Shown here in pieces: positions 1 to 64,000 of a DNA stretch of 64,000 nucleotides (positions are counted from its first letter, which is position 1; every line of letters starts with the position of its first letter). The notes beneath the pieces were generated by a model. It made no database searches and had not been told where the DNA came from. It worked only from the letters and a program-made list of their open reading frames with translations. The stretch spans positions 124,001 to 188,000 of the forward strand of contig NZ_HE578925.1 in assembly GCF_000313565.1 (NCBI RefSeq), given 5' to 3'. Position numbers and translations under genes: made by a program. The DNA comes from Dielma fastidiosa. Lineage in GTDB: Bacteria; Bacillota_I; Bacilli_A; Erysipelotrichales; Erysipelotrichaceae.

Positions 1-141
1 GGCTTTGGCTATGATCCGATTTTCTACTATCCGCCTTATGGCACCACCTTGGCAAATGTGAGTGATGAAATGAAAAATGCCGTATCACACCGCGGCCGCG
101 CATTGAAACAATGTGTGGAATATCTTGAAGGAGGCAGATAA
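1..141 (+). CDS. rdgB: RdgB/HAM1-family dITP/XTP pyrophosphatase, C-terminal end
   Basis: Only the last 46 codons lie in the window; the gene enters from the left edge. The reading frame contains GFGYDPIFY and ends with the SHRGRAL block typical of the family's C terminus, followed by a short Glu/Gly tail and TAA. Family members hydrolyse non-canonical purine triphosphates (dITP, XTP) in the cytosol and so keep them out of DNA. The trmL start codon follows the stop after one base, and the trmL ribosome site lies inside the last codons of this gene, so the two are probably co-transcribed. The family call is firm; nothing can be said about the missing part. Confidence 0.88.
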   Translation, partial: GFGYDPIFYYPPYGTTLANVSDEMKNAVSHRGRALKQCVEYLEGGR

Positions 142-142
142 G

Positions 143-652
143 ATGATTCATGTAGTTTTATATGAGCCGGAAATTCCTCAAAATACCGGTAATATGATGC
201 GTACATGCATGGCAGCCGGATGTAAGCTGCATCTGATTGAGCCCTTAGGCTTTTCACTTGATGAACAGCATCTGCGCCGTGCTGGCATGGATTACATCAG
301 TGAATTAGATTATGAAATTCATAAATCATGGGATGATTTTGTTAGTAAAAATCCTGCTGAGCATTATTATTATCTGACCCGCTATGGCAAGAAGGCACCG
401 TCACAGTTTGATTTTACTGAATGCAAGGGTGATCTGTATTTTATCTTAGGGAAGGAAAGCACCGGTATTCCTAAATCCATTTTAAGCAAGGATCTGGATC
501 ATTGCATGCGTTTGCCGATGAAGGCCAGCGCCCGTTCGCTGAATCTGTCCAACTGCGCGGCAATCATTGTCTATGAAGCGCTGCGGCAGCTTGATTATCC
601 AGGCTTGAGCCGGGTTGAAGTAATTAAAGGTGAAGATTGGATCTATGAATAG
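143..652 (+). CDS. trmL: tRNA (cytidine/uridine-2'-O-)-methyltransferase TrmL
   Basis: SPOUT-class methyltransferase of 169 residues, the usual length for TrmL. The N-terminal PEIPQNTGNMMRTC, central FILGKESTGIP and C-terminal RSLNLSNCAAIIVYEALRQ blocks are the three SPOUT motifs that build the trefoil-knot SAM site. The family 2'-O-methylates the wobble nucleotide (position 34) of certain leucine tRNAs. The chosen ATG has GAAGGAGG about nine bases upstream. A longer frame starting at 113 has no ribosome site and would overlap the preceding gene. The stop codon overlaps the next start (ATGAATAG), indicating translational coupling to the membrane protein downstream. Confidence 0.92.
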   Translation: MIHVVLYEPEIPQNTGNMMRTCMAAGCKLHLIEPLGFSLDEQHLRRAGMDYISELDYEIHKSWDDFVSKNPAEHYYYLTRYGKKAPSQFDFTECKGDLYFILGKESTGIPKSILSKDLDHCMRLPMKASARSLNLSNCAAIIVYEALRQLDYPGLSRVEVIKGEDWIYE

Positions 653-1238
653 GATTGATGCCTTTTTAAATACCCGGGCTAAACGCAGCTGTCTGTTTTC
701 ACTTATCCTTTATGGTCTTTTATGTTTTATTACAGCGCTGCATGTTTATTTGGGAATGGTAGTCATTAAAGCGGCAACCTATGAACAAATCGTATCGTTA
801 TTGAATATGAAAATTGTTCAGCTGGCTTTTTTGGGACGGATGGTGCTTAGCTTTATCTCAACAACATCGATTTCACTCTTGCCGCTGCTGTCAACCTTCT
901 TCCGTTCATTATATTTATATGAAATTTTATTCTTTTTATTTTCGATGATTGTTATTTTCAGTCATGCTAAAACACGGCTTGAAAAGAGTCTGAAAAAGAT
1001 GACTTGTCTGAATTTGTGTGTCTTTTTGCTGATTTGTGTGCTGTTTGCGATTGCGGCGATGATGGCGATGAAGTCCGGTTCCTTATTTTCCGGCTTCTCA
1101 TTAATTCACTTATTTGGTTATGGCTTAATTGCCGCTAATGGTCTCTTATTGATTCTGGATGGCTTTGCATTTTGTCAGATTTTGCTGATTGATTATCCTC
1201 AGGCGATGGCTTATGATGTCATCGAGGAAATCCAGTGA
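645..1238 (+). CDS. Uncharacterised multi-pass membrane protein
   Basis: 197 residues, very hydrophobic. I count about five membrane segments: near residues 20-45, 60-85, 88-108, 120-145 and 150-180. Between the second and third the frame is only weakly polar, so the count may be off by one. The start ATG at 645 overlaps the trmL stop, and GGTGAAG lies about ten bases upstream. A GTG at 630 in the same frame is less well placed. No family is recognised. It is sandwiched between trmL and a membrane-anchored GH3 glycosidase with overlapping stop and start codons on both sides, so it belongs to one operon with them. Function unknown. Confidence 0.75.
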   Translation: MNRIDAFLNTRAKRSCLFSLILYGLLCFITALHVYLGMVVIKAATYEQIVSLLNMKIVQLAFLGRMVLSFISTTSISLLPLLSTFFRSLYLYEILFFLFSMIVIFSHAKTRLEKSLKKMTCLNLCVFLLICVLFAIAAMMAMKSGSLFSGFSLIHLFGYGLIAANGLLLILDGFAFCQILLIDYPQAMAYDVIEEIQ

Positions 1239-2419
1239 ATACCCTGAAACGGGCGGCAATCGGCTTGTTTTGTCTGCTTCTTTTAGTTGGCAGCATCATA
1301 CTCGCGGTATGGATTGTGCGTCCGCAGTGGCTGCAGCTAAAGCCGGATGAAAAGGTTGAAGCGGATCACGAACCGGAACCAATCAAACCCGTTGAACCCA
1401 GTAAACCGGTGATTGTGAAAACCCGGGCTGAGGAACTGCTTTCGGAAATGAGTCTGGAAGATAAAATCGGTCAGATCTTTTTTATCCGCTGTCCGCTTGA
1501 TGAGGAGCTTGAATCCGTGATGGAATTGCAGCCCGGCGGTGTGATTTTATTTGGCCGAGACTTAAATGGAAAAACCAGTCAGGAAGTGATCGATAAGAAT
1601 GCGCTGCTGCAGTCTATGAGCAAGCTGCCTTTACTGATCGGTGTTGATGAGGAGGGTGGTATTGTTAATCGTGTCTCCTGGAATCCAGCCTTAGTGCCGA
1701 CGCCTTTTCCAAGCCCGCAGGCATTATATAATGAAGGCGGTCTGGCCGAGGTCAGTCAAGACGCTAAAACTAAGAGCAGCTACTTGCTGGCGCTTGGCAT
1801 CAATGTAAATCTAGCGCCGGTAGCCGATGTGACTGATAATCCTGAGGATTATATGTATCCGCGAACGGTTGGCTTAGACAGTGAGGGAACAGCCGCTTAT
1901 GTGGCAGCGGTGGTTGATGCGATGAATGAGATGCAAATCGGTTCCTGTCTGAAGCATTTTCCCGGCTATGGCAGCAATATCGATACTCATGAAGATATTG
2001 CCGTTGATGAACGGGCAAAGGAAGTTTTTTATAATCAGGATTTTATTCCCTTTAAAACGGGTATTGACCATCAGGCGCCAGCCATTTTAGTCGCTCATAA
2101 TATTGTCACCTGTTTTGATGAGCTGCCGGCTTCCTTATCGCCGACGATTCATGAATTATTGCGCAATGAACTCAATTTTCAAGGTGTTATCATGAGCGAT
2201 GACCTATCAATGCAGGCAATCCGTAAGTTTACCGATGAAAAGGAACCAAGTGTTGAGGCATTTCTGGCGGGCAATGATTTACTCATCATCACTGATTTTA
2301 AAGCTGGGGCAGCGGCAATGAAGCAGGCAGTTGATGAGGGCAAGGTCAGTGAGGAGCGCTTAAATGAATCAGTGCTGCGTATTTTAAACTGGAAGCTGTC
2401 ATTAAATTTGATGGATTAA
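1235..2419 (+). CDS. Membrane-anchored glycoside hydrolase family 3 (NagZ-like beta-N-acetylhexosaminidase)
   Basis: 394 residues. Residues about 8-28 form one hydrophobic signal anchor, followed by a Pro/Glu/Lys-rich linker to about residue 60, then a GH3 TIM barrel. The NagZ-type motif KHFPGYG with the following D-T-H is present, as is the block GVIMSDDLSMQAI containing the nucleophile Asp. NagZ enzymes remove N-acetylglucosamine from muropeptides; the anchor and linker place this one outside the membrane, suggesting wall turnover rather than cytosolic recycling. The start is GTG at 1235, overlapping the previous stop by four bases. An ATG-free N terminus makes GTG the only sensible choice. 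It ends at a strong terminator. Exact substrate is inferred from family. Confidence 0.85.
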   Translation: MNTLKRAAIGLFCLLLLVGSIILAVWIVRPQWLQLKPDEKVEADHEPEPIKPVEPSKPVIVKTRAEELLSEMSLEDKIGQIFFIRCPLDEELESVMELQPGGVILFGRDLNGKTSQEVIDKNALLQSMSKLPLLIGVDEEGGIVNRVSWNPALVPTPFPSPQALYNEGGLAEVSQDAKTKSSYLLALGINVNLAPVADVTDNPEDYMYPRTVGLDSEGTAAYVAAVVDAMNEMQIGSCLKHFPGYGSNIDTHEDIAVDERAKEVFYNQDFIPFKTGIDHQAPAILVAHNIVTCFDELPASLSPTIHELLRNELNFQGVIMSDDLSMQAIRKFTDEKEPSVEAFLAGNDLLIITDFKAGAAAMKQAVDEGKVSEERLNESVLRILNWKLSLNLMD

Positions 2420-2455
2420 AAAAAGTCACAGTGAATATTCACCATGACTTTTTTT
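2417..2455. terminator. Bidirectional intrinsic terminator
   Basis: An A-run, then GTCA-CA-GTGAATATTCAC-CA-TGAC, then a T-run. It is nearly symmetrical, so it can end both the GH3 gene from the left and the DUF3892 gene from the right. Confidence 0.85.
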
Positions 2456-2475
2456 CAATGTTTGAACTCTATTAA

Positions 2476-2727
2476 TTAGAATTCTTTTAAGTTAGATAAG
2501 TTAGTTGACTCATCGCCATCGTTGATACCACGGATATGACGAGCGCCATCACGGCCAGTAAATGGCAGAGCGTTTTCAATCATTCCGTTTTCAACAGCTT
2601 CCAGTGCTTGTTCGTAATCGTATACTTTACCAGTATTTGATTTAAATTCCTTTAAAGTACCATCAGGGTTACGACGTGCAGCTACAAACTTTTCTTGCTT
2701 AGAGCTTTCTTTAGAAGATTTTTTCAT
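2476..2727 (-). CDS. DUF3892 domain protein
   Basis: 83 residues, leftward. After a Lys/Ser-rich N-terminal 15 residues, it matches the DUF3892 pattern: a FVAARRNPDGTLKEFK strand, a DYEQALEAVENG helix, then GRDGARHIRG and GDESTNLSNL. Function of the family is unknown; members are small soluble proteins common in Firmicutes. GGAGG lies about eight bases before the ATG on the leftward strand. A possible promoter (TTGGAT, 18 bases, TACAAT) sits between about 2750 and 2785. It is a single-gene unit facing the GH3 operon. Only the family assignment is supported. Confidence 0.82.
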   Translation of the reverse strand: MKKSSKESSKQEKFVAARRNPDGTLKEFKSNTGKVYDYEQALEAVENGMIENALPFTGRDGARHIRGINDGDESTNLSNLKEF

Positions 2728-2866
2728 TTTTTTTTACCTCCTGATGTTATTGTAGACAAAGCTAAAATCATTATCCAAAATTGATGTTGAGAAATTTTGG
2801 AAAATTTATTAATGTATAGAATTAGTGAATTGCTGCATTATTTAGGATAGCCATTGTGTACTTCGT

Positions 2867-2895
2867 TTGAATTTTAACTGCTTTTATCGTATAAT
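2867..2895 (+). promoter_or_regulatory. Sigma-A type promoter for the 2914 peptide and ridA
   Basis: TTGAAT at 2867-2872, a 17-base spacer, and a perfect TATAAT at 2890-2895. The ribosome site of the small membrane gene follows directly. Confidence 0.82.
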
Positions 2896-2913
2896 ATCAA
2901 AAGAGGTGATTTG

Positions 2914-3060
2914 ATGATTGAAAATATTAATGACTTATTGTCGATCTTATGTCTGCTTGGACTAATCGGCGGCATTGCTTTTATATCCATCAATCATCTG
3001 CTTCAGAAAAGGCTTAAAAAGAAAAGAACACTGGCAGGTAAGTTTTACCGCGAATGGTAG
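2914..3060 (+). CDS. 48-residue single-pass membrane peptide
   Basis: ATG at 2914 is preceded by AAGAGGTG five bases away, and by the strong promoter just upstream. The peptide has an acidic start (MIENINDLL), one hydrophobic helix at about residues 8-28, and a basic tail (QKRLKKKR, ending KFYREW), so the C terminus should face the cytosol. It stops TAG at 3058-3060, immediately before the ridA ribosome site, so the two are co-transcribed. No family is recognised. Promoter, ribosome site and the charge pattern make this a real small gene rather than chance; its role is unknown. Confidence 0.68.
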   Translation: MIENINDLLSILCLLGLIGGIAFISINHLLQKRLKKKRTLAGKFYREW

Positions 3061-3071
3061 AGGAGGATTTC

Positions 3072-3554
3072 ATGTTTTTACAAGCAATTAAACCAGCTAA
3101 TGGACCGGAAGCAATCGGACCCTATTCACCGGCTGTAAAATTAGGTGATTTCGTATATGTATCCGGACAGCTGCCGGCTGATCCAAAAAGCGGCGATATT
3201 GTTGGGACAACCATTAAGGAACAGACTCAACAGGCTATCGCTAATCTTGAAAATGTATTAGCTGAAATGAATTTGGAATTGCGTCATGTCGTTAAGACAA
3301 CGGTATTTATGAGTGATTTGAATGAATTTAATGAATTTAATGAGGCTTATGCTGAGGCATTTACCGCTCCATATCCAGCCCGCAGCTGTGTGCAGGTAGC
3401 CGCGCTGCCTAAGGGTGCTAAGGTGGAAATTGAATGTCTGGTTATCGATACGTTGATTTATGAACAGCAGATGGCAGCTTCAAGCTGTGGCGGCTGCTGC
3501 GGCGGCTGTGGCTCTGAAGGCGGCTGCGGTTCTGATTGCGAAGGCTGTCAATAA
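3072..3554 (+). CDS. ridA: RidA family enamine/imine deaminase with a cysteine-rich C-terminal tail
   Basis: 160 residues. Residues 1-130 are an ordinary RidA/YjgF/UK114 domain: GPYSPAVKLGDFVYVSGQ, the substrate-binding Arg104 in YPARSCVQV, and Glu120 in VEIE. The family hydrolyses reactive 2-aminoacrylate made by PLP enzymes, in the cytosol as a trimer. Normal length is about 125; here residues 136-160 add a tail with seven cysteines (139, 142, 143, 146, 152, 156, 159) separated by Gly/Ser. The start ATG has GAGGAGG six bases upstream; a GTG-like start further up overlaps the preceding stop. The gene ends at a terminator. What the tail binds is unknown; metal is the obvious guess. Confidence 0.9.
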   Translation: MFLQAIKPANGPEAIGPYSPAVKLGDFVYVSGQLPADPKSGDIVGTTIKEQTQQAIANLENVLAEMNLELRHVVKTTVFMSDLNEFNEFNEAYAEAFTAPYPARSCVQVAALPKGAKVEIECLVIDTLIYEQQMAASSCGGCCGGCGSEGGCGSDCEGCQ

Positions 3555-3577
3555 AGTGCAGAAATGCACTTTTTTCT
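3554..3577 (+). terminator. Intrinsic terminator after ridA
   Basis: AAGTGCA-GAAA-TGCACTT followed by six T. The stem begins at the stop codon. Confidence 0.85.
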
Positions 3578-3656
3578 TATATTAATCAATTTCCGAGGCT
3601 TTTGAATCATAATCTTACAGTTAATTGTAAAAATAAAGTTCTCGCTGTGCAGTTCC

Positions 3657-4205
3657 ATGGTACAATGGTACTGTGCGAGGGAGAAAGGGGAATGTAAGAT
3701 TATTTACTTTATTAAAGGTAACGATGAAGAGTGTACCATTATTTATGAAGACTTAAAGTGGGGGAGGGTTGAAACAGAGCATATAGACTGTTCGGCATTG
3801 AAGCTGATCAAGGCAATATGCGCTCATCATGAGCTTGATTTTGATGGCTGCCGCAAAGCGGTGTCAGTGAATCATGGCTTTAAACAGAAAATACCGGTAT
3901 TTATTAAAGAGAACTGGCTGCTTCTTTATCCCTTAACCGCTTTACGGGATAAAAACAGTATCTGGATCAATTATTATGCAGTTAGGCGTATCAGCGGCAA
4001 TGCTGAACAATCAACGCTTGCGTTTGGCCGCCGTGCTTCTTTTTCAGAAAGAATGATTCAGCGGGCATTGGCCAAGCCTGATCAGCCAAAATCGAAGGCG
4101 AGTTATAGCTTTGCGTTTGATGTGCGGATGATCCGCCAACAGACTGAGCGATGCCGCCGTGTGGATGATTTTGTCAAACAGCGCCGTTATGAAATCTTAG
4201 ATTAG
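3657..4205 (+). CDS. comK: ComK-like competence transcription factor; 5' end disturbed
   Basis: The protein aligns by eye with Bacillus ComK: the stretch KIPVFIKENWLLLYPL followed by TALRDKNSIWINYYAV corresponds to ComK's PPIMVDPSNQIFLFP and the Arg-rich WISH block, and total length is similar (ComK about 192). ComK binds AT-boxes and activates DNA-uptake genes. The start is odd. The only in-frame ATG, at 3657, has no ribosome site and overlaps an extended -10 (TGGTACAAT, 3658-3666), so it would lie upstream of the transcript start. A good ribosome site (GAGGGAG, 3677-3683) serves the ATG at 3692, but this is followed at once by TAA; removing one T gives MKIIYFIKG in frame. An ATT start at 3699 is the alternative. 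Family call by eye only. Confidence 0.68.
   Translation: MVQWYCAREKGECKIIYFIKGNDEECTIIYEDLKWGRVETEHIDCSALKLIKAICAHHELDFDGCRKAVSVNHGFKQKIPVFIKENWLLLYPLTALRDKNSIWINYYAVRRISGNAEQSTLAFGRRASFSERMIQRALAKPDQPKSKASYSFAFDVRMIRQQTERCRRVDDFVKQRRYEILD
3658..3666 (+). promoter_or_regulatory. Extended -10 element of the comK-like gene
   Basis: TGGTACAAT. No good -35 is visible at the expected position. If used, transcription starts near 3673, downstream of the only in-frame ATG. Confidence 0.5.
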
Positions 4206-4276
4206 CTTAATCAGCAGACGCACTGTCAATTATTTACCAAGGCTCGCACAATGATGGGGAAATTTTTTAGAAATGG

Positions 4277-4304
4277 TTGTAAATAAAGGCAGAACGTGTA
4301 TAAT
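4277..4304 (+). promoter_or_regulatory. Promoter of yitT
   Basis: TTGTAA at 4277-4282, a 16-base spacer, and TATAAT at 4299-4304, 35 bases before the yitT start. Confidence 0.7.
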
Positions 4305-4338
4305 AAGTTTGCTGATTAAAGGAAATTAGAGGTTTATC

Positions 4339-5202
4339 ATGATAAATAAGAAAACAAAGAAGGATCTGTTTACACTGATCTGTGTTATTATCGGCGCGCT
4401 TATCATGGCTGTTAATATTAAAACCTTTGTAAGAGCAGGAAATTTATTTCCAGGCGGCTTTACAGGGCTGACAGTAATGATTCAGCGTATAGCTGATGAG
4501 TATTTTAATGTGAGTGTGTCTTATTCATTCATCAACATCACGTTAAATGCCGTACCGGCGATTATCGGATATAAAACAATTGGTAAGCGATTTACGATTT
4601 ATTCATGTCTGATGATTTTGCTGACCGGTATTTTTGTCGATTTTCTGCCTTCTACACCGCTGACGTATGATCCATTGCTGATTGCTGTTTTCGGCGGTAT
4701 TTTCAATGGTGTCGGCATCGCATTCGCGTTAAGAGGCAAAGCCAGCAGCGGCGGTACTGATTTTATCGCGGTCTACTTATCGGATAAGCTGCATGCGCCG
4801 GCATGGAATTATGTGCTTGGATTAAATGCGGTGATGCTGGTGGTAGCTGGTTTATTATTTGACTGGAATCAAGCATTATATTCAATTATCTTCCAGTTTG
4901 TATCGACGCAGGTTGTCGGCGCGCTGCATGTGCGTTATAAAAAGGTTACGGTGCATATTATCACCAGTAAGCCAGATGATCTCTCTGAGAAGCTGATGAT
5001 TTATACGCATCATGGCATTACGCGTTTTGAGGGTCATGGCTGTTATTCAAATCAGCCGAGAACTTTACTTTATACAGTAATATCGACGGAGGAGTTAAAA
5101 GAGGTTATCCGTTTTGTTCATCTTGTTGATGATAAGGCATTTATAAATGTAATGAAAACCAACAGTCTGGAAGGACGTTTTTATCAGGAACCAATTAATT
5201 AA
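4339..5202 (+). CDS. YitT family membrane protein with DUF2179 domain
   Basis: 287 residues. About five membrane segments run from residue 10 to 180, with the family's GxxFPGGFTGL and RGKASSGGTDFIA motifs; the last 85 or so residues form the cytosolic DUF2179 domain (KKVTVHIITSK, ITRFEGHGCYS). Family members are common in Firmicutes; the physiological role is not settled and transport is only suspected. The ribosome site is weak (TAGAGG about eight bases before ATG). The unit has its own promoter and ends at a terminator located past its stop, so it is probably monocistronic, with some read-through into ftsW possible. Confidence 0.85.
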   Translation: MINKKTKKDLFTLICVIIGALIMAVNIKTFVRAGNLFPGGFTGLTVMIQRIADEYFNVSVSYSFINITLNAVPAIIGYKTIGKRFTIYSCLMILLTGIFVDFLPSTPLTYDPLLIAVFGGIFNGVGIAFALRGKASSGGTDFIAVYLSDKLHAPAWNYVLGLNAVMLVVAGLLFDWNQALYSIIFQFVSTQVVGALHVRYKKVTVHIITSKPDDLSEKLMIYTHHGITRFEGHGCYSNQPRTLLYTVISTEELKEVIRFVHLVDDKAFINVMKTNSLEGRFYQEPIN

Positions 5203-5238
5203 TGAAGAATAATCTGACTTTTAGTTTTTATTCTTCGC

Positions 5239-5272
5239 ACCACTTCATAAACTTCAATGAGGTGGTTTTTTT
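5239..5272 (+). terminator. Intrinsic terminator/attenuator between yitT and ftsW
   Basis: A ten-pair stem ACCACTTCAT/ATGAGGTGGT with an eight-base loop, followed by seven T. The 3' arm carries GAGGTGG, the best ribosome site for the TTG start of ftsW at 5271. Confidence 0.8.
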
Positions 5273-6362
5273 GTTTACTAAGAAATGCCGTAAAATGACA
5301 ATTTATATTTTGTTATGTACATTATTAGGAATCCTGACAATCGGCAGTTCAAGCCGAGTTTGGGCTTTATACAAGTTTAATGATGCCGCGTATTTTATTA
5401 AACGGCAGGCAGTTTTTGCTTTTATCGGTGTTTTTGTGATGATGATGGCATCAAAAGTCGATTTAATGAAGCTGAAGGCACATAATAAAGGTATCTATCT
5501 GGCTTGTATGGCATCACTGGTTCTGGTATTGATACCAGGGTTAGGTGTACAGCGAAACGGCAGCCGCAGCTGGTTTGGCGTTGGATCATTGCTTGTTCAG
5601 CCTTCAGAGTTTTTTAAGATAGCGATTATTTTGATGTGTGCGCAATGGCTCGCATCCCGCAGCCGGATAAAAAGCTTTATGAAGGATTTATTAATGGTGG
5701 CAGCTATGACGCTGGGCGGTTTTTTATTGATCCTGCTGCAGCCGGATTTTGGCAGCGGCATCGTTATGGTTTGTTCAATCGTGGTAATGGTCTTGGCAGC
5801 CGACAGCCCGCTAAGCTATTTTGTACGGGTTGGCTTTTTAGGGATTCTCGGCTTTGGAGCTTTGATCTTATCGGCACCTTATCGTTTGGCCCGCATTACA
5901 TCTTTTATTGATCCATGGCAGGATCCTTTAGGCAGCGGCTTTCAGATCATTCAGTCGCTGTTTGCTATCGCACCGGGTGGTTTATTGGGAAAGGGCTTTG
6001 ATGCCTCGGTACAAAAGCATTTCTATTTACCGGAACCGCAGACCGATTTTATCTTCGCTATTTTTGCAGAGGAATGGGGCTTCATCGGCTGTGCGCTGCT
6101 GATCCTGCTCTATATATTGATTATCTATGAAGGTGTGAAGATTGCAAAGAATTCAACCAATGCTTATCTGGCTTATGTAGCCATCGGCATTATCTCATTA
6201 TTTGCTATCCAGGTACTGATTAATCTGGGGGTTGTAGTCGGTTTGTTTCCGGTAACTGGGATTACCCTGCCGCTGTTCTCCTATGGCGGTTCATCACTGG
6301 TGGTAATGATGGGCTCATTGGGTCTTTTGATGGGGATTGCAAATCATGATTCGGCAGCATAA
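5271..6362 (+). CDS. ftsW: FtsW peptidoglycan polymerase (SEDS family)
   Basis: SEDS protein with about ten membrane helices. Signature blocks include VQPSEFFKIA, LLQPDFGSG and, near the end, PLFSYGGSSLVVMMGSLG. SEDS proteins polymerise lipid II with a partner class B PBP. Position directly before murG, murB and divIB argues for FtsW rather than RodA. The start is uncertain: a frame extends to 5202 but would run through the terminator hairpin. TTG 5271 (FTKKCRK then the first helix) has GAGGTGG six bases upstream and gives a positive-inside N terminus; ATG 5295 lacks a ribosome site. I chose 5271, giving 363 residues, normal for the family. Confidence 0.88.
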   Translation: MFTKKCRKMTIYILLCTLLGILTIGSSSRVWALYKFNDAAYFIKRQAVFAFIGVFVMMMASKVDLMKLKAHNKGIYLACMASLVLVLIPGLGVQRNGSRSWFGVGSLLVQPSEFFKIAIILMCAQWLASRSRIKSFMKDLLMVAAMTLGGFLLILLQPDFGSGIVMVCSIVVMVLAADSPLSYFVRVGFLGILGFGALILSAPYRLARITSFIDPWQDPLGSGFQIIQSLFAIAPGGLLGKGFDASVQKHFYLPEPQTDFIFAIFAEEWGFIGCALLILLYILIIYEGVKIAKNSTNAYLAYVAIGIISLFAIQVLINLGVVVGLFPVTGITLPLFSYGGSSLVVMMGSLGLLMGIANHDSAA

Positions 6363-6367
6363 AATTA

Positions 6368-6376
6368 TGCTATAAT
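6368..6376 (+). promoter_or_regulatory. Extended -10 promoter before murG
   Basis: TGCTATAAT, starting just after the ftsW stop and 22 bases before the murG ATG. No clear -35 is visible, as is usual for extended -10 sites. Confidence 0.6.
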
Positions 6377-6398
6377 AAATAAAACGGAGTGTGAGAGA

Positions 6399-7472
6399 AT
6401 GAAGATTTTAATTGCTACCGGCGGAACCGGCGGTCATATATATCCGGCTTTGGCATTGGCTGATGCAGCGTGTAAGCAAGATCCGAAAACAGAAATTCTG
6501 TTTATCGGCAATCATGACCGTATGGAAGCAAAAGAGATTCCCGCTCATGGTTATGCATTTAAGGGACTCAATGCAAGCGGCTTGACCGGCAATGTGTTTA
6601 ATAAGATAAAGGCAGTGACATTGATGGGTATTGCTTTTACTAAGACAAATAAGATCGTGAAAGAATTTAAACCGGATATTGCGGTAGGCTTTGGCGGTTA
6701 TGTCAGCGCACCGGTAATGATGGCGGCTCATCATAATCATGTACCAGTAATGCTTCACGAACAGAATTCAATTGTTGGTGCCGCAAATAAGCTGTGCGCC
6801 CGTTTTGCGGATGCGATCGTGCTCTGCTATGAAAAGTGCTTCGATGAGCTGGGCCGGGAAAAGACGCGTCTGCTGGGCAATCCGCGGGCCAGTATCGCCA
6901 AACAGTCAGTCTTTGATGAAGCGTATTATAAATCGCTGGGCTTAAGCATGGATAAACCATTGGTTTTGATTGTTATGGGTTCATTGGGCTCAACTTCGGT
7001 GAATGAGGCAATGGTTACCGCGTTAAAGGAAATGAAGGCGGATATCCAGATTCTTTATGTCAGCGGCAAGCAGAATTATGAGACTATGAAGAATAAATTC
7101 AGCAATAAAAACATTAAAGTTGTTGATTATGTCAATCAAATTGCTATAATGGAAAAAGTGGATTGCATTATCTGCCGTGCGGGCGCAACAACGGCTGCGG
7201 AAATTACGGCATTCGGCATCCCGGCTATTTTGATTCCATCCCCTTATGTAGCGAATAATCATCAGTATTATAACGCCAAGGTACTCGTTGATAAGAAGTG
7301 TGCTTATATGATTGAGGAAAAGGATCTGAATGGTAAACTTTTATTTGAAAAATTGAGCCGGATCATGAATAATTCAAAGCTGCGGGAAGAGATGCATGAA
7401 AACATGCTGAAGAATGGCTTCGTTAACGCAAGCGATGATATTCTGACCTGGATGAAGGAATTGGTAGGGTGA
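6399..7472 (+). CDS. murG: UDP-GlcNAc:undecaprenyl-PP-MurNAc-pentapeptide GlcNAc transferase MurG
   Basis: 357 residues, the family length. The N-terminal ATGGTGGHIYPALA glycine loop and the FGGYVSAPVMMAA, HEQNSIVGAANKL and CRAGATTAAEI blocks are diagnostic of this GT28 enzyme. It converts lipid I to lipid II at the inner membrane face. ATG at 6399 has a GGAGTG ribosome site about nine bases upstream. It is six bases from murB and belongs with ftsW, murB and divIB to the division and cell wall group. Nothing unusual is seen. Confidence 0.96.
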   Translation: MKILIATGGTGGHIYPALALADAACKQDPKTEILFIGNHDRMEAKEIPAHGYAFKGLNASGLTGNVFNKIKAVTLMGIAFTKTNKIVKEFKPDIAVGFGGYVSAPVMMAAHHNHVPVMLHEQNSIVGAANKLCARFADAIVLCYEKCFDELGREKTRLLGNPRASIAKQSVFDEAYYKSLGLSMDKPLVLIVMGSLGSTSVNEAMVTALKEMKADIQILYVSGKQNYETMKNKFSNKNIKVVDYVNQIAIMEKVDCIICRAGATTAAEITAFGIPAILIPSPYVANNHQYYNAKVLVDKKCAYMIEEKDLNGKLLFEKLSRIMNNSKLREEMHENMLKNGFVNASDDILTWMKELVG

Positions 7473-7477
7473 ACTGA

Positions 7478-8389
7478 ATGAATGATGTTGAAATCAAGCT
7501 GCAGATGTACGGTGATCTATTAGTCGATGCGCCGCTGTCTGCACACACTACATTTAAAATCGGCGGCAAGGCAAAATACTTTTTATATCCTAAAAGTACG
7601 CTTGGCTTGATGCGGGTTTTAGATATCGCAAAAGAAAATGGTTTGGAAGTAAGAATTTTTGGCAAGGGCAGCAATATTCTTGCCAGTGATGAGGACTATG
7701 CAGGATTGATTCTCTGTCTTGATCGTTATTTCTCAGATTTTTATTTTGAAGAAGATGGTACGTGCATCACGCAAAGCGGCACATCTATTATATTGTTGGC
7801 TCATGAGGCGATGAAACGCGAGCTGAGCGGTTTGGAATTTGCGAGCGGGATTCCCGGTACATTAGGCGGTGCGGTATTTATGAATGCCGGTGCTTATAAG
7901 AGTGAAATCAGGGATATTCTTGATAAGGTATTTGTCTTGCAGGACAATAACTGCTGCTGGCTGAGTGTTGATGAGCTGGCAATGAGTTATCGCTCTTCGA
8001 TTTTTCAGAAGCAGCGTGACTGGATTATTTTAGCGGCTAAGCTGAAGCTTTCTAAAGGCAATGGCGCAGAGATTCGTGATCTGATGGATTCAAGGCGTCA
8101 GCGCCGCTTAGCTTCACAGCCATTAAATATGCCTTCAGCTGGCAGTATTTTCCGCAATCCTGAACAGCTTCCGGCATGGCAGTGCATTGAAGAGGTGGGC
8201 TTGCGCGGTTATCAGATCGGCGGTGCGATGGTTTCGGATAAGCATGCAAATTTCATTGTGAATGCTGATCATGCAAGTGCGAATGATGTGATTGAACTGA
8301 TTACTTTGATTCAGCAAAAGGTAAAAGATAAATATCAAATTGAGTTAAAAACAGAAGTGGAGCATTTTAATTGGCCAAAAAGAAAATAG
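7478..8389 (+). CDS. murB: UDP-N-acetylenolpyruvoylglucosamine reductase MurB
   Basis: 303 residues. The FAD-binding part contains HTTFKIGGKA, FGKGSNILAS and GIPGTLGGAVFMNAGAY; the catalytic Ser lies in PSAGSIFRNP, and the C-terminal catalytic Glu in KTEVEHF. The lack of the extra loop of type I enzymes and length near 300 fit type II MurB of Gram-positives. It reduces UDP-GlcNAc-enolpyruvate to UDP-MurNAc with NADPH. The start ATG lies five bases after the murG stop region, with GGTAGGGTG as ribosome site. Its last 19 bases overlap the divIB start. Confidence 0.96.
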   Translation: MNDVEIKLQMYGDLLVDAPLSAHTTFKIGGKAKYFLYPKSTLGLMRVLDIAKENGLEVRIFGKGSNILASDEDYAGLILCLDRYFSDFYFEEDGTCITQSGTSIILLAHEAMKRELSGLEFASGIPGTLGGAVFMNAGAYKSEIRDILDKVFVLQDNNCCWLSVDELAMSYRSSIFQKQRDWIILAAKLKLSKGNGAEIRDLMDSRRQRRLASQPLNMPSAGSIFRNPEQLPAWQCIEEVGLRGYQIGGAMVSDKHANFIVNADHASANDVIELITLIQQKVKDKYQIELKTEVEHFNWPKRK

Positions 8390-9279
8390 AACTCCAGCAG
8401 GAGAATGAACTTGAAAAGCGATATTTGTCGCAGCTGAATCGTAAAAAGAAGATCAGAACACGCAGAAGAATCTTGCGTTTAGTTGGTTTGATCATTTTGG
8501 CACTTTTGATCTTTGCATATTTTTCATCAGATATTTCTAAAGTCAAGACATTGTCGGTCAATGATAATATGATTTATTCTGATGAACAGATTTTAGATAA
8601 AGCTAAATTAAACTATCAGTCTTCTTATGTGCTGAATCCCGGCTTTTTGATTGAAATGCGGCTGAAGGATGATCCGCTGATCAAGGATGCCTCGGTTAAG
8701 AAAACCTGGGGCGGCGGTATTACGATTCAGGTTGATGAAAGGCTGATTATCGGTTATCTGAAGGATGATGCGAATACGCTTCTCGTACAGGGCGTAGGCA
8801 GGCTGGATGCCAGTGAATTGAGTCAATTGAATGCGGCGATGATTCCTAGAATCGGCGGCTTCAGTGAGGAACAGCTGACAATGCTTGATGAGGCTTTTGC
8901 GAATGTAGATAAGGAAGTCATGCCTTTGATTTCTGAATTGGAGCCTTATGTCACCAGTTATGATGAGAATATGGTTCAGTTTGTCATGATTGACGGCAAT
9001 CGGGTAACGACTTCAATGAAGGGTATTGAATTGCTGAATAGCTATCGTTCGGTTTTAAAAGAACTGGAGGGTACGCATGTCTGTCTGTATATGGATGATA
9101 TCAGCGGCAATATTTTTAAGGAAGTGGATGATTGTTCGGTGGGCTTAAAGGATCGTGAGCCAAAGCCTGCTGAGGATGAAAATACTGAGGGTAATGAGGG
9201 TGAAACACCGCCGTCAGAGGATGAAGAAGATCCGCAGGCATGGGTTACTGATGAAGAAATGCCTTCAGAAAATGAATAG
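8371..9279 (+). CDS. divIB: Cell division protein DivIB/FtsQ
   Basis: 302 residues: a basic cytosolic segment (1-28), one membrane helix at about 29-51, a POTRA domain starting VKTLSVNDNMIYS with the typical LIKDASVKKTW strand, a beta domain, and a 40-residue Glu/Pro/Asp-rich tail. DivIB bridges FtsL and DivIC in the divisome outside the membrane. The start is TTG at 8371, the only candidate before the helix; GTGGAG lies eight bases upstream inside murB. It overlaps murB by 19 bases, so translation is coupled. The acidic tail is longer than the core needs and probably disordered. Confidence 0.9.
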   Translation: MAKKKIELQQENELEKRYLSQLNRKKKIRTRRRILRLVGLIILALLIFAYFSSDISKVKTLSVNDNMIYSDEQILDKAKLNYQSSYVLNPGFLIEMRLKDDPLIKDASVKKTWGGGITIQVDERLIIGYLKDDANTLLVQGVGRLDASELSQLNAAMIPRIGGFSEEQLTMLDEAFANVDKEVMPLISELEPYVTSYDENMVQFVMIDGNRVTTSMKGIELLNSYRSVLKELEGTHVCLYMDDISGNIFKEVDDCSVGLKDREPKPAEDENTEGNEGETPPSEDEEDPQAWVTDEEMPSENE

Positions 9280-9282
9280 TTT

Positions 9283-9311
9283 TTGCATTTGTTCAGAAAT
9301 ACGGTTATAAT
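9283..9311 (+). promoter_or_regulatory. Promoter of the Asp23-fakA unit
   Basis: TTGCAT at 9283-9288, a 17-base spacer and TATAAT at 9306-9311, directly after the divIB stop. AAGGAGG follows before the ATG at 9339. Confidence 0.85.
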
Positions 9312-9338
9312 ATTAGTTATTAATAAGGAGGTTGCTTT

Positions 9339-9698
9339 ATGTCTATTTCAAAGAGCACACAATTTGGTAATATCAATATCTCTATTGAAGCGATTGCATC
9401 TTTGGCGGGTGGGGTAGTCAGCGAATGTTACGGCGTTGTCGGTATGGCTTCTCAAAAGGTTTTAAAAGATGGTCTTGCTGAACTGCTGAAAAAAGAAAAT
9501 TATTCCAAGGGAGTTGTCGTTCGTCAAAACGAAGGCAAGCTTGAACTTGATTTATATATTATCGTTTCACATGGTGTTAAAATCAGTGAAGTTGTTCATG
9601 AGGTTCAGAAGAAAGTGAAATATATGCTTGAAAAGAGTCTTGAACTTGATTTTAATGTAATCAATGTTTTTGTTCAAGGCGTCAAGGTGATGAAGTAG
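9339..9698 (+). CDS. Asp23/Gls24 family protein (YloU-like)
   Basis: 119 residues matching the Asp23 fold: GNINISIEAIASLAGGVVSECYGVVGMAS at the start, LELDLYIIVSHGVKISEVV in the middle, and a hydrophobic beta strand VINVFVQGVKV at the end. Such proteins are linked to envelope stress and, beside a DhaL/DegV-type protein, are the YloU-YloV pair found in most Firmicutes. AAGGAGG is well placed before the ATG. The gene is nine bases from fakA. The precise function of YloU is not established. Confidence 0.88.
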   Translation: MSISKSTQFGNINISIEAIASLAGGVVSECYGVVGMASQKVLKDGLAELLKKENYSKGVVVRQNEGKLELDLYIIVSHGVKISEVVHEVQKKVKYMLEKSLELDFNVINVFVQGVKVMK

Positions 9699-9707
9699 GG
9701 TATGACT

Positions 9708-11333
9708 ATGGAAAAAATGAATGGTGCCATCTTTAAAAAGATGCTGGAAAACGGAGCGAACAATCTATCGAATCATTTTACGGAGATTGACGCGCTGAAT
9801 GTTTTCCCGGTTCCTGATGGTGATACAGGGACAAATATGTCAATGACTTTTAATGCGGGCTATAAGGAAACTTTACAAACTACGCATGACAGTGTAAGTG
9901 ATATTGCTAAGGTATTGTCTAAGGGATTGCTGATGGGCGCCCGCGGTAATTCAGGCGTTATCCTGTCACAGATCTTCAGAGGCCTTTATCAAGGCTTAGA
10001 GGGCATGAAGGAAGTGAACGGCTTTCAACTGGCTGCTGCGTTTGTTCAGGGCAGCCGGGTTGCTTATAAGGCGGTTATGCGTCCGGTTGAAGGAACAATT
10101 CTTACAGTTATTCGTGAATCTGCGGATTATACGTATGATTTTGCATCTAAAAAGGCAAATGTTACTTGTACAGAAGTGATTGACAAGTTGGTTTTGGAAG
10201 CCGAGGAATCTTTAAAGAGAACACCGGAATTACTGCCGGTTTTAAAAGAAGTCGGTGTTGTTGACAGCGGCGGCGCGGGTTTGGTTGCGGTTTTGAAAGG
10301 CTTCCAGGCAGCGCTGCATGGCGAAAGCATTGAACGAGCTGAAGCTAATGAAACAAGTGAAATGGCTGCGGCTAATCTTGAATCAGAGGAATTTGGCTAT
10401 TGTACAGAATTTATTATTCGTTTAAGTGCTCAGGGCATGGTAGCCTTTAATGAGGATGCACTTCGTGATTCATTATCCAGAATTGGTAATTCATTGGTTG
10501 TTGTTCAGGATGAGGATATCGTTAAGGTTCACGTACATACGCTGACCCCTGGTGATGCTTTGAATCTTGGTCAGCGCTATGGTGAATTTGTAAAGCTGAA
10601 GATTGAAAATATGTCACTCCAGCATGAAAATGTTATGATTAACGCAGAGACTGAAAAGCAAGCGGCGCCGCGTAAGAAATATGCGATTATTGCTGTTGCG
10701 GCTGGTGATGGGCTGTCTGAAATGTTTAAAGATCTGCGCGTTGATTATGTAATTTCCGGCGGTCAGACGATGAATCCATCGACTGAGGATTTTGTGGCGG
10801 CAATTGCTAAGGTGCATGCTGAGAATGTATTTGTATTGCCTAATAATTCTAATATTATACTGGCTGCTCAGCAGGCAGAAAGTGTGTGCGATGAAGAAAA
10901 TGTCATTGTCCTGCCTTCTAAATCAATCCCACAGGGATATGCTGCATGCATCAATTTTAATCCGGAAGTCGATGTTGATGTCAACAAAGCTGAAATGACG
11001 AATGGCATCGAAACGGTTAAGACTGGTCAAGTAACTTTTGCAATCAAAGATACGACTTTTGATGGCATGGAAATCAAAGAGGGCGATTACATGGGTATCA
11101 TGGAAAAGGATATCGTTGTATCGACCCAAGATAAATTTGAAGCGACTAAGGCTCTGCTGGATCGTTTGATTGATGATGACAGCGAGTTAGTTACGATTTT
11201 CTGCGGTGAGGATATTACCGATGCAGAGACAGAAAAGGTTGAAGCTTATATCAATGAAAAGCATCCGCATGTTGAGGTGGAAATGAATCAGGGCGGTCAG
11301 CCGGTATATTCATTCATCATTGGTGTAGAATAA
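9708..11333 (+). CDS. fakA: Fatty acid kinase catalytic subunit FakA (YloV)
   Basis: About 541 residues. The N-terminal DhaL (DAK2) domain carries FPVPDGDTGTNMS (Asp residues near 37-41 bind Mg-ADP), GARGNSGVILSQI and VDSGGAGLV; a middle domain follows, and the C-terminal third resembles the DegV-like fold seen in YloV. FakA phosphorylates exogenous fatty acids bound to a FakB partner, feeding phospholipid synthesis; no fakB is in this window. Two ATGs exist, 9702 and 9708; the ribosome site GTAGGG fits the second with a seven-base gap. The gene ends at a strong terminator. Confidence 0.9.
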   Translation: MEKMNGAIFKKMLENGANNLSNHFTEIDALNVFPVPDGDTGTNMSMTFNAGYKETLQTTHDSVSDIAKVLSKGLLMGARGNSGVILSQIFRGLYQGLEGMKEVNGFQLAAAFVQGSRVAYKAVMRPVEGTILTVIRESADYTYDFASKKANVTCTEVIDKLVLEAEESLKRTPELLPVLKEVGVVDSGGAGLVAVLKGFQAALHGESIERAEANETSEMAAANLESEEFGYCTEFIIRLSAQGMVAFNEDALRDSLSRIGNSLVVVQDEDIVKVHVHTLTPGDALNLGQRYGEFVKLKIENMSLQHENVMINAETEKQAAPRKKYAIIAVAAGDGLSEMFKDLRVDYVISGGQTMNPSTEDFVAAIAKVHAENVFVLPNNSNIILAAQQAESVCDEENVIVLPSKSIPQGYAACINFNPEVDVDVNKAEMTNGIETVKTGQVTFAIKDTTFDGMEIKEGDYMGIMEKDIVVSTQDKFEATKALLDRLIDDDSELVTIFCGEDITDAETEKVEAYINEKHPHVEVEMNQGGQPVYSFIIGVE

Positions 11334-11343
11334 CAAAAACAAT

Positions 11344-11373
11344 GAAAAGTGCCAATAATAGGGCACTTTTTTG
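11344..11373 (+). terminator. Intrinsic terminator after fakA
   Basis: AAAAGTGCC-AATAATA-GGGCACTTTT then a T-run. Confidence 0.88.
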
Positions 11374-11743
11374 TTATATGTAAATAGTTTTAACGTTCAT
11401 TTGGTATTCATATTTATTTTAATATAATGAACACCTTCTAGTTTTTTTGTAAGTTCAAGTATTTGCATAACCAGTAGATAGGATAATAGTTACTTCATAT
11501 TTTTGAATATTGATTGTGAAATTGAATTTGATTTTATTTAATTTATATATTCTTTTGTTTCAATCTATTTGATGATACAATATATACAAATCAGAATTAT
11601 GAAATGATAAAAAATGTTGAATTTATAAAAATATTATAAAAGACGAGTAATTAGATTGTATCAAAATGAAAAAATGCTTTTACTTTTCTTAGCATTTTGC
11701 AGTGGTGTATACAGCCGATTAGCAATTAAAAAGAGGAATCACA
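11374..11743. other. AT-rich intergenic region without a recognisable gene
   Basis: About 370 bases, markedly AT-richer than its flanks, with stops in every frame. It contains an inverted repeat TGATACAAT (11573-11581) and ATTGTATCA (11655-11663), and a second one, AAAATGCT/AGCATTTT, around 11671-11695. No credible -35/-10 pair was found for the kinase downstream. It could be a decayed gene or an insertion scar; neither is shown. Confidence 0.45.
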
Positions 11744-12445
11744 ATGGAAAAAGAATTACAAGTCAACGGTTTTAAGCTGCACGCAGTATATAATGATGAA
11801 TTTATTAATCAGCAACTCATGCCCCTGATTGCTTCATGGCAGCAGCAGGCTGTCAAAAAGCAGCGTCGGATCATAGTTTTCCTGGCCGCGCCGCCGGGAG
11901 CCGGTAAGTCAACATTGGCATTATTCATTCAAAGCTTGTGCGATGATATTCAGGCATTAAGTCTTGATGGTTTTCATTACCCCCAGCAATATCTAAAAAG
12001 TCATTCGCTGGTACTTCATGGCGAGGAAGTTTTGATGAGCAAGATAAAGGGCAGTGCCGAGACATTTGACACTCATGCTTTTAAAAAGCACCTCGAACAG
12101 CTTACAGGAGATGATTGCTGGTGGCCGATTTATGATCGCAATCTGCATGATGTCATTGATCATCAAATCCATGTGACAAAACCTATTGTTTTGATTGAAG
12201 GTAATTGGCTGCTGCTTAATGAGCTGCCATGGAATGAATTAGTCAAAGCAGCTGATACTACGATGTTCATCCATGCTGAGCTGAAGCTTTTAAAAGAACG
12301 CTTGATCGAACGTAAAATCAAGGGTGGTTCAAGTTCTGAAGATGCGCTTCTTTTTTATGAAACAAGTGATAAACTTAATTGTGAAAGAGTAATGCAGCAT
12401 AGTCTACAAGCTGATATTGAAATTAATGAATCCATGATGTTTTAG
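11744..12445 (+). CDS. P-loop nucleoside/fructose-type kinase (YggC/FrcK-like)
   Basis: 233 residues. Walker A is APPGAGKST near residue 52; LSLDGFHYP (about 77-85) is the substrate and Mg-binding motif of the uridine kinase/pantothenate kinase group, and VLIEGNWLLL is the Walker B-like strand. The order matches the YggC/FrcK branch of that superfamily, whose substrates (sugars, nucleosides) vary; the true substrate cannot be read from sequence. AAGAGGAATCACA precedes the ATG. It stands alone, flanked by an AT-rich gap and a terminator. Confidence 0.78.
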   Translation: MEKELQVNGFKLHAVYNDEFINQQLMPLIASWQQQAVKKQRRIIVFLAAPPGAGKSTLALFIQSLCDDIQALSLDGFHYPQQYLKSHSLVLHGEEVLMSKIKGSAETFDTHAFKKHLEQLTGDDCWWPIYDRNLHDVIDHQIHVTKPIVLIEGNWLLLNELPWNELVKAADTTMFIHAELKLLKERLIERKIKGGSSSEDALLFYETSDKLNCERVMQHSLQADIEINESMMF

Positions 12446-12464
12446 GGCTGTAAGCCCTTTTTTC
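12445..12464 (+). terminator. Intrinsic terminator
   Basis: GGGCT-GTA-AGCCC then T6-C-T6; the stem starts in the stop codon. Confidence 0.8.
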
Positions 12465-12540
12465 TTTTTTTGTATAGAAATTTCTTGTTTTTGAATCAGC
12501 AGAGGTTTATACTTTTCTATGCTGGAAAGAGGGTGAATAT

Positions 12541-12891
12541 ATGAAGTGTATGGTTATTATATTGAATAAGACTGAGGTTTTAGATGATCTTTTAACTAAA
12601 TTAGGGGATAACGGTATCAATGGTGCCACGATTTTATCATCAACAGGTATGGCACACCGGCTGCTGAATGAACGTGAGAATGAGGCAGAGCGTTTCATTG
12701 GTTCACTGCGTTTTCTGTTGAATCCAGAACGTGAAGAGAATAAGACGGTTCTGGTAGTATTAAGGGATGATCAGGTATTGTTGGCACGGGCTGCTGTGCA
12801 TGCTGTTTTAGGCGATTTAAGTAAGCCTGATTCAGGTATCATGTTTACGATGCCAGTTGATTTTATTGAAGGCGGAAGTTTTAAAATATAG
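12541..12891 (+). CDS. P-II-like signalling protein
   Basis: 116 residues with the ferredoxin-like P-II layout: an opening strand CMVIILNKTEVLDDLL, a GINGATILSSTGM strand-turn corresponding to the GlnB first repeat, a variable middle, and a closing GIMFTMPVDFIEG strand typical of P-II and P-II-like proteins. The usual T-loop Tyr and B-loop signature of true GlnB are not evident, so it is called P-II-like. It sits 15 bases before a CPA2 antiporter gene, in the same operon (AGGAAAGAGG overlaps its end). By analogy with other P-II-like/transporter pairs it may gate that transporter; this is inference. Confidence 0.75.
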   Translation: MKCMVIILNKTEVLDDLLTKLGDNGINGATILSSTGMAHRLLNERENEAERFIGSLRFLLNPEREENKTVLVVLRDDQVLLARAAVHAVLGDLSKPDSGIMFTMPVDFIEGGSFKI

Positions 12892-12906
12892 GAAAGAGGG
12901 ATTGTT

Positions 12907-14082
12907 TTGTCTAATATATTAGTACAAGTGTCCATCATTTTCTTTACCGGCCTGCTTTTTGCGCGGCTTGTGAAATACGTTAAGCTGCCTTCAGTTACTG
13001 GGTATCTGATCGGCGGTCTGATTTTGGGACCGCATGTTTTAAAGCTGATTACGTTAGAAAGTGTTGAGACATTAAAAATATTTTCAGAAATAGCGCTTGG
13101 CTTCATTGCCTTTTCAATTGGCAGTGAATTTAAGATGAGCTATTTCAAAAAGGTGGGCATGACACCGATTGTCATCGCTTTTATGGAAGCTTTTGTAGCC
13201 GTGTTTCTGGTTGCCGCGGCTTTGATTATAACAGGAAATGACATTAGTTTTTCAATCATGCTGGGAGCAATTGCGGCAGCGACCGCACCGGCTGCAACGA
13301 TTATGGTTATTAAGCAGTATAAGGCTAAGGGATCAGTGACCGAGACTTTGCTGAGTGTAGTTGCTATTGATGATGCGGCGGCTCTGATTGCCTTTGGCTT
13401 TGCTTTAGCGATTACGAAGTCAATGTCAGCGGCGGAGAATACGAATTTGCTGCTGTCTCTGCTGAGTCCATTTAAAGACATATTGATGTCTGGGGTTATT
13501 GGCTGTGTGCTGGGCTTAGCATTTACTTATTTGCTGCGTTTCTTTAAGGATAGCGGTAATCGTCTGTGTTTAGTTGGCGGCTTCATTCTGCTTGCCATCC
13601 CACTAGCTAATGCAACAGGTGCTAGTTCTTTGCTTGTCTGTATGATTTTAGGAGCAGTATTCTGTAATTTATCTAATTCATCGGATGCCGTCATGTCAAT
13701 GATTGACAACATTACACCGCCGCTGTTCATGATGTTCTTTGTTTTATCAGGTGCTGAGTTAGACACTTCAGTATTGGGCAGCATTGGCATCATTGGTGCG
13801 GTTTACATTATTGTTCGTGTCGTCGGTAAATGGCTGGGTGCTTATCTGGGTGCTGTAATTATGAAAGCCGACAGCAAGGTACGCACATACCTTGGACCAT
13901 GTCTGATTCCGCAGGCAGGTGTAGCCATCGGTCTGTCATTGATTGCGGAAAGTGCAGTGCCGGGACATGGGGCAACCATTCGTGCGGTTATTTTATGCGG
14001 AACGATGGTTTATGAATTGATTGGGCCATTTATTACGAAAATGAGCTTACAAAAAGCCGGCGAAATACATCCAGGCGCATAG
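12907..14082 (+). CDS. CPA2 family cation:proton antiporter (KefB-type, no RCK domain)
   Basis: 391 residues, about 11-12 membrane helices, matching the Na+/H+ exchanger fold: LPSVTGYLIGGLILGPHVL near the start, a G-rich stretch IALGFIAFSIGSEFK, VVAIDDAAALIAF (the conserved Asp-Asp of helix 5), and LIPQAGVAIGLSL near the end. There is no RCK/TrkA-N regulatory domain, unlike KefB/KefC. The start is TTG at 12907, with AAAGAGG six bases away; the next in-frame ATG would cut the first helices. Control may come from the P-II-like protein encoded just upstream. It ends at a terminator. The transported ion (Na+ or K+) is not determinable. Confidence 0.85.
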   Translation: MSNILVQVSIIFFTGLLFARLVKYVKLPSVTGYLIGGLILGPHVLKLITLESVETLKIFSEIALGFIAFSIGSEFKMSYFKKVGMTPIVIAFMEAFVAVFLVAAALIITGNDISFSIMLGAIAAATAPAATIMVIKQYKAKGSVTETLLSVVAIDDAAALIAFGFALAITKSMSAAENTNLLLSLLSPFKDILMSGVIGCVLGLAFTYLLRFFKDSGNRLCLVGGFILLAIPLANATGASSLLVCMILGAVFCNLSNSSDAVMSMIDNITPPLFMMFFVLSGAELDTSVLGSIGIIGAVYIIVRVVGKWLGAYLGAVIMKADSKVRTYLGPCLIPQAGVAIGLSLIAESAVPGHGATIRAVILCGTMVYELIGPFITKMSLQKAGEIHPGA

Positions 14083-14106
14083 ACAGAACTTCGGTTCTGT
14101 TTTTTT
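14082..14106 (+). terminator. Intrinsic terminator after the antiporter
   Basis: ACAGAAC-TTCG-GTTCTGT followed by T7. Confidence 0.88.
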
Positions 14107-14592
14107 GTGTTATAGGAAATTTCATTTTCAAGCATCAAAGCATTAATATCTCATTATGAAAAGTTATATAAAAAATAATGAGGTTGATGAAATTAACGTG
14201 TGGATATGGTATGCTATAAAAACATATATTTAATCATTTATAGTAAGCATTACCTAGTTTCTTTTGTATCAATCGAATGTCAGCTTACAGCCACATTAGC
14301 CCTATTTAGATAACATGAAAAATCAGTTCAATGAATCAAAGTGAATAGACCTAAACTAGAAGAAAAGGCGGTTTACTTGATGGAAATCATTGAACTGATC
14401 AAAAGAGTTCCTGTATGGATTTGCTCGGGTGCGACTCCCATACCAATAGGTAAAACGAGAGAGACATTGAAATACAGGAAGGAACAGCGCCGCGAGAAAG
14501 GCAGCTGGGTGTCTTCATTGATGGCAAGATTTCCTGAAGGATTGAAGGAAATCATTTTCTTGTTTATAAAAGCACCCCGAAGGGTGCTTCAA
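14107..14592. other. Intergenic region with an unrecognised open frame
   Basis: A possible extended -10 (TGCTATAAA) lies near 14213. From 14341 a rightward frame of 94 codons runs to 14625; an internal ATG at 14380 would give 81 residues. Its C-terminal part reads through the leftward terminator hairpin into the end of the next gene, no convincing ribosome site precedes it, and no family is recognised. I regard it as non-coding or a gene remnant. Nothing else stands out in the interval. Confidence 0.35.
14563..14590 (-). terminator. Intrinsic terminator of the 14593-16677 gene
   Basis: Read leftward: AAGCACCC-TTCG-GGGTGCTT and then TTTAT. A near-identical hairpin ends the paralogue at 16834. 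Confidence 0.85.
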
Positions 14593-16677
14593 CTATTCTT
14601 TACGAAAGACATCTTCCATATGTAATTCAAACATAATGTTCGGGGCTACATAATATTGATCACGATCAATTGTAACCGCTGGCATGGTAGCACATTTAAT
14701 TCGATCATCTTCTTGATAATAGACATTGTAGACCGGAATGGTATCGTAAAGATAATCTTCGGTGTTATAACCAACTGTGACGGTCAATACTTCATTGATT
14801 TGCGGTGGGATTGCCATTAATTGATTAAACTGACGAATTGCATCATCAACACTAAGCAGCGTTGTATCGCATATCTTGGTTCCTATGATTGGTGTGTAGG
14901 AGATACTATTTAGTCCTTCCTCTTTAAACCTAAAACCAAGCTGCTGATAGCTGGCGGCGAATAATTGTTGGCTCAAAGTGAGATCAGAGCGATTTTCCTC
15001 AAGCCTTGTCCAGTAATCTAATTCATGATTGGTTGCTATGCTGCTGGCGGAAACCTCCTGAATATCAGCTATTGGCTTATCCAGTGTCCATAGATTTTTG
15101 AAGATTCGCTCATAAGCAGTCAGCATTTCACGCTGATAGAAGGCTGTGTTCTTCTCAGTATTGGCTTGTGGGTCAATGTATCTCGTGTAATTTGAATCTG
15201 GATTTTTAGAATATGGGAAATCGGTCGTATCAGCATAAGGCAAGTCGATGCTCAGTACAACGGTGCCATGTTCATTGATTCTTAAGTAAAACAGGTCAGT
15301 ATCAACGGTCAATGATTTTTGGGTCGAATCCATCCGATGGGAACGGGTTAATATGAAATCATCTGCATGGAAGTTGAGGGGTTCATAATACTCTATTGAT
15401 TTAATCGTGGCATTAAAATAGTTACAGATTGCATCAGCCATGCTTTGCATATCGGCTTCACTTAATGATGCTTTATGATAGATAGGGAATAAAGCATCAC
15501 TTGTGAAGTTTGTTAAGTTCCAGCGTGAGCTTTTAATTGCTTCCAGCTGTTTTTCAGTATAGAAGTAATACAATCCGCCAGCTGCCCCAACACCGCCGGC
15601 TGCTGTATATGAGAATTTTGCATCCTTATTTTGTTTAATCATCGTTAAATCATTAGGCAGAGAAACTTGAAGTGACAGCGGTGCTGAATTAATGGCTGCA
15701 TTGGCAATTGCCTGCTGCTCTTTAGATTGTTTTGAATCAAGATATTCTTTGTCAAGCTTAACTGCCGGTGCCTGCATTATATGATAGGTGTTGGGTTCTT
15801 CACTGTTTTTGTAGTAGAGCTGATAAACTGGAATGGTTTGTTTTAACTCAAACGCATTGGCGTAAAACAGTTTGCCATCATAGATTTTTTTAATTTCCGG
15901 CATCGTTTCATCATCAATGAATAATTTCAACTGTTCGATTGCCTCATCCACACTCAGCAGGTCAGCGTTTCCAACTAAAACTTTCGCTGGTGCATGATAA
16001 TCGATTTGTGTCAGACCATGCTCATCAAAGCTTAATGTCAATGTGTTGTAAGAAGCATTAAACTGTTTTTCTTGTTGTTGAGAAGCGGCCTCTTGAATGG
16101 TAGCCGAAGCGGTAATGACACCTCTAAAACCACTTTGATAAGTAACACTGATTTGTGGTTTTGTGTAGGATACCAATTCTGTGAGATGTTGTTTATAAAA
16201 ACTTCTCGCAAGCTGTTTGATAAAAGAACTATCATTAAATTCATTGGTGGTGTAAGCTTGTTTACTCACTGAGAGCGGTTCATCAAATCGCAGTGAATAA
16301 GACCCGTTTTCATAAAAATATAAGCGATGGTTATCACCGTCTAGATAAATATTTTCACGGTCATTCTCACTGAAATTCTTACGGATTCTGTTTGATTTTA
16401 ATCCAAACAGAGCTTCAATTGCTTCTGCCTGTTTCATCATTTCATCAAATTCAAGCAATTCATATGTATAAATAGGCAATGATTTCAATTTGGACAGCTT
16501 CTTGATGTTCCATGGCTGATTCCTTAAATCATTAGGATTGTTCACTTCTGTAAATGGAAATGGCTGGGTATCACCGTTAAAGGGGTAATACAAATGCTGT
16601 AAGTCCGCGGCTTTAATTGGACAGACACTTAGGGACACACCGAGTAGGAGTGTCAGCAAGACTTTTAAATGTTTCAT
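14593..16677 (-). CDS. Large exported protein, copy 1 of a tandem pair
   Basis: 694 residues with a signal peptide (MKHLKVLLTLLLGVSLSVC; a Cys is present but the preceding LSV is a poor lipobox, and cleavage at IKA-AD by signal peptidase I is equally possible). The mature part holds a repeated unit: LLSVDEAIEQLKLF followed by a region ending IPVYQLYYKNSEEP near residue 300, and LLSVDDAIRQFNQLM followed by IPVYNVYYQEDD near residue 665. No known family or catalytic motif is recognised. A strong GGGAGGAAAA ribosome site precedes the ATG, with a leader hairpin upstream. It is homologous throughout to the gene at 16864-18966. An extracellular, surface-bound role is inferred from the signal peptide only. 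Confidence 0.8.
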   Translation of the reverse strand: MKHLKVLLTLLLGVSLSVCPIKAADLQHLYYPFNGDTQPFPFTEVNNPNDLRNQPWNIKKLSKLKSLPIYTYELLEFDEMMKQAEAIEALFGLKSNRIRKNFSENDRENIYLDGDNHRLYFYENGSYSLRFDEPLSVSKQAYTTNEFNDSSFIKQLARSFYKQHLTELVSYTKPQISVTYQSGFRGVITASATIQEAASQQQEKQFNASYNTLTLSFDEHGLTQIDYHAPAKVLVGNADLLSVDEAIEQLKLFIDDETMPEIKKIYDGKLFYANAFELKQTIPVYQLYYKNSEEPNTYHIMQAPAVKLDKEYLDSKQSKEQQAIANAAINSAPLSLQVSLPNDLTMIKQNKDAKFSYTAAGGVGAAGGLYYFYTEKQLEAIKSSRWNLTNFTSDALFPIYHKASLSEADMQSMADAICNYFNATIKSIEYYEPLNFHADDFILTRSHRMDSTQKSLTVDTDLFYLRINEHGTVVLSIDLPYADTTDFPYSKNPDSNYTRYIDPQANTEKNTAFYQREMLTAYERIFKNLWTLDKPIADIQEVSASSIATNHELDYWTRLEENRSDLTLSQQLFAASYQQLGFRFKEEGLNSISYTPIIGTKICDTTLLSVDDAIRQFNQLMAIPPQINEVLTVTVGYNTEDYLYDTIPVYNVYYQEDDRIKCATMPAVTIDRDQYYVAPNIMFELHMEDVFRKE

Positions 16678-16693
16678 ATGTTTTCCTCCCTGA

Positions 16694-16732
16694 TGAAAGC
16701 GTGACTTATCTCCCCAAATAAAAACGCTCTCA
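16694..16732 (-). promoter_or_regulatory. Leader hairpin of copy 1
   Basis: On the leftward mRNA, TGAGAGCG pairs with CGCTTTCA (eight pairs, one G-U), enclosing a 23-base loop containing ATTTGGGGAGA; the ribosome site follows within three bases of the stem. The same structure precedes copy 2 with compensating changes. Confidence 0.6.
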
Positions 16733-16833
16733 TTTCTTCTACCTTTACTCTAACACGCTTTCAGCATTTAAACCACAACATAAATCAATATGTGAAATAA
16801 TTATTTTAATCTTGGCAGTCTTAAAAGACCATT

Positions 16834-16858
16834 GAAAAGCACCCCAAAGGGTGCTTCA
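16834..16858 (-). terminator. Intrinsic terminator of the 16864-18966 gene
   Basis: Read leftward: AAGCACCC-TTTG-GGGTGCTT then TTCAAT. The stem is identical to the terminator of copy 1, supporting duplication of the whole unit. Confidence 0.78.
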
Positions 16859-16863
16859 ACTAA

Positions 16864-18966
16864 TTATCGGAAAGCTTGATCAATATGCAGTTCAAACATA
16901 ATGTCCGGTGCTACATAATATTGATCAGGGTCAATGGTTACCGCTGGTATTGTAGAACAAATGATGTGTTCATCCTGCCAATAATAGATGTTGTAGACAG
17001 GAATGGTATCGTAAAGATAATCGCCATTATTATAGCCAACTGTCACCGTTAATATTTCATTAATTTCAAGCGGTTTCGGACCTATGGCAGGTGGCAGTAA
17101 TGACAGCTTGTTAAACTGTGAAATCGCATCGTCAACACTAAGCAGTGGGGTGTCGAATACCTTTGTACCCAAGATTGGTATGTAGGTAACGCTGCTAAGA
17201 CCTTCTTCTTCAAAGGTGAAATCAAGCTGCTGATAACTAGCGGTAAATAATTGCTGGCTCAGACTGACATCCGTTCTGCTTTCGTATAGTTTAGTCCAAT
17301 AATAAAATTGATGATTAGTACCAATATGAGAACAAGAAGCTTCCTGAACATCAGCGATTGGATTATCAAGCTGCCATAAGTTTTTGAATAGCTGTTCATA
17401 GGCAGTCATCATTTCACGCTGATAGAAGGCAGTATTTTTTACTGTATCGGATTGCGGATCAATGTATCCTGAAAAACCAGTTTCAGGATTTTTAGAATAT
17501 GGCTTATCAGAAGGTTCAGAATAAGCTAAGTGGATACGCAGCCAGATTGTCCCATGTTCATTAATGGTCAGATAAAATTTTTTTGTATCAATATTCAGTA
17601 TTTTTTGAGTATGATTACCTCGGTCAGCGCGTTGATAGATGTAATCGTCAGAATGAAAATCAATAGGTTCATAATATTGAGAAGATTGAATTGTCACATC
17701 AAAATAATCACAGATTGCATCGGCAATGGCCTGCATCTGCGCATGCGTCAGAGAAGCTTTATGATAAATAGGAAATAAAGCTTCATCTGTAAAATTTGTT
17801 AGATTCCAACGTGAATTTTTAAGCGTTTCAATTTGTTTCTCGGTATAGAAGAAGGACGGACCGCCAGCTGCGCCGACACCTTCCAGAGCGGTATAGGAAA
17901 GCGGGGTATCATCAACCTGTTTAATCACTGTCAAATCATCAGGCAATGGAATTTGAAGCGGATTTTTAAGTGGTTCGACTGCTTCATCAACTGTTATTTC
18001 TTTAGTATTCTCAGGTTTGATAGCATGCAGATATTCTTTATCAAGCGCAACTGCCGGTGCCAGAATTTCATAATAGGTATCTGGTTCATCATTATTTGTG
18101 TAATAGATTTGATAGACGGGTATTGTTTCCCTTAAATCAAAAGCGTTGCTGTAAAATAATCGGCCGTCATATATTTCACTGATATCCGGCATCAGATTTT
18201 CATCATCAAAAGCTTTTAGCTGTTCGATTGCCTCATCTACACTTAATAAGCGAGCATCATTGACCAAAACATTTACTGGTGCATGATAATCAATGCCTGC
18301 AAGCCCTACATCGTTAAAGCTTAAAGTTAATGTGTTATAGGCCTCATTCAATTGTATTGTCTGTTCATCCTCAGCTCTTTCATAAAAAGTAGCGGTTGCA
18401 ATGATGAAATTTCTGGGGGTACGATAGGTATCAAAATGGATCTCTGGATCATTGAAGGGAATGAGGGTTTCCAAATTTTGATGATAGAAATTTTCTGCTA
18501 ATTCTGTAATAAATGCTTCATTTTTCAATTCGTCCTCACTGCAAGATCGCTTTGTGACATAGATTGGTTTATGCATAAGCAATGAATAAGACCCTGTTTC
18601 ATAAAAATATAAATGATGCGTATCGCTGTTTAGGATAACAATTTTATTGCCATCATCTGCTAAATTCTTGCTGACACTCTTTGATTCTAAATCAAGTAAT
18701 GTTTCAATTACTTCTGCCTGTTTCATCATTTCATCAATACTTAAAGACTGATAGGTATAAATAGGTAACGCTTTAAGCTTTTTTTAATTTTGAATATTCC
18801 ATGGCTGATCTTTTAAAACATCAGGATTATCCACCTCAGCATGCGGATATGGATAAGTATCACCGCTGAAGGGGTAATACAGCTGCTCTAAGTCCTCTGC
18901 CTTTTCTGAACATGCACTTAAAGATATGCTCAGCAAGAACACCAGCAATAATTTTAATCGTTTCAT
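16864..18966 (-). pseudogene. Exported lipoprotein, copy 2 of the tandem pair, interrupted by one in-frame stop
   Basis: The unit spans 701 codons. The first 60 (signal peptide MKRLKLLLVFLLSISLSACS with a good lipobox LSAC, then QLYYPFSGDTYPYPHAE) end at TAA at 18784-18786. The same frame continues directly after the stop (KKLKALPIYTYQ) and stays open to 16864. Alignment with copy 1 (KKLSKLKSLPIYTYE) needs no gap and places the stop where copy 1 has Leu, so one substitution TTA to TAA explains it. Both LLSVDEAIEQL and LLSVDDAISQF repeat units are intact. Ribosome site, leader hairpin and terminator are all conserved. It is either recently inactivated, read through, or a sequencing error. An internal ATG at 18729 could make a form without signal peptide, but lacks a ribosome site. 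Confidence 0.78.
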
Positions 18967-18982
18967 TTTATTTCCTCCCTGA

Positions 18983-19018
18983 TGACAACGCTTTAATTTT
19001 CCCCAAATAACGCTGTCA
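18983..19018 (-). promoter_or_regulatory. Leader hairpin of copy 2
   Basis: On the leftward mRNA, TGACAGCG pairs with CGTTGTCA (one G-U), with a 20-base loop containing ATTTGGGGAAA, just before the GGGAGG ribosome site. Relative to copy 1 the fourth pair changes from G-U to C-G and the sixth from G-C to G-U, so pairing is kept. Confidence 0.6.
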
Positions 19019-19124
19019 CTTCTTCTTACGTTTACTTTAACATTCTTTCACAGCTTAAACAATCACTTGATTCATAACTTGCCCAATAATTATCTTGTCA
19101 TGGCTGATTCAACACGTTCATCCT

Positions 19125-19153
19125 TTGCAAGCAATCAAGGAACTTGCTATAAT
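19125..19153 (+). promoter_or_regulatory. Promoter of recG
   Basis: TTGCAA at 19125-19130, a 17-base spacer, and TATAAT at 19148-19153 with an extended TGC. The GAAAGGCGG ribosome site and an ATG at 19175 follow. Confidence 0.85.
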
Positions 19154-19174
19154 AAATAACGAAAGGCGGTTTCT

Positions 19175-21177
19175 ATGGAATTAAAAAATTAAAAATCACT
19201 GATAAAAAAATAGAACTGCTGACGCTGATGGGCATCGACAGCGGTGAAGCCCTGCTCGCTCATTATCCGTTTCGTTATGAGGAAATCGTACAAAAGCCTT
19301 TTAACGAATGGCAGAAGGACGATAAAATTACCTGTGAGGGAATCATTGTTTCGCAGGCCCGGGTGCTGCGGTTTGGCTCCAATCGTTCCATGACTAAATT
19401 TTCAATTCTGATAGATGAAGAGGTCATCGACTGCACAATCTATAATCGGCCATGGACGAGCGCTTTTGCTATGGAAAAAAAGATTACGGTTATGGGGACG
19501 TATCAGGGGGATCATAAACTGGTATGTACGAATTATAATTTTCAGCCGATAAGTGAACAAATAGGCTTGCATCCGGTATATTCTACGCGTGAGGGAATCA
19601 GTCAAAAGGATTGGCAGAAGCTGATTCAAAAAGCGATTGACGGCATGCTGAGGGAGGTTGAGGATGTTATTCCTGAAGATTACCGTCAGAAATATCATCT
19701 TTTACATAAAAGAGATGCCTTGTATTTTATTCATAAGCCGCCAAGTATGAATCATGTCAAACAGGCAATCCGTACTTTAAAGTATGAAGAATTTTTAATG
19801 TTTCAGCTTTGTATGCAGAGTATGCGGCTTGAAAATAGTCAGAATAGAGGGATTGAAAAGCATTTTTCAATTGATCAGGTGATGGAGCTGAAGCGTTCGC
19901 TGGCTTTTGAATTAACTGAGGATCAGCAAAACGCAATCATGGATATTCTTCATGATTTAAGCAGCAGCAAAAGTATGATGCGCTTAGTGCAGGGCGATGT
20001 AGGCTGCGGTAAAACCATGGTTGCTGCTTTTGCGTTATATGCATGTATCTGCGCCCATAAGCAGGGAGCATTTATGGCACCAACGGAATTGCTGGCTAAA
20101 CAGCATACCGCAAATCTGAAACGCTTGTTTGCTGATCATGATGTGGTCATTGAATTATATTGCTCATCACTGAAAAACAGTGAGAAAAAAGATATTCTTG
20201 AACGCTTGAAAAATAATCAGATTGATATATTAATAGGTACGCATGCCTTATTTCAAGAGGATGTAAGTTTTTATGATCTTGGCTTGGTTATTGCTGATGA
20301 ACAGCACCGTTTTGGCGTCCAGCAGCGCCGGGCTTTATTGGCAAAGGGTGAAAAGGTTGATTTTCTTTTGATGAGTGCAACCCCGATTCCGCGTACTTTG
20401 GCTTCTTCATATTATGGAGATCTGGATGTATCAACGATCGCACAGCTGCCAAAGGGCCGTTCAATCATTACTACCAAGGTTGTTAAGTCAGCTTCCATGA
20501 AGCCGATTCTTAATGAAGTATTGACGCTGATTGATGAGGGTAATCAAGCTTATGTCGTTTGTCCATCCATTGAAACGAATGAGGAAATGAAGATTAAGGG
20601 TGTTGAGGAAATCTATGAGGGAATGCGCAAAACTTTAAAGGGTTATAATATCGGTTTAATTCACGGCAGGATGAGTACCGAGGAAAAGGATCGGATCATG
20701 AATGATTTCCTCGCAAAGCAGATTGATGTGCTGGTTGCAACGACCGTCATTGAGGTGGGTGTCGATGTCAAGGATGCGAATATTATGGTAATCTATGATG
20801 CTCATCGCTTTGGCTTGAGTCAGCTTCACCAGCTGCGGGGCCGTGTTGGCCGGGGGAATCGGCCAGGTTATTGTTATTTGCTTTCATCAAGTAAAGATGA
20901 GACTAGCATGGCGCGTTTGAAAATATTGGAAAATACATCGGATGGCTTTGAGATTGCCAAGCAGGATCTGATTATGCGTGGTCCCGGTGATATTCTCGGT
21001 ATTAGGCAAAGCGGTGTACCGGGCTTTATATTAGGCGATTTTGTGCTGGACAGCAATGTTTTGGAAACCGCGCGTCAGGATGCCTGTGAACTGCTTAAGG
21101 CATTTGCCCAAGGCGCTTATCCTGATTTAAAAAATCTGGTGATGAAGACAGTTGATAGTACAAAATATTTAGATTAA
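19175..21177 (+). CDS. recG: ATP-dependent DNA helicase RecG; first codons out of frame with the rest
   Basis: RecG reverses stalled replication forks. The long frame contains a wedge/OB domain (residues up to about 150), Walker A GDVGCGKTM, the DEQH box IADEQHRFGV, SATPIPRTLA, and the helicase C-terminal block QLRGRVGRG with GPGDILG. The ATG best placed by promoter and ribosome site (19175) leads into TAA after five codons. The RecG frame is open further up and encodes KKLKITDKKIELLTLMGIDS, the expected N terminus. One additional A in the A6 run at 19183-19188 would give MELKKLKITDK in frame. Otherwise the first in-frame ATG is 19228, which would drop about 17 conserved residues; an ATT at 19180 is another possibility. 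Confidence 0.9.
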
Positions 21178-21186
21178 TGGTATAAT
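21178..21186 (+). promoter_or_regulatory. Extended -10 promoter before rnc
   Basis: TGGTATAAT right after the recG stop; AAAGGAG and the rnc ATG follow. No clear -35 is seen. Confidence 0.6.
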
Positions 21187-21218
21187 AGTTTTGGTTTAGG
21201 GTAAAAGGAGACAGATTC

Positions 21219-21899
21219 ATGGATATTTTTGATTGGCTTAGTGAGAAAGGGATTCCATATAAGAACAAGGACTTAATCATGAATGCCTTTGTTCATTCCT
21301 CATATGTTAATGAGCATAAGACTTTTTTAGATGATAATGAACGCTTAGAATTTATGGGGGATGCGGTACTTCAAGTATGGACTACAACGAAATTATTTCT
21401 GCTTGAACCGCCGCTGCACGAAGGTGAAATGACAACCTTGCGCGCTCAGCTTGTTTGCGAAGAAGCGTTGGCGCAGTATACCCGCACGTTAAAATTAAAT
21501 CGTTTTCTGCTGCTGGGAGTCGGTGAAGAAAAAACCGGTGGCCGTGAACGTGATTCAATTCTTGCTGATATGTTTGAGGCTTTATTAGGAGCGGTCTATC
21601 TTGATTCCGGATATGCTTCCGTAGATAAGATTTTAGAAGAAGTGATTACACCAACCATCAACAAGCCGAAGAGTGAAAAGGTTATTGATTATAAAACTAA
21701 GCTTCAGGAATTTATACAGTCTGACTCACGCAAAACGGTACGCTATGAAGTAGTTAATATGAGCGGTCCCAGCAATAAGCCTGAGTTTGAAGTAGTTGTG
21801 CTGTTAGATGATATTATTCTTGGCCGCGGTGTCGGTTTTTCAAAGAAGAAAGCGGAACAGCAGGCGGCGCGGGATGCTTTTGAGAAAATGGTAAAATAA
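21219..21899 (+). CDS. rnc: Ribonuclease III
   Basis: 226 residues, normal length. The catalytic domain has the signature NERLEFMGDAVLQV (about 42-55) and RERDSILADMFEALLGAVYLD, whose Glu and Asp bind the metals; residues from about 157 form the double-stranded RNA-binding domain ending KKKAEQQAARDAFEKM. It processes rRNA precursors and other duplex RNAs. The ATG is preceded by AAAGGAG about eight bases away. It lies downstream of recG with its own -10 element and ends at an intrinsic terminator. Confidence 0.96.
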   Translation: MDIFDWLSEKGIPYKNKDLIMNAFVHSSYVNEHKTFLDDNERLEFMGDAVLQVWTTTKLFLLEPPLHEGEMTTLRAQLVCEEALAQYTRTLKLNRFLLLGVGEEKTGGRERDSILADMFEALLGAVYLDSGYASVDKILEEVITPTINKPKSEKVIDYKTKLQEFIQSDSRKTVRYEVVNMSGPSNKPEFEVVVLLDDIILGRGVGFSKKKAEQQAARDAFEKMVK

Positions 21900-21907
21900 T
21901 AGAGATG

Positions 21908-21940
21908 AAAATCATAATGCTGAGGCTATGATTTTTTTCT
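21908..21940 (+). terminator. Intrinsic terminator after rnc
   Basis: AAAATCATA, a ten-base loop, TATGATTTT and further T. The next ribosome site (AAAGGAG) begins directly after the T-run. Confidence 0.75.
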
Positions 21941-21960
21941 TTTGAAAGGAGAAGAATGCG

Positions 21961-23058
21961 ATGAAAAAATTAATGATCTTATTTTGCTGTCTGATGATGT
22001 TTATCTGTCCGATCCAGGCGGTGGAGCAGCATTCTTTAACGATTGAAAGCAAACAGATGCTGATTGTGAATATGAATGATTCACTGAATCTTTATGAGAA
22101 GAATACCAATGATTTGATTCAGCTTGAATCAATGACAAGGCTGGCATTTGCAGTTATAGCGATAGAAAATAAGGCTCAGTTTAATCAGACTCGGGCCGGT
22201 AAGGATTTTGATACAGCTCTGTTGGATGCAATATCTTCAAAAGAAGGTGCCCGTGATTTGGCGGCGGCGATGATGGGTGAAACGCGGATGATTGAGCTGA
22301 TGAATGAAAAGGCCCAGGCGCTGAATTTAATTAAAACGAATTTTGTGAATGTTGACGGATCACTGGATATCAATCAGATCACCACTGTGAATGAACTGAT
22401 GCAGATACTGAAGATGGGAATGGATTATCCTGAATTCAGGCAGATGCTTACAGCTTCTCAAGCTTCTATCAAAGAGCGGTGTGATGAACTGCACTTAGAA
22501 AGTGATTCATTGATTGGCGGAATTAAGCTGAGTGATGCAATGCTGACGCTGCATCTGAAAAATGGTTTGACTCTGCTTTGCTTGAGCATGAATGGCTCAG
22601 GCGATAAGGCATATAAAGATATGGCGGAAGCAGTGGGCTATTTTTATAAAAATTATCAATGGGTAAAGATCATTGATGAGGGAGAAGAAATCGCCCAGCT
22701 GCCGGTAAAGTGGGGAGATACACATAGTGAGCTGACATTTATTTCAGATAATGATTACTATGCCTTGCTGCCAATAAATTATAATGAAGCTGACATTATC
22801 AAAGAGGTTGTCAAATCTGTTACCTTGGAGGCACCGGTTGAAGAGAATCAGTATGTGGGTGAGTATATTATCCGTTACAGCGGTGAAATTGTACTGACGA
22901 TCCCGCTTTTTTCTAATCAGCAGATTGACCGCAGTATTTTCCGTTATGGTTTTGATGTCGCAAAGGACTGGCTGATGAATCATCCGTTTTATGCACTTAT
23001 TGGCGGCGGCATTTTAATACTTTTGCTGATTCGTGTGATTTTGCGTAAATATAAGTGA
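21961..23058 (+). CDS. Serine D,D-carboxypeptidase homologue lacking the catalytic motifs (pseudoenzyme)
   Basis: 365 residues: signal peptide (1-20, ending PIQA), a domain that aligns with DacA/DacF-type penicillin-binding proteins, a beta domain, and a C-terminal membrane helix (about 343-361) with a basic end. All three active-site motifs are altered: SxxK is SMTR at 57-60, SxN is SKE at 93-95, and KTG is KLS at 189-191. Flanking conserved blocks remain, such as MNEKAQALNLIKTNFVNVDG. It should bind no beta-lactam and cut no peptide; a scaffold or regulatory role at the wall is inferred. GAAAGGAG precedes the ATG. It ends just before polC. Confidence 0.78.
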   Translation: MKKLMILFCCLMMFICPIQAVEQHSLTIESKQMLIVNMNDSLNLYEKNTNDLIQLESMTRLAFAVIAIENKAQFNQTRAGKDFDTALLDAISSKEGARDLAAAMMGETRMIELMNEKAQALNLIKTNFVNVDGSLDINQITTVNELMQILKMGMDYPEFRQMLTASQASIKERCDELHLESDSLIGGIKLSDAMLTLHLKNGLTLLCLSMNGSGDKAYKDMAEAVGYFYKNYQWVKIIDEGEEIAQLPVKWGDTHSELTFISDNDYYALLPINYNEADIIKEVVKSVTLEAPVEENQYVGEYIIRYSGEIVLTIPLFSNQQIDRSIFRYGFDVAKDWLMNHPFYALIGGGILILLLIRVILRKYK

Positions 23059-23062
23059 AGTA

Positions 23063-23071
23063 TGATATAAT
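23063..23071 (+). promoter_or_regulatory. Extended -10 promoter before polC
   Basis: TGATATAAT, starting just after the preceding stop, with a poor TTGCGT 19 bases upstream. The polC start lies 26 bases downstream. Confidence 0.55.
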
Positions 23072-23096
23072 TCAACATATAGAAATGAGGTTTAAA

Positions 23097-26000
23097 ATGA
23101 ACGAAGTTTTAGAAAGCCTGCTTATTAAAATTGGTCTTGAAGAAGATCTTGAATATTTTAAAAATGGTCAGCTGATCGATAAGGCTGAATATCATGCCCT
23201 CAGCAAGTCTTTACGCATTCGTGTACAGCTTGATGAGAGTCTGCCCTTTGAGGTTTGGCAGCGTTTTAATTCGCATTTAATGACGGCTGCCCGCGCCAAG
23301 GTTGATCTGACGATTGAAACCAGACAGGATAAGCCGACGATTTTAAAACTGCGTGCCTATCTTGAATATGCGCAAAGTATTCAGCCCAAGCTGAAGCTTT
23401 TTGAAAGCTCAATGCCGCGGCTTGAGGATAAACGCATCATCTATGCTTTTGCGGATGCGGTAATGATTGATGAAGCGATTCAAACAAAGCATTTGTTAGA
23501 AGGCTTTTTGAAAAATGTCGGTATTGATCTGCCGATTTTAGTCCAAGAGCTGAAGAGTGAGACGCAGCAGGTAGAATTTAAAAAACCTGAGGCCGCACCG
23601 GCTACGGTTTATGAAGAAAAGAAAATGAGCTTTGTGCCTAAGAGCAAAAAGAATCAGACGTATATTGATTTTAAAATCAAGGATATCGTTGAGGCTTGTT
23701 TCCAGATTAAGATTACCGGTAAGATTTTTGAAAAAGAGAACCGGGCTCTGCGTACCGGCAAGCATATTCAGACTTTGTATATCGCAGATGCCGAGGATGC
23801 GATTGTCATCAAGCGTTTTGAGCGTGGAGCTTTGACGCTGGAGGTTATGGATGAAATTAAAATCGGTGATACTGTGGCAGCTTATGGTAAGGTTGAATTT
23901 GATTCCTTTTCAAGAGAGCTGGTCTTTATGCCTGACCGCATCGATAAAATTGAAGAAGTCAGACGTATGGATCATGCAGAGAAAAAGCGTGTTGAACTGC
24001 ATGTGCATACAAAATTAAGTGAAATGGATGGTGTCAGCGGCATCAGTGAATATATTGATGAGGCTGTACGCTGGGGGCATGATGCGATTGCGATTACAGA
24101 TCATGCGGTCGTACAGGATTTCCCAAAAGCCCAGCGCTATGTAGAAAAAATTAATAAAGGCCGTGAAAAGCCGTTTAAAATGATTTATGGGGTTGAGATG
24201 TATATGGTTGATCCCTTCCTTGAAATTGTTAAGAATGCTGATGATACGCTGCTGGAAGAGGGAAGATATTGTGTCTTTGACCTTGAGACAACAGGCTTAT
24301 CGACACGTTTTGACCATATTATTGAGTTTGGCGGTGTGTTAGTTGAAAATCGTGGCATTACATCGGCTAAACAGATGTTTATTAAACCGCCGGTGGAATT
24401 GTCTGCTTTCACAACCAGCTTAACAAACATCACTGAGGAGCATCTGCGCAATGCACCGACAATTGAAGAGGCGATGGATGAGCTGTTGGCATTTATCGGT
24501 GACCGTATTTTGGTAGCCCATAATGCCCAGTTTGACGTTAACTTCTTAAACGATGCTTTGATTCGTATGGGACGTGAGCCATTAAAGAATCCGGTGATTG
24601 ATACCTTAGATCTGTCAAGAAGTCTGCATGCTGACCGCAAGGCTCACCGTTTGGGCAACATCGCGCGTGTTTATAATATCCGTTATGATGAGGAAGTAGC
24701 TCACCGCGCAGATTATGACGCGAAGGTACTGGCACAGGTTTATTTGAATATGCTGAACGATCTGAAGCATATCAAAACCCTAAAGGATCTGGCGGGTATG
24801 TATGATGAATCATGTTTTAATAAGGTCAGAGATAAGCATATCATGGTGCTGGCTAAGAATAAGGCTGGTCTGAAAGAGATGTTTGAACTGATTACTTTAT
24901 CGCATACGAAGTATTTATCGTATAACTCAAAGAATACAAACAATGTTGTCGCAGAACCAAAGATTTTCCGAGAGGAAATCGCGAAGCGGCATAAGAATGG
25001 CAATCTGCTTTTAGGCAGCAGCTGTCTCAACGGGGAAGTATTTGAAATTGCGCAGACACGCGGTGAAGATAAGCTGAAGGAAGTAATTCAGTTCTATGAC
25101 TATATCGAGATTCAGCCGCTTGGCAATTATATGCATCTGGTTGAGCGCAACAGCATTGGCAGTAAGGAGCGGCTGATTGAAATCTTAAAATCAATCATTA
25201 AGGCTGCACAGGAATTAGGAAAAATCGTTGTTGCAACCGGGGATTGTCATTATGTTCAGCCTGAAGAAAAGCTGATTCGTGATATTTATATCAATTCACA
25301 GGCAATCGGCGGTAAACGGCATCCGCTCTATATCTATAATGCGCAGCGCCGCCGCATGAGTCAGGCACCGGATCAGCATTTGCGTACAACCGATGAAATG
25401 CTTGCCGAGTACAGCTATCTCAATCATGATTTAGCCTATGAGATGGTTGTGACAAATTCAAATAAAATTAATGATATGATTGAAGATATCAAGGTTGTTT
25501 ATGATACTTTGTTCCCGCCTGATATCAAGGATTCTGATAAAAAGCTGGCGCAGATCTGTTATGAGAATGCGCATAAGAAGTATGGGCCACAGCTGCCGGA
25601 AATTGTTGAGGCACGGTTAAAGCGAGAGCTTGACAGTATCATCGGGCATGGTTTCTATGTTGTTTATTACATTTCTCATCTTTTGGTTAAAAAGAGTCTT
25701 GATGACGGTTACATGGTAGGCAGCCGTGGTTCGGTTGGTTCCAGCTTTGTTGCGACAATGGCGAATATTACTGAGGTTAATCCATTGGCTCCGCATTATG
25801 TTTGCCCGAAATGCCATTATGTTGAATTCTTTACCGATGGCAGTGTTGCTTCCGGATTTGATTTGCCGGATAAAAAATGTCCGGTCTGCGGTGAAATGAT
25901 CCGCGGTGACGGTCAGGATATTCCATTTGAAACATTCCTTGGCTTTGAGGGTGATAAGGTTCCTGATATCGATTTGAATTTCTCCGGAGATTATCAGCCG

Positions 26001-27416
26001 ACCGCGCATAATTATCTGAAAGAAGTATTCGGTGAGGATCACGTATTCAGAGCTGGTACGATTGGTACAGTCGCGGAACAGACTGCCTATGGATATGTAA
26101 AGGGATATGAAGAAGAAATGGGCATGGAAACTCATATGCGCAATGCTCAGATTCTGCGGCTGGCTAAGGGCTGTGAGGGTGTAAAACGAACAACAGGTCA
26201 GCATCCAGGCGGTATTCTTGTAGTACCGAATGAATTTGATGTGCATGATTTCACACCCGTGCAGTTTCCAGCCAACAACCCCTTTGCTGATTGGAAAACA
26301 ACGCATTTTGAATTCCATGATATTCATGACAATCTGTTGAAATTTGATATCTTAGGGCATGTCGATCCTACGGCAATGAAGCTGTTGGAACGTATTTCCG
26401 GTATTGATCCGAAAACGATTCCGATGAATGATCCAGAAACAATGAAGATTTTCTCCTCTGTTGAGAGTCTGCATATTGATACGAGCAAAAATACAGAAAA
26501 AACTGGTGCTGCCGGTATCCCTGAATTTGGTACACCTTTTGTACGCGGTATTCTGGAATTGACCCGCCCGACAACCTTTGACGAATTAGTGCGTATTTCC
26601 GGTTTATCACACGGTACTGACGTTTGGTTAAACAATGCTGCTGATCTGATCAAGGAAGGTAAATGTACACTTAAAAATGTAATCGGGTGCCGTGACGATA
26701 TCATGGTTTATCTGCTTCACAAACAATTGCCGCCAAAGCTTGCCTTTACAATCATGGAAAGTGTGCGTAAGGGAAAAGGCTTAAAGGATGAATGGATTCC
26801 TGTTATGAAGGAACATAATGTTGATGATTGGTATGTGGATTCATGCTTAAAAATCAAATATATGTTCCCGAAGGCACATGCTGTCGCTTATGTTATGATG
26901 GCGGTGCGTATCGCTTGGTTTAAGGTTCATAAGCCGCAGTATTATTACTGCATGTTCTTCTCAATTCGCTGTGATGCTTATGATATTGATACGATGATTG
27001 CCGGTGAACAGGCAATTCGGGCGCGTATGGCAGAAATTACTCAGCGGCTAAACAGTAATGAATTTAAGAATGATGTATCCAAGAAGGAAAAGGATATTTA
27101 TTCTACACTGGAGCTGGCACTTGAAATGGTGCTGCGCGGTTATCGCTTTGGTAATATTAATTTGATGAAGTCAGCGGCATCGGAATTTATCGTTGATCCG
27201 GATGATGAAAATGTGTTGATTCCGCCATTTACATCGATTGATGGTCTGGGTGCCAACGTTGCTGTCACGGTAATTGAAGAACGAGAAAAACGTCCGTTCC
27301 TATCTAAACAGGATCTTTCTGAGCGGACAGCGCTTAATGGTACTCATATCAAACGGCTTGAGACGATGGGTGTGTTAAGTGATCTTCAGGAAGAAAATCA
27401 GCTTTCATTATTCTAA
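23097..27416 (+). CDS. polC: DNA polymerase III alpha subunit, PolC type
   Basis: 1439 residues, the Gram-positive replicase that synthesises DNA at the fork. Domains in order: an N-terminal region; an OB domain (about 200-300); a PHP domain (ELHVHTKLSEMDG, ITDHAVVQDF) split by the DEDD 3'-5' exonuclease (CVFDLETTGLS, AHNAQFDVNFL); a palm with a Cys4 zinc ribbon (CPKC and CPVC near residues 905 and 930) and the catalytic PDIDLNFSG; fingers and the C-terminal helix-hairpin-helix, ending QLSLF, a beta-clamp binding-like peptide. ATG at 23097 has AATGAGG upstream; an ATG at 23055 overlaps the previous gene and lacks a ribosome site. Confidence 0.97.
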   Translation: MNEVLESLLIKIGLEEDLEYFKNGQLIDKAEYHALSKSLRIRVQLDESLPFEVWQRFNSHLMTAARAKVDLTIETRQDKPTILKLRAYLEYAQSIQPKLKLFESSMPRLEDKRIIYAFADAVMIDEAIQTKHLLEGFLKNVGIDLPILVQELKSETQQVEFKKPEAAPATVYEEKKMSFVPKSKKNQTYIDFKIKDIVEACFQIKITGKIFEKENRALRTGKHIQTLYIADAEDAIVIKRFERGALTLEVMDEIKIGDTVAAYGKVEFDSFSRELVFMPDRIDKIEEVRRMDHAEKKRVELHVHTKLSEMDGVSGISEYIDEAVRWGHDAIAITDHAVVQDFPKAQRYVEKINKGREKPFKMIYGVEMYMVDPFLEIVKNADDTLLEEGRYCVFDLETTGLSTRFDHIIEFGGVLVENRGITSAKQMFIKPPVELSAFTTSLTNITEEHLRNAPTIEEAMDELLAFIGDRILVAHNAQFDVNFLNDALIRMGREPLKNPVIDTLDLSRSLHADRKAHRLGNIARVYNIRYDEEVAHRADYDAKVLAQVYLNMLNDLKHIKTLKDLAGMYDESCFNKVRDKHIMVLAKNKAGLKEMFELITLSHTKYLSYNSKNTNNVVAEPKIFREEIAKRHKNGNLLLGSSCLNGEVFEIAQTRGEDKLKEVIQFYDYIEIQPLGNYMHLVERNSIGSKERLIEILKSIIKAAQELGKIVVATGDCHYVQPEEKLIRDIYINSQAIGGKRHPLYIYNAQRRRMSQAPDQHLRTTDEMLAEYSYLNHDLAYEMVVTNSNKINDMIEDIKVVYDTLFPPDIKDSDKKLAQICYENAHKKYGPQLPEIVEARLKRELDSIIGHGFYVVYYISHLLVKKSLDDGYMVGSRGSVGSSFVATMANITEVNPLAPHYVCPKCHYVEFFTDGSVASGFDLPDKKCPVCGEMIRGDGQDIPFETFLGFEGDKVPDIDLNFSGDYQPTAHNYLKEVFGEDHVFRAGTIGTVAEQTAYGYVKGYEEEMGMETHMRNAQILRLAKGCEGVKRTTGQHPGGILVVPNEFDVHDFTPVQFPANNPFADWKTTHFEFHDIHDNLLKFDILGHVDPTAMKLLERISGIDPKTIPMNDPETMKIFSSVESLHIDTSKNTEKTGAAGIPEFGTPFVRGILELTRPTTFDELVRISGLSHGTDVWLNNAADLIKEGKCTLKNVIGCRDDIMVYLLHKQLPPKLAFTIMESVRKGKGLKDEWIPVMKEHNVDDWYVDSCLKIKYMFPKAHAVAYVMMAVRIAWFKVHKPQYYYCMFFSIRCDAYDIDTMIAGEQAIRARMAEITQRLNSNEFKNDVSKKEKDIYSTLELALEMVLRGYRFGNINLMKSAASEFIVDPDDENVLIPPFTSIDGLGANVAVTVIEEREKRPFLSKQDLSERTALNGTHIKRLETMGVLSDLQEENQLSLF

Positions 27417-27444
27417 ACAGTATCTTCGGGTACTGTTTTTTTTG
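27415..27444 (+). terminator. Intrinsic terminator after polC
   Basis: AACAGTATC-TTCG-GGTACTGTT followed by T-run; a UUCG tetraloop. Confidence 0.9.
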
Positions 27445-27493
27445 CTTTACTAAGTATTTATGATATGCTTAAGCTGTCAGGAAGTGAGTATTG

Positions 27494-27925
27494 ATGATAA
27501 GATTATATAGAAATACGGATCAAAAAGCGGTCATGAGCATATGGCTGCAAGCTAATCTTAAAGCTCATTCCTTTATATCGGCTGATTATTGGCAGTCGCA
27601 TTATGAAGAAGTAGCGAAGATGTTGTCGTCAGCAGAGCTTTTGGTTGCGGAAAATGACGGCAGAATCTGCGGCTTTATCGGTATGTATAATGAAATGATT
27701 GCGGGCTTGTTTGTTGATGAGCATTATCGCGGCAAAGGAATCGGCAAAATGCTGTTGGATACTGTCAAGCAAATGAACTCTCAGCTTCATTTACAAGTGT
27801 ATAAAAAGAACAAGCAGGCTCTGCATTTTTATCAAAGAGAATCGTTCAGTATTGAAAAAGAACAGCAGGATGCGGCATCAGGGGAGATCGAATACGTGAT
27901 GAAATGGGTAAAAAAGAAGTTGTAA
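27494..27925 (+). CDS. GNAT family N-acetyltransferase (YjaB-like)
   Basis: 143 residues. The acetyl-CoA motif A is present: IAGLFVDEHYRGKGIGKMLLD, with the R-G-K-G-I-G pyrophosphate loop at about 80-85; the C-terminal part has QVYKKNKQALHFYQRESF, motif B. Overall order and length resemble YjaB-type acetyltransferases. Substrate unknown. A TTG precedes the ATG by one codon; ATG is preferred, with GAAGTGAG six bases upstream. A weak promoter (TTTGCT, 17 bases, TATGCT) lies right after the polC terminator. Likely monocistronic. Confidence 0.82.
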   Translation: MIRLYRNTDQKAVMSIWLQANLKAHSFISADYWQSHYEEVAKMLSSAELLVAENDGRICGFIGMYNEMIAGLFVDEHYRGKGIGKMLLDTVKQMNSQLHLQVYKKNKQALHFYQRESFSIEKEQQDAASGEIEYVMKWVKKKL

Positions 27926-27933
27926 AAGAATTT

Positions 27934-27962
27934 TGACAGGCAATTCTATGCTATGTCAAAGA
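27934..27962. repeat. Inverted repeat upstream of the XRE gene
   Basis: TTTGACA and TGTCAAA separated by 15 bases. Placed 57 bases before the XRE regulator start, it could be its operator; the left arm also contains a perfect -35 hexamer (TTGACA) without a matching -10. Confidence 0.4.
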
Positions 27963-28018
27963 GATTTGATAGACAGAACAGGCTGTTGCTGAGACAATGC
28001 CGATGAAAGGAGAAACTT

Positions 28019-28426
28019 ATGGAGATAGGAAGTAAACTGAAAGAAGCTCGTGTTCAATGTACGATGACACAGGAGCAGGTGGCTGAGGAGCTTCAAGTAA
28101 GCAGACAGACGATATCGAATTGGGAGAATGAGAAATCATATCCGGATATTCTCTCTGTCATAAAGCTAAGTGATCTCTATAAGGTCAGCCTTGATGAATT
28201 ACTGAAAGGAGACATTAAAATGATCCGGCACTTGGCGGAGAGTACGAATGTTGTTACCAGCAATAAAAAGCTGCTGACAATGATTGCATTGAATGGCTTG
28301 CTGCTGATTTTGTTTCTGCTTTTTAACGGCATTATCGCGCAGAACAAATATTTAATTATGATCTGCGCCTCAACGGCTATTATCAGCACCACATTTCTGT
28401 TTTATCAGATTATTAAAAAATTCTAG
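28019..28426 (+). CDS. XRE-family DNA-binding protein with two membrane helices
   Basis: 135 residues. Residues about 5-60 form a helix-turn-helix (MTQEQVAEELQVSRQTISNWENEKSYPD, of the Cro/CI group, shown here in part). The C-terminal half has two hydrophobic segments (about 84-103 and 108-128), so the regulator is tethered to the membrane. This architecture is frequent in Firmicutes. AAAGGAG precedes the ATG. It is nine bases upstream of a two-helix membrane protein, forming a two-gene unit. A candidate operator lies upstream. The signal it senses is unknown. Confidence 0.82.
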   Translation: MEIGSKLKEARVQCTMTQEQVAEELQVSRQTISNWENEKSYPDILSVIKLSDLYKVSLDELLKGDIKMIRHLAESTNVVTSNKKLLTMIALNGLLLILFLLFNGIIAQNKYLIMICASTAIISTTFLFYQIIKKF

Positions 28427-28435
28427 GAGGTCATC

Positions 28436-28768
28436 ATGACTTGGTTAACCATTGTATTTGTATTTATTATTTTATTAGGAGCTGTTAACCTGTCTTATCA
28501 GGTTTACAAAATAACAGAATTGGATGCCCGCTGCCGGGGCTTGAAGCATCCTAAATTCTGGGGGATATTTTCTATCGGCGGTAATTCGGGCAGCGGCGGG
28601 TTGCTGCTGTATCTGATTGGCAGACGCAAGTACCCCATAACAATGAATGAAGAAGAGCGCCAGACAATCGAATCACGCAAGAAAAAGGCGGGTGTGGGCC
28701 TTGCCTTTATTGCGGTGGGTGCCGTTTTCATGATTATCACAATCGTAAGCATACAGGGAAATATTTGA
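28436..28768 (+). CDS. Small membrane protein paired with the XRE regulator
   Basis: 110 residues with a helix at about 3-22, a central Gly-rich part (GIFSIGGNSGSGGLLLYL) that may form a re-entrant segment, and a last helix at about 84-105. AGGAGG lies seven bases before the ATG and overlaps the end of the XRE gene's context, so the pair is co-transcribed. No family is recognised. It might be the membrane partner or target of the tethered regulator; this is only suggested by the arrangement. Confidence 0.7.
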   Translation: MTWLTIVFVFIILLGAVNLSYQVYKITELDARCRGLKHPKFWGIFSIGGNSGSGGLLLYLIGRRKYPITMNEEERQTIESRKKKAGVGLAFIAVGAVFMIITIVSIQGNI

Positions 28769-28900
28769 TTTCTGAATCAGGATTTGCCATGCCTGCATGA
28801 AAAATGGGCGCAGAATCTCAGGTAAAGCAAATTTCGATTTAGGTTTAGGTTAAAATTTAACTTTTCACTTCAGAAATTTAATCAATCTAACGTGCAGTAC

Positions 28901-28929
28901 TTGATTTGAAAATACAACTATGCTATACT
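28901..28929 (+). promoter_or_regulatory. Promoter of the beta-glucoside cassette
   Basis: TTGATT, 17-base spacer, TATACT with an extended TGC. The RAT/terminator leader follows within 20 bases. Confidence 0.78.
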
Positions 28930-28946
28930 TATTTCGTAGAAATAAA

Positions 28947-29014
28947 GGATGGTAATTGTTAATTGCAAGTAACCTATCTACACATATTTTATTTATGTGT
29001 GGTAGGTTTTTTTT
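28947..29014 (+). promoter_or_regulatory. RAT antiterminator site overlapping an intrinsic terminator
   Basis: GGATGGTAATTG and GCAAGTAACC (28948-28974) fit the ribonucleic antiterminator recognised by LicT/BglG proteins. Its 3' end is shared with the 5' arm of a terminator (AACCTATC-TACACAT / ATGTGT-GGTAGGTT, then T8). Binding of the antiterminator should hold the RAT and prevent the terminator from forming, switching the cassette on. Confidence 0.82.
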
Positions 29015-29033
29015 GTTAAGAGGGAGGTTCTAT

Positions 29034-29879
29034 ATGATTATCCAAAGAATTTTAACCAATAATGCAGTAATAATCCAGAATTCTAATGGAAAGGAGCAAA
29101 TAGTTTGTGGTAAAGGTATAGGATATAAGAAGCATATAGGTGATAAGATTGATGAAAATATAGTTAACCAAGTATTTGTATTAACTAGAAATGGTTTGAC
29201 AAAGCAATTAGAAGAATTGCTTTACGATATACCGATTGAATATGTACAAATATCTAATCAAATAATCGAAATTGCTAAGCTTGATTTAGGGAGAAAGTTA
29301 AATGAAAGCTTATTGATTACTTTAAGTGATCATTTATATCAATCTATATCTCAATTTCTGGATGGTGTTAATTTAGCAAATGCTTTCCTTTTTGATATTA
29401 AACAATTTTATGAAGTAGAGTATGAAGTTGGATTAAAAGCTCTTGCTTTAATTGAAAAGAAATTAAAAGTAAAACTACCAGAAGCAGAAGCTGCAAATAT
29501 TGCACTTCATCTAGTGAATGCTGGAAATGATGATTCAACTCTCGAAGAGATTTATACAATGACTAAGATAATACAAAGTATAACTAATATTATTCGTCAT
29601 TATTTCTCTATCGAATTCGATGTTAAATCTGCATATTATTATCGATTTATAGTACATTTGAAATACTTCGCACGCAGAGTACTTGAACATAAACAGTATC
29701 ATGAAGACGATCTAGATTTGTTAGAAATTGTAAAAACAAAGTATAAGAATTCATATGGATGTGTGTGTAAAATTGAAGAATTTATGAAGAAAAAATATGA
29801 CTATAAGCTAACGGACGAGGAGATGCAATATTTAACAATTCATATACAACGTGTGGTTTACAAGACGATAAAGGATTAA
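29034..29879 (+). CDS. licT: BglG/LicT-family transcriptional antiterminator
   Basis: 281 residues. Residues 1-57 are the RNA-binding CAT domain (MIIQRILTNNAVIIQNSNGK, GKGIGYKKHIGD). Two PRD domains follow (about 65-170 and 171-281); the regulatory His residues of PRD1 (SDHLYQSI and AANIALHLVNAG) and of PRD2 (RFIVHLKYFARR, TIHIQRV) are present. When substrate is available the protein is phosphorylated or dephosphorylated by PTS components and binds the RAT to allow read-through. The start is the ATG at 29034, with GAGGGAGG upstream, after the leader terminator; a longer frame would begin inside the leader. It controls itself and the two genes downstream. Confidence 0.93.
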   Translation: MIIQRILTNNAVIIQNSNGKEQIVCGKGIGYKKHIGDKIDENIVNQVFVLTRNGLTKQLEELLYDIPIEYVQISNQIIEIAKLDLGRKLNESLLITLSDHLYQSISQFLDGVNLANAFLFDIKQFYEVEYEVGLKALALIEKKLKVKLPEAEAANIALHLVNAGNDDSTLEEIYTMTKIIQSITNIIRHYFSIEFDVKSAYYYRFIVHLKYFARRVLEHKQYHEDDLDLLEIVKTKYKNSYGCVCKIEEFMKKKYDYKLTDEEMQYLTIHIQRVVYKTIKD

Positions 29880-29956
29880 AATTCTTTATTAGAGAAAGGA
29901 GTGATGTAGTCATAAAAATAACTGTTAAATGCAAGAGTAATAAAATCATATTTCAA

Positions 29957-29986
29957 AGGATGGTAACATTAAGTTGGCTTAACCTT
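29957..29986 (+). promoter_or_regulatory. Second RAT-like element, before the PTS gene
   Basis: GGATGGTAACATTAAGTTGGCTTAACCTT resembles the first RAT at its 5' half, but no terminator stem or T-run follows before the PTS gene. It may be a decayed second switch or act on mRNA stability. Compared by eye only. Confidence 0.45.
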
Positions 29987-30017
29987 CATTAATCAAATAA
30001 AATGGAGGAAAATAAAA

Positions 30018-31859
30018 ATGAGTAAATATGAAAATTTAGCAACAGATATTATAAAAAATGTTGGCGGTGAAAAGAATATTAATCAATTAACACATTGTGT
30101 TACAAGATTAAGATTTAATCTATATGATGAATCAATTGCAAATGATGAAAAATTAAAAAACTTAGATGGAGTGGTAACGGTTCTTCATACTGCAGGACAA
30201 TACCAAATAGTTATTGGAAATCATGTTGGAGATGTTTTTGCAGAAATTATAAAAATTGCAAATATCAAAACAGATTCAACAACAATACATAAAAGTCAAT
30301 CAGATAATCGATCATTAAAGGATAAATTTTTAGATTTAATAACTGGTATATTAGTACCATCAGTCACAATGTTATGTGCCTGTGGAATGATAAAAGGTGT
30401 AAATACATTATTATCTTTTTTAGGCGTGTATTCTACTGGTGATGGCTTATACTCTTTATTAAACGCTATCGGTGATTCAATTTATTATTTCTTTCCAATT
30501 GTAATTGGTTACAATATGGCTAAGAAATTAAATATGAATTTGTATTTAGGGTTAATTATTGGTGCTTCTTTATGTTATCCAGCTATCAATGGAGTTGATC
30601 TTTCAATATTTGGTCTACATGTGAATGCAACTTATACTGGAACCATATTGCCGGTTATTTTGATTATTGGATTGGCGAAACCGATTGAAACATTTTTTAA
30701 TAAAATTATACCAAGTGTAGTAAAGTCTTTTTTGACACCAATGCTTACATTGATGATTGTTGTACCAATTGGATTTGTAGTAATTGGACCAATAGCTAAT
30801 ACAATAGCTACATTTATGACAGAAATCATTATTTCGATTTATGAATTTAGTCCGATTGTTACAGGCTTAGTCTTAGGCGGAACATGGATGGTTTTGGTTA
30901 TTATGGGATTTCATATAGTAATATCAACGGTATTCGTTTTGAATGTAATTGCAGGTGTTGCTGATCCAATATTACCAATGTTCAGTTTTGTTAGTTTTAC
31001 TCAAACAGGAGTAGCTTTAGCAGTTTGGTTAAAAACTAAAGATATACAACTTAAGGGAATTTCTTTTTCAGGAGTTATTTCTGGGATATTTGGCATTACA
31101 GAGCCAATAATTTATGGAATCATGATTCCTAAAAAATTATTTGTGTCTTCATTAGTTGCTTGTGGAATTACTGGTGCGTTGACTGCAATGTTTAATATTC
31201 TATGCTATACGATGGGTGGAGCAGGAATATTTATGTTTCCGGCATTTATTGACCCTATGGATCCTTCTAAAAGTTTATTTAAATCAATCTTGGTTGCAAT
31301 ATTAGCCTTCGTAGTAGGTCTAGCGATTACTCTGTTTGTTTACAAAGAGAAAAAAGGTGAAGCATTAGGGCAAAAAGCAGATGAAAAAACGTTGGATGGA
31401 AAGAAAGAGATAATTTTGAGTCCGTTAAGGGGAGTAGTAAAAGAACTATCCGAAATTTCTGATGATGCATTTAGTCAAGGAGTATTAGGAAAGGGAGTTA
31501 TGATTCAACCTACTGATGGAAACGTATTTTCTCCATGTAATGGCACAATAAAAACACTATTTCCAACCAAACATGCAATTGGTATCATTTCAGATAGTGG
31601 TTGTGAAATACTAATTCATGTTGGTATAAATACAGTTCATTTGAATGGAAAGTATTTTGAGGCACATGTAAAACAAGGAGATCGTGTGAATGTTGGAGAG
31701 TTATTAATGACATTTGACAAAGAAAAAATAGAAGAAGAAGGATACTGCTTAGACACTCCTGTAATTATTACCAACACTAATGATTATATTGATATAATTG
31801 AATTTGAAATTAATGAAGAAATTTCAACTGATGATACGTTATTAGTTGCTTTAATTTAG
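30018..31859 (+). CDS. bglP: Beta-glucoside-specific PTS enzyme IIBCA
   Basis: 613 residues in B-C-A order. EIIB: LTHCVTRLRFNL with the phosphorylated Cys26. EIIC: about ten membrane segments from about 105 to 450, with the family motif FGITEPIIYGIMIP. EIIA (about 470-613): EILIHVGINTVHLNGKYF with the phospho-His. It imports and phosphorylates aryl-beta-glucosides or cellobiose-like sugars at the membrane. AATGGAGG precedes the ATG. It is nine bases before the 6-phospho-beta-glucosidase. The cassette uses more A and T at third codon positions than its neighbours. Confidence 0.94.
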   Translation: MSKYENLATDIIKNVGGEKNINQLTHCVTRLRFNLYDESIANDEKLKNLDGVVTVLHTAGQYQIVIGNHVGDVFAEIIKIANIKTDSTTIHKSQSDNRSLKDKFLDLITGILVPSVTMLCACGMIKGVNTLLSFLGVYSTGDGLYSLLNAIGDSIYYFFPIVIGYNMAKKLNMNLYLGLIIGASLCYPAINGVDLSIFGLHVNATYTGTILPVILIIGLAKPIETFFNKIIPSVVKSFLTPMLTLMIVVPIGFVVIGPIANTIATFMTEIIISIYEFSPIVTGLVLGGTWMVLVIMGFHIVISTVFVLNVIAGVADPILPMFSFVSFTQTGVALAVWLKTKDIQLKGISFSGVISGIFGITEPIIYGIMIPKKLFVSSLVACGITGALTAMFNILCYTMGGAGIFMFPAFIDPMDPSKSLFKSILVAILAFVVGLAITLFVYKEKKGEALGQKADEKTLDGKKEIILSPLRGVVKELSEISDDAFSQGVLGKGVMIQPTDGNVFSPCNGTIKTLFPTKHAIGIISDSGCEILIHVGINTVHLNGKYFEAHVKQGDRVNVGELLMTFDKEKIEEEGYCLDTPVIITNTNDYIDIIEFEINEEISTDDTLLVALI

Positions 31860-33308
<1,449 letters not shown>

Positions 33309-33313
33309 AGAAT

Positions 33314-33343
33314 AAAGAACATCAAAGTGTGATGTTCTTTTAC
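33314..33343 (+). terminator. Intrinsic terminator of the beta-glucoside operon
   Basis: AAAGAACATC-AAAGTGT-GATGTTCTTT then TTA. Confidence 0.82.
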
Positions 33344-33459
33344 TGAGATACAGACAACACTAATCAAATTATTATAAATGGTCAATTCCAAGTAATAGAT
33401 CCGTTTAGTGTGTGGATAACGAACCTGTTAATTCTCTGTTTTTATTCTGTGATTAAACA

Positions 33460-33510
33460 TTTGAGTTCAACTTTAGAAGATTCCAGCTTTGTAAGATGAT
33501 TTAACTCAAA
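33460..33510. repeat. Inverted repeat in the region after the beta-glucoside operon
   Basis: TTTGAGTT and AACTCAAA, 35 bases apart, followed by CGTTTTTT. It may be a terminator-like remnant or the scar of an insertion. Apart from this and the hairpin at 33532, nothing is seen between 33344 and 33552. Confidence 0.35.
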
Positions 33511-33531
33511 CGTTTTTTAAGACCTAAAGCA

Positions 33532-33557
33532 AGAAAAAATTCTGAAGAATTTTTATA
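33532..33557. terminator. Hairpin at the end of the leftward remnant
   Basis: AAAAATTCT-GA-AGAATTTTT with T-runs in either direction; it would end the leftward gene remnant at 33553. Confidence 0.5.
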
Positions 33558-33963
33558 CATTATGGATTGGCTTTGAATTCGTTTTTAGATGATAACGAAC
33601 TTTCTGCTTCAAATCAATGTTTTTGACACTTAAGAGTTGTTGAACAATCAAGGATAAAGGGTAGTAACTGCAATATTCAAGTAATTTGTTTGAATAATGA
33701 CATCTAGGGATAACCTTCTCTTTACGCCTTGTGATACAATGAGATACTTCATTAAGGCAAGTCCCAATCTTCCAGTTAGTTACATTCGCAACATACTTCA
33801 ATTTGGCTAGATGAGCTTTATAATAGAAATTAGGAAGAGTACAATGTTTAGCCTCTTTACACCTATTGCTGACATAAGGGAGACGCAGACAGGTTTTACA
33901 GTCAGGATAAGGAGAATAATCATTGCATAAGGATAAGTAGCTAGCAAAAGAACAATACTTATT
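33553..33963 (-). pseudogene. Remnant of an unrecognised cysteine-rich gene
   Basis: A leftward frame is open from 33963 to 33553 but has no ATG and no ribosome site; it starts after TAA at 33964-33966 and further stops lie upstream. The first 55 codons are rich in Cys (KYCS, YPDCKTCLRLPYV, SNRCKEAKHC), suggesting a zinc-binding part; the end is basic (LKQKVRYHLKTN). A TTG at 33801 could start an 82-residue product but has no ribosome site. No family is recognised with confidence. It lies just outside the foreign-looking beta-glucoside cassette, so it may be mobile-element debris. Confidence 0.4.
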
Positions 33964-34095
33964 TTACCATAAGTGCGGGATTGCATAGATGTGTTTTAGA
34001 CCTCATGAATTTTTGAAAAGTAATGGCTGCTGTTTCTGGACTTTAAAAAATAATTGAGTGTAAAGCAAATTTCCGCTTATTTTTAGCTGAAAAGC

Positions 34096-34124
34096 TTGAA
34101 TTTATTGGCATTGCGTGGTACACT
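34096..34124 (+). promoter_or_regulatory. Promoter of the rimP-nusA-infB operon
   Basis: TTGAAT at 34096-34101, 17 bases, TACACT at 34119-34124. Between 33964 and this point no gene is seen. Confidence 0.72.
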
Positions 34125-34142
34125 AACAATGTATAGAAAAGC

Positions 34143-34162
34143 GAGTGGACGAAAGTCCACTC
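34143..34162 (+). promoter_or_regulatory. Leader hairpin of the rimP-nusA operon
   Basis: A perfect eight-pair stem GAGTGGAC/GTCCACTC closed by a GAAA tetraloop, followed by TTAATTTT. It begins about twelve bases after the expected transcript start and 27 bases before the rimP ATG. It may act as a weak, NusA-responsive terminator; the T-run is interrupted. Confidence 0.65.
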
Positions 34163-34189
34163 TTAATTTTGTCAGAATAAGGAGAAACT

Positions 34190-34657
34190 ATGGATCAATT
34201 GGCAAAAATCAAAGAAGCAGTGCTTCCGCTGTTAAATGCCCATGACATTCAGTTATATGATGTCTGCTGGACGAATGAAGGAAGAAATAAGATCTTACAA
34301 ATCGCGATCATGCATGCGGATGGCAGTATGGATATTGATGGCTGTGCTGAAATGGCTGAGCTGATCAGTGAAAAGCTGGATGAAATTGATGTAATCGCTC
34401 ATGAATACATGCTTGAGGTATGTTCACCGGGAGCTGAGCGTGTTTTACGTTCGCTTGATGAAGTAAAGGGAGCTGTCAATGAGTATATCTATGCCAAGTT
34501 CATCAGTGAGGTCAAGGGACTGCGTGAGGTTAAAGGTGATTTACTGGCTGTGGAAGATGATGAATTGCTGATTGCTTATATGGATAAGGCAGTAAAAAGA
34601 CAATTGCGCGTAAGCTATCAGAATTTGTCACTGATACGTTTATCGGTGCGTATTTAA
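34190..34657 (+). CDS. rimP: Ribosome maturation factor RimP
   Basis: 155 residues, normal length. The N-terminal alpha/beta domain contains LYDVCWTNEGRNKILQIAI and the second half has the EVCSPGAERVLRSLDE block (usual SPGLDRPL), a diagnostic family motif. RimP assists maturation of the 30S subunit. Ribosome site AAGGAGAAACT precedes the ATG. It is the first gene of the conserved rimP-nusA-ylxR-ylxQ-infB-rbfA operon and lies 22 bases before nusA. No anomaly seen. Confidence 0.94.
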   Translation: MDQLAKIKEAVLPLLNAHDIQLYDVCWTNEGRNKILQIAIMHADGSMDIDGCAEMAELISEKLDEIDVIAHEYMLEVCSPGAERVLRSLDEVKGAVNEYIYAKFISEVKGLREVKGDLLAVEDDELLIAYMDKAVKRQLRVSYQNLSLIRLSVRI

Positions 34658-34679
34658 CGAAAGGAAAGAAAATAACGAC

Positions 34680-36365
34680 ATGAAACTTAAAGATTTTATG
34701 AAAGCAATGCAGGCAATTGAACAAGACCGTTCATTGTCACAGGATATTGTTGTTGCCGCATTGAAAGAAGCGCTGGCAAAGGCATACCGCAAGCACATTG
34801 AAATTCCTGATGCGCTGGTTCGTGTAGATATCAATGAAAAATCAGGTGAGATCAAAGTATATCAACAGCGTGCCGTAGTTGAAGAGGTTGAGGATGATGA
34901 ATTGGAAATCTCATTGGCGGATGCGAAAAAAATCCGTCAAGAGGTTGAGCTTGGCGATATGATTGAAAATGAGGTCAGCATTGAAAACCTTGGCCGTGCG
35001 GCTGTCATTTTGGCGAAGAATGTAATGAAACAAAAAATCAGAGAAGCCGAGAAACAAGCGGTTTATGATGAATATTGTGACAAGCTTGACGATCTGGTTG
35101 TCGGTACAGTTGAATCCGTAGAGGAAAAATTCTGCGTTGTCAATATCGGCAAGACATTGGCTTTGATGCCAAGAGTTGCGCAGATCCCTGGCGAGCATTA
35201 TTATGAGGGTCAGCGTCTGCGTGTTGTTGTCAGTGAAGTAAATAAAGAAACTAAAGGCGCTCAGGTACTTGTATCAAGAGCTGATGGTAACTTAGTTAAG
35301 CGTTTATTTGAAAAAGAGGTTCCGGAGATCTATCAGGGCATTATTGAAATCAAGGCGATTGCCAGAGATCCTGGTGAGCGCTGCAAGATGGCGGTTTATT
35401 CAAAAAATGAAAACATCGATCCGATCGGTGCTTGTATCGGCCCGAGAGGTTCCCGCGTTCAGGTGATTATCGATGAGCTGCATGGTGAAAAAATCGATAT
35501 CTTTGAATGGAGCGATGATGTTACTGAATTGATTAAAAATGCACTGGCACCGGCTGAAATTTTAGCGGTTATTCCTAATACTGACCGCCGCGGCTTGCTG
35601 ATCGTTGTTAATGACAATCAGTTATCTTTGGCAATTGGTAAAAAAGGTAAAAATGCCCGATTGGCTGTTAAGCTTACCGGCAATAAGATTGATATTAAGT
35701 CAGAGAGTGAAGTAAATGCTTTAGGCATTGACTGGAAAGCAATTGCCGCTGAACAGAAAGCAAAACAGGCTGAGAAGCTGGCACTTGAAAGAGCCGAAGC
35801 TCAGCAGCGGATGTTTGAAGAACGTGAAATGGGCAATTCTGAAATTGATGATGAATATTTGGCAAATGAATTGCAGCCAAGCTATGAAGAAGTGGCTGCT
35901 GATGAAGTTGTCAGTGAACCGGCTTTAGAAGTAAACAGTGAAGCGGAAGAAGCTGCTGAAGCTGAGGCTGAAGAGGTTGCAGAAGTTAAAGAAAAGGCTG
36001 AGGTTAAAGAGGAACGCGCTGAGACAGATCTTGAAAGAGCCGCCCGCATCGCTAAGGAAAAACAGCGTGCAGAAGGCTTGAATATCAAGGAAAAACAGGA
36101 ATATGTTTCGAAGTTTGAACAGATTGCTGGTGCGCCTGCTGCCAAACCAACAACAGCTGCGAAGCCTAGATGGAAGAAGGAAAGCGACGAAGAAGAAAAA
36201 CGCCGCAAGCCGACTTTTGATCTGAAGAAGGATTATGAATTGAAGCCGATTTATTCTGAAGAAGAGCTTGAAGAAATCGCCAAACGTGAAGCCGAAGAAA
36301 AAGCGAACGATTGGATCAATGATGAAATCGACTTTGATGAATTTGATGAATATTACGAAGAATAG
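34680..36365 (+). CDS. nusA: Transcription elongation factor NusA with a long acidic C-terminal extension
   Basis: 561 residues. The first 350 or so form the usual NusA: an N-terminal RNA polymerase-binding domain, S1 (about 135-200), and KH1/KH2 with GACIGPRGSRVQVIIDEL and LAIGKKGKNARLAVKLTG. From about residue 365 a 195-residue low-complexity extension follows: Glu/Ala-rich (AEEAAEAEAEEVAEVKEK), an Ala/Pro/Lys patch and a very acidic end (NDEIDFDEFDEYYEE). Bacillus NusA stops near 370; Mycoplasma NusA is similarly long and its extension contributes to RNA polymerase-ribosome contacts. A related function here is inference. AAAGGAAAG precedes the ATG. Confidence 0.94.
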   Translation: MKLKDFMKAMQAIEQDRSLSQDIVVAALKEALAKAYRKHIEIPDALVRVDINEKSGEIKVYQQRAVVEEVEDDELEISLADAKKIRQEVELGDMIENEVSIENLGRAAVILAKNVMKQKIREAEKQAVYDEYCDKLDDLVVGTVESVEEKFCVVNIGKTLALMPRVAQIPGEHYYEGQRLRVVVSEVNKETKGAQVLVSRADGNLVKRLFEKEVPEIYQGIIEIKAIARDPGERCKMAVYSKNENIDPIGACIGPRGSRVQVIIDELHGEKIDIFEWSDDVTELIKNALAPAEILAVIPNTDRRGLLIVVNDNQLSLAIGKKGKNARLAVKLTGNKIDIKSESEVNALGIDWKAIAAEQKAKQAEKLALERAEAQQRMFEEREMGNSEIDDEYLANELQPSYEEVAADEVVSEPALEVNSEAEEAAEAEAEEVAEVKEKAEVKEERAETDLERAARIAKEKQRAEGLNIKEKQEYVSKFEQIAGAPAAKPTTAAKPRWKKESDEEEKRRKPTFDLKKDYELKPIYSEEELEEIAKREAEEKANDWINDEIDFDEFDEYYEE

Positions 36366-36376
36366 GAGGGATGTTC

Positions 36377-36640
36377 ATGAAGAAAATTCCGATGCGTAAA
36401 TGTGTCGTAACCCAGGAACAGCTGCCTAAGAAAGAATTGATCCGCGTTGTGCGCACACCTGAACAGCAGGTCGTTATTGATAGCACGGGCCGCACTAATG
36501 GCCGCGGTGCTTATCTGAAAAAGGATCTGGCTGCCATCGAGCTGGCTAAAAAGAAAAAAGCGCTGGCAAGAGCATTGGAATGTGAAATTCCTGATGCCAT
36601 CTATGAACAGCTGACAGCATTGGTGAGCAATGAACAATAA
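36377..36640 (+). CDS. ylxR: YlxR/RnpM family RNA-binding protein
   Basis: 87 residues: MRKCVVTQEQLPKKELIRVVR at the start, then TGRTNGRGAYLKKD, the core of the YlxR fold. In Bacillus the protein binds the RNase P RNA and modulates its activity. The ATG at 36377 is preferred over 36371, because AGGAGGG lies six bases before it and would touch the earlier codon. It is 11 bases past nusA and its end overlaps ylxQ by 11 bases, so the genes are translationally coupled. Confidence 0.92.
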   Translation: MKKIPMRKCVVTQEQLPKKELIRVVRTPEQQVVIDSTGRTNGRGAYLKKDLAAIELAKKKKALARALECEIPDAIYEQLTALVSNEQ

Positions 36641-36929
36641 GGCAATGGGTTTGCTTGGCTTAGCGGCCAGGGCGCGCAAGGTGATCAGCGGTGAAGGGGT
36701 TCTCACCAGTATTCAAAATGGCAGTGCTAAGCTCGTGCTGATTGCGTCGGATGCCAGTGAGAATACAAAGAAGAAATATGTAGATAAATGCACATACTAT
36801 AACGTGGAATTTGATTTTGTCGAGACATCGGCAGAACTGAATCAGGCAATGGGTACTTTCAATCGGAAAGTCATTGCCGTTGCTGACGAGGGTTTTGCGA
36901 AGAATCTTCATACTTGCTTGAAAGGCTAG
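36630..36929 (+). CDS. ylxQ: L7Ae-family ribosomal protein YlxQ
   Basis: 99 residues with the L7Ae/L30e fold: [19 protein letters not shown] at the start (the G-x-A-x-(K/R)-A-G-(K/R) RNA-contact area), [15 protein letters not shown], and a C-terminal [19 protein letters not shown]. Family members bind kink-turns in RNA. The start overlaps ylxR by 11 bases. It stands at its conserved place before infB. Confidence 0.9.
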
Positions 36930-36937
36930 GTGATATA

Positions 36938-38776
36938 ATGGCAAGACAGACAAATAACAGAAATAGAAAGAATAACAACCGGAATAATAACTTTACTCCC
37001 AAGAAAGAACGGGTAGAGGTTAAGGCAATTACGTATTCCGGCGTATTGACGGTAGGTGAACTAGCTGAGAAGCTGCACCGCAATGCGAGTGAATTGATCA
37101 AGGTATTATTCATGCTGGGAAATATGGTTACCATTAACTCCACATTGGATGATGAAACGATTGAATTGCTTTGTATGGAATTTAATGTAGAATGTACGAA
37201 AGAAAATATTATTGAAGAAACTAATCTTGAAGAAGAATTAAAAGAAAATGAAGACGATGAGTCTACATTGGAATCACGTCCGCCGGTGGTTACGATCATG
37301 GGACATGTTGACCATGGTAAAACAACCTTATTGGATACCATTCGTAAATCAAGAGTTACTGAAGGTGAATTTGGCGGTATCACTCAGCACATTGGTGCTT
37401 ATCAGGTGAATGTCAAAGGTAAAAAGATCACTTTCTTAGATACGCCGGGACATGAGGCATTTACTGCCATGCGTGCACGCGGTGCTCAGGTTACGGATAT
37501 CGTCGTTATTGTTGTAGCTGCTGATGACGGTGTTATGCCGCAGACAAAGGAAGCCGTCGATCATGCGAAGGCAGCAGGTGCGCCGGTTATCGTGGCTGTC
37601 AACAAGATTGATAAGCCAGATGTGAATACAGACCGCATCATGGGAGAAATGTCTGATTTAGGTTTAATGCCTGAGGAATGGGGCGGCGATACGATGTTCT
37701 GCCCAATCAGTGCTAAATTTGGTCAGGGCGTTCCTGAATTGCTGGAATCCATTCAGATTCTTGCCGAGGTTGAAAACTTCCGTGCCAATCCGAACCGTTT
37801 AGCTACAGGTACGGTTATTGAAGCAAAATTAGATAAGGGCCGCGGACCGGTTGTCAGTCTGCTTGTTCAAAAAGGTACCTTAAAATCAGGTGATGTACTG
37901 GTTGTTGGTTCATGCTATGGACGAGTACGTAAAATGGTTGATGACCATGGCCGTGAAATCAAGTCGGCTGGACCTTCTTCACCGGTTGAAATTATCGGTT
38001 TAAATGATGTGCCGGTTGCCGGTGATGTTTTCCGTGTCTTTGATTCGGAAAAGAAGGCAAGACAGATCGCGGAAACCAGAAATCAAGTAAGAATTGATGC
38101 TGAACGTAATTCATCCAGCGCCTTAACGCTTGATGATCTTGCCCGTCAGATTGAAGAGGGTAATATTCAGGAAATCAATGTTATCGTTAAGGCAGATGTT
38201 CAGGGCTCGGCAGAGGCGGTTAAGGCTTCACTGGAAAAACTGGATGTTCAGGGTGTACGGGTAAATGTAATCCGTTCTACCGCCGGTGCGATCACCGAGA
38301 GCGATGTTGTATTAGCCAGTGCTTCAAATGCTATCGTTATTGGTTTTAACGTTCGTCCAAGCGCTAATGTTCGCAAGAAAGCGGAAGAGGAAAAAGTTGA
38401 AATCCGTCTGCATAACATTATCTATAAAGCATTGGAAGAAATGGAATTGGCCATGAAGGGTATGCTGGCGCCGGTTTATGAAGAAGTTGTTATCGGTCAG
38501 GCTGAAGTGCGTCAGACATATAAGGTTTCAAAAATCGGTACGATTGCCGGCTGTATGGTTACTGATGGCTGCTTAAAGAAAGAATGTAAGATTCGTCTGA
38601 TCCGTGATGGCATCGTTATCTATACAGGTAAGCTGGCTTCTTTAAAACGTTTCCAAAATGATGCGAAGGAAGTTCAGTCAGGCTATGAGTGCGGCTGTAC
38701 CATTGAAAATTTCAATGACATCAAAGAGGGCGACATTTTTGAAGCTTATGAAGATCAGCAGGTAGAGGTTGCTTAA
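36938..38776 (+). CDS. infB: Translation initiation factor IF-2
   Basis: 612 residues, a short IF-2. A basic Asn/Arg-rich stretch ([16 protein letters not shown]) precedes the IF2-N domain (about 30-90). The G domain carries GHVDHGKTT (G1), DTPGHEAFT (G3), NKIDKP (G4), followed by domains II, III and the fMet-tRNA-binding domain IV. IF-2 places initiator tRNA on the 30S subunit. The ATG at 36938 has AGGTGAT upstream; a TTG frame from 36914 would overlap ylxQ and is less likely. The stop is next to the rbfA start. Confidence 0.96.
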
Positions 38777-38777
38777 T

Positions 38778-39122
38778 ATGGGATTAAAAAAGGATAAGAT
38801 GGATAATATTATCCAAAAAGAAGTCAGTGAAATTATTCAATTTGAACTGAAAAATCCTAAGATTGGTTTTGTGACGATCACTGATGTTGATGTGACTTCA
38901 GATATGTCTTATGCGAAAATCTTTGTTTCTTTTTTAGGACAGGATGCCCGCAAAGAAGCTGGTTTGAAGGCATTAAATCAATCAAAGGGGTTTATCCGCA
39001 GCGAATTAGCCAAAAGGCTGACGATCCGCAAAACACCGGAATTGATTTTTCAGCTTGATAATTCGCTTGAAAAAGGGAATAAGATTGAAAAAATTCTACA
39101 TGACATTAATTCAAATAACTAA
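38778..39122 (+). CDS. rbfA: Ribosome-binding factor A
   Basis: 114 residues. The KH-type fold contains IIQKEVSEIIQFELKNPKI, FVTITDVDVTSDMSYAKIFVS and the end block RKTPELIFQLDNSLEKGNKIE, diagnostic for RbfA, which helps maturation of the 16S 5' end. ATG at 38778 follows the infB stop by one base; AGGTAGAGG nine bases upstream lies inside infB. It is the last gene of the operon. Confidence 0.94.
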   Translation: MGLKKDKMDNIIQKEVSEIIQFELKNPKIGFVTITDVDVTSDMSYAKIFVSFLGQDARKEAGLKALNQSKGFIRSELAKRLTIRKTPELIFQLDNSLEKGNKIEKILHDINSNN

Positions 39123-39149
39123 ATAACTGCTTCGGCAGTTATTTTATTA
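39122..39149 (+). terminator. Intrinsic terminator of the infB operon
   Basis: AATAACTGC-TTCG-GCAGTTATT then TTATT. Confidence 0.8.
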
Positions 39150-39161
39150 GCAGGAGGACGT

Positions 39162-40715
39162 ATGAGTATTTTAACTGTTGAAAATATCAGCCACAGCTTT
39201 GGCGGACGGAGCATATTAGAAAATGTTTCCTTTCGTCTATTAAAAGGCGAGCATGTGGGGCTGGTAGGCGCTAATGGTGAGGGGAAATCAACCTTTCTGA
39301 ATATCATTTGCGGTAAATTGGAACCAGAACAGGGAAAGGTTGAATGGTGCAACCGTATCACGACCGGTTATCTTGATCAGCATACAGTATTGGAAAAAGG
39401 TAAGACGATTCGGATGGTTTTACAGGACGCCTTTGCCTATCTGTTTAAATTAGAAGCTGAAATGATTGAGATGTATGAAAAGATGGGTGAGTGCAGTGAG
39501 GAAGAATGCAGCCGCTACATGGATGAAGTCGGCATTATACAGGAAATGCTGGATCATAATGGCTTTTATATGATTGATGCGAAAATTAATGAAGCAGCCA
39601 GCGGGCTTGGTTTGCTTGATTTGGGATTGGATCGGGATGTTTCAGAGTTATCCGGAGGTCAGCGCACCAAGGTGTTATTATGTAAATTATTGCTGGAGAA
39701 TCCGATGATTCTGATTCTTGATGAACCGACCAACTATCTGGATGAGGAGCATATACGATGGCTGACGAATTATCTTCAAAATTACGAGAATGCTTTTATT
39801 TTGGTCAGTCATGATGTGCCTTTTTTGAATGATGTAGTTAATATTATTTATCATGTAGAAAATTGCACACTGACGCGATATGTCGGCGATTATCAGAAGT
39901 TTGAAGAGGGGCTGGCGATGAAGCGCCGTCAGATGGAGGCGGCTTATAATCGTCAGCAGAAGGAAATTGATGAGCTTCAGGATTTCATCCAGCGCAATAA
40001 AGCAAGAGTTGCAACTCGTAATATGGCAGCTTCAAGGCAGAAGAAACTTGATAAGATGGATCTTCTGTCTAAACCAAAGATAAAAATTAAACCGGAGTTT
40101 ACTTTTTTAACTGCCAGAACACCGGGCAAGGTTCTGTTTAAGCTTAATGATCTGGTAATTGGCTATGATGAGCCATTGACTCGTCCGATCAATATGGAAT
40201 TTGAACGCAACCGCAAGATTGCAATCAAGGGAGTAAATGGCCTTGGTAAGTCAACGCTGTTAAAGACATTAACTGGCTTGCTTCAGCCATACAGCGGTGA
40301 AGTGGAAACTGATCCGTATCTTGAAATTGGTTATTTTGAACAGGAAGCGGTAAATAATACTAAAACAGCTTTACAGGAAATATGGGATTGCTTTCCGGGC
40401 TGGACAAATAATGAGGTACGCTCAGCGCTTGCGAAATGCGGCCTTACGACGGATCATATCGAAACCAGCATGATGGTTTTATCCGGCGGTGAAAACGCAA
40501 AGGTCAGATTATGCAGGATTCTGAATCAGGAAACCAATGTACTGGTACTGGATGAACCGACGAATCACTTAGATGTGGAAGCTAAGGATGAGCTTAAAAA
40601 GGCCATCAGAGAATACCGCGGCAGCGTGATTTTAGTATCACATGATCCGGAATTTTATGAAGATATCGTCGATGAAGTGTTGAATGTTGAAGACTGGACA
40701 ACCAAGGTGTTATAA
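39162..40715 (+). CDS. ABC-F family ATPase (YkpA/YbiT-type)
   Basis: 517 residues with two ABC domains and no membrane segment. Domain 1: Walker A GANGEGKST, signature LSGGQRTKV, Walker B LILDEPTNYLD. A charged linker follows (KRRQMEAAYNRQQKEID) of P-site-tRNA-interacting type. Domain 2: GVNGLGKST, LSGGENAKV, LVLDEPTNHLD. ABC-F proteins act on the ribosome in translation or antibiotic protection; sequence and length suggest a housekeeping type rather than a resistance protein. AGGAGG precedes the ATG. Its stop overlaps the start of the next gene (TAATG). Confidence 0.9.
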   Translation: MSILTVENISHSFGGRSILENVSFRLLKGEHVGLVGANGEGKSTFLNIICGKLEPEQGKVEWCNRITTGYLDQHTVLEKGKTIRMVLQDAFAYLFKLEAEMIEMYEKMGECSEEECSRYMDEVGIIQEMLDHNGFYMIDAKINEAASGLGLLDLGLDRDVSELSGGQRTKVLLCKLLLENPMILILDEPTNYLDEEHIRWLTNYLQNYENAFILVSHDVPFLNDVVNIIYHVENCTLTRYVGDYQKFEEGLAMKRRQMEAAYNRQQKEIDELQDFIQRNKARVATRNMAASRQKKLDKMDLLSKPKIKIKPEFTFLTARTPGKVLFKLNDLVIGYDEPLTRPINMEFERNRKIAIKGVNGLGKSTLLKTLTGLLQPYSGEVETDPYLEIGYFEQEAVNNTKTALQEIWDCFPGWTNNEVRSALAKCGLTTDHIETSMMVLSGGENAKVRLCRILNQETNVLVLDEPTNHLDVEAKDELKKAIREYRGSVILVSHDPEFYEDIVDEVLNVEDWTTKVL

Positions 40716-40996
40716 TGATTAAGAAGCTGTTGATTCTGCTGCCTTCACTGATTCAGGCATGCCTTTGTCTGCTGCCAAGAAGCGGTTTGGTATTAGCGCT
40801 GAGCTGCATTCTGGTATTGCTTCAGGGCGGCTTGTGCGCGTGGATGGCTCAGCCTTTATGGTTCAGCCTGCTGATTACATTGCTGGCGGCATTGCCGGGG
40901 GCAGAAACGCAGAGCATTCTTATACTCTATCTGCTGATTTTGAATCTATTGGCTTATTTTTGTATTAAAACGATTGTTGCTATTTATCAAAAGTGA
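40715..40996 (+). CDS. Small membrane protein, unknown
   Basis: 93 residues, almost entirely hydrophobic, probably three membrane helices (about 1-30, 33-55 and 60-90). Begins at the overlapping TAATG of the ABC-F gene, so it depends on translational coupling. Leu-rich composition and no conserved motif; no family recognised. The next gene begins nine bases after its stop with GAGGAAA as a ribosome site, so the three genes form one unit. Confidence 0.6.
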   Translation: MIKKLLILLPSLIQACLCLLPRSGLVLALSCILVLLQGGLCAWMAQPLWFSLLITLLAALPGAETQSILILYLLILNLLAYFCIKTIVAIYQK

Positions 40997-41005
40997 GGAA
41001 ATTCT

Positions 41006-41572
41006 ATGCGTGAATCCATAAAAGAATTAAAAAATAAATATCTGATTAACCATTTGCTCAGCCGTGATGAAGTAAGCATTGAGCTAGCGAAGGGGGTAAC
41101 AGATGATGAGGAATACTGTACTTTAATGTGGCTTTTAGGTGTATTATATCAGGAAGAAGGCAATAAAAATGCGGCAACCTATTGTTGTCTGCGGGCAAAT
41201 GAAATCTGGTGCATGAATCAGCTGAAACCTAAGAAAAGACGGTCAGAACTCATATTTACTAACTTTATTATGGATACAGAAATGGAAACTTTTATTCAGC
41301 AAAAGATTGCCTTTATGAAAGATAAATATAAACATATTAAGCGTCAGCTTATTTATATCAGCATCTGTTTCGGCTCCTTAGCTTTTTTGATTTCATTTTT
41401 CTTTTTAAAGCTGAGTATTGGTGCGGCAATTATTGAATGGGTCTGTTTCTCAGTGCTTTCTTTCTGGTTTACCTATGGCCGCAGCAAGGATCGCTTTTAT
41501 GTCCTGCAGTCAGAAGCCAGCGGTAAATATTTAAGTGAAGCGGATATGAATTTTGATAAGAAATATCTCTAG
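41006..41572 (+). CDS. Hypothetical protein with N-terminal helical repeat and two membrane helices
   Basis: 188 residues. The first 80 are soluble and helical; the stretch DDEEYCTLMWLLGVLYQEEGNKNAATY, seen in part, resembles one TPR-type pair. Two hydrophobic helices follow at about 113-133 and 135-155, then a short Arg/Lys tail. Ribosome site GAGGAAATTCT lies before ATG. No family is recognised. Co-transcribed with the ABC-F gene. Function unknown. Confidence 0.65.
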   Translation: MRESIKELKNKYLINHLLSRDEVSIELAKGVTDDEEYCTLMWLLGVLYQEEGNKNAATYCCLRANEIWCMNQLKPKKRRSELIFTNFIMDTEMETFIQQKIAFMKDKYKHIKRQLIYISICFGSLAFLISFFFLKLSIGAAIIEWVCFSVLSFWFTYGRSKDRFYVLQSEASGKYLSEADMNFDKKYL

Positions 41573-41625
41573 CCTATACATTGTGTCTCTTCTTTCATAA
41601 GATAGCTTGAAAGGAGAGATTTATT

Positions 41626-42138
41626 ATGTACACACGTTATATCTTGAAGCAGGGCGACCGCGGCATTGCCGTTAATAAGATGCAGGCTTATTTGAATATG
41701 TTTCAGCGTGCCGGTTATATCCGTACCGCTCAGAGCGAGGATGGCATTTACGGCACGAAAACGGCTACCGCAGTTAAAGAATTTCAAGTGTTTGCCCGTT
41801 TAAATCCAGATGGTGTCATCGGCAGCAATACTTGGGATACAATCATGGAAACCTTAAAATTATTAGGGGTTACAACTAATATTCCAGTAGCCAGCAGTTC
41901 TTATTATCTGACAAGCGGTAATACGGGAATCGATGTATTTAAGATGCAGGAATATATTAACAGCATTGCATCGGTGAATCCATGTCTGCGTCCGGTAACT
42001 GTCGATGGTGCTTTTGGCAATGCTACAAGAATTGCGGTTCAGCAGTTCCAATATTTGAATAATATGGCAATTGACGGCAAGATTGGCCGGGCCACTTGGG
42101 ATGAAATCGTTAATCAAGTCAATAAAATGGGCAGTTAG
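41626..42138 (+). CDS. Protein of two peptidoglycan-binding domains, no signal peptide
   Basis: 170 residues made of two PG_binding_1 repeats: QGDRGIAVNKMQAYLN to DGVIGSNTWDTIM (about 6-82) and SGNTGIDVFKMQEYIN to DGKIGRATWDEIV (about 95-165). Each shows the family's G-x-x-V-x-x-(L/M)-Q and DG-x-(I/F)-G-x-x-T pattern. There is neither a catalytic domain nor a signal peptide or membrane helix, so how it would reach the wall is unclear. AAAGGAGAG precedes the ATG. Possible parallels are spore or prophage proteins, without further evidence. Confidence 0.83.
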   Translation: MYTRYILKQGDRGIAVNKMQAYLNMFQRAGYIRTAQSEDGIYGTKTATAVKEFQVFARLNPDGVIGSNTWDTIMETLKLLGVTTNIPVASSSYYLTSGNTGIDVFKMQEYINSIASVNPCLRPVTVDGAFGNATRIAVQQFQYLNNMAIDGKIGRATWDEIVNQVNKMGS

Positions 42139-42147
42139 CAGTAAAAG

Positions 42148-42156
42148 TGGTACACT
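42148..42156 (+). promoter_or_regulatory. Extended -10 before the thioredoxin-fold gene
   Basis: TGGTACACT, with GAGGTGAT and ATG at 42174 downstream. No clear -35. Confidence 0.5.
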
Positions 42157-42173
42157 ATCATTGAGGTGATTCA

Positions 42174-42434
42174 ATGAAACACGTAAAAATGATGATGTTA
42201 TCTACATGCCCGCATTGTAAGAAAGCTTTTGAAATGCTTGATGAGCTTAAAAAGGAACATCCTGAATATCGGGATGTTGAAATTGAAGTGATTGATGAGC
42301 AGAAGGAAGAAGAAAAAACAAAGGGCTACGATTATTGGTATGTTCCGACATTTTTTGTAGATGATCAGAAACTCCATGAAGGTGTACCAAGTATTGCGGC
42401 TATTGAGGCTGTATTGAAAGCAGCTATTGAATAG
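42174..42434 (+). CDS. Glutaredoxin/thioredoxin-fold protein with CPHC motif
   Basis: 86 residues: MMMLSTCPHCKKAFEMLDEL gives the CxxC at residues about 12-15, and YVPTFFVDDQKLHEG the cis-Pro loop and following strand. Length and fold match glutaredoxin-like proteins of Firmicutes. Likely cytosolic thiol-disulphide exchange; the partner is not known. GAGGTGATTCA precedes the ATG. Single-gene unit closed by a terminator. Confidence 0.85.
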   Translation: MKHVKMMMLSTCPHCKKAFEMLDELKKEHPEYRDVEIEVIDEQKEEEKTKGYDYWYVPTFFVDDQKLHEGVPSIAAIEAVLKAAIE

Positions 42435-42446
42435 CATAAATTAAAG

Positions 42447-42478
42447 AAACGGTAATCGATAGTGATTATCGTTTTTTC
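42447..42478 (+). terminator. Intrinsic terminator
   Basis: AACGGTAATC-GATAGT-GATTATCGTT followed by TTTT. Confidence 0.85.
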
Positions 42479-42485
42479 TTAATGT

Positions 42486-42515
42486 TTGAGTTAATATTGT
42501 GATTTATGATAGAAT
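42486..42515 (+). promoter_or_regulatory. Promoter of the VanW gene
   Basis: TTGAGT, 18-base spacer, TAGAAT with an extended TGA; AAAGGGAG follows before ATG at 42537. Confidence 0.65.
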
Positions 42516-42536
42516 ATTACAAAAGGGAGAATCATT

Positions 42537-43361
42537 ATGGAGAAGCAATTAACCAAACCCTTGCAGCGCTCAATGCTGAGGGCTAAGGCAGGGATGGTCT
42601 ATTATGGGATGAAAAGACGGCTGCTGTGGGTAAGGATGAAAAAGCAGTTTGCGCATGAGTTTCAAAATCCGCTGCCTTATGTGATTTTTAAGCATCAGAC
42701 ACCGCTGCTGCGCGAGCTGAAAGATGTTGAGATGCAATATCAATATAATAAAATTATTAATTTAAAATTAGCGGTCAAAAAAATCAACGGCATTGTGATT
42801 CATCCGCATGAGGTATTCAGTTACTGGCAGCTGATCGGCAAGCCGACAAGGCGTAAGGGATATGTAGATGGCATGATTTTGGATCATGGACATTTTTGTT
42901 ACGGCATCGGCGGCGGTTTATGTCAGCTTTCCAATCTGATCTTCTGGATGAGCATTCATACGCCTTTGACGATCATTGAACGGCATCGTCATGGCTACGA
43001 TGTATTTCCGGATGCCAACCGCACGCAGCCCTTTGGCAGCGGTGCTACCTGTTTCTACCCGCATGGAGATTTGATGATCCGCAATGATACGGATCAGGAT
43101 TATCAATTAAATGTAGAGGTTGGAGAAACGATGCTGATCGGTTCATGGCGTGCTTTGGCACCCCTTGATGTCAGCTATACAATTATCGAGAAAAATCATG
43201 AGATGAAAGCCGAAACATGGGGATACAGCCGGCATAATGAGCTGTACCGTCAAGTTTATGACCTTGATGGGCAGCTGCTTCATGAAGAATTTCTGCTTTC
43301 TAACCATGCGATGATGATGTATTCACCTTATCTTGAATATGAAAAAAACGCTCAAAGCTGA
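42537..43361 (+). CDS. VanW family protein
   Basis: 274 residues. The VanW core is clear: HPHEVFSYWQLIGKPT, GYVDGMIL, CYGIGGGLCQLSNLIFW (the strongest family signature), and ERHRHGYDVFPD. There is no signal peptide or membrane helix; the N-terminal 60 residues are basic. VanW was named for its presence in some vancomycin-resistance clusters, but its reaction is unknown and most members, as here, are not near resistance genes. It stands alone behind its promoter and shares a convergent terminator with the lipid kinase. Confidence 0.88.
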   Translation: MEKQLTKPLQRSMLRAKAGMVYYGMKRRLLWVRMKKQFAHEFQNPLPYVIFKHQTPLLRELKDVEMQYQYNKIINLKLAVKKINGIVIHPHEVFSYWQLIGKPTRRKGYVDGMILDHGHFCYGIGGGLCQLSNLIFWMSIHTPLTIIERHRHGYDVFPDANRTQPFGSGATCFYPHGDLMIRNDTDQDYQLNVEVGETMLIGSWRALAPLDVSYTIIEKNHEMKAETWGYSRHNELYRQVYDLDGQLLHEEFLLSNHAMMMYSPYLEYEKNAQS

Positions 43362-43380
43362 TGCTTACAGCGTTTTATTT
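43345..43380. terminator. Convergent terminator between the VanW and lipid kinase genes
   Basis: AAAACGCT (43345-43352) and AGCGTTTT (43369-43376), 16-base loop, A-run at the left and T-run at the right. It overlaps both gene ends and serves both directions. Confidence 0.72.
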
Positions 43381-44294
43381 TCTAAGGATGGCACAATCAG
43401 CTTCAGATGCTGTTGGTGGACAATGATTTTAGGGTTTTTTAATTGTTTGATTTCACCGTCGATACAGACGTTGATTTCATGCTCAGCTTCTACCTGTACC
43501 TCATGGCATTGACGGTAATGGACAATCTTTTGATATTGCTTTTGAAGATGCTCACCGCGCTTGTAGACATTCATCAGCTGCAGAATTTTAAGCCTTGATA
43601 CCGAGGGGATCAATACTAAATCGATCAGTCCGTCCTGCATGTCTGAACATGGGGCTGCCCGATAGCTGCCGCCGTAATATTGGCCGTTTGCCATGACTGC
43701 GAAGGTATAGTTCTTATGCGGCAGCCGAATGCCGTCAGCAATCAATTCAAAATGATTCTTAATAGATGTTAAGAAGCAATAAAATACAGAAATATCATAA
43801 GCCTTGGCACCGCTGATAAAAGGCAGCCGTTTAAAACGTACCATATTCTGGGCAATACTTGAATCAAGACCAATATTAATTACATTGATGCTGAAATGAC
43901 CATTCACCTCAAGCAGATCAATCTTGCGGGCTGGTGCTTTAATTAATTCTTTCAGATTAAGGAAAGCATCCATAGCCTGACTGCCGAAGCTTTTCACAAA
44001 ATCATTGCCGCTGCCGATGGGAACCGGCGCTAGTTCAACATTTTCATGATGAACGATGCCGTTGACAATCTCATTCAGCGTGCCGTCACCGCCGCAGCTG
44101 TAAATTCTTACCGGCTCATTGCTCATGGCATAGTGCCTGGCAATATCGGTAGCGTCATGAACGCCTTTTGTCACTTCAATGCGATAGGTACCCTCAACGG
44201 CTTCTTCAATGAATATTTTGTTGACCATCGCTGCGATATGCTTTGTCTGATCACTTTTGCCGGCAGTAGGGTTAATGATAAATATATGCTTCAT
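43365..44294 (-). CDS. Diacylglycerol/lipid kinase family protein (YegS/DgkB type)
   Basis: 309 residues. INPTAGKSDQTK opens the catalytic domain; SCGGDGTLNEIVNGI holds the nucleotide-binding GGDGT, and PIGSGNDFVKSF the second substrate-site loop. The C-terminal half is the usual beta-sandwich with GLIDLVLIP. Family members phosphorylate diacylglycerol or related lipids at the membrane to recycle them. GGGAGAAG lies before the ATG on the leftward strand, with a promoter TTGCTG-17-TATAAT upstream. Single-gene unit. Exact lipid not determinable. Confidence 0.9.
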   Translation of the reverse strand: MKHIFIINPTAGKSDQTKHIAAMVNKIFIEEAVEGTYRIEVTKGVHDATDIARHYAMSNEPVRIYSCGGDGTLNEIVNGIVHHENVELAPVPIGSGNDFVKSFGSQAMDAFLNLKELIKAPARKIDLLEVNGHFSINVINIGLDSSIAQNMVRFKRLPFISGAKAYDISVFYCFLTSIKNHFELIADGIRLPHKNYTFAVMANGQYYGGSYRAAPCSDMQDGLIDLVLIPSVSRLKILQLMNVYKRGEHLQKQYQKIVHYRQCHEVQVEAEHEINVCIDGEIKQLKNPKIIVHQQHLKLIVPSLENKTL

Positions 44295-44321
44295 AAACTT
44301 CTCCCTTTTTCATTAAATTCA

Positions 44322-44350
44322 TTATAGCTGATTTAAAGATATACAGCAAT
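44322..44350 (-). promoter_or_regulatory. Promoter of the lipid kinase gene
   Basis: Leftward: TTGCTG (44350-44345), 17 bases, TATAAT (44327-44322). Confidence 0.75.
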
Positions 44351-44411
44351 CATATATGATGAATGAATAGTCTTACAGATTAGTCATAGAGCTATACATT
44401 TATTGTGAAAA

Positions 44412-44420
44412 TGTTATAAT
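44412..44420 (+). promoter_or_regulatory. Extended -10 promoter before nfeD
   Basis: TGTTATAAT, followed by AAAGGAGG and the ATG at 44443. It lies back to back with the leftward promoter at 44322. Confidence 0.65.
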
Positions 44421-44442
44421 AAGACATGTAAAGGAGGACATT

Positions 44443-44874
44443 ATGGAACCAACTTTAATATTCTGGATCATTGCGTGTATCGCATTCATCTTAATTGAAG
44501 CTATTACACAGCAGCTGGTAGCTGTATGGTTTGTGGTTGGCAGCGCCTGTTCATTACTGGTTTCACTGTTCGATGTGTCATTTGATCATCAGATAATTAT
44601 TTTTATCATTGTTTCTTTATTGACACTGATTGCATTAAGACCATTGCTTAAGAAATTTATGAGCGGCAAGTTTGTTGCGACCAATACAGAAAGCAACATC
44701 GGTCAGCTGGCATTAGTAACAAAAGAATTTGATCCATTAACGCTTGAAGGCAGAATTTTGGTCAATAATATGGACTGGGCTGCTAAGAGCATTGACGGAC
44801 ACTGTTTTAAAACTGGTGAGAAAGTTATCGTTCAATCCATCGAAGGTGTTAAGTGCCTTGTGAAGATGGCTTAA
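44443..44874 (+). CDS. NfeD-like membrane protein
   Basis: 143 residues. The N-terminal half contains three membrane segments (about 4-22, 27-45 and 48-66); the C-terminal half is the OB-fold of short NfeD proteins, with IGQLALVTKEFDP and ILVNNMDWAAKS and the final GEKVIVQSIEGVKCLVK. Short NfeD proteins work with an SPFH protein encoded next to them; here that gene starts 19 bases downstream. AAAGGAGG precedes the ATG. Role: organisation or quality control of membrane patches, by family knowledge. Confidence 0.88.
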   Translation: MEPTLIFWIIACIAFILIEAITQQLVAVWFVVGSACSLLVSLFDVSFDHQIIIFIIVSLLTLIALRPLLKKFMSGKFVATNTESNIGQLALVTKEFDPLTLEGRILVNNMDWAAKSIDGHCFKTGEKVIVQSIEGVKCLVKMA

Positions 44875-44893
44875 TAAAAAAGGAGAAAAAATT

Positions 44894-45781
44894 ATGTTTT
44901 GGATCGTTATAGGATTATTTTTGCTGTTTATTATTGCTTTCCTGGCATTCCATGTGCGGATTGTTAATCAAAGTCAGGCTGTTGTTGTAGAACGCTTAGG
45001 GGCTTATCAGACAACATGGGGTACAGGGGTTCATTTCCTGCTGCCATTTATGGAACGTGTAGCAACTACGATTTCATTGAAGGAGCATGTAGTTGATTTT
45101 GATCCGCAGCCGGTTATCACTAAGGATAACGTTACGATGCAGATCGATACTGTTGTTTATTTTCAGGTTACTGATCCGAAGCTTTATGCTTATGGTGTCA
45201 ACAATCCAATGATGGCTGTTGAGAATTTAACAGCGACAACTCTGCGTAACATCATTGGTGATTTGGATCTTGATGGCACATTGACTTCCCGTGATTTAAT
45301 TAATACTCAGATGCGTGCAATTCTTGATGAAGCAACTGATAAATGGGGAATTAAGGTTAACCGTGTAGAGCTGAAGAATATTCTGCCGCCGCGTGAAATT
45401 CAGGATGCGATGGAGAAACAGATGAAGGCTGAACGTGAACGCCGTGAAGCAATCCTGCAGGCTGAAGGCCGTAAGACAAGTGAAATCTTAATTGCTGAAG
45501 GTGAAAAGGAATCAGCGATTCTGAGAGCGGAAGCGGTTAAGGAACAGAAGATTCGTGAAGCGCAAGGTGAGGCTGAGGCAATTGAATTAGTTCAGAAGGC
45601 ATTGGCTGATTCATTAAATGTATTGAGTGCGGCAACGATTTCTGATGAAGTCTTAAAGCTTAAGAGTTTAGAAGCACTGCAGAAGGTAGCTGACGGACAG
45701 GCTACGAAGCTGATTATTCCAAGTGAAATTCAGAATTTGTCCAGCTTGATTGCTTCAGTGAAAGAATCAGGTACGTTATAA
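44894..45781 (+). CDS. SPFH/stomatin family protein (QmcA-like)
   Basis: 295 residues. One N-terminal membrane helix (about 2-20), then the SPFH domain: VVVERLGAYQTTWGTGVHFLLPF, TKDNVTMQIDTVVYFQVTDP, TLRNIIGDLDLDGTLTSRD. From about 180 a long coiled coil (KQMKAERERREAILQAEGRK) follows, with QKVADGQATKLIIPSE near the end. Such proteins assemble into ring-like scaffolds at the membrane. It forms an operon with nfeD upstream, a widely conserved pair. GGAGAAAAAATT precedes the ATG. A terminator follows. Confidence 0.93.
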   Translation: MFWIVIGLFLLFIIAFLAFHVRIVNQSQAVVVERLGAYQTTWGTGVHFLLPFMERVATTISLKEHVVDFDPQPVITKDNVTMQIDTVVYFQVTDPKLYAYGVNNPMMAVENLTATTLRNIIGDLDLDGTLTSRDLINTQMRAILDEATDKWGIKVNRVELKNILPPREIQDAMEKQMKAERERREAILQAEGRKTSEILIAEGEKESAILRAEAVKEQKIREAQGEAEAIELVQKALADSLNVLSAATISDEVLKLKSLEALQKVADGQATKLIIPSEIQNLSSLIASVKESGTL

Positions 45782-45787
45782 GAACAC

Positions 45788-45814
45788 AAGGCTGCGTAAT
45801 GCAGTCTTTTTCTT
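45788..45814 (+). terminator. Intrinsic terminator after the SPFH gene
   Basis: AAGGCTGC-GTAAT-GCAGTCTT then TTTCTTTT. Confidence 0.82.
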
Positions 45815-45956
45815 TTGCCTGAACTATTTATTATAAGCAGATGCGGGATTTATGATGCGGATGTCTATCTTGTTTATCAGGATGGATAATTTCTTAAAAT
45901 TTTTATGCAGGAAATCATTTTCTTAAGATAGAAGCGTTTTAATGCAGATAAACATG

Positions 45957-45983
45957 TGATATAATTGACATGAAAACTCATGT
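45957..45983 (+). promoter_or_regulatory. Extended -10 promoter and small leader hairpin of the hydrogenase cluster
   Basis: TGATATAAT at 45957-45965; just downstream ACATGA-AAAC-TCATGT (45968-45983) can form a hairpin, with TTTTT shortly after. A leader of about 85 bases separates it from the first gene. No other content was identified between 45815 and 46054. Confidence 0.5.
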
Positions 45984-46054
45984 TATGTTTTTCGTATAGT
46001 CTGAATTCATCCACTATGTGAAGAATTTGACAATTAAAAAAGGGAGAGAAAATT

Positions 46055-47512
46055 ATGAGCTTATTTACACATGAAGCGAGACAATTCAAATTTGATGTAT
46101 TAAGAGAAGTTGCACGCCGTACTTTCGAAGGAAGGCTAAGTGAATCAACACCCGATGAATTAGCTATGCTGCTGATTCCTACCAGTCAGGCTTCATTTCG
46201 ATGCTGTGTCTATAAGGAAAGGGAAATCATTCGTGAAAGAACCAGAATGGCAGCTGGCAAAACACCGATTGTAAGCAATCAGCCGCATAATCCAAAGCAG
46301 ATTGTCAGAGTGCTGGAAGCGGCATGTGACGGCTGTACGATTCATAAAATATGTGTGACTGATAACTGCCGTAAATGTATGGCTAAGAGCTGTCTGGCTT
46401 CCTGTCGTTTTGATGCGATGCGGATGGGATCTGATTCTGCCTATATCGATTATGATAAATGTAAGGAATGCGGCGCTTGTGTTAATGCCTGCCCATTCCA
46501 TGCAATCGTTGAGACGCAAAGACCGTGCCGTAAGAGCTGTCCGGTAGATGCAATCTCAATGGATGAGTATAATATTGCCAAGATTGATGAAGGTAAGTGC
46601 ATCAACTGCGGCGCCTGTCAGTCAGTTTGTCCATTCGGAGCCATTGAGGATATGAGCCAAATGGTGCCGGTAGTTGAACAGCTTCGTGACAAGGCTTCTA
46701 TGACGGCCATTATTGCTCCGGCGATTCAAGGTCAGATGGATAATGCAACATTGCCGCAGATCAAGCAGGCAATTCGGCTGCTTGGCTTTGATGAGGTATA
46801 TGAGGCTGCCAGCGGTGCTGATGCGGTTGCCTGGTATGAAAAACAGGATCTGCTGCATCACAAGGCAGAAGGCGTACAGATGACAACTTCATGCTGTCCG
46901 GCTTTTGTGAATATGGCCCGTCTGCATTTCCCGACAATCTATGAAAAGAATGTCAGCAAGATGGTATCACCGATGGAAGCAATCGCTCGTTATATCAAGT
47001 CAGTCAAGGATACAAAAGTAGTCTTTATCGGTCCGTGTGTTGCGAAAAAACAGGAAGCGATGGAAGACTTCTCAGTGGTTGACTATGTACTTACTTTTGA
47101 AGAGCTGGCAGCAATGCTGACGGCTCAGCATATTGATGTTGAAGGTGTTGAACCGCGTGAAGGCGATGAACCAAGCGCTCATGGCCGCGGCTTTGCCATT
47201 GGCGGCGGTGTCAGCAAGGCGGTTGCACAGGCGGCCAAGGAATGTGCTGATGAGGATGCGATTACCTCACTTTATGCCGATGGTGCAGCAGAATGCAAAA
47301 AGAATCTGCTGATGATGAAAGTAGGGCGTTTTAACGCTGATATTCTTGAGGGTATGTGCTGTCCGGGCGGCTGTGTCTGCGGACCGGCAACGATTGAAAA
47401 TCCAATGAAAGTAAAACAGCGCATGACTAAAGAAAATGCCGCAATCAAAGATAAACCGATTAAAGCAACACTGGAAACATTTGATTTCTCTAAAATTAAT
47501 CTTCATAAATAA
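46055..47512 (+). CDS. [FeFe] hydrogenase, monomeric group B type
   Basis: 485 residues. The N-terminal block FRCCVYKEREIIRERTRMAAG is typical of group B enzymes; a Cys-rich ferredoxin region follows (CDGCTIHKIC, CRKCMAKSC, then CKECGACVNACPF and CINCGACQSVCPF, two [4Fe-4S] sites). The H-cluster domain has L1 TTSCCPAFV, L2 FIGPCVAKKQEA and L3 LEGMCCPGGCVCG, all four cluster-binding Cys intact. It should interconvert H2 and protons with ferredoxin, in the cytosol. GGGAGAG precedes the ATG. It opens a four-gene cluster; maturases HydE, HydF and HydG are not in the window. Physiological direction is not known for this group. Confidence 0.9.
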   Translation: MSLFTHEARQFKFDVLREVARRTFEGRLSESTPDELAMLLIPTSQASFRCCVYKEREIIRERTRMAAGKTPIVSNQPHNPKQIVRVLEAACDGCTIHKICVTDNCRKCMAKSCLASCRFDAMRMGSDSAYIDYDKCKECGACVNACPFHAIVETQRPCRKSCPVDAISMDEYNIAKIDEGKCINCGACQSVCPFGAIEDMSQMVPVVEQLRDKASMTAIIAPAIQGQMDNATLPQIKQAIRLLGFDEVYEAASGADAVAWYEKQDLLHHKAEGVQMTTSCCPAFVNMARLHFPTIYEKNVSKMVSPMEAIARYIKSVKDTKVVFIGPCVAKKQEAMEDFSVVDYVLTFEELAAMLTAQHIDVEGVEPREGDEPSAHGRGFAIGGGVSKAVAQAAKECADEDAITSLYADGAAECKKNLLMMKVGRFNADILEGMCCPGGCVCGPATIENPMKVKQRMTKENAAIKDKPIKATLETFDFSKINLHK

Positions 47513-47534
47513 TCTAAGGAAAGAGGAAACAGTT

Positions 47535-47780
47535 ATGGTAACAATTGAAATTTGTATTGGAAGCAGTTGTTTCGTGAAGGGAAGTAATGAAGTCGTAGAG
47601 TTGTTGAAGAATTATATCGCTGAACATCATTTAGAGGAAAAGGTACAGCTTAAGGGCGCTTTCTGTATGGGACAGTGTACGAAAGGTCTGGGTATTAAAG
47701 TGAATGGCAAGATTCTTGAGGGTGCTACGCTTTATAATGTGGTAGATCTGCTTGAACCTGAATTAAAGGAATTGTTATGA
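47535..47780 (+). CDS. Thioredoxin-like [2Fe-2S] ferredoxin
   Basis: 81 residues with ICIGSSCFVKG at the start and GAFCMGQCTKGLGI in the middle: the Cys spacing of NuoE/HydC-type [2Fe-2S] thioredoxin-fold proteins. ATG at 47535 with AAAGAGG upstream; a longer frame overlaps the hydrogenase and has no ribosome site. Its stop overlaps the start of the PAS hydrogenase by four bases (ATGA). It probably carries electrons to or from one of the two hydrogenase proteins. Confidence 0.88.
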   Translation: MVTIEICIGSSCFVKGSNEVVELLKNYIAEHHLEEKVQLKGAFCMGQCTKGLGIKVNGKILEGATLYNVVDLLEPELKELL

Positions 47781-49447
47781 GTAAAATCATCGCATTAAAG
47801 GAAAATAATTGTAAAAGCTGTCTTAAATGCGTCCGTAACTGTCCGACTAAGGCAATTACTTTTGAAAGCGGCAGCCCGGAAATCATTGAAGAAGAATGCT
47901 TATCATGCGGCCGCTGTTACTTGTTCTGTCCGCAAAGTGCAAAAGAGGTGCGCAGTGATCTTGAGCGTGTGAGAGCATGGCTTAAGGCTAAGGAAGAAGT
48001 TGTTATCTCAGTAGCGCCGTCTTATCCAATTGTATGGCCTAATTTCAGTAAGCTGAAGCAGGCACTGCTTGAGGTGGGTTTTAGTGCGGTTGAAGAAACC
48101 GCGCAGGGAGCTGCGGTAGTATCGTCACAATATGTCGGTTTGATGCGTGAGCAGTCGATGACGAATATTATTGAAACGTGCTGTCCGGTTATTGTCAGGT
48201 TGATTGAGACAAAATATCCATCATTGATCAGTCAGCTGAGTCCCATCGCGTCACCGATGATTATTCACGGCAGAATGCTTAAGGAAAAATATCCGAATGC
48301 GAAAGTGGTTTTTTTGAGTCCATGTGTGGCTAAGCAGAATGAAGCATTAGATGAACGCTTTACCGGCAGTGTTGACGCAGTGATCAGTATGCCGGAAATG
48401 GATGAATGGCTGCTTGATACGGAGCTTTATGATGAAGAAGCTATTGAGCCGCAGGAAAATATTGCCCGGCTTTATCCAATCAGCGGCGGTATTATTAAGA
48501 CGATTGATAATTTCAGCGGCTATAAGCGATTAGCCGTAGAAGGTATAGAACGCTGTCAGACGGCGCTTCAATCAATTGAAAACGGCCATCTTAAAGGATT
48601 CTTTTTTGAGATGAATGCCTGCTTAGGCGGCTGTCTGGGCGGCCCGTATTTATATGCTTACAAGGAAAATGAATGGCTGGCTCAAACGCGTATTTTAAAG
48701 GCTGAGGAAGCTGGGAAAATCGATTATCAGGACTGCTCGCTGCCGGTGAGTGCTAAATGGCAGGATGATCATGTTGATCAGCCTGAATTCAGTGAAGCGG
48801 CAATTGATGAAGTTCTGCAGTCGATGGGCAAGGCGGATTATTCAAGACAGCTCAACTGCGGCGCCTGCGGATATGATACATGCCGTGAAAAGGCAATTGC
48901 GGTATTGCTTGGCAAGAGTGATCCGAAGCATTGTCTGCCATACGCTTTAGAGAATGCAGAATCTATTTCTAATTTAATTATTGAACATACACCGAATGGT
49001 ATTATTGTGCTTGATGCTTTCCGGAAAGTAAAAGAGATTAACCCTTCGGCGATTAAGCTTTTAAAACTGCAGAATTTCAGTGTTAAGGGATTTGATATTC
49101 AATCCATCCTGCCATCTGGACAGATCAGTGATGTGCTGGATCATTTAGATGGGGTTAAATATTTTATTGAGGAATATCCCGATGCCGGTAAGGTGATTGA
49201 GCATGCTGTTATTCCGGTTAAGGAAGAAAATGCCAGCTTTATCATTTTGATGGATCTGACCGAAAAGATGCAGCAGGAAGAAAAACTGAAACAGCTGCGC
49301 CGTGATACGATTGCCTCCACGCAAAAGGTTATTGATAAACAGATGCGTGTGGTTCAGGAAATCGCTTCGCTGCTTGGTGAGACTACCGCTGAGACAAAGG
49401 TCGTATTGACTAACCTTAATAAGACGATTGAGGGAGAGTCGGAGTGA
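47777..49447 (+). CDS. PAS-containing sensory [FeFe] hydrogenase homologue (HydS-like, group C)
   Basis: 556 residues in order: two ferredoxin sites (CKSCLKCVRNCP and CLSCGRCYLFCP, 1-60); an H-cluster domain with L1 ETCCPVIV, L2 FLSPCVAKQNEA and L3 NACLGGCLGGP (cluster Cys kept, surroundings altered relative to catalytic types); a further Cys4 iron-sulphur site LNCGACGYDTC (about 357-367); a PAS domain (about 395-505, TPNGIIVLDAFRKVKEINP); and a C-terminal coiled coil. This layout is that of putative H2 sensors rather than enzymes. It overlaps both neighbours (ATGA with the ferredoxin, TGATG with the phosphatase), so stoichiometric production with a SpoIIE phosphatase is expected. Confidence 0.88.
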   Translation: MSKIIALKENNCKSCLKCVRNCPTKAITFESGSPEIIEEECLSCGRCYLFCPQSAKEVRSDLERVRAWLKAKEEVVISVAPSYPIVWPNFSKLKQALLEVGFSAVEETAQGAAVVSSQYVGLMREQSMTNIIETCCPVIVRLIETKYPSLISQLSPIASPMIIHGRMLKEKYPNAKVVFLSPCVAKQNEALDERFTGSVDAVISMPEMDEWLLDTELYDEEAIEPQENIARLYPISGGIIKTIDNFSGYKRLAVEGIERCQTALQSIENGHLKGFFFEMNACLGGCLGGPYLYAYKENEWLAQTRILKAEEAGKIDYQDCSLPVSAKWQDDHVDQPEFSEAAIDEVLQSMGKADYSRQLNCGACGYDTCREKAIAVLLGKSDPKHCLPYALENAESISNLIIEHTPNGIIVLDAFRKVKEINPSAIKLLKLQNFSVKGFDIQSILPSGQISDVLDHLDGVKYFIEEYPDAGKVIEHAVIPVKEENASFIILMDLTEKMQQEEKLKQLRRDTIASTQKVIDKQMRVVQEIASLLGETTAETKVVLTNLNKTIEGESE

Positions 49448-50625
49448 TGAATATCCATGTTGAGACATATACCGCTTCTTTAAATAAGAAGTATGAGGAA
49501 TTATGCGGTGATCGGGTGAAAATTGTCCGCAACGCGGATTCCTGCATTTTAGTGCTTGCCGATGGTCTTGGCAGTGGGGTAAAAGCAAATATATTAGCGA
49601 CGCTTACTTCTGAAATCTTATCAACGATGGTTGCGGAAGGAACAACAATTGAAGAAGCCATTCAGACAATCACGGCTACGCTGCCGGTGTGCCGTGAACG
49701 CGGCGTTGCCTATTCGACCTTTATCATCGTCCAGATTTTTTATGACGGCCGTGTTTATTTGGCGGAGTATGACAGTCCTGATGTGATTTTTCTGCAGGGC
49801 AGCCGGGCTGGTACTTTTGAAAGAGAAATTCATGTGCATTCAGAGAAGAAGGTTCGGGAAGCGCATTTTATGGTTGAACCCGGAGATCGATTGATTTTAT
49901 TTTCTGACGGCATCGTTCATGCCGGGGTTGGTTCAATTTTGAATTTTGGCTGGGATAAGAAAGAAATCACTCAGCATCTTTTAACGATGCAGCATTATAA
50001 CGATAATGCCAGAACGACGACTTGGAATCTGCTGCATGCGGTTAATGATCTGTATCAGGGACTGCCGGGAGATGATTCCACGGTAGCAGTTGCGCATATT
50101 CTTGAGCCAAAAGAAACAATGATGATGGTTGGCCCGCCGGTAAATAAAGAAGATGATGAGGTTGTAGCTCGTAAACTAATGAGCGCTACCGGCAAGAAAA
50201 TTGTCTGTGGCGGCACGACTTCACAGATCATTTCACGTTATCTCCATGAAGAAATCAAAATGGATGATCTGCTTAGCTTTACCGGTGATGTACCGCCGAT
50301 TGCCAGAATCAAGGGAATTGATTTGGTTACTGAGGGTGCATTGACGATTGGCAAGGCACTGCAGTATCTTGAGGAATGTGCAAAATCAAGAGATTACTAT
50401 GAGCAATTTATCGAAGCAGACCGTAACGATGGGGCTTTCTTATTGGCCCACACACTTTTATGCGACTGCACAGCGGTTCACTTCCTTTTAGGAACCGCCG
50501 ATAATATTGCTCATGCTTCAATCAATTATTCGCCGATTTCACTCAGTCAGAAGATCAAGGTCATCGAAAAAATGGGTGAAGAGTTAAAAAAATTAGGTAA
50601 AATTGTCACAATTGAAAAATTTTAG
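49447..50625 (+). CDS. SpoIIE/PP2C-type serine phosphatase coupled to the sensory hydrogenase
   Basis: 392 residues. The N-terminal 230 or so form a PP2C-like domain of the SpoIIE group: CILVLADGLGSGVKANI (metal-binding Asp-Gly), GDRLILFSDGIVHAG, and LPGDDSTVAVAHI (second metal Asp). The remaining 160 residues (VVARKLMSATGKKIVCGGTTS, ALTIGKALQYLEE) form a domain I do not recognise. ATG at 49447 overlaps the upstream stop; GGGAGAG about 12 bases before. It should remove phosphate from a protein, typically an anti-sigma-factor antagonist; no such partner is in the window. Output of the H2/redox sensor by position (inference). Confidence 0.87.
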   Translation: MNIHVETYTASLNKKYEELCGDRVKIVRNADSCILVLADGLGSGVKANILATLTSEILSTMVAEGTTIEEAIQTITATLPVCRERGVAYSTFIIVQIFYDGRVYLAEYDSPDVIFLQGSRAGTFEREIHVHSEKKVREAHFMVEPGDRLILFSDGIVHAGVGSILNFGWDKKEITQHLLTMQHYNDNARTTTWNLLHAVNDLYQGLPGDDSTVAVAHILEPKETMMMVGPPVNKEDDEVVARKLMSATGKKIVCGGTTSQIISRYLHEEIKMDDLLSFTGDVPPIARIKGIDLVTEGALTIGKALQYLEECAKSRDYYEQFIEADRNDGAFLLAHTLLCDCTAVHFLLGTADNIAHASINYSPISLSQKIKVIEKMGEELKKLGKIVTIEKF

Positions 50626-50683
50626 TCGTTTTTCGACAAAATCCGCTCTTGGTTTCCACTAAAATAAGGAGTGGGTGATCAGA

Positions 50684-51064
50684 ATGAGTATTCAATTAAT
50701 TGCGTGTATTAATGATTCCGCAAAAATATTTAAGGGAAATGATAAAGTGCTGCTGCATACGCTGGCCAATGCTGACCGCAATCAGAAGCAGGCGTTCTTT
50801 CGCTTTCATGATTTTGAAACAATTTTAGCTGGCTGCAGTTCATTCTTTGAGGATCAGTGTATCTGTACAGAAGCAGATACACTTTATTTACGCAATGAAT
50901 ATCTCAGAAAAAATTATTCATTAACGGTATATGAAGATCTGCTGATCACCAATACCTTAGATGATAATCCATTTCTTGAATATCTGCTTCGATATGAAAG
51001 ATGTTGGTGTGTCATTGATGAAAATCAAGGTGTTCACTGGCTGGGGGTATTGTCAAAGCGGTGA
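50684..51064 (+). CDS. Hypothetical protein downstream of the hydrogenase cluster
   Basis: 126 residues, soluble, mixed composition, with Cys at several positions (ACIND, AGCSS, QCICTE, RCWC). No family is recognised. The start is uncertain: GTG 50675 lies three bases after AAGGAG, ATG 50684 lies 12 bases after; the ATG is taken. It is 58 bases from the phosphatase, with a small hairpin (GTCG-TTTTT-CGAC) in between that lacks a strong T-run, so it may belong to the same transcript. A link to hydrogen metabolism is only positional. Confidence 0.65.
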   Translation: MSIQLIACINDSAKIFKGNDKVLLHTLANADRNQKQAFFRFHDFETILAGCSSFFEDQCICTEADTLYLRNEYLRKNYSLTVYEDLLITNTLDDNPFLEYLLRYERCWCVIDENQGVHWLGVLSKR

Positions 51065-51078
51065 AAATCGTGTAAAAT
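51050..51078 (+). promoter_or_regulatory. Promoter of yneF
   Basis: TTGTCA, 17-base spacer, TAAAAT; partly inside the end of the preceding gene. AGGAGG and the ATG at 51108 follow. Confidence 0.6.
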
Positions 51079-51107
51079 AGGTTATGATGTTAGGAGGCAG
51101 TATACCT

Positions 51108-51317
51108 ATGTTGGAGTCTATATTATATACGCTTTTGGGTCTTATTATTGGTGGAGCATTAGGGTTCTATTTCACCAAGAAGAAGTTTGAAAAAGAATTG
51201 AGAGAAAATCCGCCAATCAATGAGAAAATGATTCGTGCAATGTTTTTACAAATGGGACGTAAACCATCTGAGGCACAGATCAAACAGATCATGAAATCGA
51301 TGAATGCGAACAAATAA
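51108..51317 (+). CDS. yneF: YneF family (UPF0154) membrane protein
   Basis: 69 residues: an N-terminal membrane helix (ILYTLLGLIIGGALGFYFT), then the highly conserved cytosolic part PPINEKMIRAMFLQMGRKPSE and QIKQIMKSM. Widespread in Firmicutes and Mollicutes, function unknown. The ATG at 51108 has AGGAGG upstream; a frame from 51084 would begin before that site. Single gene closed by a terminator. Confidence 0.93.
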   Translation: MLESILYTLLGLIIGGALGFYFTKKKFEKELRENPPINEKMIRAMFLQMGRKPSEAQIKQIMKSMNANK

Positions 51318-51340
51318 CACAGCCTTAGCTGTGTTTTTTT
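51316..51340 (+). terminator. Intrinsic terminator after yneF
   Basis: AACACAGC-CTTA-GCTGTGTT then T5. Confidence 0.88.
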
Positions 51341-51346
51341 GAAATT

Positions 51347-52042
51347 ATGATTAAGAAGTTAATACGGTTTATTCTTTGTTTGATCTTGGCGGTGGTGCTG
51401 ATTTTTACTACTTTAGGTTATTTTCAGTATAAAACAGCAATACAATCAATCAGTATTGAGGATAAGGTTGCACAAATCCAGGCGGATGAAAAATATGTAT
51501 CATTAAAGCAGGTTTCTGATTATTTGAAAGATGCGACGGTTGCTATTGAAGACAGGCGTTTTTATGAACATCACGGTGTTGATTTCATCGCGTGGCTGCG
51601 AATTGCCAAGGATCTTATTTTTACTCAGCAAATAAACAGCGGCGGTTCTACGATTACGCAGCAGCTGGCTAAGAATATGTATTTTGGTTATGAACCCTCT
51701 TTAATCAGAAAGTTTTCTGAATTATTTGTTGTGCATGATTTGGAAAGCCGTTATGATAAGGATACGATTTTAGAGCTTTATATTAATATTATTAACTATG
51801 GGGACAATAATTTCGGCATTTATGATGCAGCATATAATTATTATGGTGTATCACCAGCAGAGCTTGATTTAGATCAGGCATCTACACTTGCTGGTATTCC
51901 GCAGTCACCGGCTTATTTGCAGTTAAGCAATTTAACGATGAAAACAATATATAAGCAGAAGGCAGTGCTGAGTGCGATGGTGAAGGAAGGCATGATCACA
52001 CAGGCTGAAATGGATGCGGTGATGAGGAATAAGGGGGAGTAA
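51347..52042 (+). CDS. Monofunctional peptidoglycan glycosyltransferase (GT51)
   Basis: 231 residues: one membrane helix (about 5-26), then a GT51 domain with ATVAIEDRRFYEHHGVDF (catalytic Glu in AIEDRRF), GGSTITQQLAKNMYF, and LELYINIINYGDNNFGIYDAAYNYYG. There is no transpeptidase domain, so it is a MtgA/SgtB-like polymerase of lipid II. It starts six bases past the yneF terminator without a visible ribosome site (the ATG is preceded by GAAATT), so translation may be weak. The next gene begins 15 bases later. Confidence 0.9.
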   Translation: MIKKLIRFILCLILAVVLIFTTLGYFQYKTAIQSISIEDKVAQIQADEKYVSLKQVSDYLKDATVAIEDRRFYEHHGVDFIAWLRIAKDLIFTQQINSGGSTITQQLAKNMYFGYEPSLIRKFSELFVVHDLESRYDKDTILELYINIINYGDNNFGIYDAAYNYYGVSPAELDLDQASTLAGIPQSPAYLQLSNLTMKTIYKQKAVLSAMVKEGMITQAEMDAVMRNKGE

Positions 52043-52057
52043 TCAGGAGGAAAGCTT

Positions 52058-54030
52058 ATGGATCTGTATTCTGGACGGTATATTGCAATTCTATATGAAT
52101 TTTTTGTATCTAAACAAACATTTCTGACTTCTGAAGAATTAGCAGAGAATTTAAAATGCAGTTCACGTACCATAAAGGAAGATATCAAATCATTAAATGC
52201 TTATTTGCGCCAAGAACTAATTGGTTTTATTGAATCAATTCCAGGCCGCGGATATCAATTAATTATTGAGGATCAAGGGAGAGGCAATCAATTAAAATTA
52301 ATGATTGAGCGCAGCTATGAGTTTTTCTTTGATAAAGATGTTGGCCGCATAAAGCTGAGAATATTTATTTTGAAGAAAATACTCGCAGTCCCTTCTTTAG
52401 AATATGCGGATCTCTTAGATGAAGTACATTTGACACAGTCTGCACTTAGACGTGATTTTGACTGGATTCGTGAATTTCTTCAATCTTATGATTTAAAGCT
52501 GAAAGTCGTAAATGATGCAATTCAGGTCAAGGGCAGTGAGCTTCAGCGCCGTAAGGCAATGCTTGAAGCTTTTTGTGATAATTATTATGGTCTTGATGAT
52601 GCATTACTTGTGAAAGAATTTAATTCCTTATTTTATGAAGATGATCAGGAATATGAAAATATTCGGCATGCATTCTTAAATATTCTGCGTCCTGAACAAA
52701 TTGTCATTAACGATTTATCAACCAAAAAACTTTCAGCTTATATATGCTTGGCAAAAAGACGCAATGCAGCTAATTGCCGATTATCCGCCTTTACTGATGA
52801 AGAGATTGACGAAACAGAAAAACTATACGAATATTCAGTAGTACAAAAGATATTCAATGATCCGCTGATTGCGGCTGGTAAATGGTATGACAAAAATGAA
52901 GTTATAGCATTTACACGCATGCTGCTGACGCATCGTGATATCGATTTAAGCCGGCATCGTGATGTTGAAACCATCCCACCAGTCTATCTATTAAAAGCAT
53001 CACAGAATTTACAAAGTACATTAGACTGCTTGAAAAATACGGTTTGGCAAGAATTATTTGCTTCTGAGTTATTTGCATCTTTGAACGCGATTTCTTATCT
53101 ATTGTGTTGCTTTTGACTCTCAGACATCGATTGGATTCAAATAAAGAAATTCAATTGGTAATCTATTCAAAATATGAGAATTATAATTTCACGCCCTTGG
53201 CTTTAGAATTAACGCGGGTATTTATTTATCATCTAAGCAGTGTGATGAATTGTTCTGTCAACGTCATGAATCTATCAATTATTCCTTCTGTTTTTGAATA
53301 TATTCTAAAACAGGTGAATTATGAGTATCATCGTCAAAATATTGCTGTTGTTTCCACGGCAGGCAGAATTGTCGCAGGCTATATAGCCAATGATTTAAAC
53401 AAGAAATTCAGCCGTTATATTCAAAGCCTTGCTGTATTAAATCTTTATGAGATGCGAAGCTTGAATTTCGACGATTTTGATTGTGTAATCTGTGATAAAA
53501 ATGATTACTACAAACGTTATCCAATTAAATTTGTTGCTTACACATCAATGACTAGCTTAGCCCAGGATGACCTTTATGGGAAAGTTTTTAAATCTGGCTA
53601 TGATCGTCATATATTGGATTTTATGAAGCGAATTACTAAGATCACAGAAGATGTGGTAAGTGATAATTTTAATGCATTGGTTAAATGTATATGTTTTCGT
53701 CATGCGGCAGAAAGTAAATTGACTGAACTTGAAAATGCTATCCTTTGGAAAAACTCACTCATTTCTTATGTTAAACGGCAGTGTTTAATTATTTTTTGTG
53801 ATATATCTCATACCAAGAAAGAATTTATTGAATTTTATCGGGTTAGCAAATTTGCCAAGTATGCAATAGTAGTATCCATAGATTATGGTTATGATTTATC
53901 TAAGATTAAATTGATTAATTCAATATTAGATCGGCTGATTGAAAATGATGGCTATTTTGATTTGATGCTTAGCGATACTTCAGCCGCTTATGATCAATTA
54001 TTTGACGATATTATTGAGAATCAGTCTTAG
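52058..54030 (+). pseudogene. BglG/Mga-type PTS-linked transcription activator, split by a one-base frameshift
   Basis: Reading frame 1 (52058-53116, 352 residues) gives an N-terminal HTH_11 (FLTSEELAENLKCSSRTIKEDI), a second HTH and most of a PRD-like region, ending at TGA. Frame 2 (53104-54030, 308 residues) continues with VLLLTLRHRL, an EIIB-like module (IAVVSTAGRIVAGYIA) and an EIIA-like end. Joined, the length is about 656, normal for this class. One extra G at 53104-53105 (TTGTG to TTGGTG) yields ISYLLVLLLTLRHRL, a continuous helix. No slippery heptamer for programmed shifting is seen. AGGAGG precedes the first ATG. It probably controlled the PTS genes directly downstream. Confidence 0.78.
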
Positions 54031-54054
54031 CGGAAGCAATTCCGCTTTTTTTTT
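54030..54054 (+). terminator. Intrinsic terminator after the regulator
   Basis: GCGGAA-GCAA-TTCCGC then T9. The stem starts in the stop codon. Confidence 0.9.
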
Positions 54055-54060
54055 CATCAG

Positions 54061-54097
54061 CATTCGTGAAAAAGCATGAGTTTCACGATATCGAATG
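54061..54097. promoter_or_regulatory. Inverted repeat, candidate operator of the PTS operon
   Basis: TCGTGAAA and TTTCACGA with a nine-base centre, enclosed by CATTCG and CGAATG. It lies just upstream of the cre-like site and the PTS genes, where a BglG/Mga-type activator would bind. Confidence 0.6.
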
Positions 54098-54100
54098 AAA

Positions 54101-54116
54101 AAGTAAGCGTTTACAT
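54101..54116. promoter_or_regulatory. Catabolite-responsive element (cre-like) before the PTS operon
   Basis: AAGTAAGCGTTTACAT matches the CcpA consensus WTGNAANCGNTNNCAW in all but one position. Repression by CcpA when better sugars are present is expected. Confidence 0.65.
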
Positions 54117-54157
54117 AGGCTGCCTGTAATGTGAAAATAAGGGCAGGAGGAAGGCAC

Positions 54158-54568
54158 ATGATTAAAATTTTTTTAGCTACACACGGTCATCTAGCCAGTG
54201 GTTTTAAAAGCTCTTTGGACATCCTTTTAGGTGATTCATCAAATGTTACTATTTTTGATGCTTACGTTGATGAACATTCTGTACAATCTAAATTGGATGA
54301 TTTCTATCGCAATGTTGATGAAAGAGATCAGGTATTTCTATTATCAGATTTATATGGCGGCAGTGTCAATCAAGCGATGTTTACTTATTTGAAGCATCAA
54401 AATACTACACTGATAACAGGGGTAAATTTAGCTTTGATTTTAGAGCTGGCAATGAAATTGGAACCATTGGATGAAAAGGCAATGAATCAGCTAGTTGAAA
54501 ATAGCCGCAAAGCATTATTAATTGTAAAAGATGACCAAACACAATTTTTTGATGATGATTTTTTCTAA
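54158..54568 (+). CDS. Mannose-family PTS enzyme IIA
   Basis: 136 residues. The opening IKIFLATHGHLASGFKSSL holds the phospho-accepting His9, and DLYGGSVNQA and the NLALILELAM helix complete the EIIA-Man fold. It accepts phosphate from HPr and passes it to IIB. The ATG at 54158 has GGAGGAAGG upstream. First gene of the PTS-nagA-chbG operon; 17 bases before IIB. Confidence 0.92.
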   Translation: MIKIFLATHGHLASGFKSSLDILLGDSSNVTIFDAYVDEHSVQSKLDDFYRNVDERDQVFLLSDLYGGSVNQAMFTYLKHQNTTLITGVNLALILELAMKLEPLDEKAMNQLVENSRKALLIVKDDQTQFFDDDFF

Positions 54569-54585
54569 AAGAAAGGAGGCATAGA

Positions 54586-55083
54586 ATGATTAATCTAATA
54601 CGTTTAGACGAACGCATGATTCATGGACAGATTGCTATTAAATGGTCGAAACATACTGGTGTGGATCGTATCATTGTAGCTAATGATGCGGCAGCAGCCA
54701 ATAGTATTGTTCAAAAATCATTAATGATGGCTGCTCCTTCTAATATTAAGGTAGCAATTAAAAGCATTGATGATGCGGTTCGTTTAATCAATGATCCGCG
54801 TTCAGATAAATTGAAAATATTGCTGATAGTGGCCAATCCTGTTGATTTATTAAAGATGGTTGAACAGGTAAAAGGAATTCCTAGAATCAATATTGGCAAT
54901 TATGGAAGAATTGCTGAGAAAAAGGGAAATCTTCAGCGATGCGCCTATGGCAGTAATTTATACGCATATGAAGATGAAGCAGCAATTTTCGCAAAGATTA
55001 TTCAAACTGGAATTGAATGTGTTTATCAAACAACTCCGGAAGATTATCCGGAACCATTAGCAAAAGTGCTGAAAATTAAATAA
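54586..55083 (+). CDS. Mannose-family PTS enzyme IIB
   Basis: 165 residues. LIRLDERMIHGQIAIKW carries the phospho-His13; later RINIGNYGRIAEKKG and VYQTTPEDYPEPL are conserved in IIB-Man/AgaB proteins. It transfers phosphate from IIA to the incoming sugar. Ribosome site AAAGGAGG before the ATG. 13 bases from IIC. Confidence 0.93.
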   Translation: MINLIRLDERMIHGQIAIKWSKHTGVDRIIVANDAAAANSIVQKSLMMAAPSNIKVAIKSIDDAVRLINDPRSDKLKILLIVANPVDLLKMVEQVKGIPRINIGNYGRIAEKKGNLQRCAYGSNLYAYEDEAAIFAKIIQTGIECVYQTTPEDYPEPLAKVLKIK

Positions 55084-55096
55084 GGAGGATGGCATT

Positions 55097-55891
55097 ATGA
55101 TTATCGATGCAATGAAGTTGAGTATTCTCTATTGGATTATTTTATTACTTGATACGTATATTTTATCATGGCAATGTTTAATGCGGCCAATAGTAGTAGC
55201 GCCGTTAGCGGGATTACTGCTTGGTGATCTTAAAACTGGAATTGTAATGGGAGCGGCTTTGGAATCAGTATTTATGGGGATTTCAGCAATCGGCGGTTCA
55301 GTGCCTGCGGATGTAACAACGGGCAGTATCATTGCAGTTGCGTTTACTGTTCTAACTGGTGCCGATATGGAAACCGGACTCGCTTTATCGTTACCAATTG
55401 GAACAGCAATGGCTTCAATTAATGGATTGTTTACACCAGTCTGGGGAGCTTTATCGCCTTATTGGGAAAAGCTGGCTGGCAGCGGCAATATTAAAAATTT
55501 TGAAATACAGGTCATGTTAGTCAATCTGCTGACACCGATTGTCAGTGCTGTCGTATTATTCTTTGCAGTAGCTTATGGGGTTGAAAGTCTGCAGGCTTTC
55601 TTAGCGGTTTTGCCAGCTTGGGTCATGACTGGCTTAGGCGCTGCCAGCGGTATGATGCTTGCGGTCGGTTTTGCAATTTTAACATCAATGATCTGGTCAA
55701 AAGAAATTGGTTATTTTTTCTTTTTGGGTTATGTGATGGTGGTTTATCTAGGTATGGGAACGCTGCCAATTGCTATTGTTGGTATTGTAATTGCGATAAC
55801 GATGTTTATGAATGAAAAACGGATCGTGGACTTAAAAAATCAGATTACATCATCGTCTCAGGTGATCAGCGATGAGGAGGATTTCTTCTAA
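55097..55891 (+). CDS. Mannose-family PTS enzyme IIC
   Basis: 264 residues, seven or eight membrane segments. Family blocks are visible: RPIVVAPLAGLLLGDLKTG, ALESVFMGISAIGGSVPAD and LPIGTAMASI. With IID it forms the sugar channel. AGGAGG precedes the ATG; the stop overlaps the IID start (TAATG). Confidence 0.92.
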   Translation: MIIDAMKLSILYWIILLLDTYILSWQCLMRPIVVAPLAGLLLGDLKTGIVMGAALESVFMGISAIGGSVPADVTTGSIIAVAFTVLTGADMETGLALSLPIGTAMASINGLFTPVWGALSPYWEKLAGSGNIKNFEIQVMLVNLLTPIVSAVVLFFAVAYGVESLQAFLAVLPAWVMTGLGAASGMMLAVGFAILTSMIWSKEIGYFFFLGYVMVVYLGMGTLPIAIVGIVIAITMFMNEKRIVDLKNQITSSSQVISDEEDFF

Positions 55892-56709
55892 TGGAAAAGA
55901 AAACTTTAAATCAGGATGAAAAACGCATTCTCAGGTCGATGTTTATTCGCTCACATTTAACTTTTGTTTCAGCGAATATGGTTAAGCTGGAAGCAAACGG
56001 TATGACGATGACGTTGATTCCTGCAATTGAACATATTTATAAGGATGATGAAGTAGGGAAAAGAGAAGCATATGCACGTTCACAGCAATTCTTCAATACA
56101 CATGCTGTACCATTTGCTTTTATCGCTGGCCTTGTTTACGCAATGGAAAAAGAGCATAAAGAAAACAATTCAGTGGATGGCAAAACAATTGAAAGTGTAA
56201 AAGCAGCTTTGATGGGACCAACAGCTGGTATGTTTGACAGTTTATTCTTTAATTGCCTGCGTATCATCGCTGCCGGTATCGGAATTGGATTATGCGCTGA
56301 GGGAAATATCTTAGGTTCAATTTTATTTGTATTAATCTATGGTGTTTCACAATCAGTCTGTAAATATTTCTTTGTAAATTGGGGTTATATTTATGGTACA
56401 TCATTTATCGATATGATATTTAATTCAGGTTTGATGGGAGCATTTACTAAATCGGCTTCTGTTTTAGGTATCATGATGGTAGGTGCGATGACGGCACAAA
56501 TGGTTAATGTGCCAATTAATTGGACATTGAATATTGGTCAGACATCATTAGTTGTTGGGGATGTATTAAACTCAATATTCCCAGGGTTCTTATCGGTATG
56601 TTTGCTGTTCTGGCTTGTCCACTTAATTAAAAAAGGAATTCGACCTACAACGTTGATTTTGATTATATTAGTTATTTCACTGTTAGGTGCATTTGTAGGT
56701 ATATTCTAA
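55891..56709 (+). CDS. Mannose-family PTS enzyme IID
   Basis: 272 residues. RSMFIRSHLTFVSANMVKLE at the N terminus and FFNTHAVPFAFIAGLVYAME, then ALMGPTAGMFDSLFFN, are signature motifs of IID; membrane segments lie in the C-terminal half. The complete A-B-C-D set is present, so uptake should be functional. Within the family, linkage to nagA and chbG suggests an N-acetylated amino sugar or its oligosaccharide, as for Aga-type systems (inference). Confidence 0.93.
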   Translation: MEKKTLNQDEKRILRSMFIRSHLTFVSANMVKLEANGMTMTLIPAIEHIYKDDEVGKREAYARSQQFFNTHAVPFAFIAGLVYAMEKEHKENNSVDGKTIESVKAALMGPTAGMFDSLFFNCLRIIAAGIGIGLCAEGNILGSILFVLIYGVSQSVCKYFFVNWGYIYGTSFIDMIFNSGLMGAFTKSASVLGIMMVGAMTAQMVNVPINWTLNIGQTSLVVGDVLNSIFPGFLSVCLLFWLVHLIKKGIRPTTLILIILVISLLGAFVGIF

Positions 56710-56726
56710 AGAAAGGGGATGTGGCA

Positions 56727-57929
56727 ATGATTTATAAGTCAGATCAAATATATACTGAAGATGGCTGCTTCAGCGGATATATGAAAGTGGAAAATGGCAA
56801 AATCTATGATTTTCTGATTGATGCAGGCACTGATGAAGTTATTGATTATACAGGCTATCGTATCATACCAGGCATTTTTGATACCCATAATCATGGCACG
56901 ATGGGCTATACAATTATGGGTGATGTGAAGAATAAGGAAGCTCATGTCAGAGGCTATTTAAAGGGTTTAGCATCCCAGGGTGTTACTGCAGTTCTCGCGA
57001 CGGCTGATTTACCTTTTTTTACCACTTTAGCGCAGATGGCAAGCCTTGAATTAGATGGCGCAAAAATTATTGGTATACATTCGGAAGGTCCTTTTTTAAA
57101 CCGAGTAGGTGAAAAGGGAATAGATACGGGTCATCCGGAAATTACCGATGAACTGCTTGAAAAAATGGTAGATGAGGCTGGCGGCATTTTAAAGCTGGTT
57201 GCATTGGCACCTGAGCTGCCGCATGCTGATGAAGCGATTGCATATTTTAAAGGGAAGGGTATTCGCGTAGCTTTTGCCCACAGTAACTGCAATTATGAAG
57301 AAGCAGTCACAGCTTTTCGTAAGGGTATTACAGTAACAACGCATACAGCAAATGTTATGAGCGGTATTCATCATCGAAGAATGGGTGGTTTAGGTGCTTG
57401 TATTCTTGATGCTTATGTCAATAATGAATTAATTTGCGATTTTATGCATGTATCAAAAGAAATGATTGACTTAATATTGCGCTGTAAAACACCAGATAAG
57501 ATTATGCTGGTTTCGGATAATACACCTTTGAGCGGCGCTCCGGTAGGGCGTTATATGTTAACTGTGAATGAAGATAACCGTATGGCTGTCAATATTGATG
57601 AAAAAGGGTATTGTCTCTCTGATACAGGACGCTTATGCGGTTCTACAAAGCCTGTTCTTACCGGCATCGGCAATTTAGTGGAACAGCTTCAAGTACCAAT
57701 GGAAACAGCGATTCAAATGGCTTCTTTAAATCCTGCGCGGGTTTACGGCATTGGCGATCACAAGGGTTCACTGGCAATTGGCAAGGATGCTGACTTTGTC
57801 GTGATAAATAATAATTATGAAGCATGTTATACATACAGTGAAGGACGTATGATTTATAATTCGGAAAAGGATACAGATTTATTTAATCAAGCATATCTGA
57901 ATGAAATTGCCTTTTGTGAGGATAAATAA
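56727..57929 (+). CDS. nagA: N-acetylglucosamine-6-phosphate deacetylase
   Basis: 400 residues, amidohydrolase fold. FDTHNHGTMGYT has the metal-binding HxH; IIGIHSEGPFLN holds the metal Glu; VAFAHSNCNYEEA and TTHTANVMSGIHHR carry further His ligands; MLVSDNTPLSG the catalytic Asp. The sequence departs from typical NagA at these sites (for example SDNTPLSG rather than TDAM), so the substrate may be a different N-acetylhexosamine 6-phosphate. ATG at 56727 has AAAGGGGATG upstream; a GTG two codons earlier is less likely. It removes acetate from the sugar phosphate delivered by the PTS. Confidence 0.88.
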   Translation: MIYKSDQIYTEDGCFSGYMKVENGKIYDFLIDAGTDEVIDYTGYRIIPGIFDTHNHGTMGYTIMGDVKNKEAHVRGYLKGLASQGVTAVLATADLPFFTTLAQMASLELDGAKIIGIHSEGPFLNRVGEKGIDTGHPEITDELLEKMVDEAGGILKLVALAPELPHADEAIAYFKGKGIRVAFAHSNCNYEEAVTAFRKGITVTTHTANVMSGIHHRRMGGLGACILDAYVNNELICDFMHVSKEMIDLILRCKTPDKIMLVSDNTPLSGAPVGRYMLTVNEDNRMAVNIDEKGYCLSDTGRLCGSTKPVLTGIGNLVEQLQVPMETAIQMASLNPARVYGIGDHKGSLAIGKDADFVVINNNYEACYTYSEGRMIYNSEKDTDLFNQAYLNEIAFCEDK

Positions 57930-57930
57930 A

Positions 57931-58734
57931 ATGAAAAAGAAACTTATTGTTGTTGCCGATGATTTTGGTTTTAGTGAAGCGTATAATTATGGTGTGATGA
58001 AGGCATATAAAGAGGGCATAGTGACAGTTGCTTCTTTAATGAGTAACATGGAAGCAGCACCTCATGCAGTAAAGCTGGCTAAAGAGTATCCTGATCTTAA
58101 TCTTACCCAACATACTAATTTTGTATCAGGGTACCCGGTGAGTGATCCGCACATGATACCATCGATGGTTGATGAAAATGGGAAATTTTATCGTTCTGTG
58201 CAATGGGCACCAACCAGCCCGCTAGACACTAAATGTCAAGGACATGTAGTAGTAAGCTATGAGGACGCAAAAACTGAAACATTGGCGCAGATGGCAAGAT
58301 TTAAAGCATTGACAGGACATGCTCCTAATCATTTTGAGGGTCATTCTGCAGGTACAGATGCGATTAATAAGGCTTTTCTGGAAATTAGTGAAAACACAGG
58401 CATTCATTGTATGGCTTTGCTGGATAAGGAAACTGATAGTCTGAAGCCGGCACATGAGTTGGTGATGGCAAACAACGAATACATGCTTGCGCTGCATCGA
58501 GGTATGTGTGTTGAAGATTTTATCAATACAGAGGGCTTTGGTCTGCTGGCCAGTCCGTATGAAATTAATGTGATGCATTTTCATCCTGGTTATGTAGATG
58601 CTTATATCCTTGATAATTCTACATTGACGATCCAGCGCTGCCGAGATCTTCAAGTCTTATGTGATTCACGGCTGCGAAGCTGGCTTGATGATCATAATAT
58701 TGAATTAACGGATTATAATGCGGTATATAAGTAG
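57931..58734 (+). CDS. chbG: ChbG/YdjC family carbohydrate deacetylase
   Basis: 267 residues. VVADDFGFSEAYNYGV gives the metal-binding Asp pair; GHAPNHFEGHSAG and MHFHPGYVDAYIL the remaining His ligands. ChbG removes an acetyl group from chitooligosaccharides or their 6-phosphates. Its start is one base past the nagA stop; the ribosome site AGGATAA is inside nagA. With PTS and NagA it makes a catabolic route for N-acetylated sugars; no glycosidase or deaminase is in the operon. Confidence 0.9.
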   Translation: MKKKLIVVADDFGFSEAYNYGVMKAYKEGIVTVASLMSNMEAAPHAVKLAKEYPDLNLTQHTNFVSGYPVSDPHMIPSMVDENGKFYRSVQWAPTSPLDTKCQGHVVVSYEDAKTETLAQMARFKALTGHAPNHFEGHSAGTDAINKAFLEISENTGIHCMALLDKETDSLKPAHELVMANNEYMLALHRGMCVEDFINTEGFGLLASPYEINVMHFHPGYVDAYILDNSTLTIQRCRDLQVLCDSRLRSWLDDHNIELTDYNAVYK

Positions 58735-58791
58735 TCCTTACAGCCGCATTGACTTTAAGAGAGCTGTGTGTTAGAATTCAAAATGAATGAA

Positions 58792-58821
58792 AAGGGAGAA
58801 GCGTGCTTCTTCCTTCTTTTT
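58792..58821 (+). terminator. Intrinsic terminator after the amino-sugar operon
   Basis: AAGGGAGAAG-CGTG-CTTCTTCCTT (one G-T) followed by CTTTTT. It lies 13 bases before the next start, so the exporter pair may partly depend on read-through. Confidence 0.75.
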
Positions 58822-58834
58822 AAAGGAGTAACTT

Positions 58835-60565
58835 ATGAAGCTGATCTTAAAGTATTTAAAACGTTATAAAAAGCTTCTGCTTTTTGATTTCTTGTCAGTG
58901 TTTGGCTTTGCGCTGGTAGAGCTTGGCATCCCAACGATAGTTGCACAGATGATCGATCAGGGAATTGCCAATCAGGACCCTCAGTTTATAAAAGAGCGCA
59001 CACTGGTGATACTGCTGATTGCTGTTTTGGGTGTATTTGGAACGATTTGTCTCGGTTATTGCAGCGCCCGCATCTCAATCAACATAACCCGTGATATCCG
59101 CTCAGATATCTTTAGACGCGTTCAGCAGTTTTCCCATGCGGAATTCAATAAGTTTGGGGTATCCAGTATGATAACCCGAACAAATAATGATGCGTTTCAG
59201 ATACAATTATTCGTAAATGTATTGCTGAGAACAGCTTTGCTGACACCGGTTATGTTTATCGTATCCATGGTGCTGACGATTCAGAATTCACTGCCGCTCT
59301 CGTTAGTGTTGGCGGCTTCGGTTCCATTTATTGTAGCCGGTGTTTATATTGTTGCGAAAAAAGCCGATCCGCTATCAACCCGTCAGCAAAAGGGCCTTGA
59401 TAAGCTGAATCAGGTAACCCGTGAAAACCTTACCGGCATTCGTGTCATCCGCGCGTTTAGAAACGATGAATTTGAAATGCAGCGGTTTGCACAGACTAAT
59501 GAAGATTATACGAATACATCAAGAAAGCTGTTTAAGCTGATGACGATTACACAGCCTTTGTTCTTTTTAATGCTGAATGCGGTCATTCTGATTATTTTCT
59601 GGCTTTCAGCTAATATGATTAATGTTGGTACACTCAGTGTCGGTCAGCTGACGGCTTTCCTTGAATATTGTTTCCATGCGATGTTTTCAATGATGCTTTT
59701 CTGTACAGTATTTATCATGTATCCAAGAGCGGCCGTATCCGCAAGCCGTATTCAGGCTGTTTTTGATACTGACATCAGTATAGTCAATCCTGAGAATGGG
59801 GTAACAGAAACGCCGATAAAAGGTAAAATTGAATTTGATCATGTAGATTTCGTATATCCAAATGGCGAGGAGGCTGTCTTAAAGGATATCTCTTTTAAGG
59901 CTGAAAAGGGTGAAACGGTGGCTTTTATTGGCTCAACCGGTTCTGGCAAGTCAACACTGATTAACCTGATTCCACGCTTTTATGATGTCACCCGCGGTTC
60001 AATCCGTATTGATGATGTTGATATCCGTGATTTTGATTTAAAAGCACTGCGTTCGCGTATCGGTTTTATTCCGCAGAAAGCATTGCTGTTTTCGGGCAGC
60101 ATCGGCAGCAATATCCGTTTTGGGCGTCTGGATGCGCCTGAGGATGAGGTAATTCATTCTTCACAGGTTGCACAGGCCTATGATTTTATTACTCAGAAGC
60201 CGCATCAGTTTGAGGAAGCAATTGCCGAGGGTGGTACGAATGTATCCGGCGGTCAGAAGCAGCGGTTATCAATTGCCAGAGCTTTATTGATTAAACCGGA
60301 AATCTATATTTTTGATGACAGCTTTTCAGCGTTGGATTTTAAAACCGATGCCCGTCTGCGCGCTGATCTGAAAGAAGAAACAAAAGATGCGATTACGTTG
60401 ATTGTCGCACAGCGAATCTCTACGATCATGGATGCGGATCAGATCATTGTGCTGAACGAGGGAAAAATCGTTGGGCATGGCACGCATCATGAGCTATTGA
60501 AGAACTGTACGATTTATCAGGAAATTGCGGCTTCTCAGCTCAGCGAGGAGGAATTGGCACGATGA
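58835..60565 (+). CDS. ABC exporter half-transporter, degenerate-site subunit
   Basis: 576 residues: six membrane helices (1 to about 310) and a nucleotide-binding domain with Walker A GSTGSGKST, Q-loop IPQKALL, an intact signature VSGGQKQR, and Walker B IYIFDDSFSALD, where Asp replaces the catalytic Glu. The switch His is Gln (VAQRIST). This is the inactive-site partner of a heterodimer. AAAGGAG precedes the ATG. Its end overlaps the second subunit by four bases (ATGA). Substrate unknown; drugs or peptides are typical for the group. Confidence 0.9.
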   Translation: MKLILKYLKRYKKLLLFDFLSVFGFALVELGIPTIVAQMIDQGIANQDPQFIKERTLVILLIAVLGVFGTICLGYCSARISINITRDIRSDIFRRVQQFSHAEFNKFGVSSMITRTNNDAFQIQLFVNVLLRTALLTPVMFIVSMVLTIQNSLPLSLVLAASVPFIVAGVYIVAKKADPLSTRQQKGLDKLNQVTRENLTGIRVIRAFRNDEFEMQRFAQTNEDYTNTSRKLFKLMTITQPLFFLMLNAVILIIFWLSANMINVGTLSVGQLTAFLEYCFHAMFSMMLFCTVFIMYPRAAVSASRIQAVFDTDISIVNPENGVTETPIKGKIEFDHVDFVYPNGEEAVLKDISFKAEKGETVAFIGSTGSGKSTLINLIPRFYDVTRGSIRIDDVDIRDFDLKALRSRIGFIPQKALLFSGSIGSNIRFGRLDAPEDEVIHSSQVAQAYDFITQKPHQFEEAIAEGGTNVSGGQKQRLSIARALLIKPEIYIFDDSFSALDFKTDARLRADLKEETKDAITLIVAQRISTIMDADQIIVLNEGKIVGHGTHHELLKNCTIYQEIAASQLSEEELAR

Positions 60566-62346
60566 AACAATCAATAAAATTGACTTACCAGCGGATCAAA
60601 CCGTTTGTTTCTCCTTATAAATGGCTATTTCTAGGTGCTATTGTCTTTTTGGTAACTGCCAGTGTATTAATGGCGCTGACACCTTCAGTCGAAGGCTGGA
60701 TCACTACCTCTTTAATGAATGATGTGCTGGCAATGAAGGCCGGTACTCAAAGCGGTGTTAATTTTGCTTATGTTTTACAGACAATCATTCTTTTAGCAAT
60801 TATGTATTTGATTCAAAAAGGTTCTAATATTCTGTCAGGTTTTATGCTGACGGATGCAATTCAGAAAATGATGCGCGATTTGCGAAATGCTGTGGAAATG
60901 AAAATTCATCATTTGCCGATTGCTTATTTTGATGCGCATGAAAGCGGCGATTTAATGTCACGGATCGCTAATGATGTCGATACGGTATCCAACGCGCTCC
61001 AGCAGAGCTTTTCACAAATATTGAATGGCATTCTGGCAGTGATTTTAGCATTGACAATGATGTTTAGAATCAATACGACAATGGCATTATGTACAATGCT
61101 GATCATACCGATTTCTTTGCTGATTTCTCGTATCATCGTACATTTTTCACAGCGTTTATTTAAACATCAGCAGGATGCTTATGGTGCGATGAATGGCACA
61201 ATTACTGAAATGTATACCGGCTTCGATGAAATTCAGCTGTATAACCGTCAGCAGACAGCGATTGAAGAATTTGAAAAAATTAATAACAATCTTTGTCAGT
61301 CAGGCTTTAAAGCACAATTTATTTCATCACTGATGAGTCCTTTGATCTCACTGGTTACTTATCTGGGAATTGGCATTATGGCGATGATGGGGGCTTTAAA
61401 TGTACTCTCCGGTGCTATCACAGTGGGAAATCTGCAGGCTTTTATCCGTTATATTTGGCAGATTAACGAGCCGTTGAATTCAATTTCCCAATTGTCATCA
61501 ACACTTCAGGCAGCCGCCGCCGGTTTCGCCCGTATCTTTGAAATTCTTGATACTGAGGAAGAGGTTAAGGAAAGTGAAACACCACTCTGTGTTGAATGCC
61601 TGAAGGGGAATGTTTCCTTTGAACATGTACGCTTTGGCTATACACCAGATAAAATCTTGATTAAGGATCTGAATGTAGAAGTCAAGAGCGGTCAGACGAT
61701 AGCGATTGTCGGTCCGACAGGTGCCGGTAAAACGACATTAATTAATCTTTTGATGCGTTTTTATGAATTGAATGGCGGTTCCATTAAGGTTGATGGTGTC
61801 GATATAAAGGATATGAGGCGCGATGATCTGCGTTCCATCTTTGGTATGGTTTTACAGGATACATGGCTTTACGGCGGTACAATTGAAGACAATATCCGCT
61901 ATGGCCGGCTTGATGCAACCCGTGAAGAGGTTGTGAATGCGGCTAAAGTAGCCAACATCCATCATTTCATTAGAACGCTGCCGGACGGCTATGCGACAGT
62001 ATTAAATGAAGAGGCAAATAATATCAGTATCGGTGAAAAGCAGCTGCTGACTATTGCCCGCGCGATTCTTGCTGATCCGCCGATTCTGATTCTTGATGAA
62101 GCAACCAGCAGTGTTGATACAAGACTTGAAATCATGCTTCAAAAAGCAATGAAAAATATGATGATGAACCGTACAAGTTTCGTCATTGCTCACCGGCTTT
62201 CCACGATCCGGAATGCGGACTGCATTTTGGTTATTAATCATGGTGATATTATCGAACAGGGAAGTCATGATGAGCTTATGAAGCAGCAAGGCTTCTATGC
62301 GGATCTGTATAATTCACAATTTGCCGACTGTATTGATGAAGAATAG
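60562..62346 (+). CDS. ABC exporter half-transporter, catalytic-site subunit
   Basis: 594 residues: six membrane helices and an ABC domain with Walker A GPTGAGKTT, Q-loop VLQDTWL, Walker B LILDEATSSVD with catalytic Glu, and switch His AHRLST. The signature is altered to ISIGEKQL. The consensus ATP site thus combines this Walker A/B with the intact signature of the first subunit, and the other site is degenerate, as in TM287/288-type exporters. Ribosome site GAGGAGG before the ATG. Ends at a terminator. Confidence 0.91.
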   Translation: MKQSIKLTYQRIKPFVSPYKWLFLGAIVFLVTASVLMALTPSVEGWITTSLMNDVLAMKAGTQSGVNFAYVLQTIILLAIMYLIQKGSNILSGFMLTDAIQKMMRDLRNAVEMKIHHLPIAYFDAHESGDLMSRIANDVDTVSNALQQSFSQILNGILAVILALTMMFRINTTMALCTMLIIPISLLISRIIVHFSQRLFKHQQDAYGAMNGTITEMYTGFDEIQLYNRQQTAIEEFEKINNNLCQSGFKAQFISSLMSPLISLVTYLGIGIMAMMGALNVLSGAITVGNLQAFIRYIWQINEPLNSISQLSSTLQAAAAGFARIFEILDTEEEVKESETPLCVECLKGNVSFEHVRFGYTPDKILIKDLNVEVKSGQTIAIVGPTGAGKTTLINLLMRFYELNGGSIKVDGVDIKDMRRDDLRSIFGMVLQDTWLYGGTIEDNIRYGRLDATREEVVNAAKVANIHHFIRTLPDGYATVLNEEANNISIGEKQLLTIARAILADPPILILDEATSSVDTRLEIMLQKAMKNMMMNRTSFVIAHRLSTIRNADCILVINHGDIIEQGSHDELMKQQGFYADLYNSQFADCIDEE

Positions 62347-62366
62347 GGAAAACCTATTCTTTTTTG
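62338..62366 (+). terminator. Intrinsic terminator after the ABC exporter
   Basis: AAGAATAGG-GAAAA-CCTATTCTT then T6; overlaps the stop codon. Confidence 0.85.
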
Positions 62367-62399
62367 TTTTTATAGAAATAGAATATGCATCAAATAAAA

Positions 62400-62432
62400 T
62401 TAACCCGGCTGAATAGCTGGGTTAATGTTTTT
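62400..62432. terminator. Convergent terminator
   Basis: TTAACCCGGC-TGAATA-GCTGGGTTAA with TTTTT to the right and ATTTTA to the left (leftward reading). It serves the leftward NIF3-like gene and backs up the exporter terminator. Confidence 0.75.
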
Positions 62433-63300
62433 AAATGGGAATTGTGTTGCTTTGATTTATTATATAATTATACATATCGCCTGATTGTACATAATCAATG
62501 TAAATGAGTGGAAATAGTTTTTTTAACCAATTCGGTAAATATTTCATACCTGCCTCTTCTATATTAAAATGACCTGCTATTAAAATAGTTTTTGATTGTT
62601 GCAGCAAGCAGGCATCACGCACATAAGCTGCAATACTGTAATCAACAATCTCTAAAGGTATTATTAAATCAATATTCTCATTTTCTATTTTGGTTATTTT
62701 TTGGCAGTCAATATCTTTTTTTGACTGACAATGTTCAGCAAATAAGACTGTTTCTACTTCGCTTTTATTATTACCAATAATTTTTAAACCATTTAAGTTC
62801 AATACTTTCATTAAGTGAGCTGTGATATTTGTTAATGGCGTTTTAGGTAATTTATATAATAAGGGTTTATCTAATGAGTCGATCAGATATTGTTCCCATC
62901 CTAAAGACTTCATCAAGCCATAATAAATACCATCGGAGAAATGATTGTCAATCAAGAGACCTGCATGCATAAAATCATGAAAGCGCCAGATAGTTATCGT
63001 ATATTGATCCAACAAAGCCTTTTTCTGTAAAAAAACTGAATTTTGCTGAAGCCAGTCGGTTCTGTCTCCATGGTTCCAAAAGATTGATTCATGTGTAATA
63101 ATAAAATTACATCCTTTTCTATGAGCTTCTTCAATAACCTTTATATTAGCAAAGCAGGTGACAATGATACCTGTACATTCAATGTCATCATTACCGTATA
63201 GTATTTTATCACTTGTTGATATACGATCAAGCTTATTTCCATACTTATCTTTGCCACAGCAATTCTTTAAAATCAAGCTTATAATTTCTGATATTTTCAT
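62431..63300 (-). CDS. NIF3 (DUF34) family protein
   Basis: 289 residues from the ATG at 63298-63300. The N-terminal part shows the NIF3 pattern: GIIVTCFANIKVIEEAHRKGCNFIITHESIFW (in part here), where the His of THES contributes to the dinuclear metal site; near the end AGHFNIEEAGMKYLP holds the second metal cluster (His and Glu). The family is a conserved metal-binding hydrolase-like group of unsettled function. A longer frame extends upstream over the preceding gene's end, but the chosen ATG fits the family's N terminus; no good ribosome site is seen. It lies 13 bases after the ChbG-like gene, so both belong to one leftward operon. Confidence 0.8.
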   Translation of the reverse strand: MKISEIISLILKNCCGKDKYGNKLDRISTSDKILYGNDDIECTGIIVTCFANIKVIEEAHRKGCNFIITHESIFWNHGDRTDWLQQNSVFLQKKALLDQYTITIWRFHDFMHAGLLIDNHFSDGIYYGLMKSLGWEQYLIDSLDKPLLYKLPKTPLTNITAHLMKVLNLNGLKIIGNNKSEVETVLFAEHCQSKKDIDCQKITKIENENIDLIIPLEIVDYSIAAYVRDACLLQQSKTILIAGHFNIEEAGMKYLPNWLKKLFPLIYIDYVQSGDMYNYIINQSNTIPI

Positions 63301-63313
63301 GTTTATGTGATTC

Positions 63314-64000
63314 TTAATCGTTAATTTTGTTTTTACGAACTGCCAGCCAGTTTTGATAATCATTAGTTCCATAAAGATAATCAGAGCTGGTAATTAGTTC
63401 AACATTCAATTTTTTTAAATGATCAAATGTGGTTTTATTTAGAAGGGCATCACAATCGCGAACTCTTGCAATGTTACAGGTGGATTCTTCTAAAATATAA
63501 TTATCTAAATAACCAGGGTGTAGAACAATTAAAGCAGCGCCTTCTTTACGGCAAAGTAATTCATCATTAGCCATAAACACAGATTCAATAGGATTGTAGT
63601 CCTTAATTTGATTTAATTCTGACCATTTCTGTTTGGTAGGTATAATGTGAATCGGGTATTCCTCTAGCTTCCATCCTTTTTCTGACTGTATCCATTTTCT
63701 ATAAACAGCAGTACCCTCTTTTAAACTTTTATAAAGATGATCAATATGGTATTCGTATGCTAATTCTCTTAATGTACGTGAATAGATATCATTTTGATCA
63801 TCAATGTTAGAAATAATATCTGGCTTCTTTTTGCGATATCGAATAAAAGTTTCAAGTTCTGCACGCAATTCAATAGCTAATTCACTGGCTAATTCTTCAT
63901 TTTGAGGATGACCTCGTGATATATGGAGACAAAGATTACCATTTTCATCTAAAAGATGAGGTACTTTAGAAGCGTCAGCAGATGGACGACCGCAAACATG
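63314..64000 (-). CDS. ChbG/YdjC-like deacetylase, N terminus beyond the window
   Basis: At least 228 residues; the frame is open to the right edge, so the start is not in the window. At the edge HVCGRPSADASKVPHLLDENG corresponds to the region of ChbG at 57931 around SGYPVSDPHMIPSMVDENG, and VLHPGYLDNYILEESTCNIARVRD to its HPGYVDAYILDNSTLTIQRCRD. It is clearly a second, divergent member of the family only 5 kb from the first, on the other strand. Codon use is AT-richer than the exporter genes. A TTG at 63868 must not be taken as start. The leftward operon includes the NIF3-like gene. Confidence 0.82.
   Translation of the reverse strand, partial: HVCGRPSADASKVPHLLDENGNLCLHISRGHPQNEELASELAIELRAELETFIRYRKKKPDIISNIDDQNDIYSRTLRELAYEYHIDHLYKSLKEGTAVYRKWIQSEKGWKLEEYPIHIIPTKQKWSELNQIKDYNPIESVFMANDELLCRKEGAALIVLHPGYLDNYILEESTCNIARVRDCDALLNKTTFDHLKKLNVELITSSDYLYGTNDYQNWLAVRKNKIND

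Follow-up and report, generated by a model that had tools for sequence, protein, structure and literature searches.

The window, by which we mean the whole 64,000-nucleotide stretch of Dielma fastidiosa DNA analysed here, carries what its gene content identifies as an hfs-type operon, a kind known from Thermoanaerobacterium, in a genome from which the hydrogenase maturases HydE, HydF and HydG are missing. A PAS-bearing [FeFe]-hydrogenase (HydS) lies beside a serine phosphatase, and a further hydrogenase belongs to the same operon. We put at about 0.5 the probability that this operon combines a ferredoxin-linked group B hydrogenase with a switch formed by HydS and the phosphatase, in which HydS would read the low-potential electron state; the ferredoxin linkage of the hydrogenase is predicted from the HydB family to which it belongs. 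The reading is supported by the adjacency of HydS to the phosphatase, the invariant PP2C residues, the tail helix of HydS, the linkage to rex, adhE and kinase genes, and the absence of the maturases.

Operon structure and the upstream region

Gene calling and domain searches placed four genes on the forward strand between 46055 and 50625, in the order HydB, [2Fe-2S] protein, HydS and PP2C/SpoIIE phosphatase. As a preliminary description of this DNA had reported, all four run in one direction and the last three overlap, with ATGA at 47777 joining the [2Fe-2S] gene to HydS and TGATG at 49445-49449 joining HydS to the phosphatase. The [2Fe-2S] protein (47535-47780, forward strand, 81 AA) is thioredoxin-like and of the NuoE type (PF01257, 5e-8), and starts at ATG 47535, the start at 47436 in the ORF list merely marking the longest frame. 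For the phosphatase gene (49447-50625, forward strand), ATG 49447 within the TGATG overlap with the HydS stop codon is most likely the start, rather than GTG 49444. A terminator-like hairpin at 45788-45808 ends the gene preceding the operon. An Rfam search of the operon region returned zero RNA matches, and sigma-70-type promoter-like matches there were not above the expected number. Following the phosphatase, at 50675-51064 on the forward strand, is a gene for a 129-AA protein that has no Pfam match and is kept in the nearest relative (L051); its membership of the operon is uncertain.

HydB (46055-47512, forward strand, 485 AA) scored 537 bits against TIGR04105, for which the cut-off is 450, placing it among the group B monomeric [FeFe]-hydrogenases, and its H-cluster motifs TTSCCP, GPCVAKK and EGMCCPGGC are intact. 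The palindrome TGTGAAGAATTTGACA at 46017-46032, 38 nt before the HydB start, resembles a Rex operator (11/12 matches, p=0.012) and is predicted to be one. Similar boxes lie 28-41 nt upstream of HydB in loci L051, L091 and L096, giving a combined p of about 2e-5 over 13 related loci that are not independent of one another.

HydS and the adjoining phosphatase

Phosphatase-linked sensory hydrogenases constitute group C3 of HydDB. In the window HydS (47777-49447, forward strand, 556 AA), Pfam domains and alignment defined an N-terminal 2x[4Fe-4S] ferredoxin domain (47801-47941) whose cysteines are invariant (C12, C15, C18, C22, C41, C44, C47 and C51), followed by the H-domain (Fe_hyd_lg_C, residues 74-290; 47996-48646) with conserved C136, C183, K186, C282 and C286, K186 being the equivalent of the lysine that usually contacts the diiron site. 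The ETCCP, SPCVAK and NACLGGC motifs noted previously are all present. Further downstream on the same strand are a C-terminal [4Fe-4S] motif (PF04060, residues 358-388; 48848-48940; C361, C364, C369 and C386) and a PAS core (48977-49120), the latter a weak match that was found again in 32/32 relatives scanned. The highest conservation in HydS falls on a C-terminal helix (residues 516-548; 49322-49420, forward strand): over 100 sequences the mean majority-residue frequency was 0.81 for this helix, 0.54 for the H-domain and 0.40 for PAS, and M523, I529, A530, L533, G534, A538 and K541 reached a frequency of 1.00. HydS likely passes its output to the phosphatase by contact through this helix.

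AlphaFold modelled the phosphatase with a pLDDT of 87, and Foldseek matched the N-terminal half of the model to 3pu9, SpoIIE (5mqh and 5ucg), RsbX (3w40) and RsbU phosphatases, in agreement with the Pfam assignment of a PP2C/SpoIIE-type domain (SpoIIE residues 32-218; 49447-50103, forward strand). The acidic metal motifs E17, D22, D39-G40, D154-G155 and D209-D210 were invariant in 110 relatives; the protein has both the PP2C fold and the metal-binding Asp residues of the family, and the preliminary view of the metal motifs as intact is borne out by alignment. The remaining 171 AA (50110-50622, forward strand), earlier described as an unrecognised domain, indeed stayed unclassified: nothing in Pfam matched them, the best Foldseek match to the PDB was not significant (E 0.07), and a profile of the domain gave only chance matches to solved structures. 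Modelled alone, the domain was nonetheless well folded (pLDDT 90). It carries GGTT, PP, GxDLVTEG, DGA and NxAH motifs, and its invariant residues, among them GG, PP, G-D-L-T-E-G and N, suggest that it has a pocket for binding or catalysis. Within the phylum it occurred in 40/392 genomes, always inside a frame of 387-477 AA; the 392-genome search showed no copy apart from the phosphatase and, among the matches to the domain, no fused HydS-phosphatase protein.

Relatives were collected by this 392-genome phylum search with the C-terminal domain and by an alignment search that yielded 80 loci from named genomes, where a scan with a single protein query had found zero relatives. The named-genome loci include Clostridia, Bacteroidales, Treponema and a record labelled Calditrichales. 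HydS lay immediately 5' of the phosphatase in 106/110 loci from several phyla, far beyond chance and in keeping with the sensor-phosphatase pairing first proposed from the window; in the remaining 4/110 our simple ORF caller reported a long antisense ORF at the HydS position. The [2Fe-2S] gene stood just before HydS in at least 72 of the 110 loci, and HydB lay within -4 to +3 genes in 56/110, with a HydABC set following elsewhere. At one locus (L070, genome G015), HydS and the phosphatase are followed directly by two genes resembling nfnAB (ferredoxin-NADP oxidoreductase). In two single-contig Bacilli (L060 in G120, L067 in G280) the [2Fe-2S]-HydS-phosphatase set has no adjoining HydB, and the HydS sequences branch within a Clostridia group, which suggests acquisition by transfer.

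Linkage to fermentation genes

Among the 110 neighbourhoods, rex was present in 23, adhE in 19 and an APH-type kinase in 12, including Treponema and Bacteroidales; by our own estimate, rex would be expected by chance in about 1% of neighbourhoods. The order rex-adhE-kinase-[2Fe-2S]-HydS-phosphatase-HydB, or one near it, recurs in several Bacilli and one Treponema. The window operon itself contains neither rex nor adhE, and the single rex gene of its genome lies elsewhere. In Thermoanaerobacterium, deleting hfsA or hfsB increases ethanol and adhE expression, whereas deleting hfsC or hfsD does not (PMC5707799), and the rex/adhE linkage together with the Rex-like box fits these genetics. The link to fermentation proposed in the preliminary description thus draws support from the relatives' operons, the window's own box and the hfs mutants. 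For its suggestion of a STAS target, a search of the window genome returned one STAS match, a 114-AA protein with a DacF-like neighbour that is probably SpoIIAA, and a HATPase_c_2 protein lies in the second hydrogenase operon described below.

Missing maturases and intact H-cluster residues

Profile searches found none of HydE, HydF and HydG in the window genome, which is 98.5% complete in 95 contigs; HydG gave no match at E 0.001 and HydF nothing above cut-off, the weak HydF matches being Era, Der, MnmE and FeoB-type GTPases when their sequences were read. The host therefore does not encode the set expected for a functional [FeFe]-hydrogenase. This search had been set beforehand as a test that could refute the preliminary claim of H2 as the signal, and with all three maturases missing the claim is not supported as stated: H2 cannot be assumed to be what HydS senses.

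HydE and HydF were missing from 42/50 operon-bearing genomes (the window genome counted), some of them single contigs, and shared the same 8/50, namely three genomes of one family (f9) and five Clostridia. Almost every operon-bearing genome of the Bacilli is without the three maturases. HydG mirrored this distribution both in 23 operon-bearing genomes (E 0.001) and in the phylum sample (1e-60), with one weak match in G120 (2e-4) below the cut-off. Among the 392 sampled genomes of the phylum, 156 had an [FeFe] H-domain protein (E 1e-30) and 14 had HydG, all within the 156, leaving 142/156 hydrogenase-bearing genomes without it. On the HydS tree maturase status must have changed three times, and well-supported branches force two or more of these changes, so the maturase-less state is not one accident. 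A literature search of partial coverage found no publication stating that Erysipelotrichia lack HydEFG.

In maturase-less genomes the H-cluster residues are nevertheless intact in HydB (27/27) and HydS (35/35; C136, C183, K186, C282 and C286), as are the motifs of group A HydA. A TSCSP variant in the HydA of the window genome was considered as a lost ligand and rejected, since the HydA1 of Acetobacterium woodii (7q4v) carries this variant too. HydABC operons persist in genomes without maturases, and a wide hydrogen toolkit persists in the window genome. Its second hydrogenase operon (G000:C7, L083:8016-15981) encodes a bifurcating-type HydB and HydA (HydABC-type), a NuoE-like protein, a group D-like sensory hydrogenase, a PHP protein, a HATPase, a HATPase_c_2 protein and two small proteins that are DRTGG-type by look only; the HATPase_c_2 protein may be a kinase that counteracts the phosphatase. 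At another site (G000:C1; L084, L002), a group A hydrogenase-like protein, apparently with two C-terminal rubredoxin-type repeats, lies amid unrelated genes. Either the diiron site arrives by an unknown route, or HydB and HydS act as redox devices equipped only with [4Fe-4S] clusters; the preserved pocket favours the former, as full conservation of K186 and the H-cluster residues in maturase-less genomes argues that the diiron site is still used.

Proposed mechanism and alternatives

In the mechanism we propose, HydS would use its iron-sulphur clusters to sense the low-potential electron state, and would also sense H2 if the diiron site is held; lacking HydEFG, it would respond to the redox state of ferredoxin or else obtain its diiron site by some unknown route. 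PAS would pass the signal on to the conserved helix at the C-terminus, which would dock on the phosphatase, and the latter may then dephosphorylate a Ser/Thr phosphoprotein of the circuit formed by Rex, AdhE and hydrogenase, and thereby determine how products are divided between H2/acetate and ethanol.

It is possible, if tentative, that the hydrogenases and HydS hold a complete H-cluster, made independently of HydEFG or taken up ready-made, and that HydS is a true H2 sensor, which would be a special case of the mechanism above and not exclusive of it. Every HydB and HydS counted above and the group A HydA of maturase-less genomes keep all H-cluster ligands along with the K358-equivalent, and the HydABC operons have been retained; moreover, other gut bacteria have active group B enzymes (PMC12578642), a HydB homologue occurs in all Archamoebae examined, though Entamoeba is without maturases (PMC10711303), and apo-enzyme can be matured by synthetic diiron complexes (PMC7460606). 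On the other hand, HydA is reported to need all three maturases (PMC6212873), and no candidate alternative maturase was seen near the genes, including any radical-SAM candidate near the group A hydrogenases of maturase-less genomes. The broader claim that most [FeFe]-hydrogenase-bearing members of the group assemble a working H-cluster without HydEFG, the window HydS being a genuine H2 sensor made in this way, we regard as rather doubtful. That the maturases are present and simply too divergent for recognition, or were lost in assembly gaps, is improbable. A gap could account for the window genome alone, with its 95 contigs, but the maturases are also missing from the single-contig genomes G120, G280, G203, G323, G384 and G267 and from Holdemania massiliensis AP2 and Anaerorhabdus furcosa, the models used do yield strong HydE, HydF and HydG matches in other Bacilli and in 5/5 Clostridia tested, and the three are missing together. 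Assembly gaps are thus largely refuted as the cause.

The phosphatase might instead act independently of HydS, the two being co-regulated redox genes and the enzyme reading a ligand of its own through the C-terminal domain, where the invariant G, P, D, E, T and N residues form a pocket-like set. We consider this arrangement unlikely, given that the two genes are neighbours almost without exception, that their codons overlap in the window and that the tail of HydS is conserved.

Comparison with known systems

Hydrogenase genes are often taken as evidence of hydrogen production in the gut. If 142/156 of the phylum's hydrogenase-bearing genomes in the sample are without HydG, either such inferences are wrong for them or a second route of H-cluster assembly exists, and culturable members allow a direct test between the two. 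The hfs switch also controls the ethanol yield of industrial thermophiles, and its mechanism can be approached concretely through the conserved tail of HydS, the C-terminal domain of the phosphatase and the linkage to Rex, AdhE and the kinase.

The window operon shares with hfsABCD of Thermoanaerobacterium (PMC5707799, PMC11837493) a PAS-[FeFe] HydS (HfsB), a serine phosphatase (HfsC) and a HydA2-like hydrogenase (HfsD), likewise in linked genes suspected to be regulatory; it differs in gene order and in a host without HydEFG, and the likeness is one of gene content, not of direct sequence comparison. Regulation by HydS/HfsB was proposed by Zheng et al. (as cited in PMC5707799) and in the hfs papers, so the regulatory idea is already published and not new. 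What is new here is that the operon occurs without maturases, together with the counts across the phylum, the conservation of the HydS tail and the linkage to rex, adhE and kinase genes; our search, of partial coverage, found no paper reporting these. The group C HydS proteins of Ruminococcus albus and Thermotoga maritima share the H-domain, PAS and extra C-terminal [4Fe-4S] motif (PMC13104023), in a setting unlike that of the maturase-less window host. TamHydS of group D (PMC8163306, PMC13104023) has its counterpart elsewhere in the window genome, in the group D-like sensor found with HATPase and HydABC (L083); group D sensors lack PAS and sit in a different operon, whereas the window HydS has PAS. 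The window phosphatase shares the PP2C fold and metal sites of RsbU, RsbX and SpoIIE, but is without their N-terminal regulatory linker and has a C-terminal domain of its own with no known match. Finally, Entamoeba and Rhodospirillum rubrum likewise have an H-domain gene without HydEFG (PMC4967309, PMC10711303); those are scattered cases, whereas here the condition extends to most of the hydrogenase-bearing genomes sampled from one bacterial phylum.
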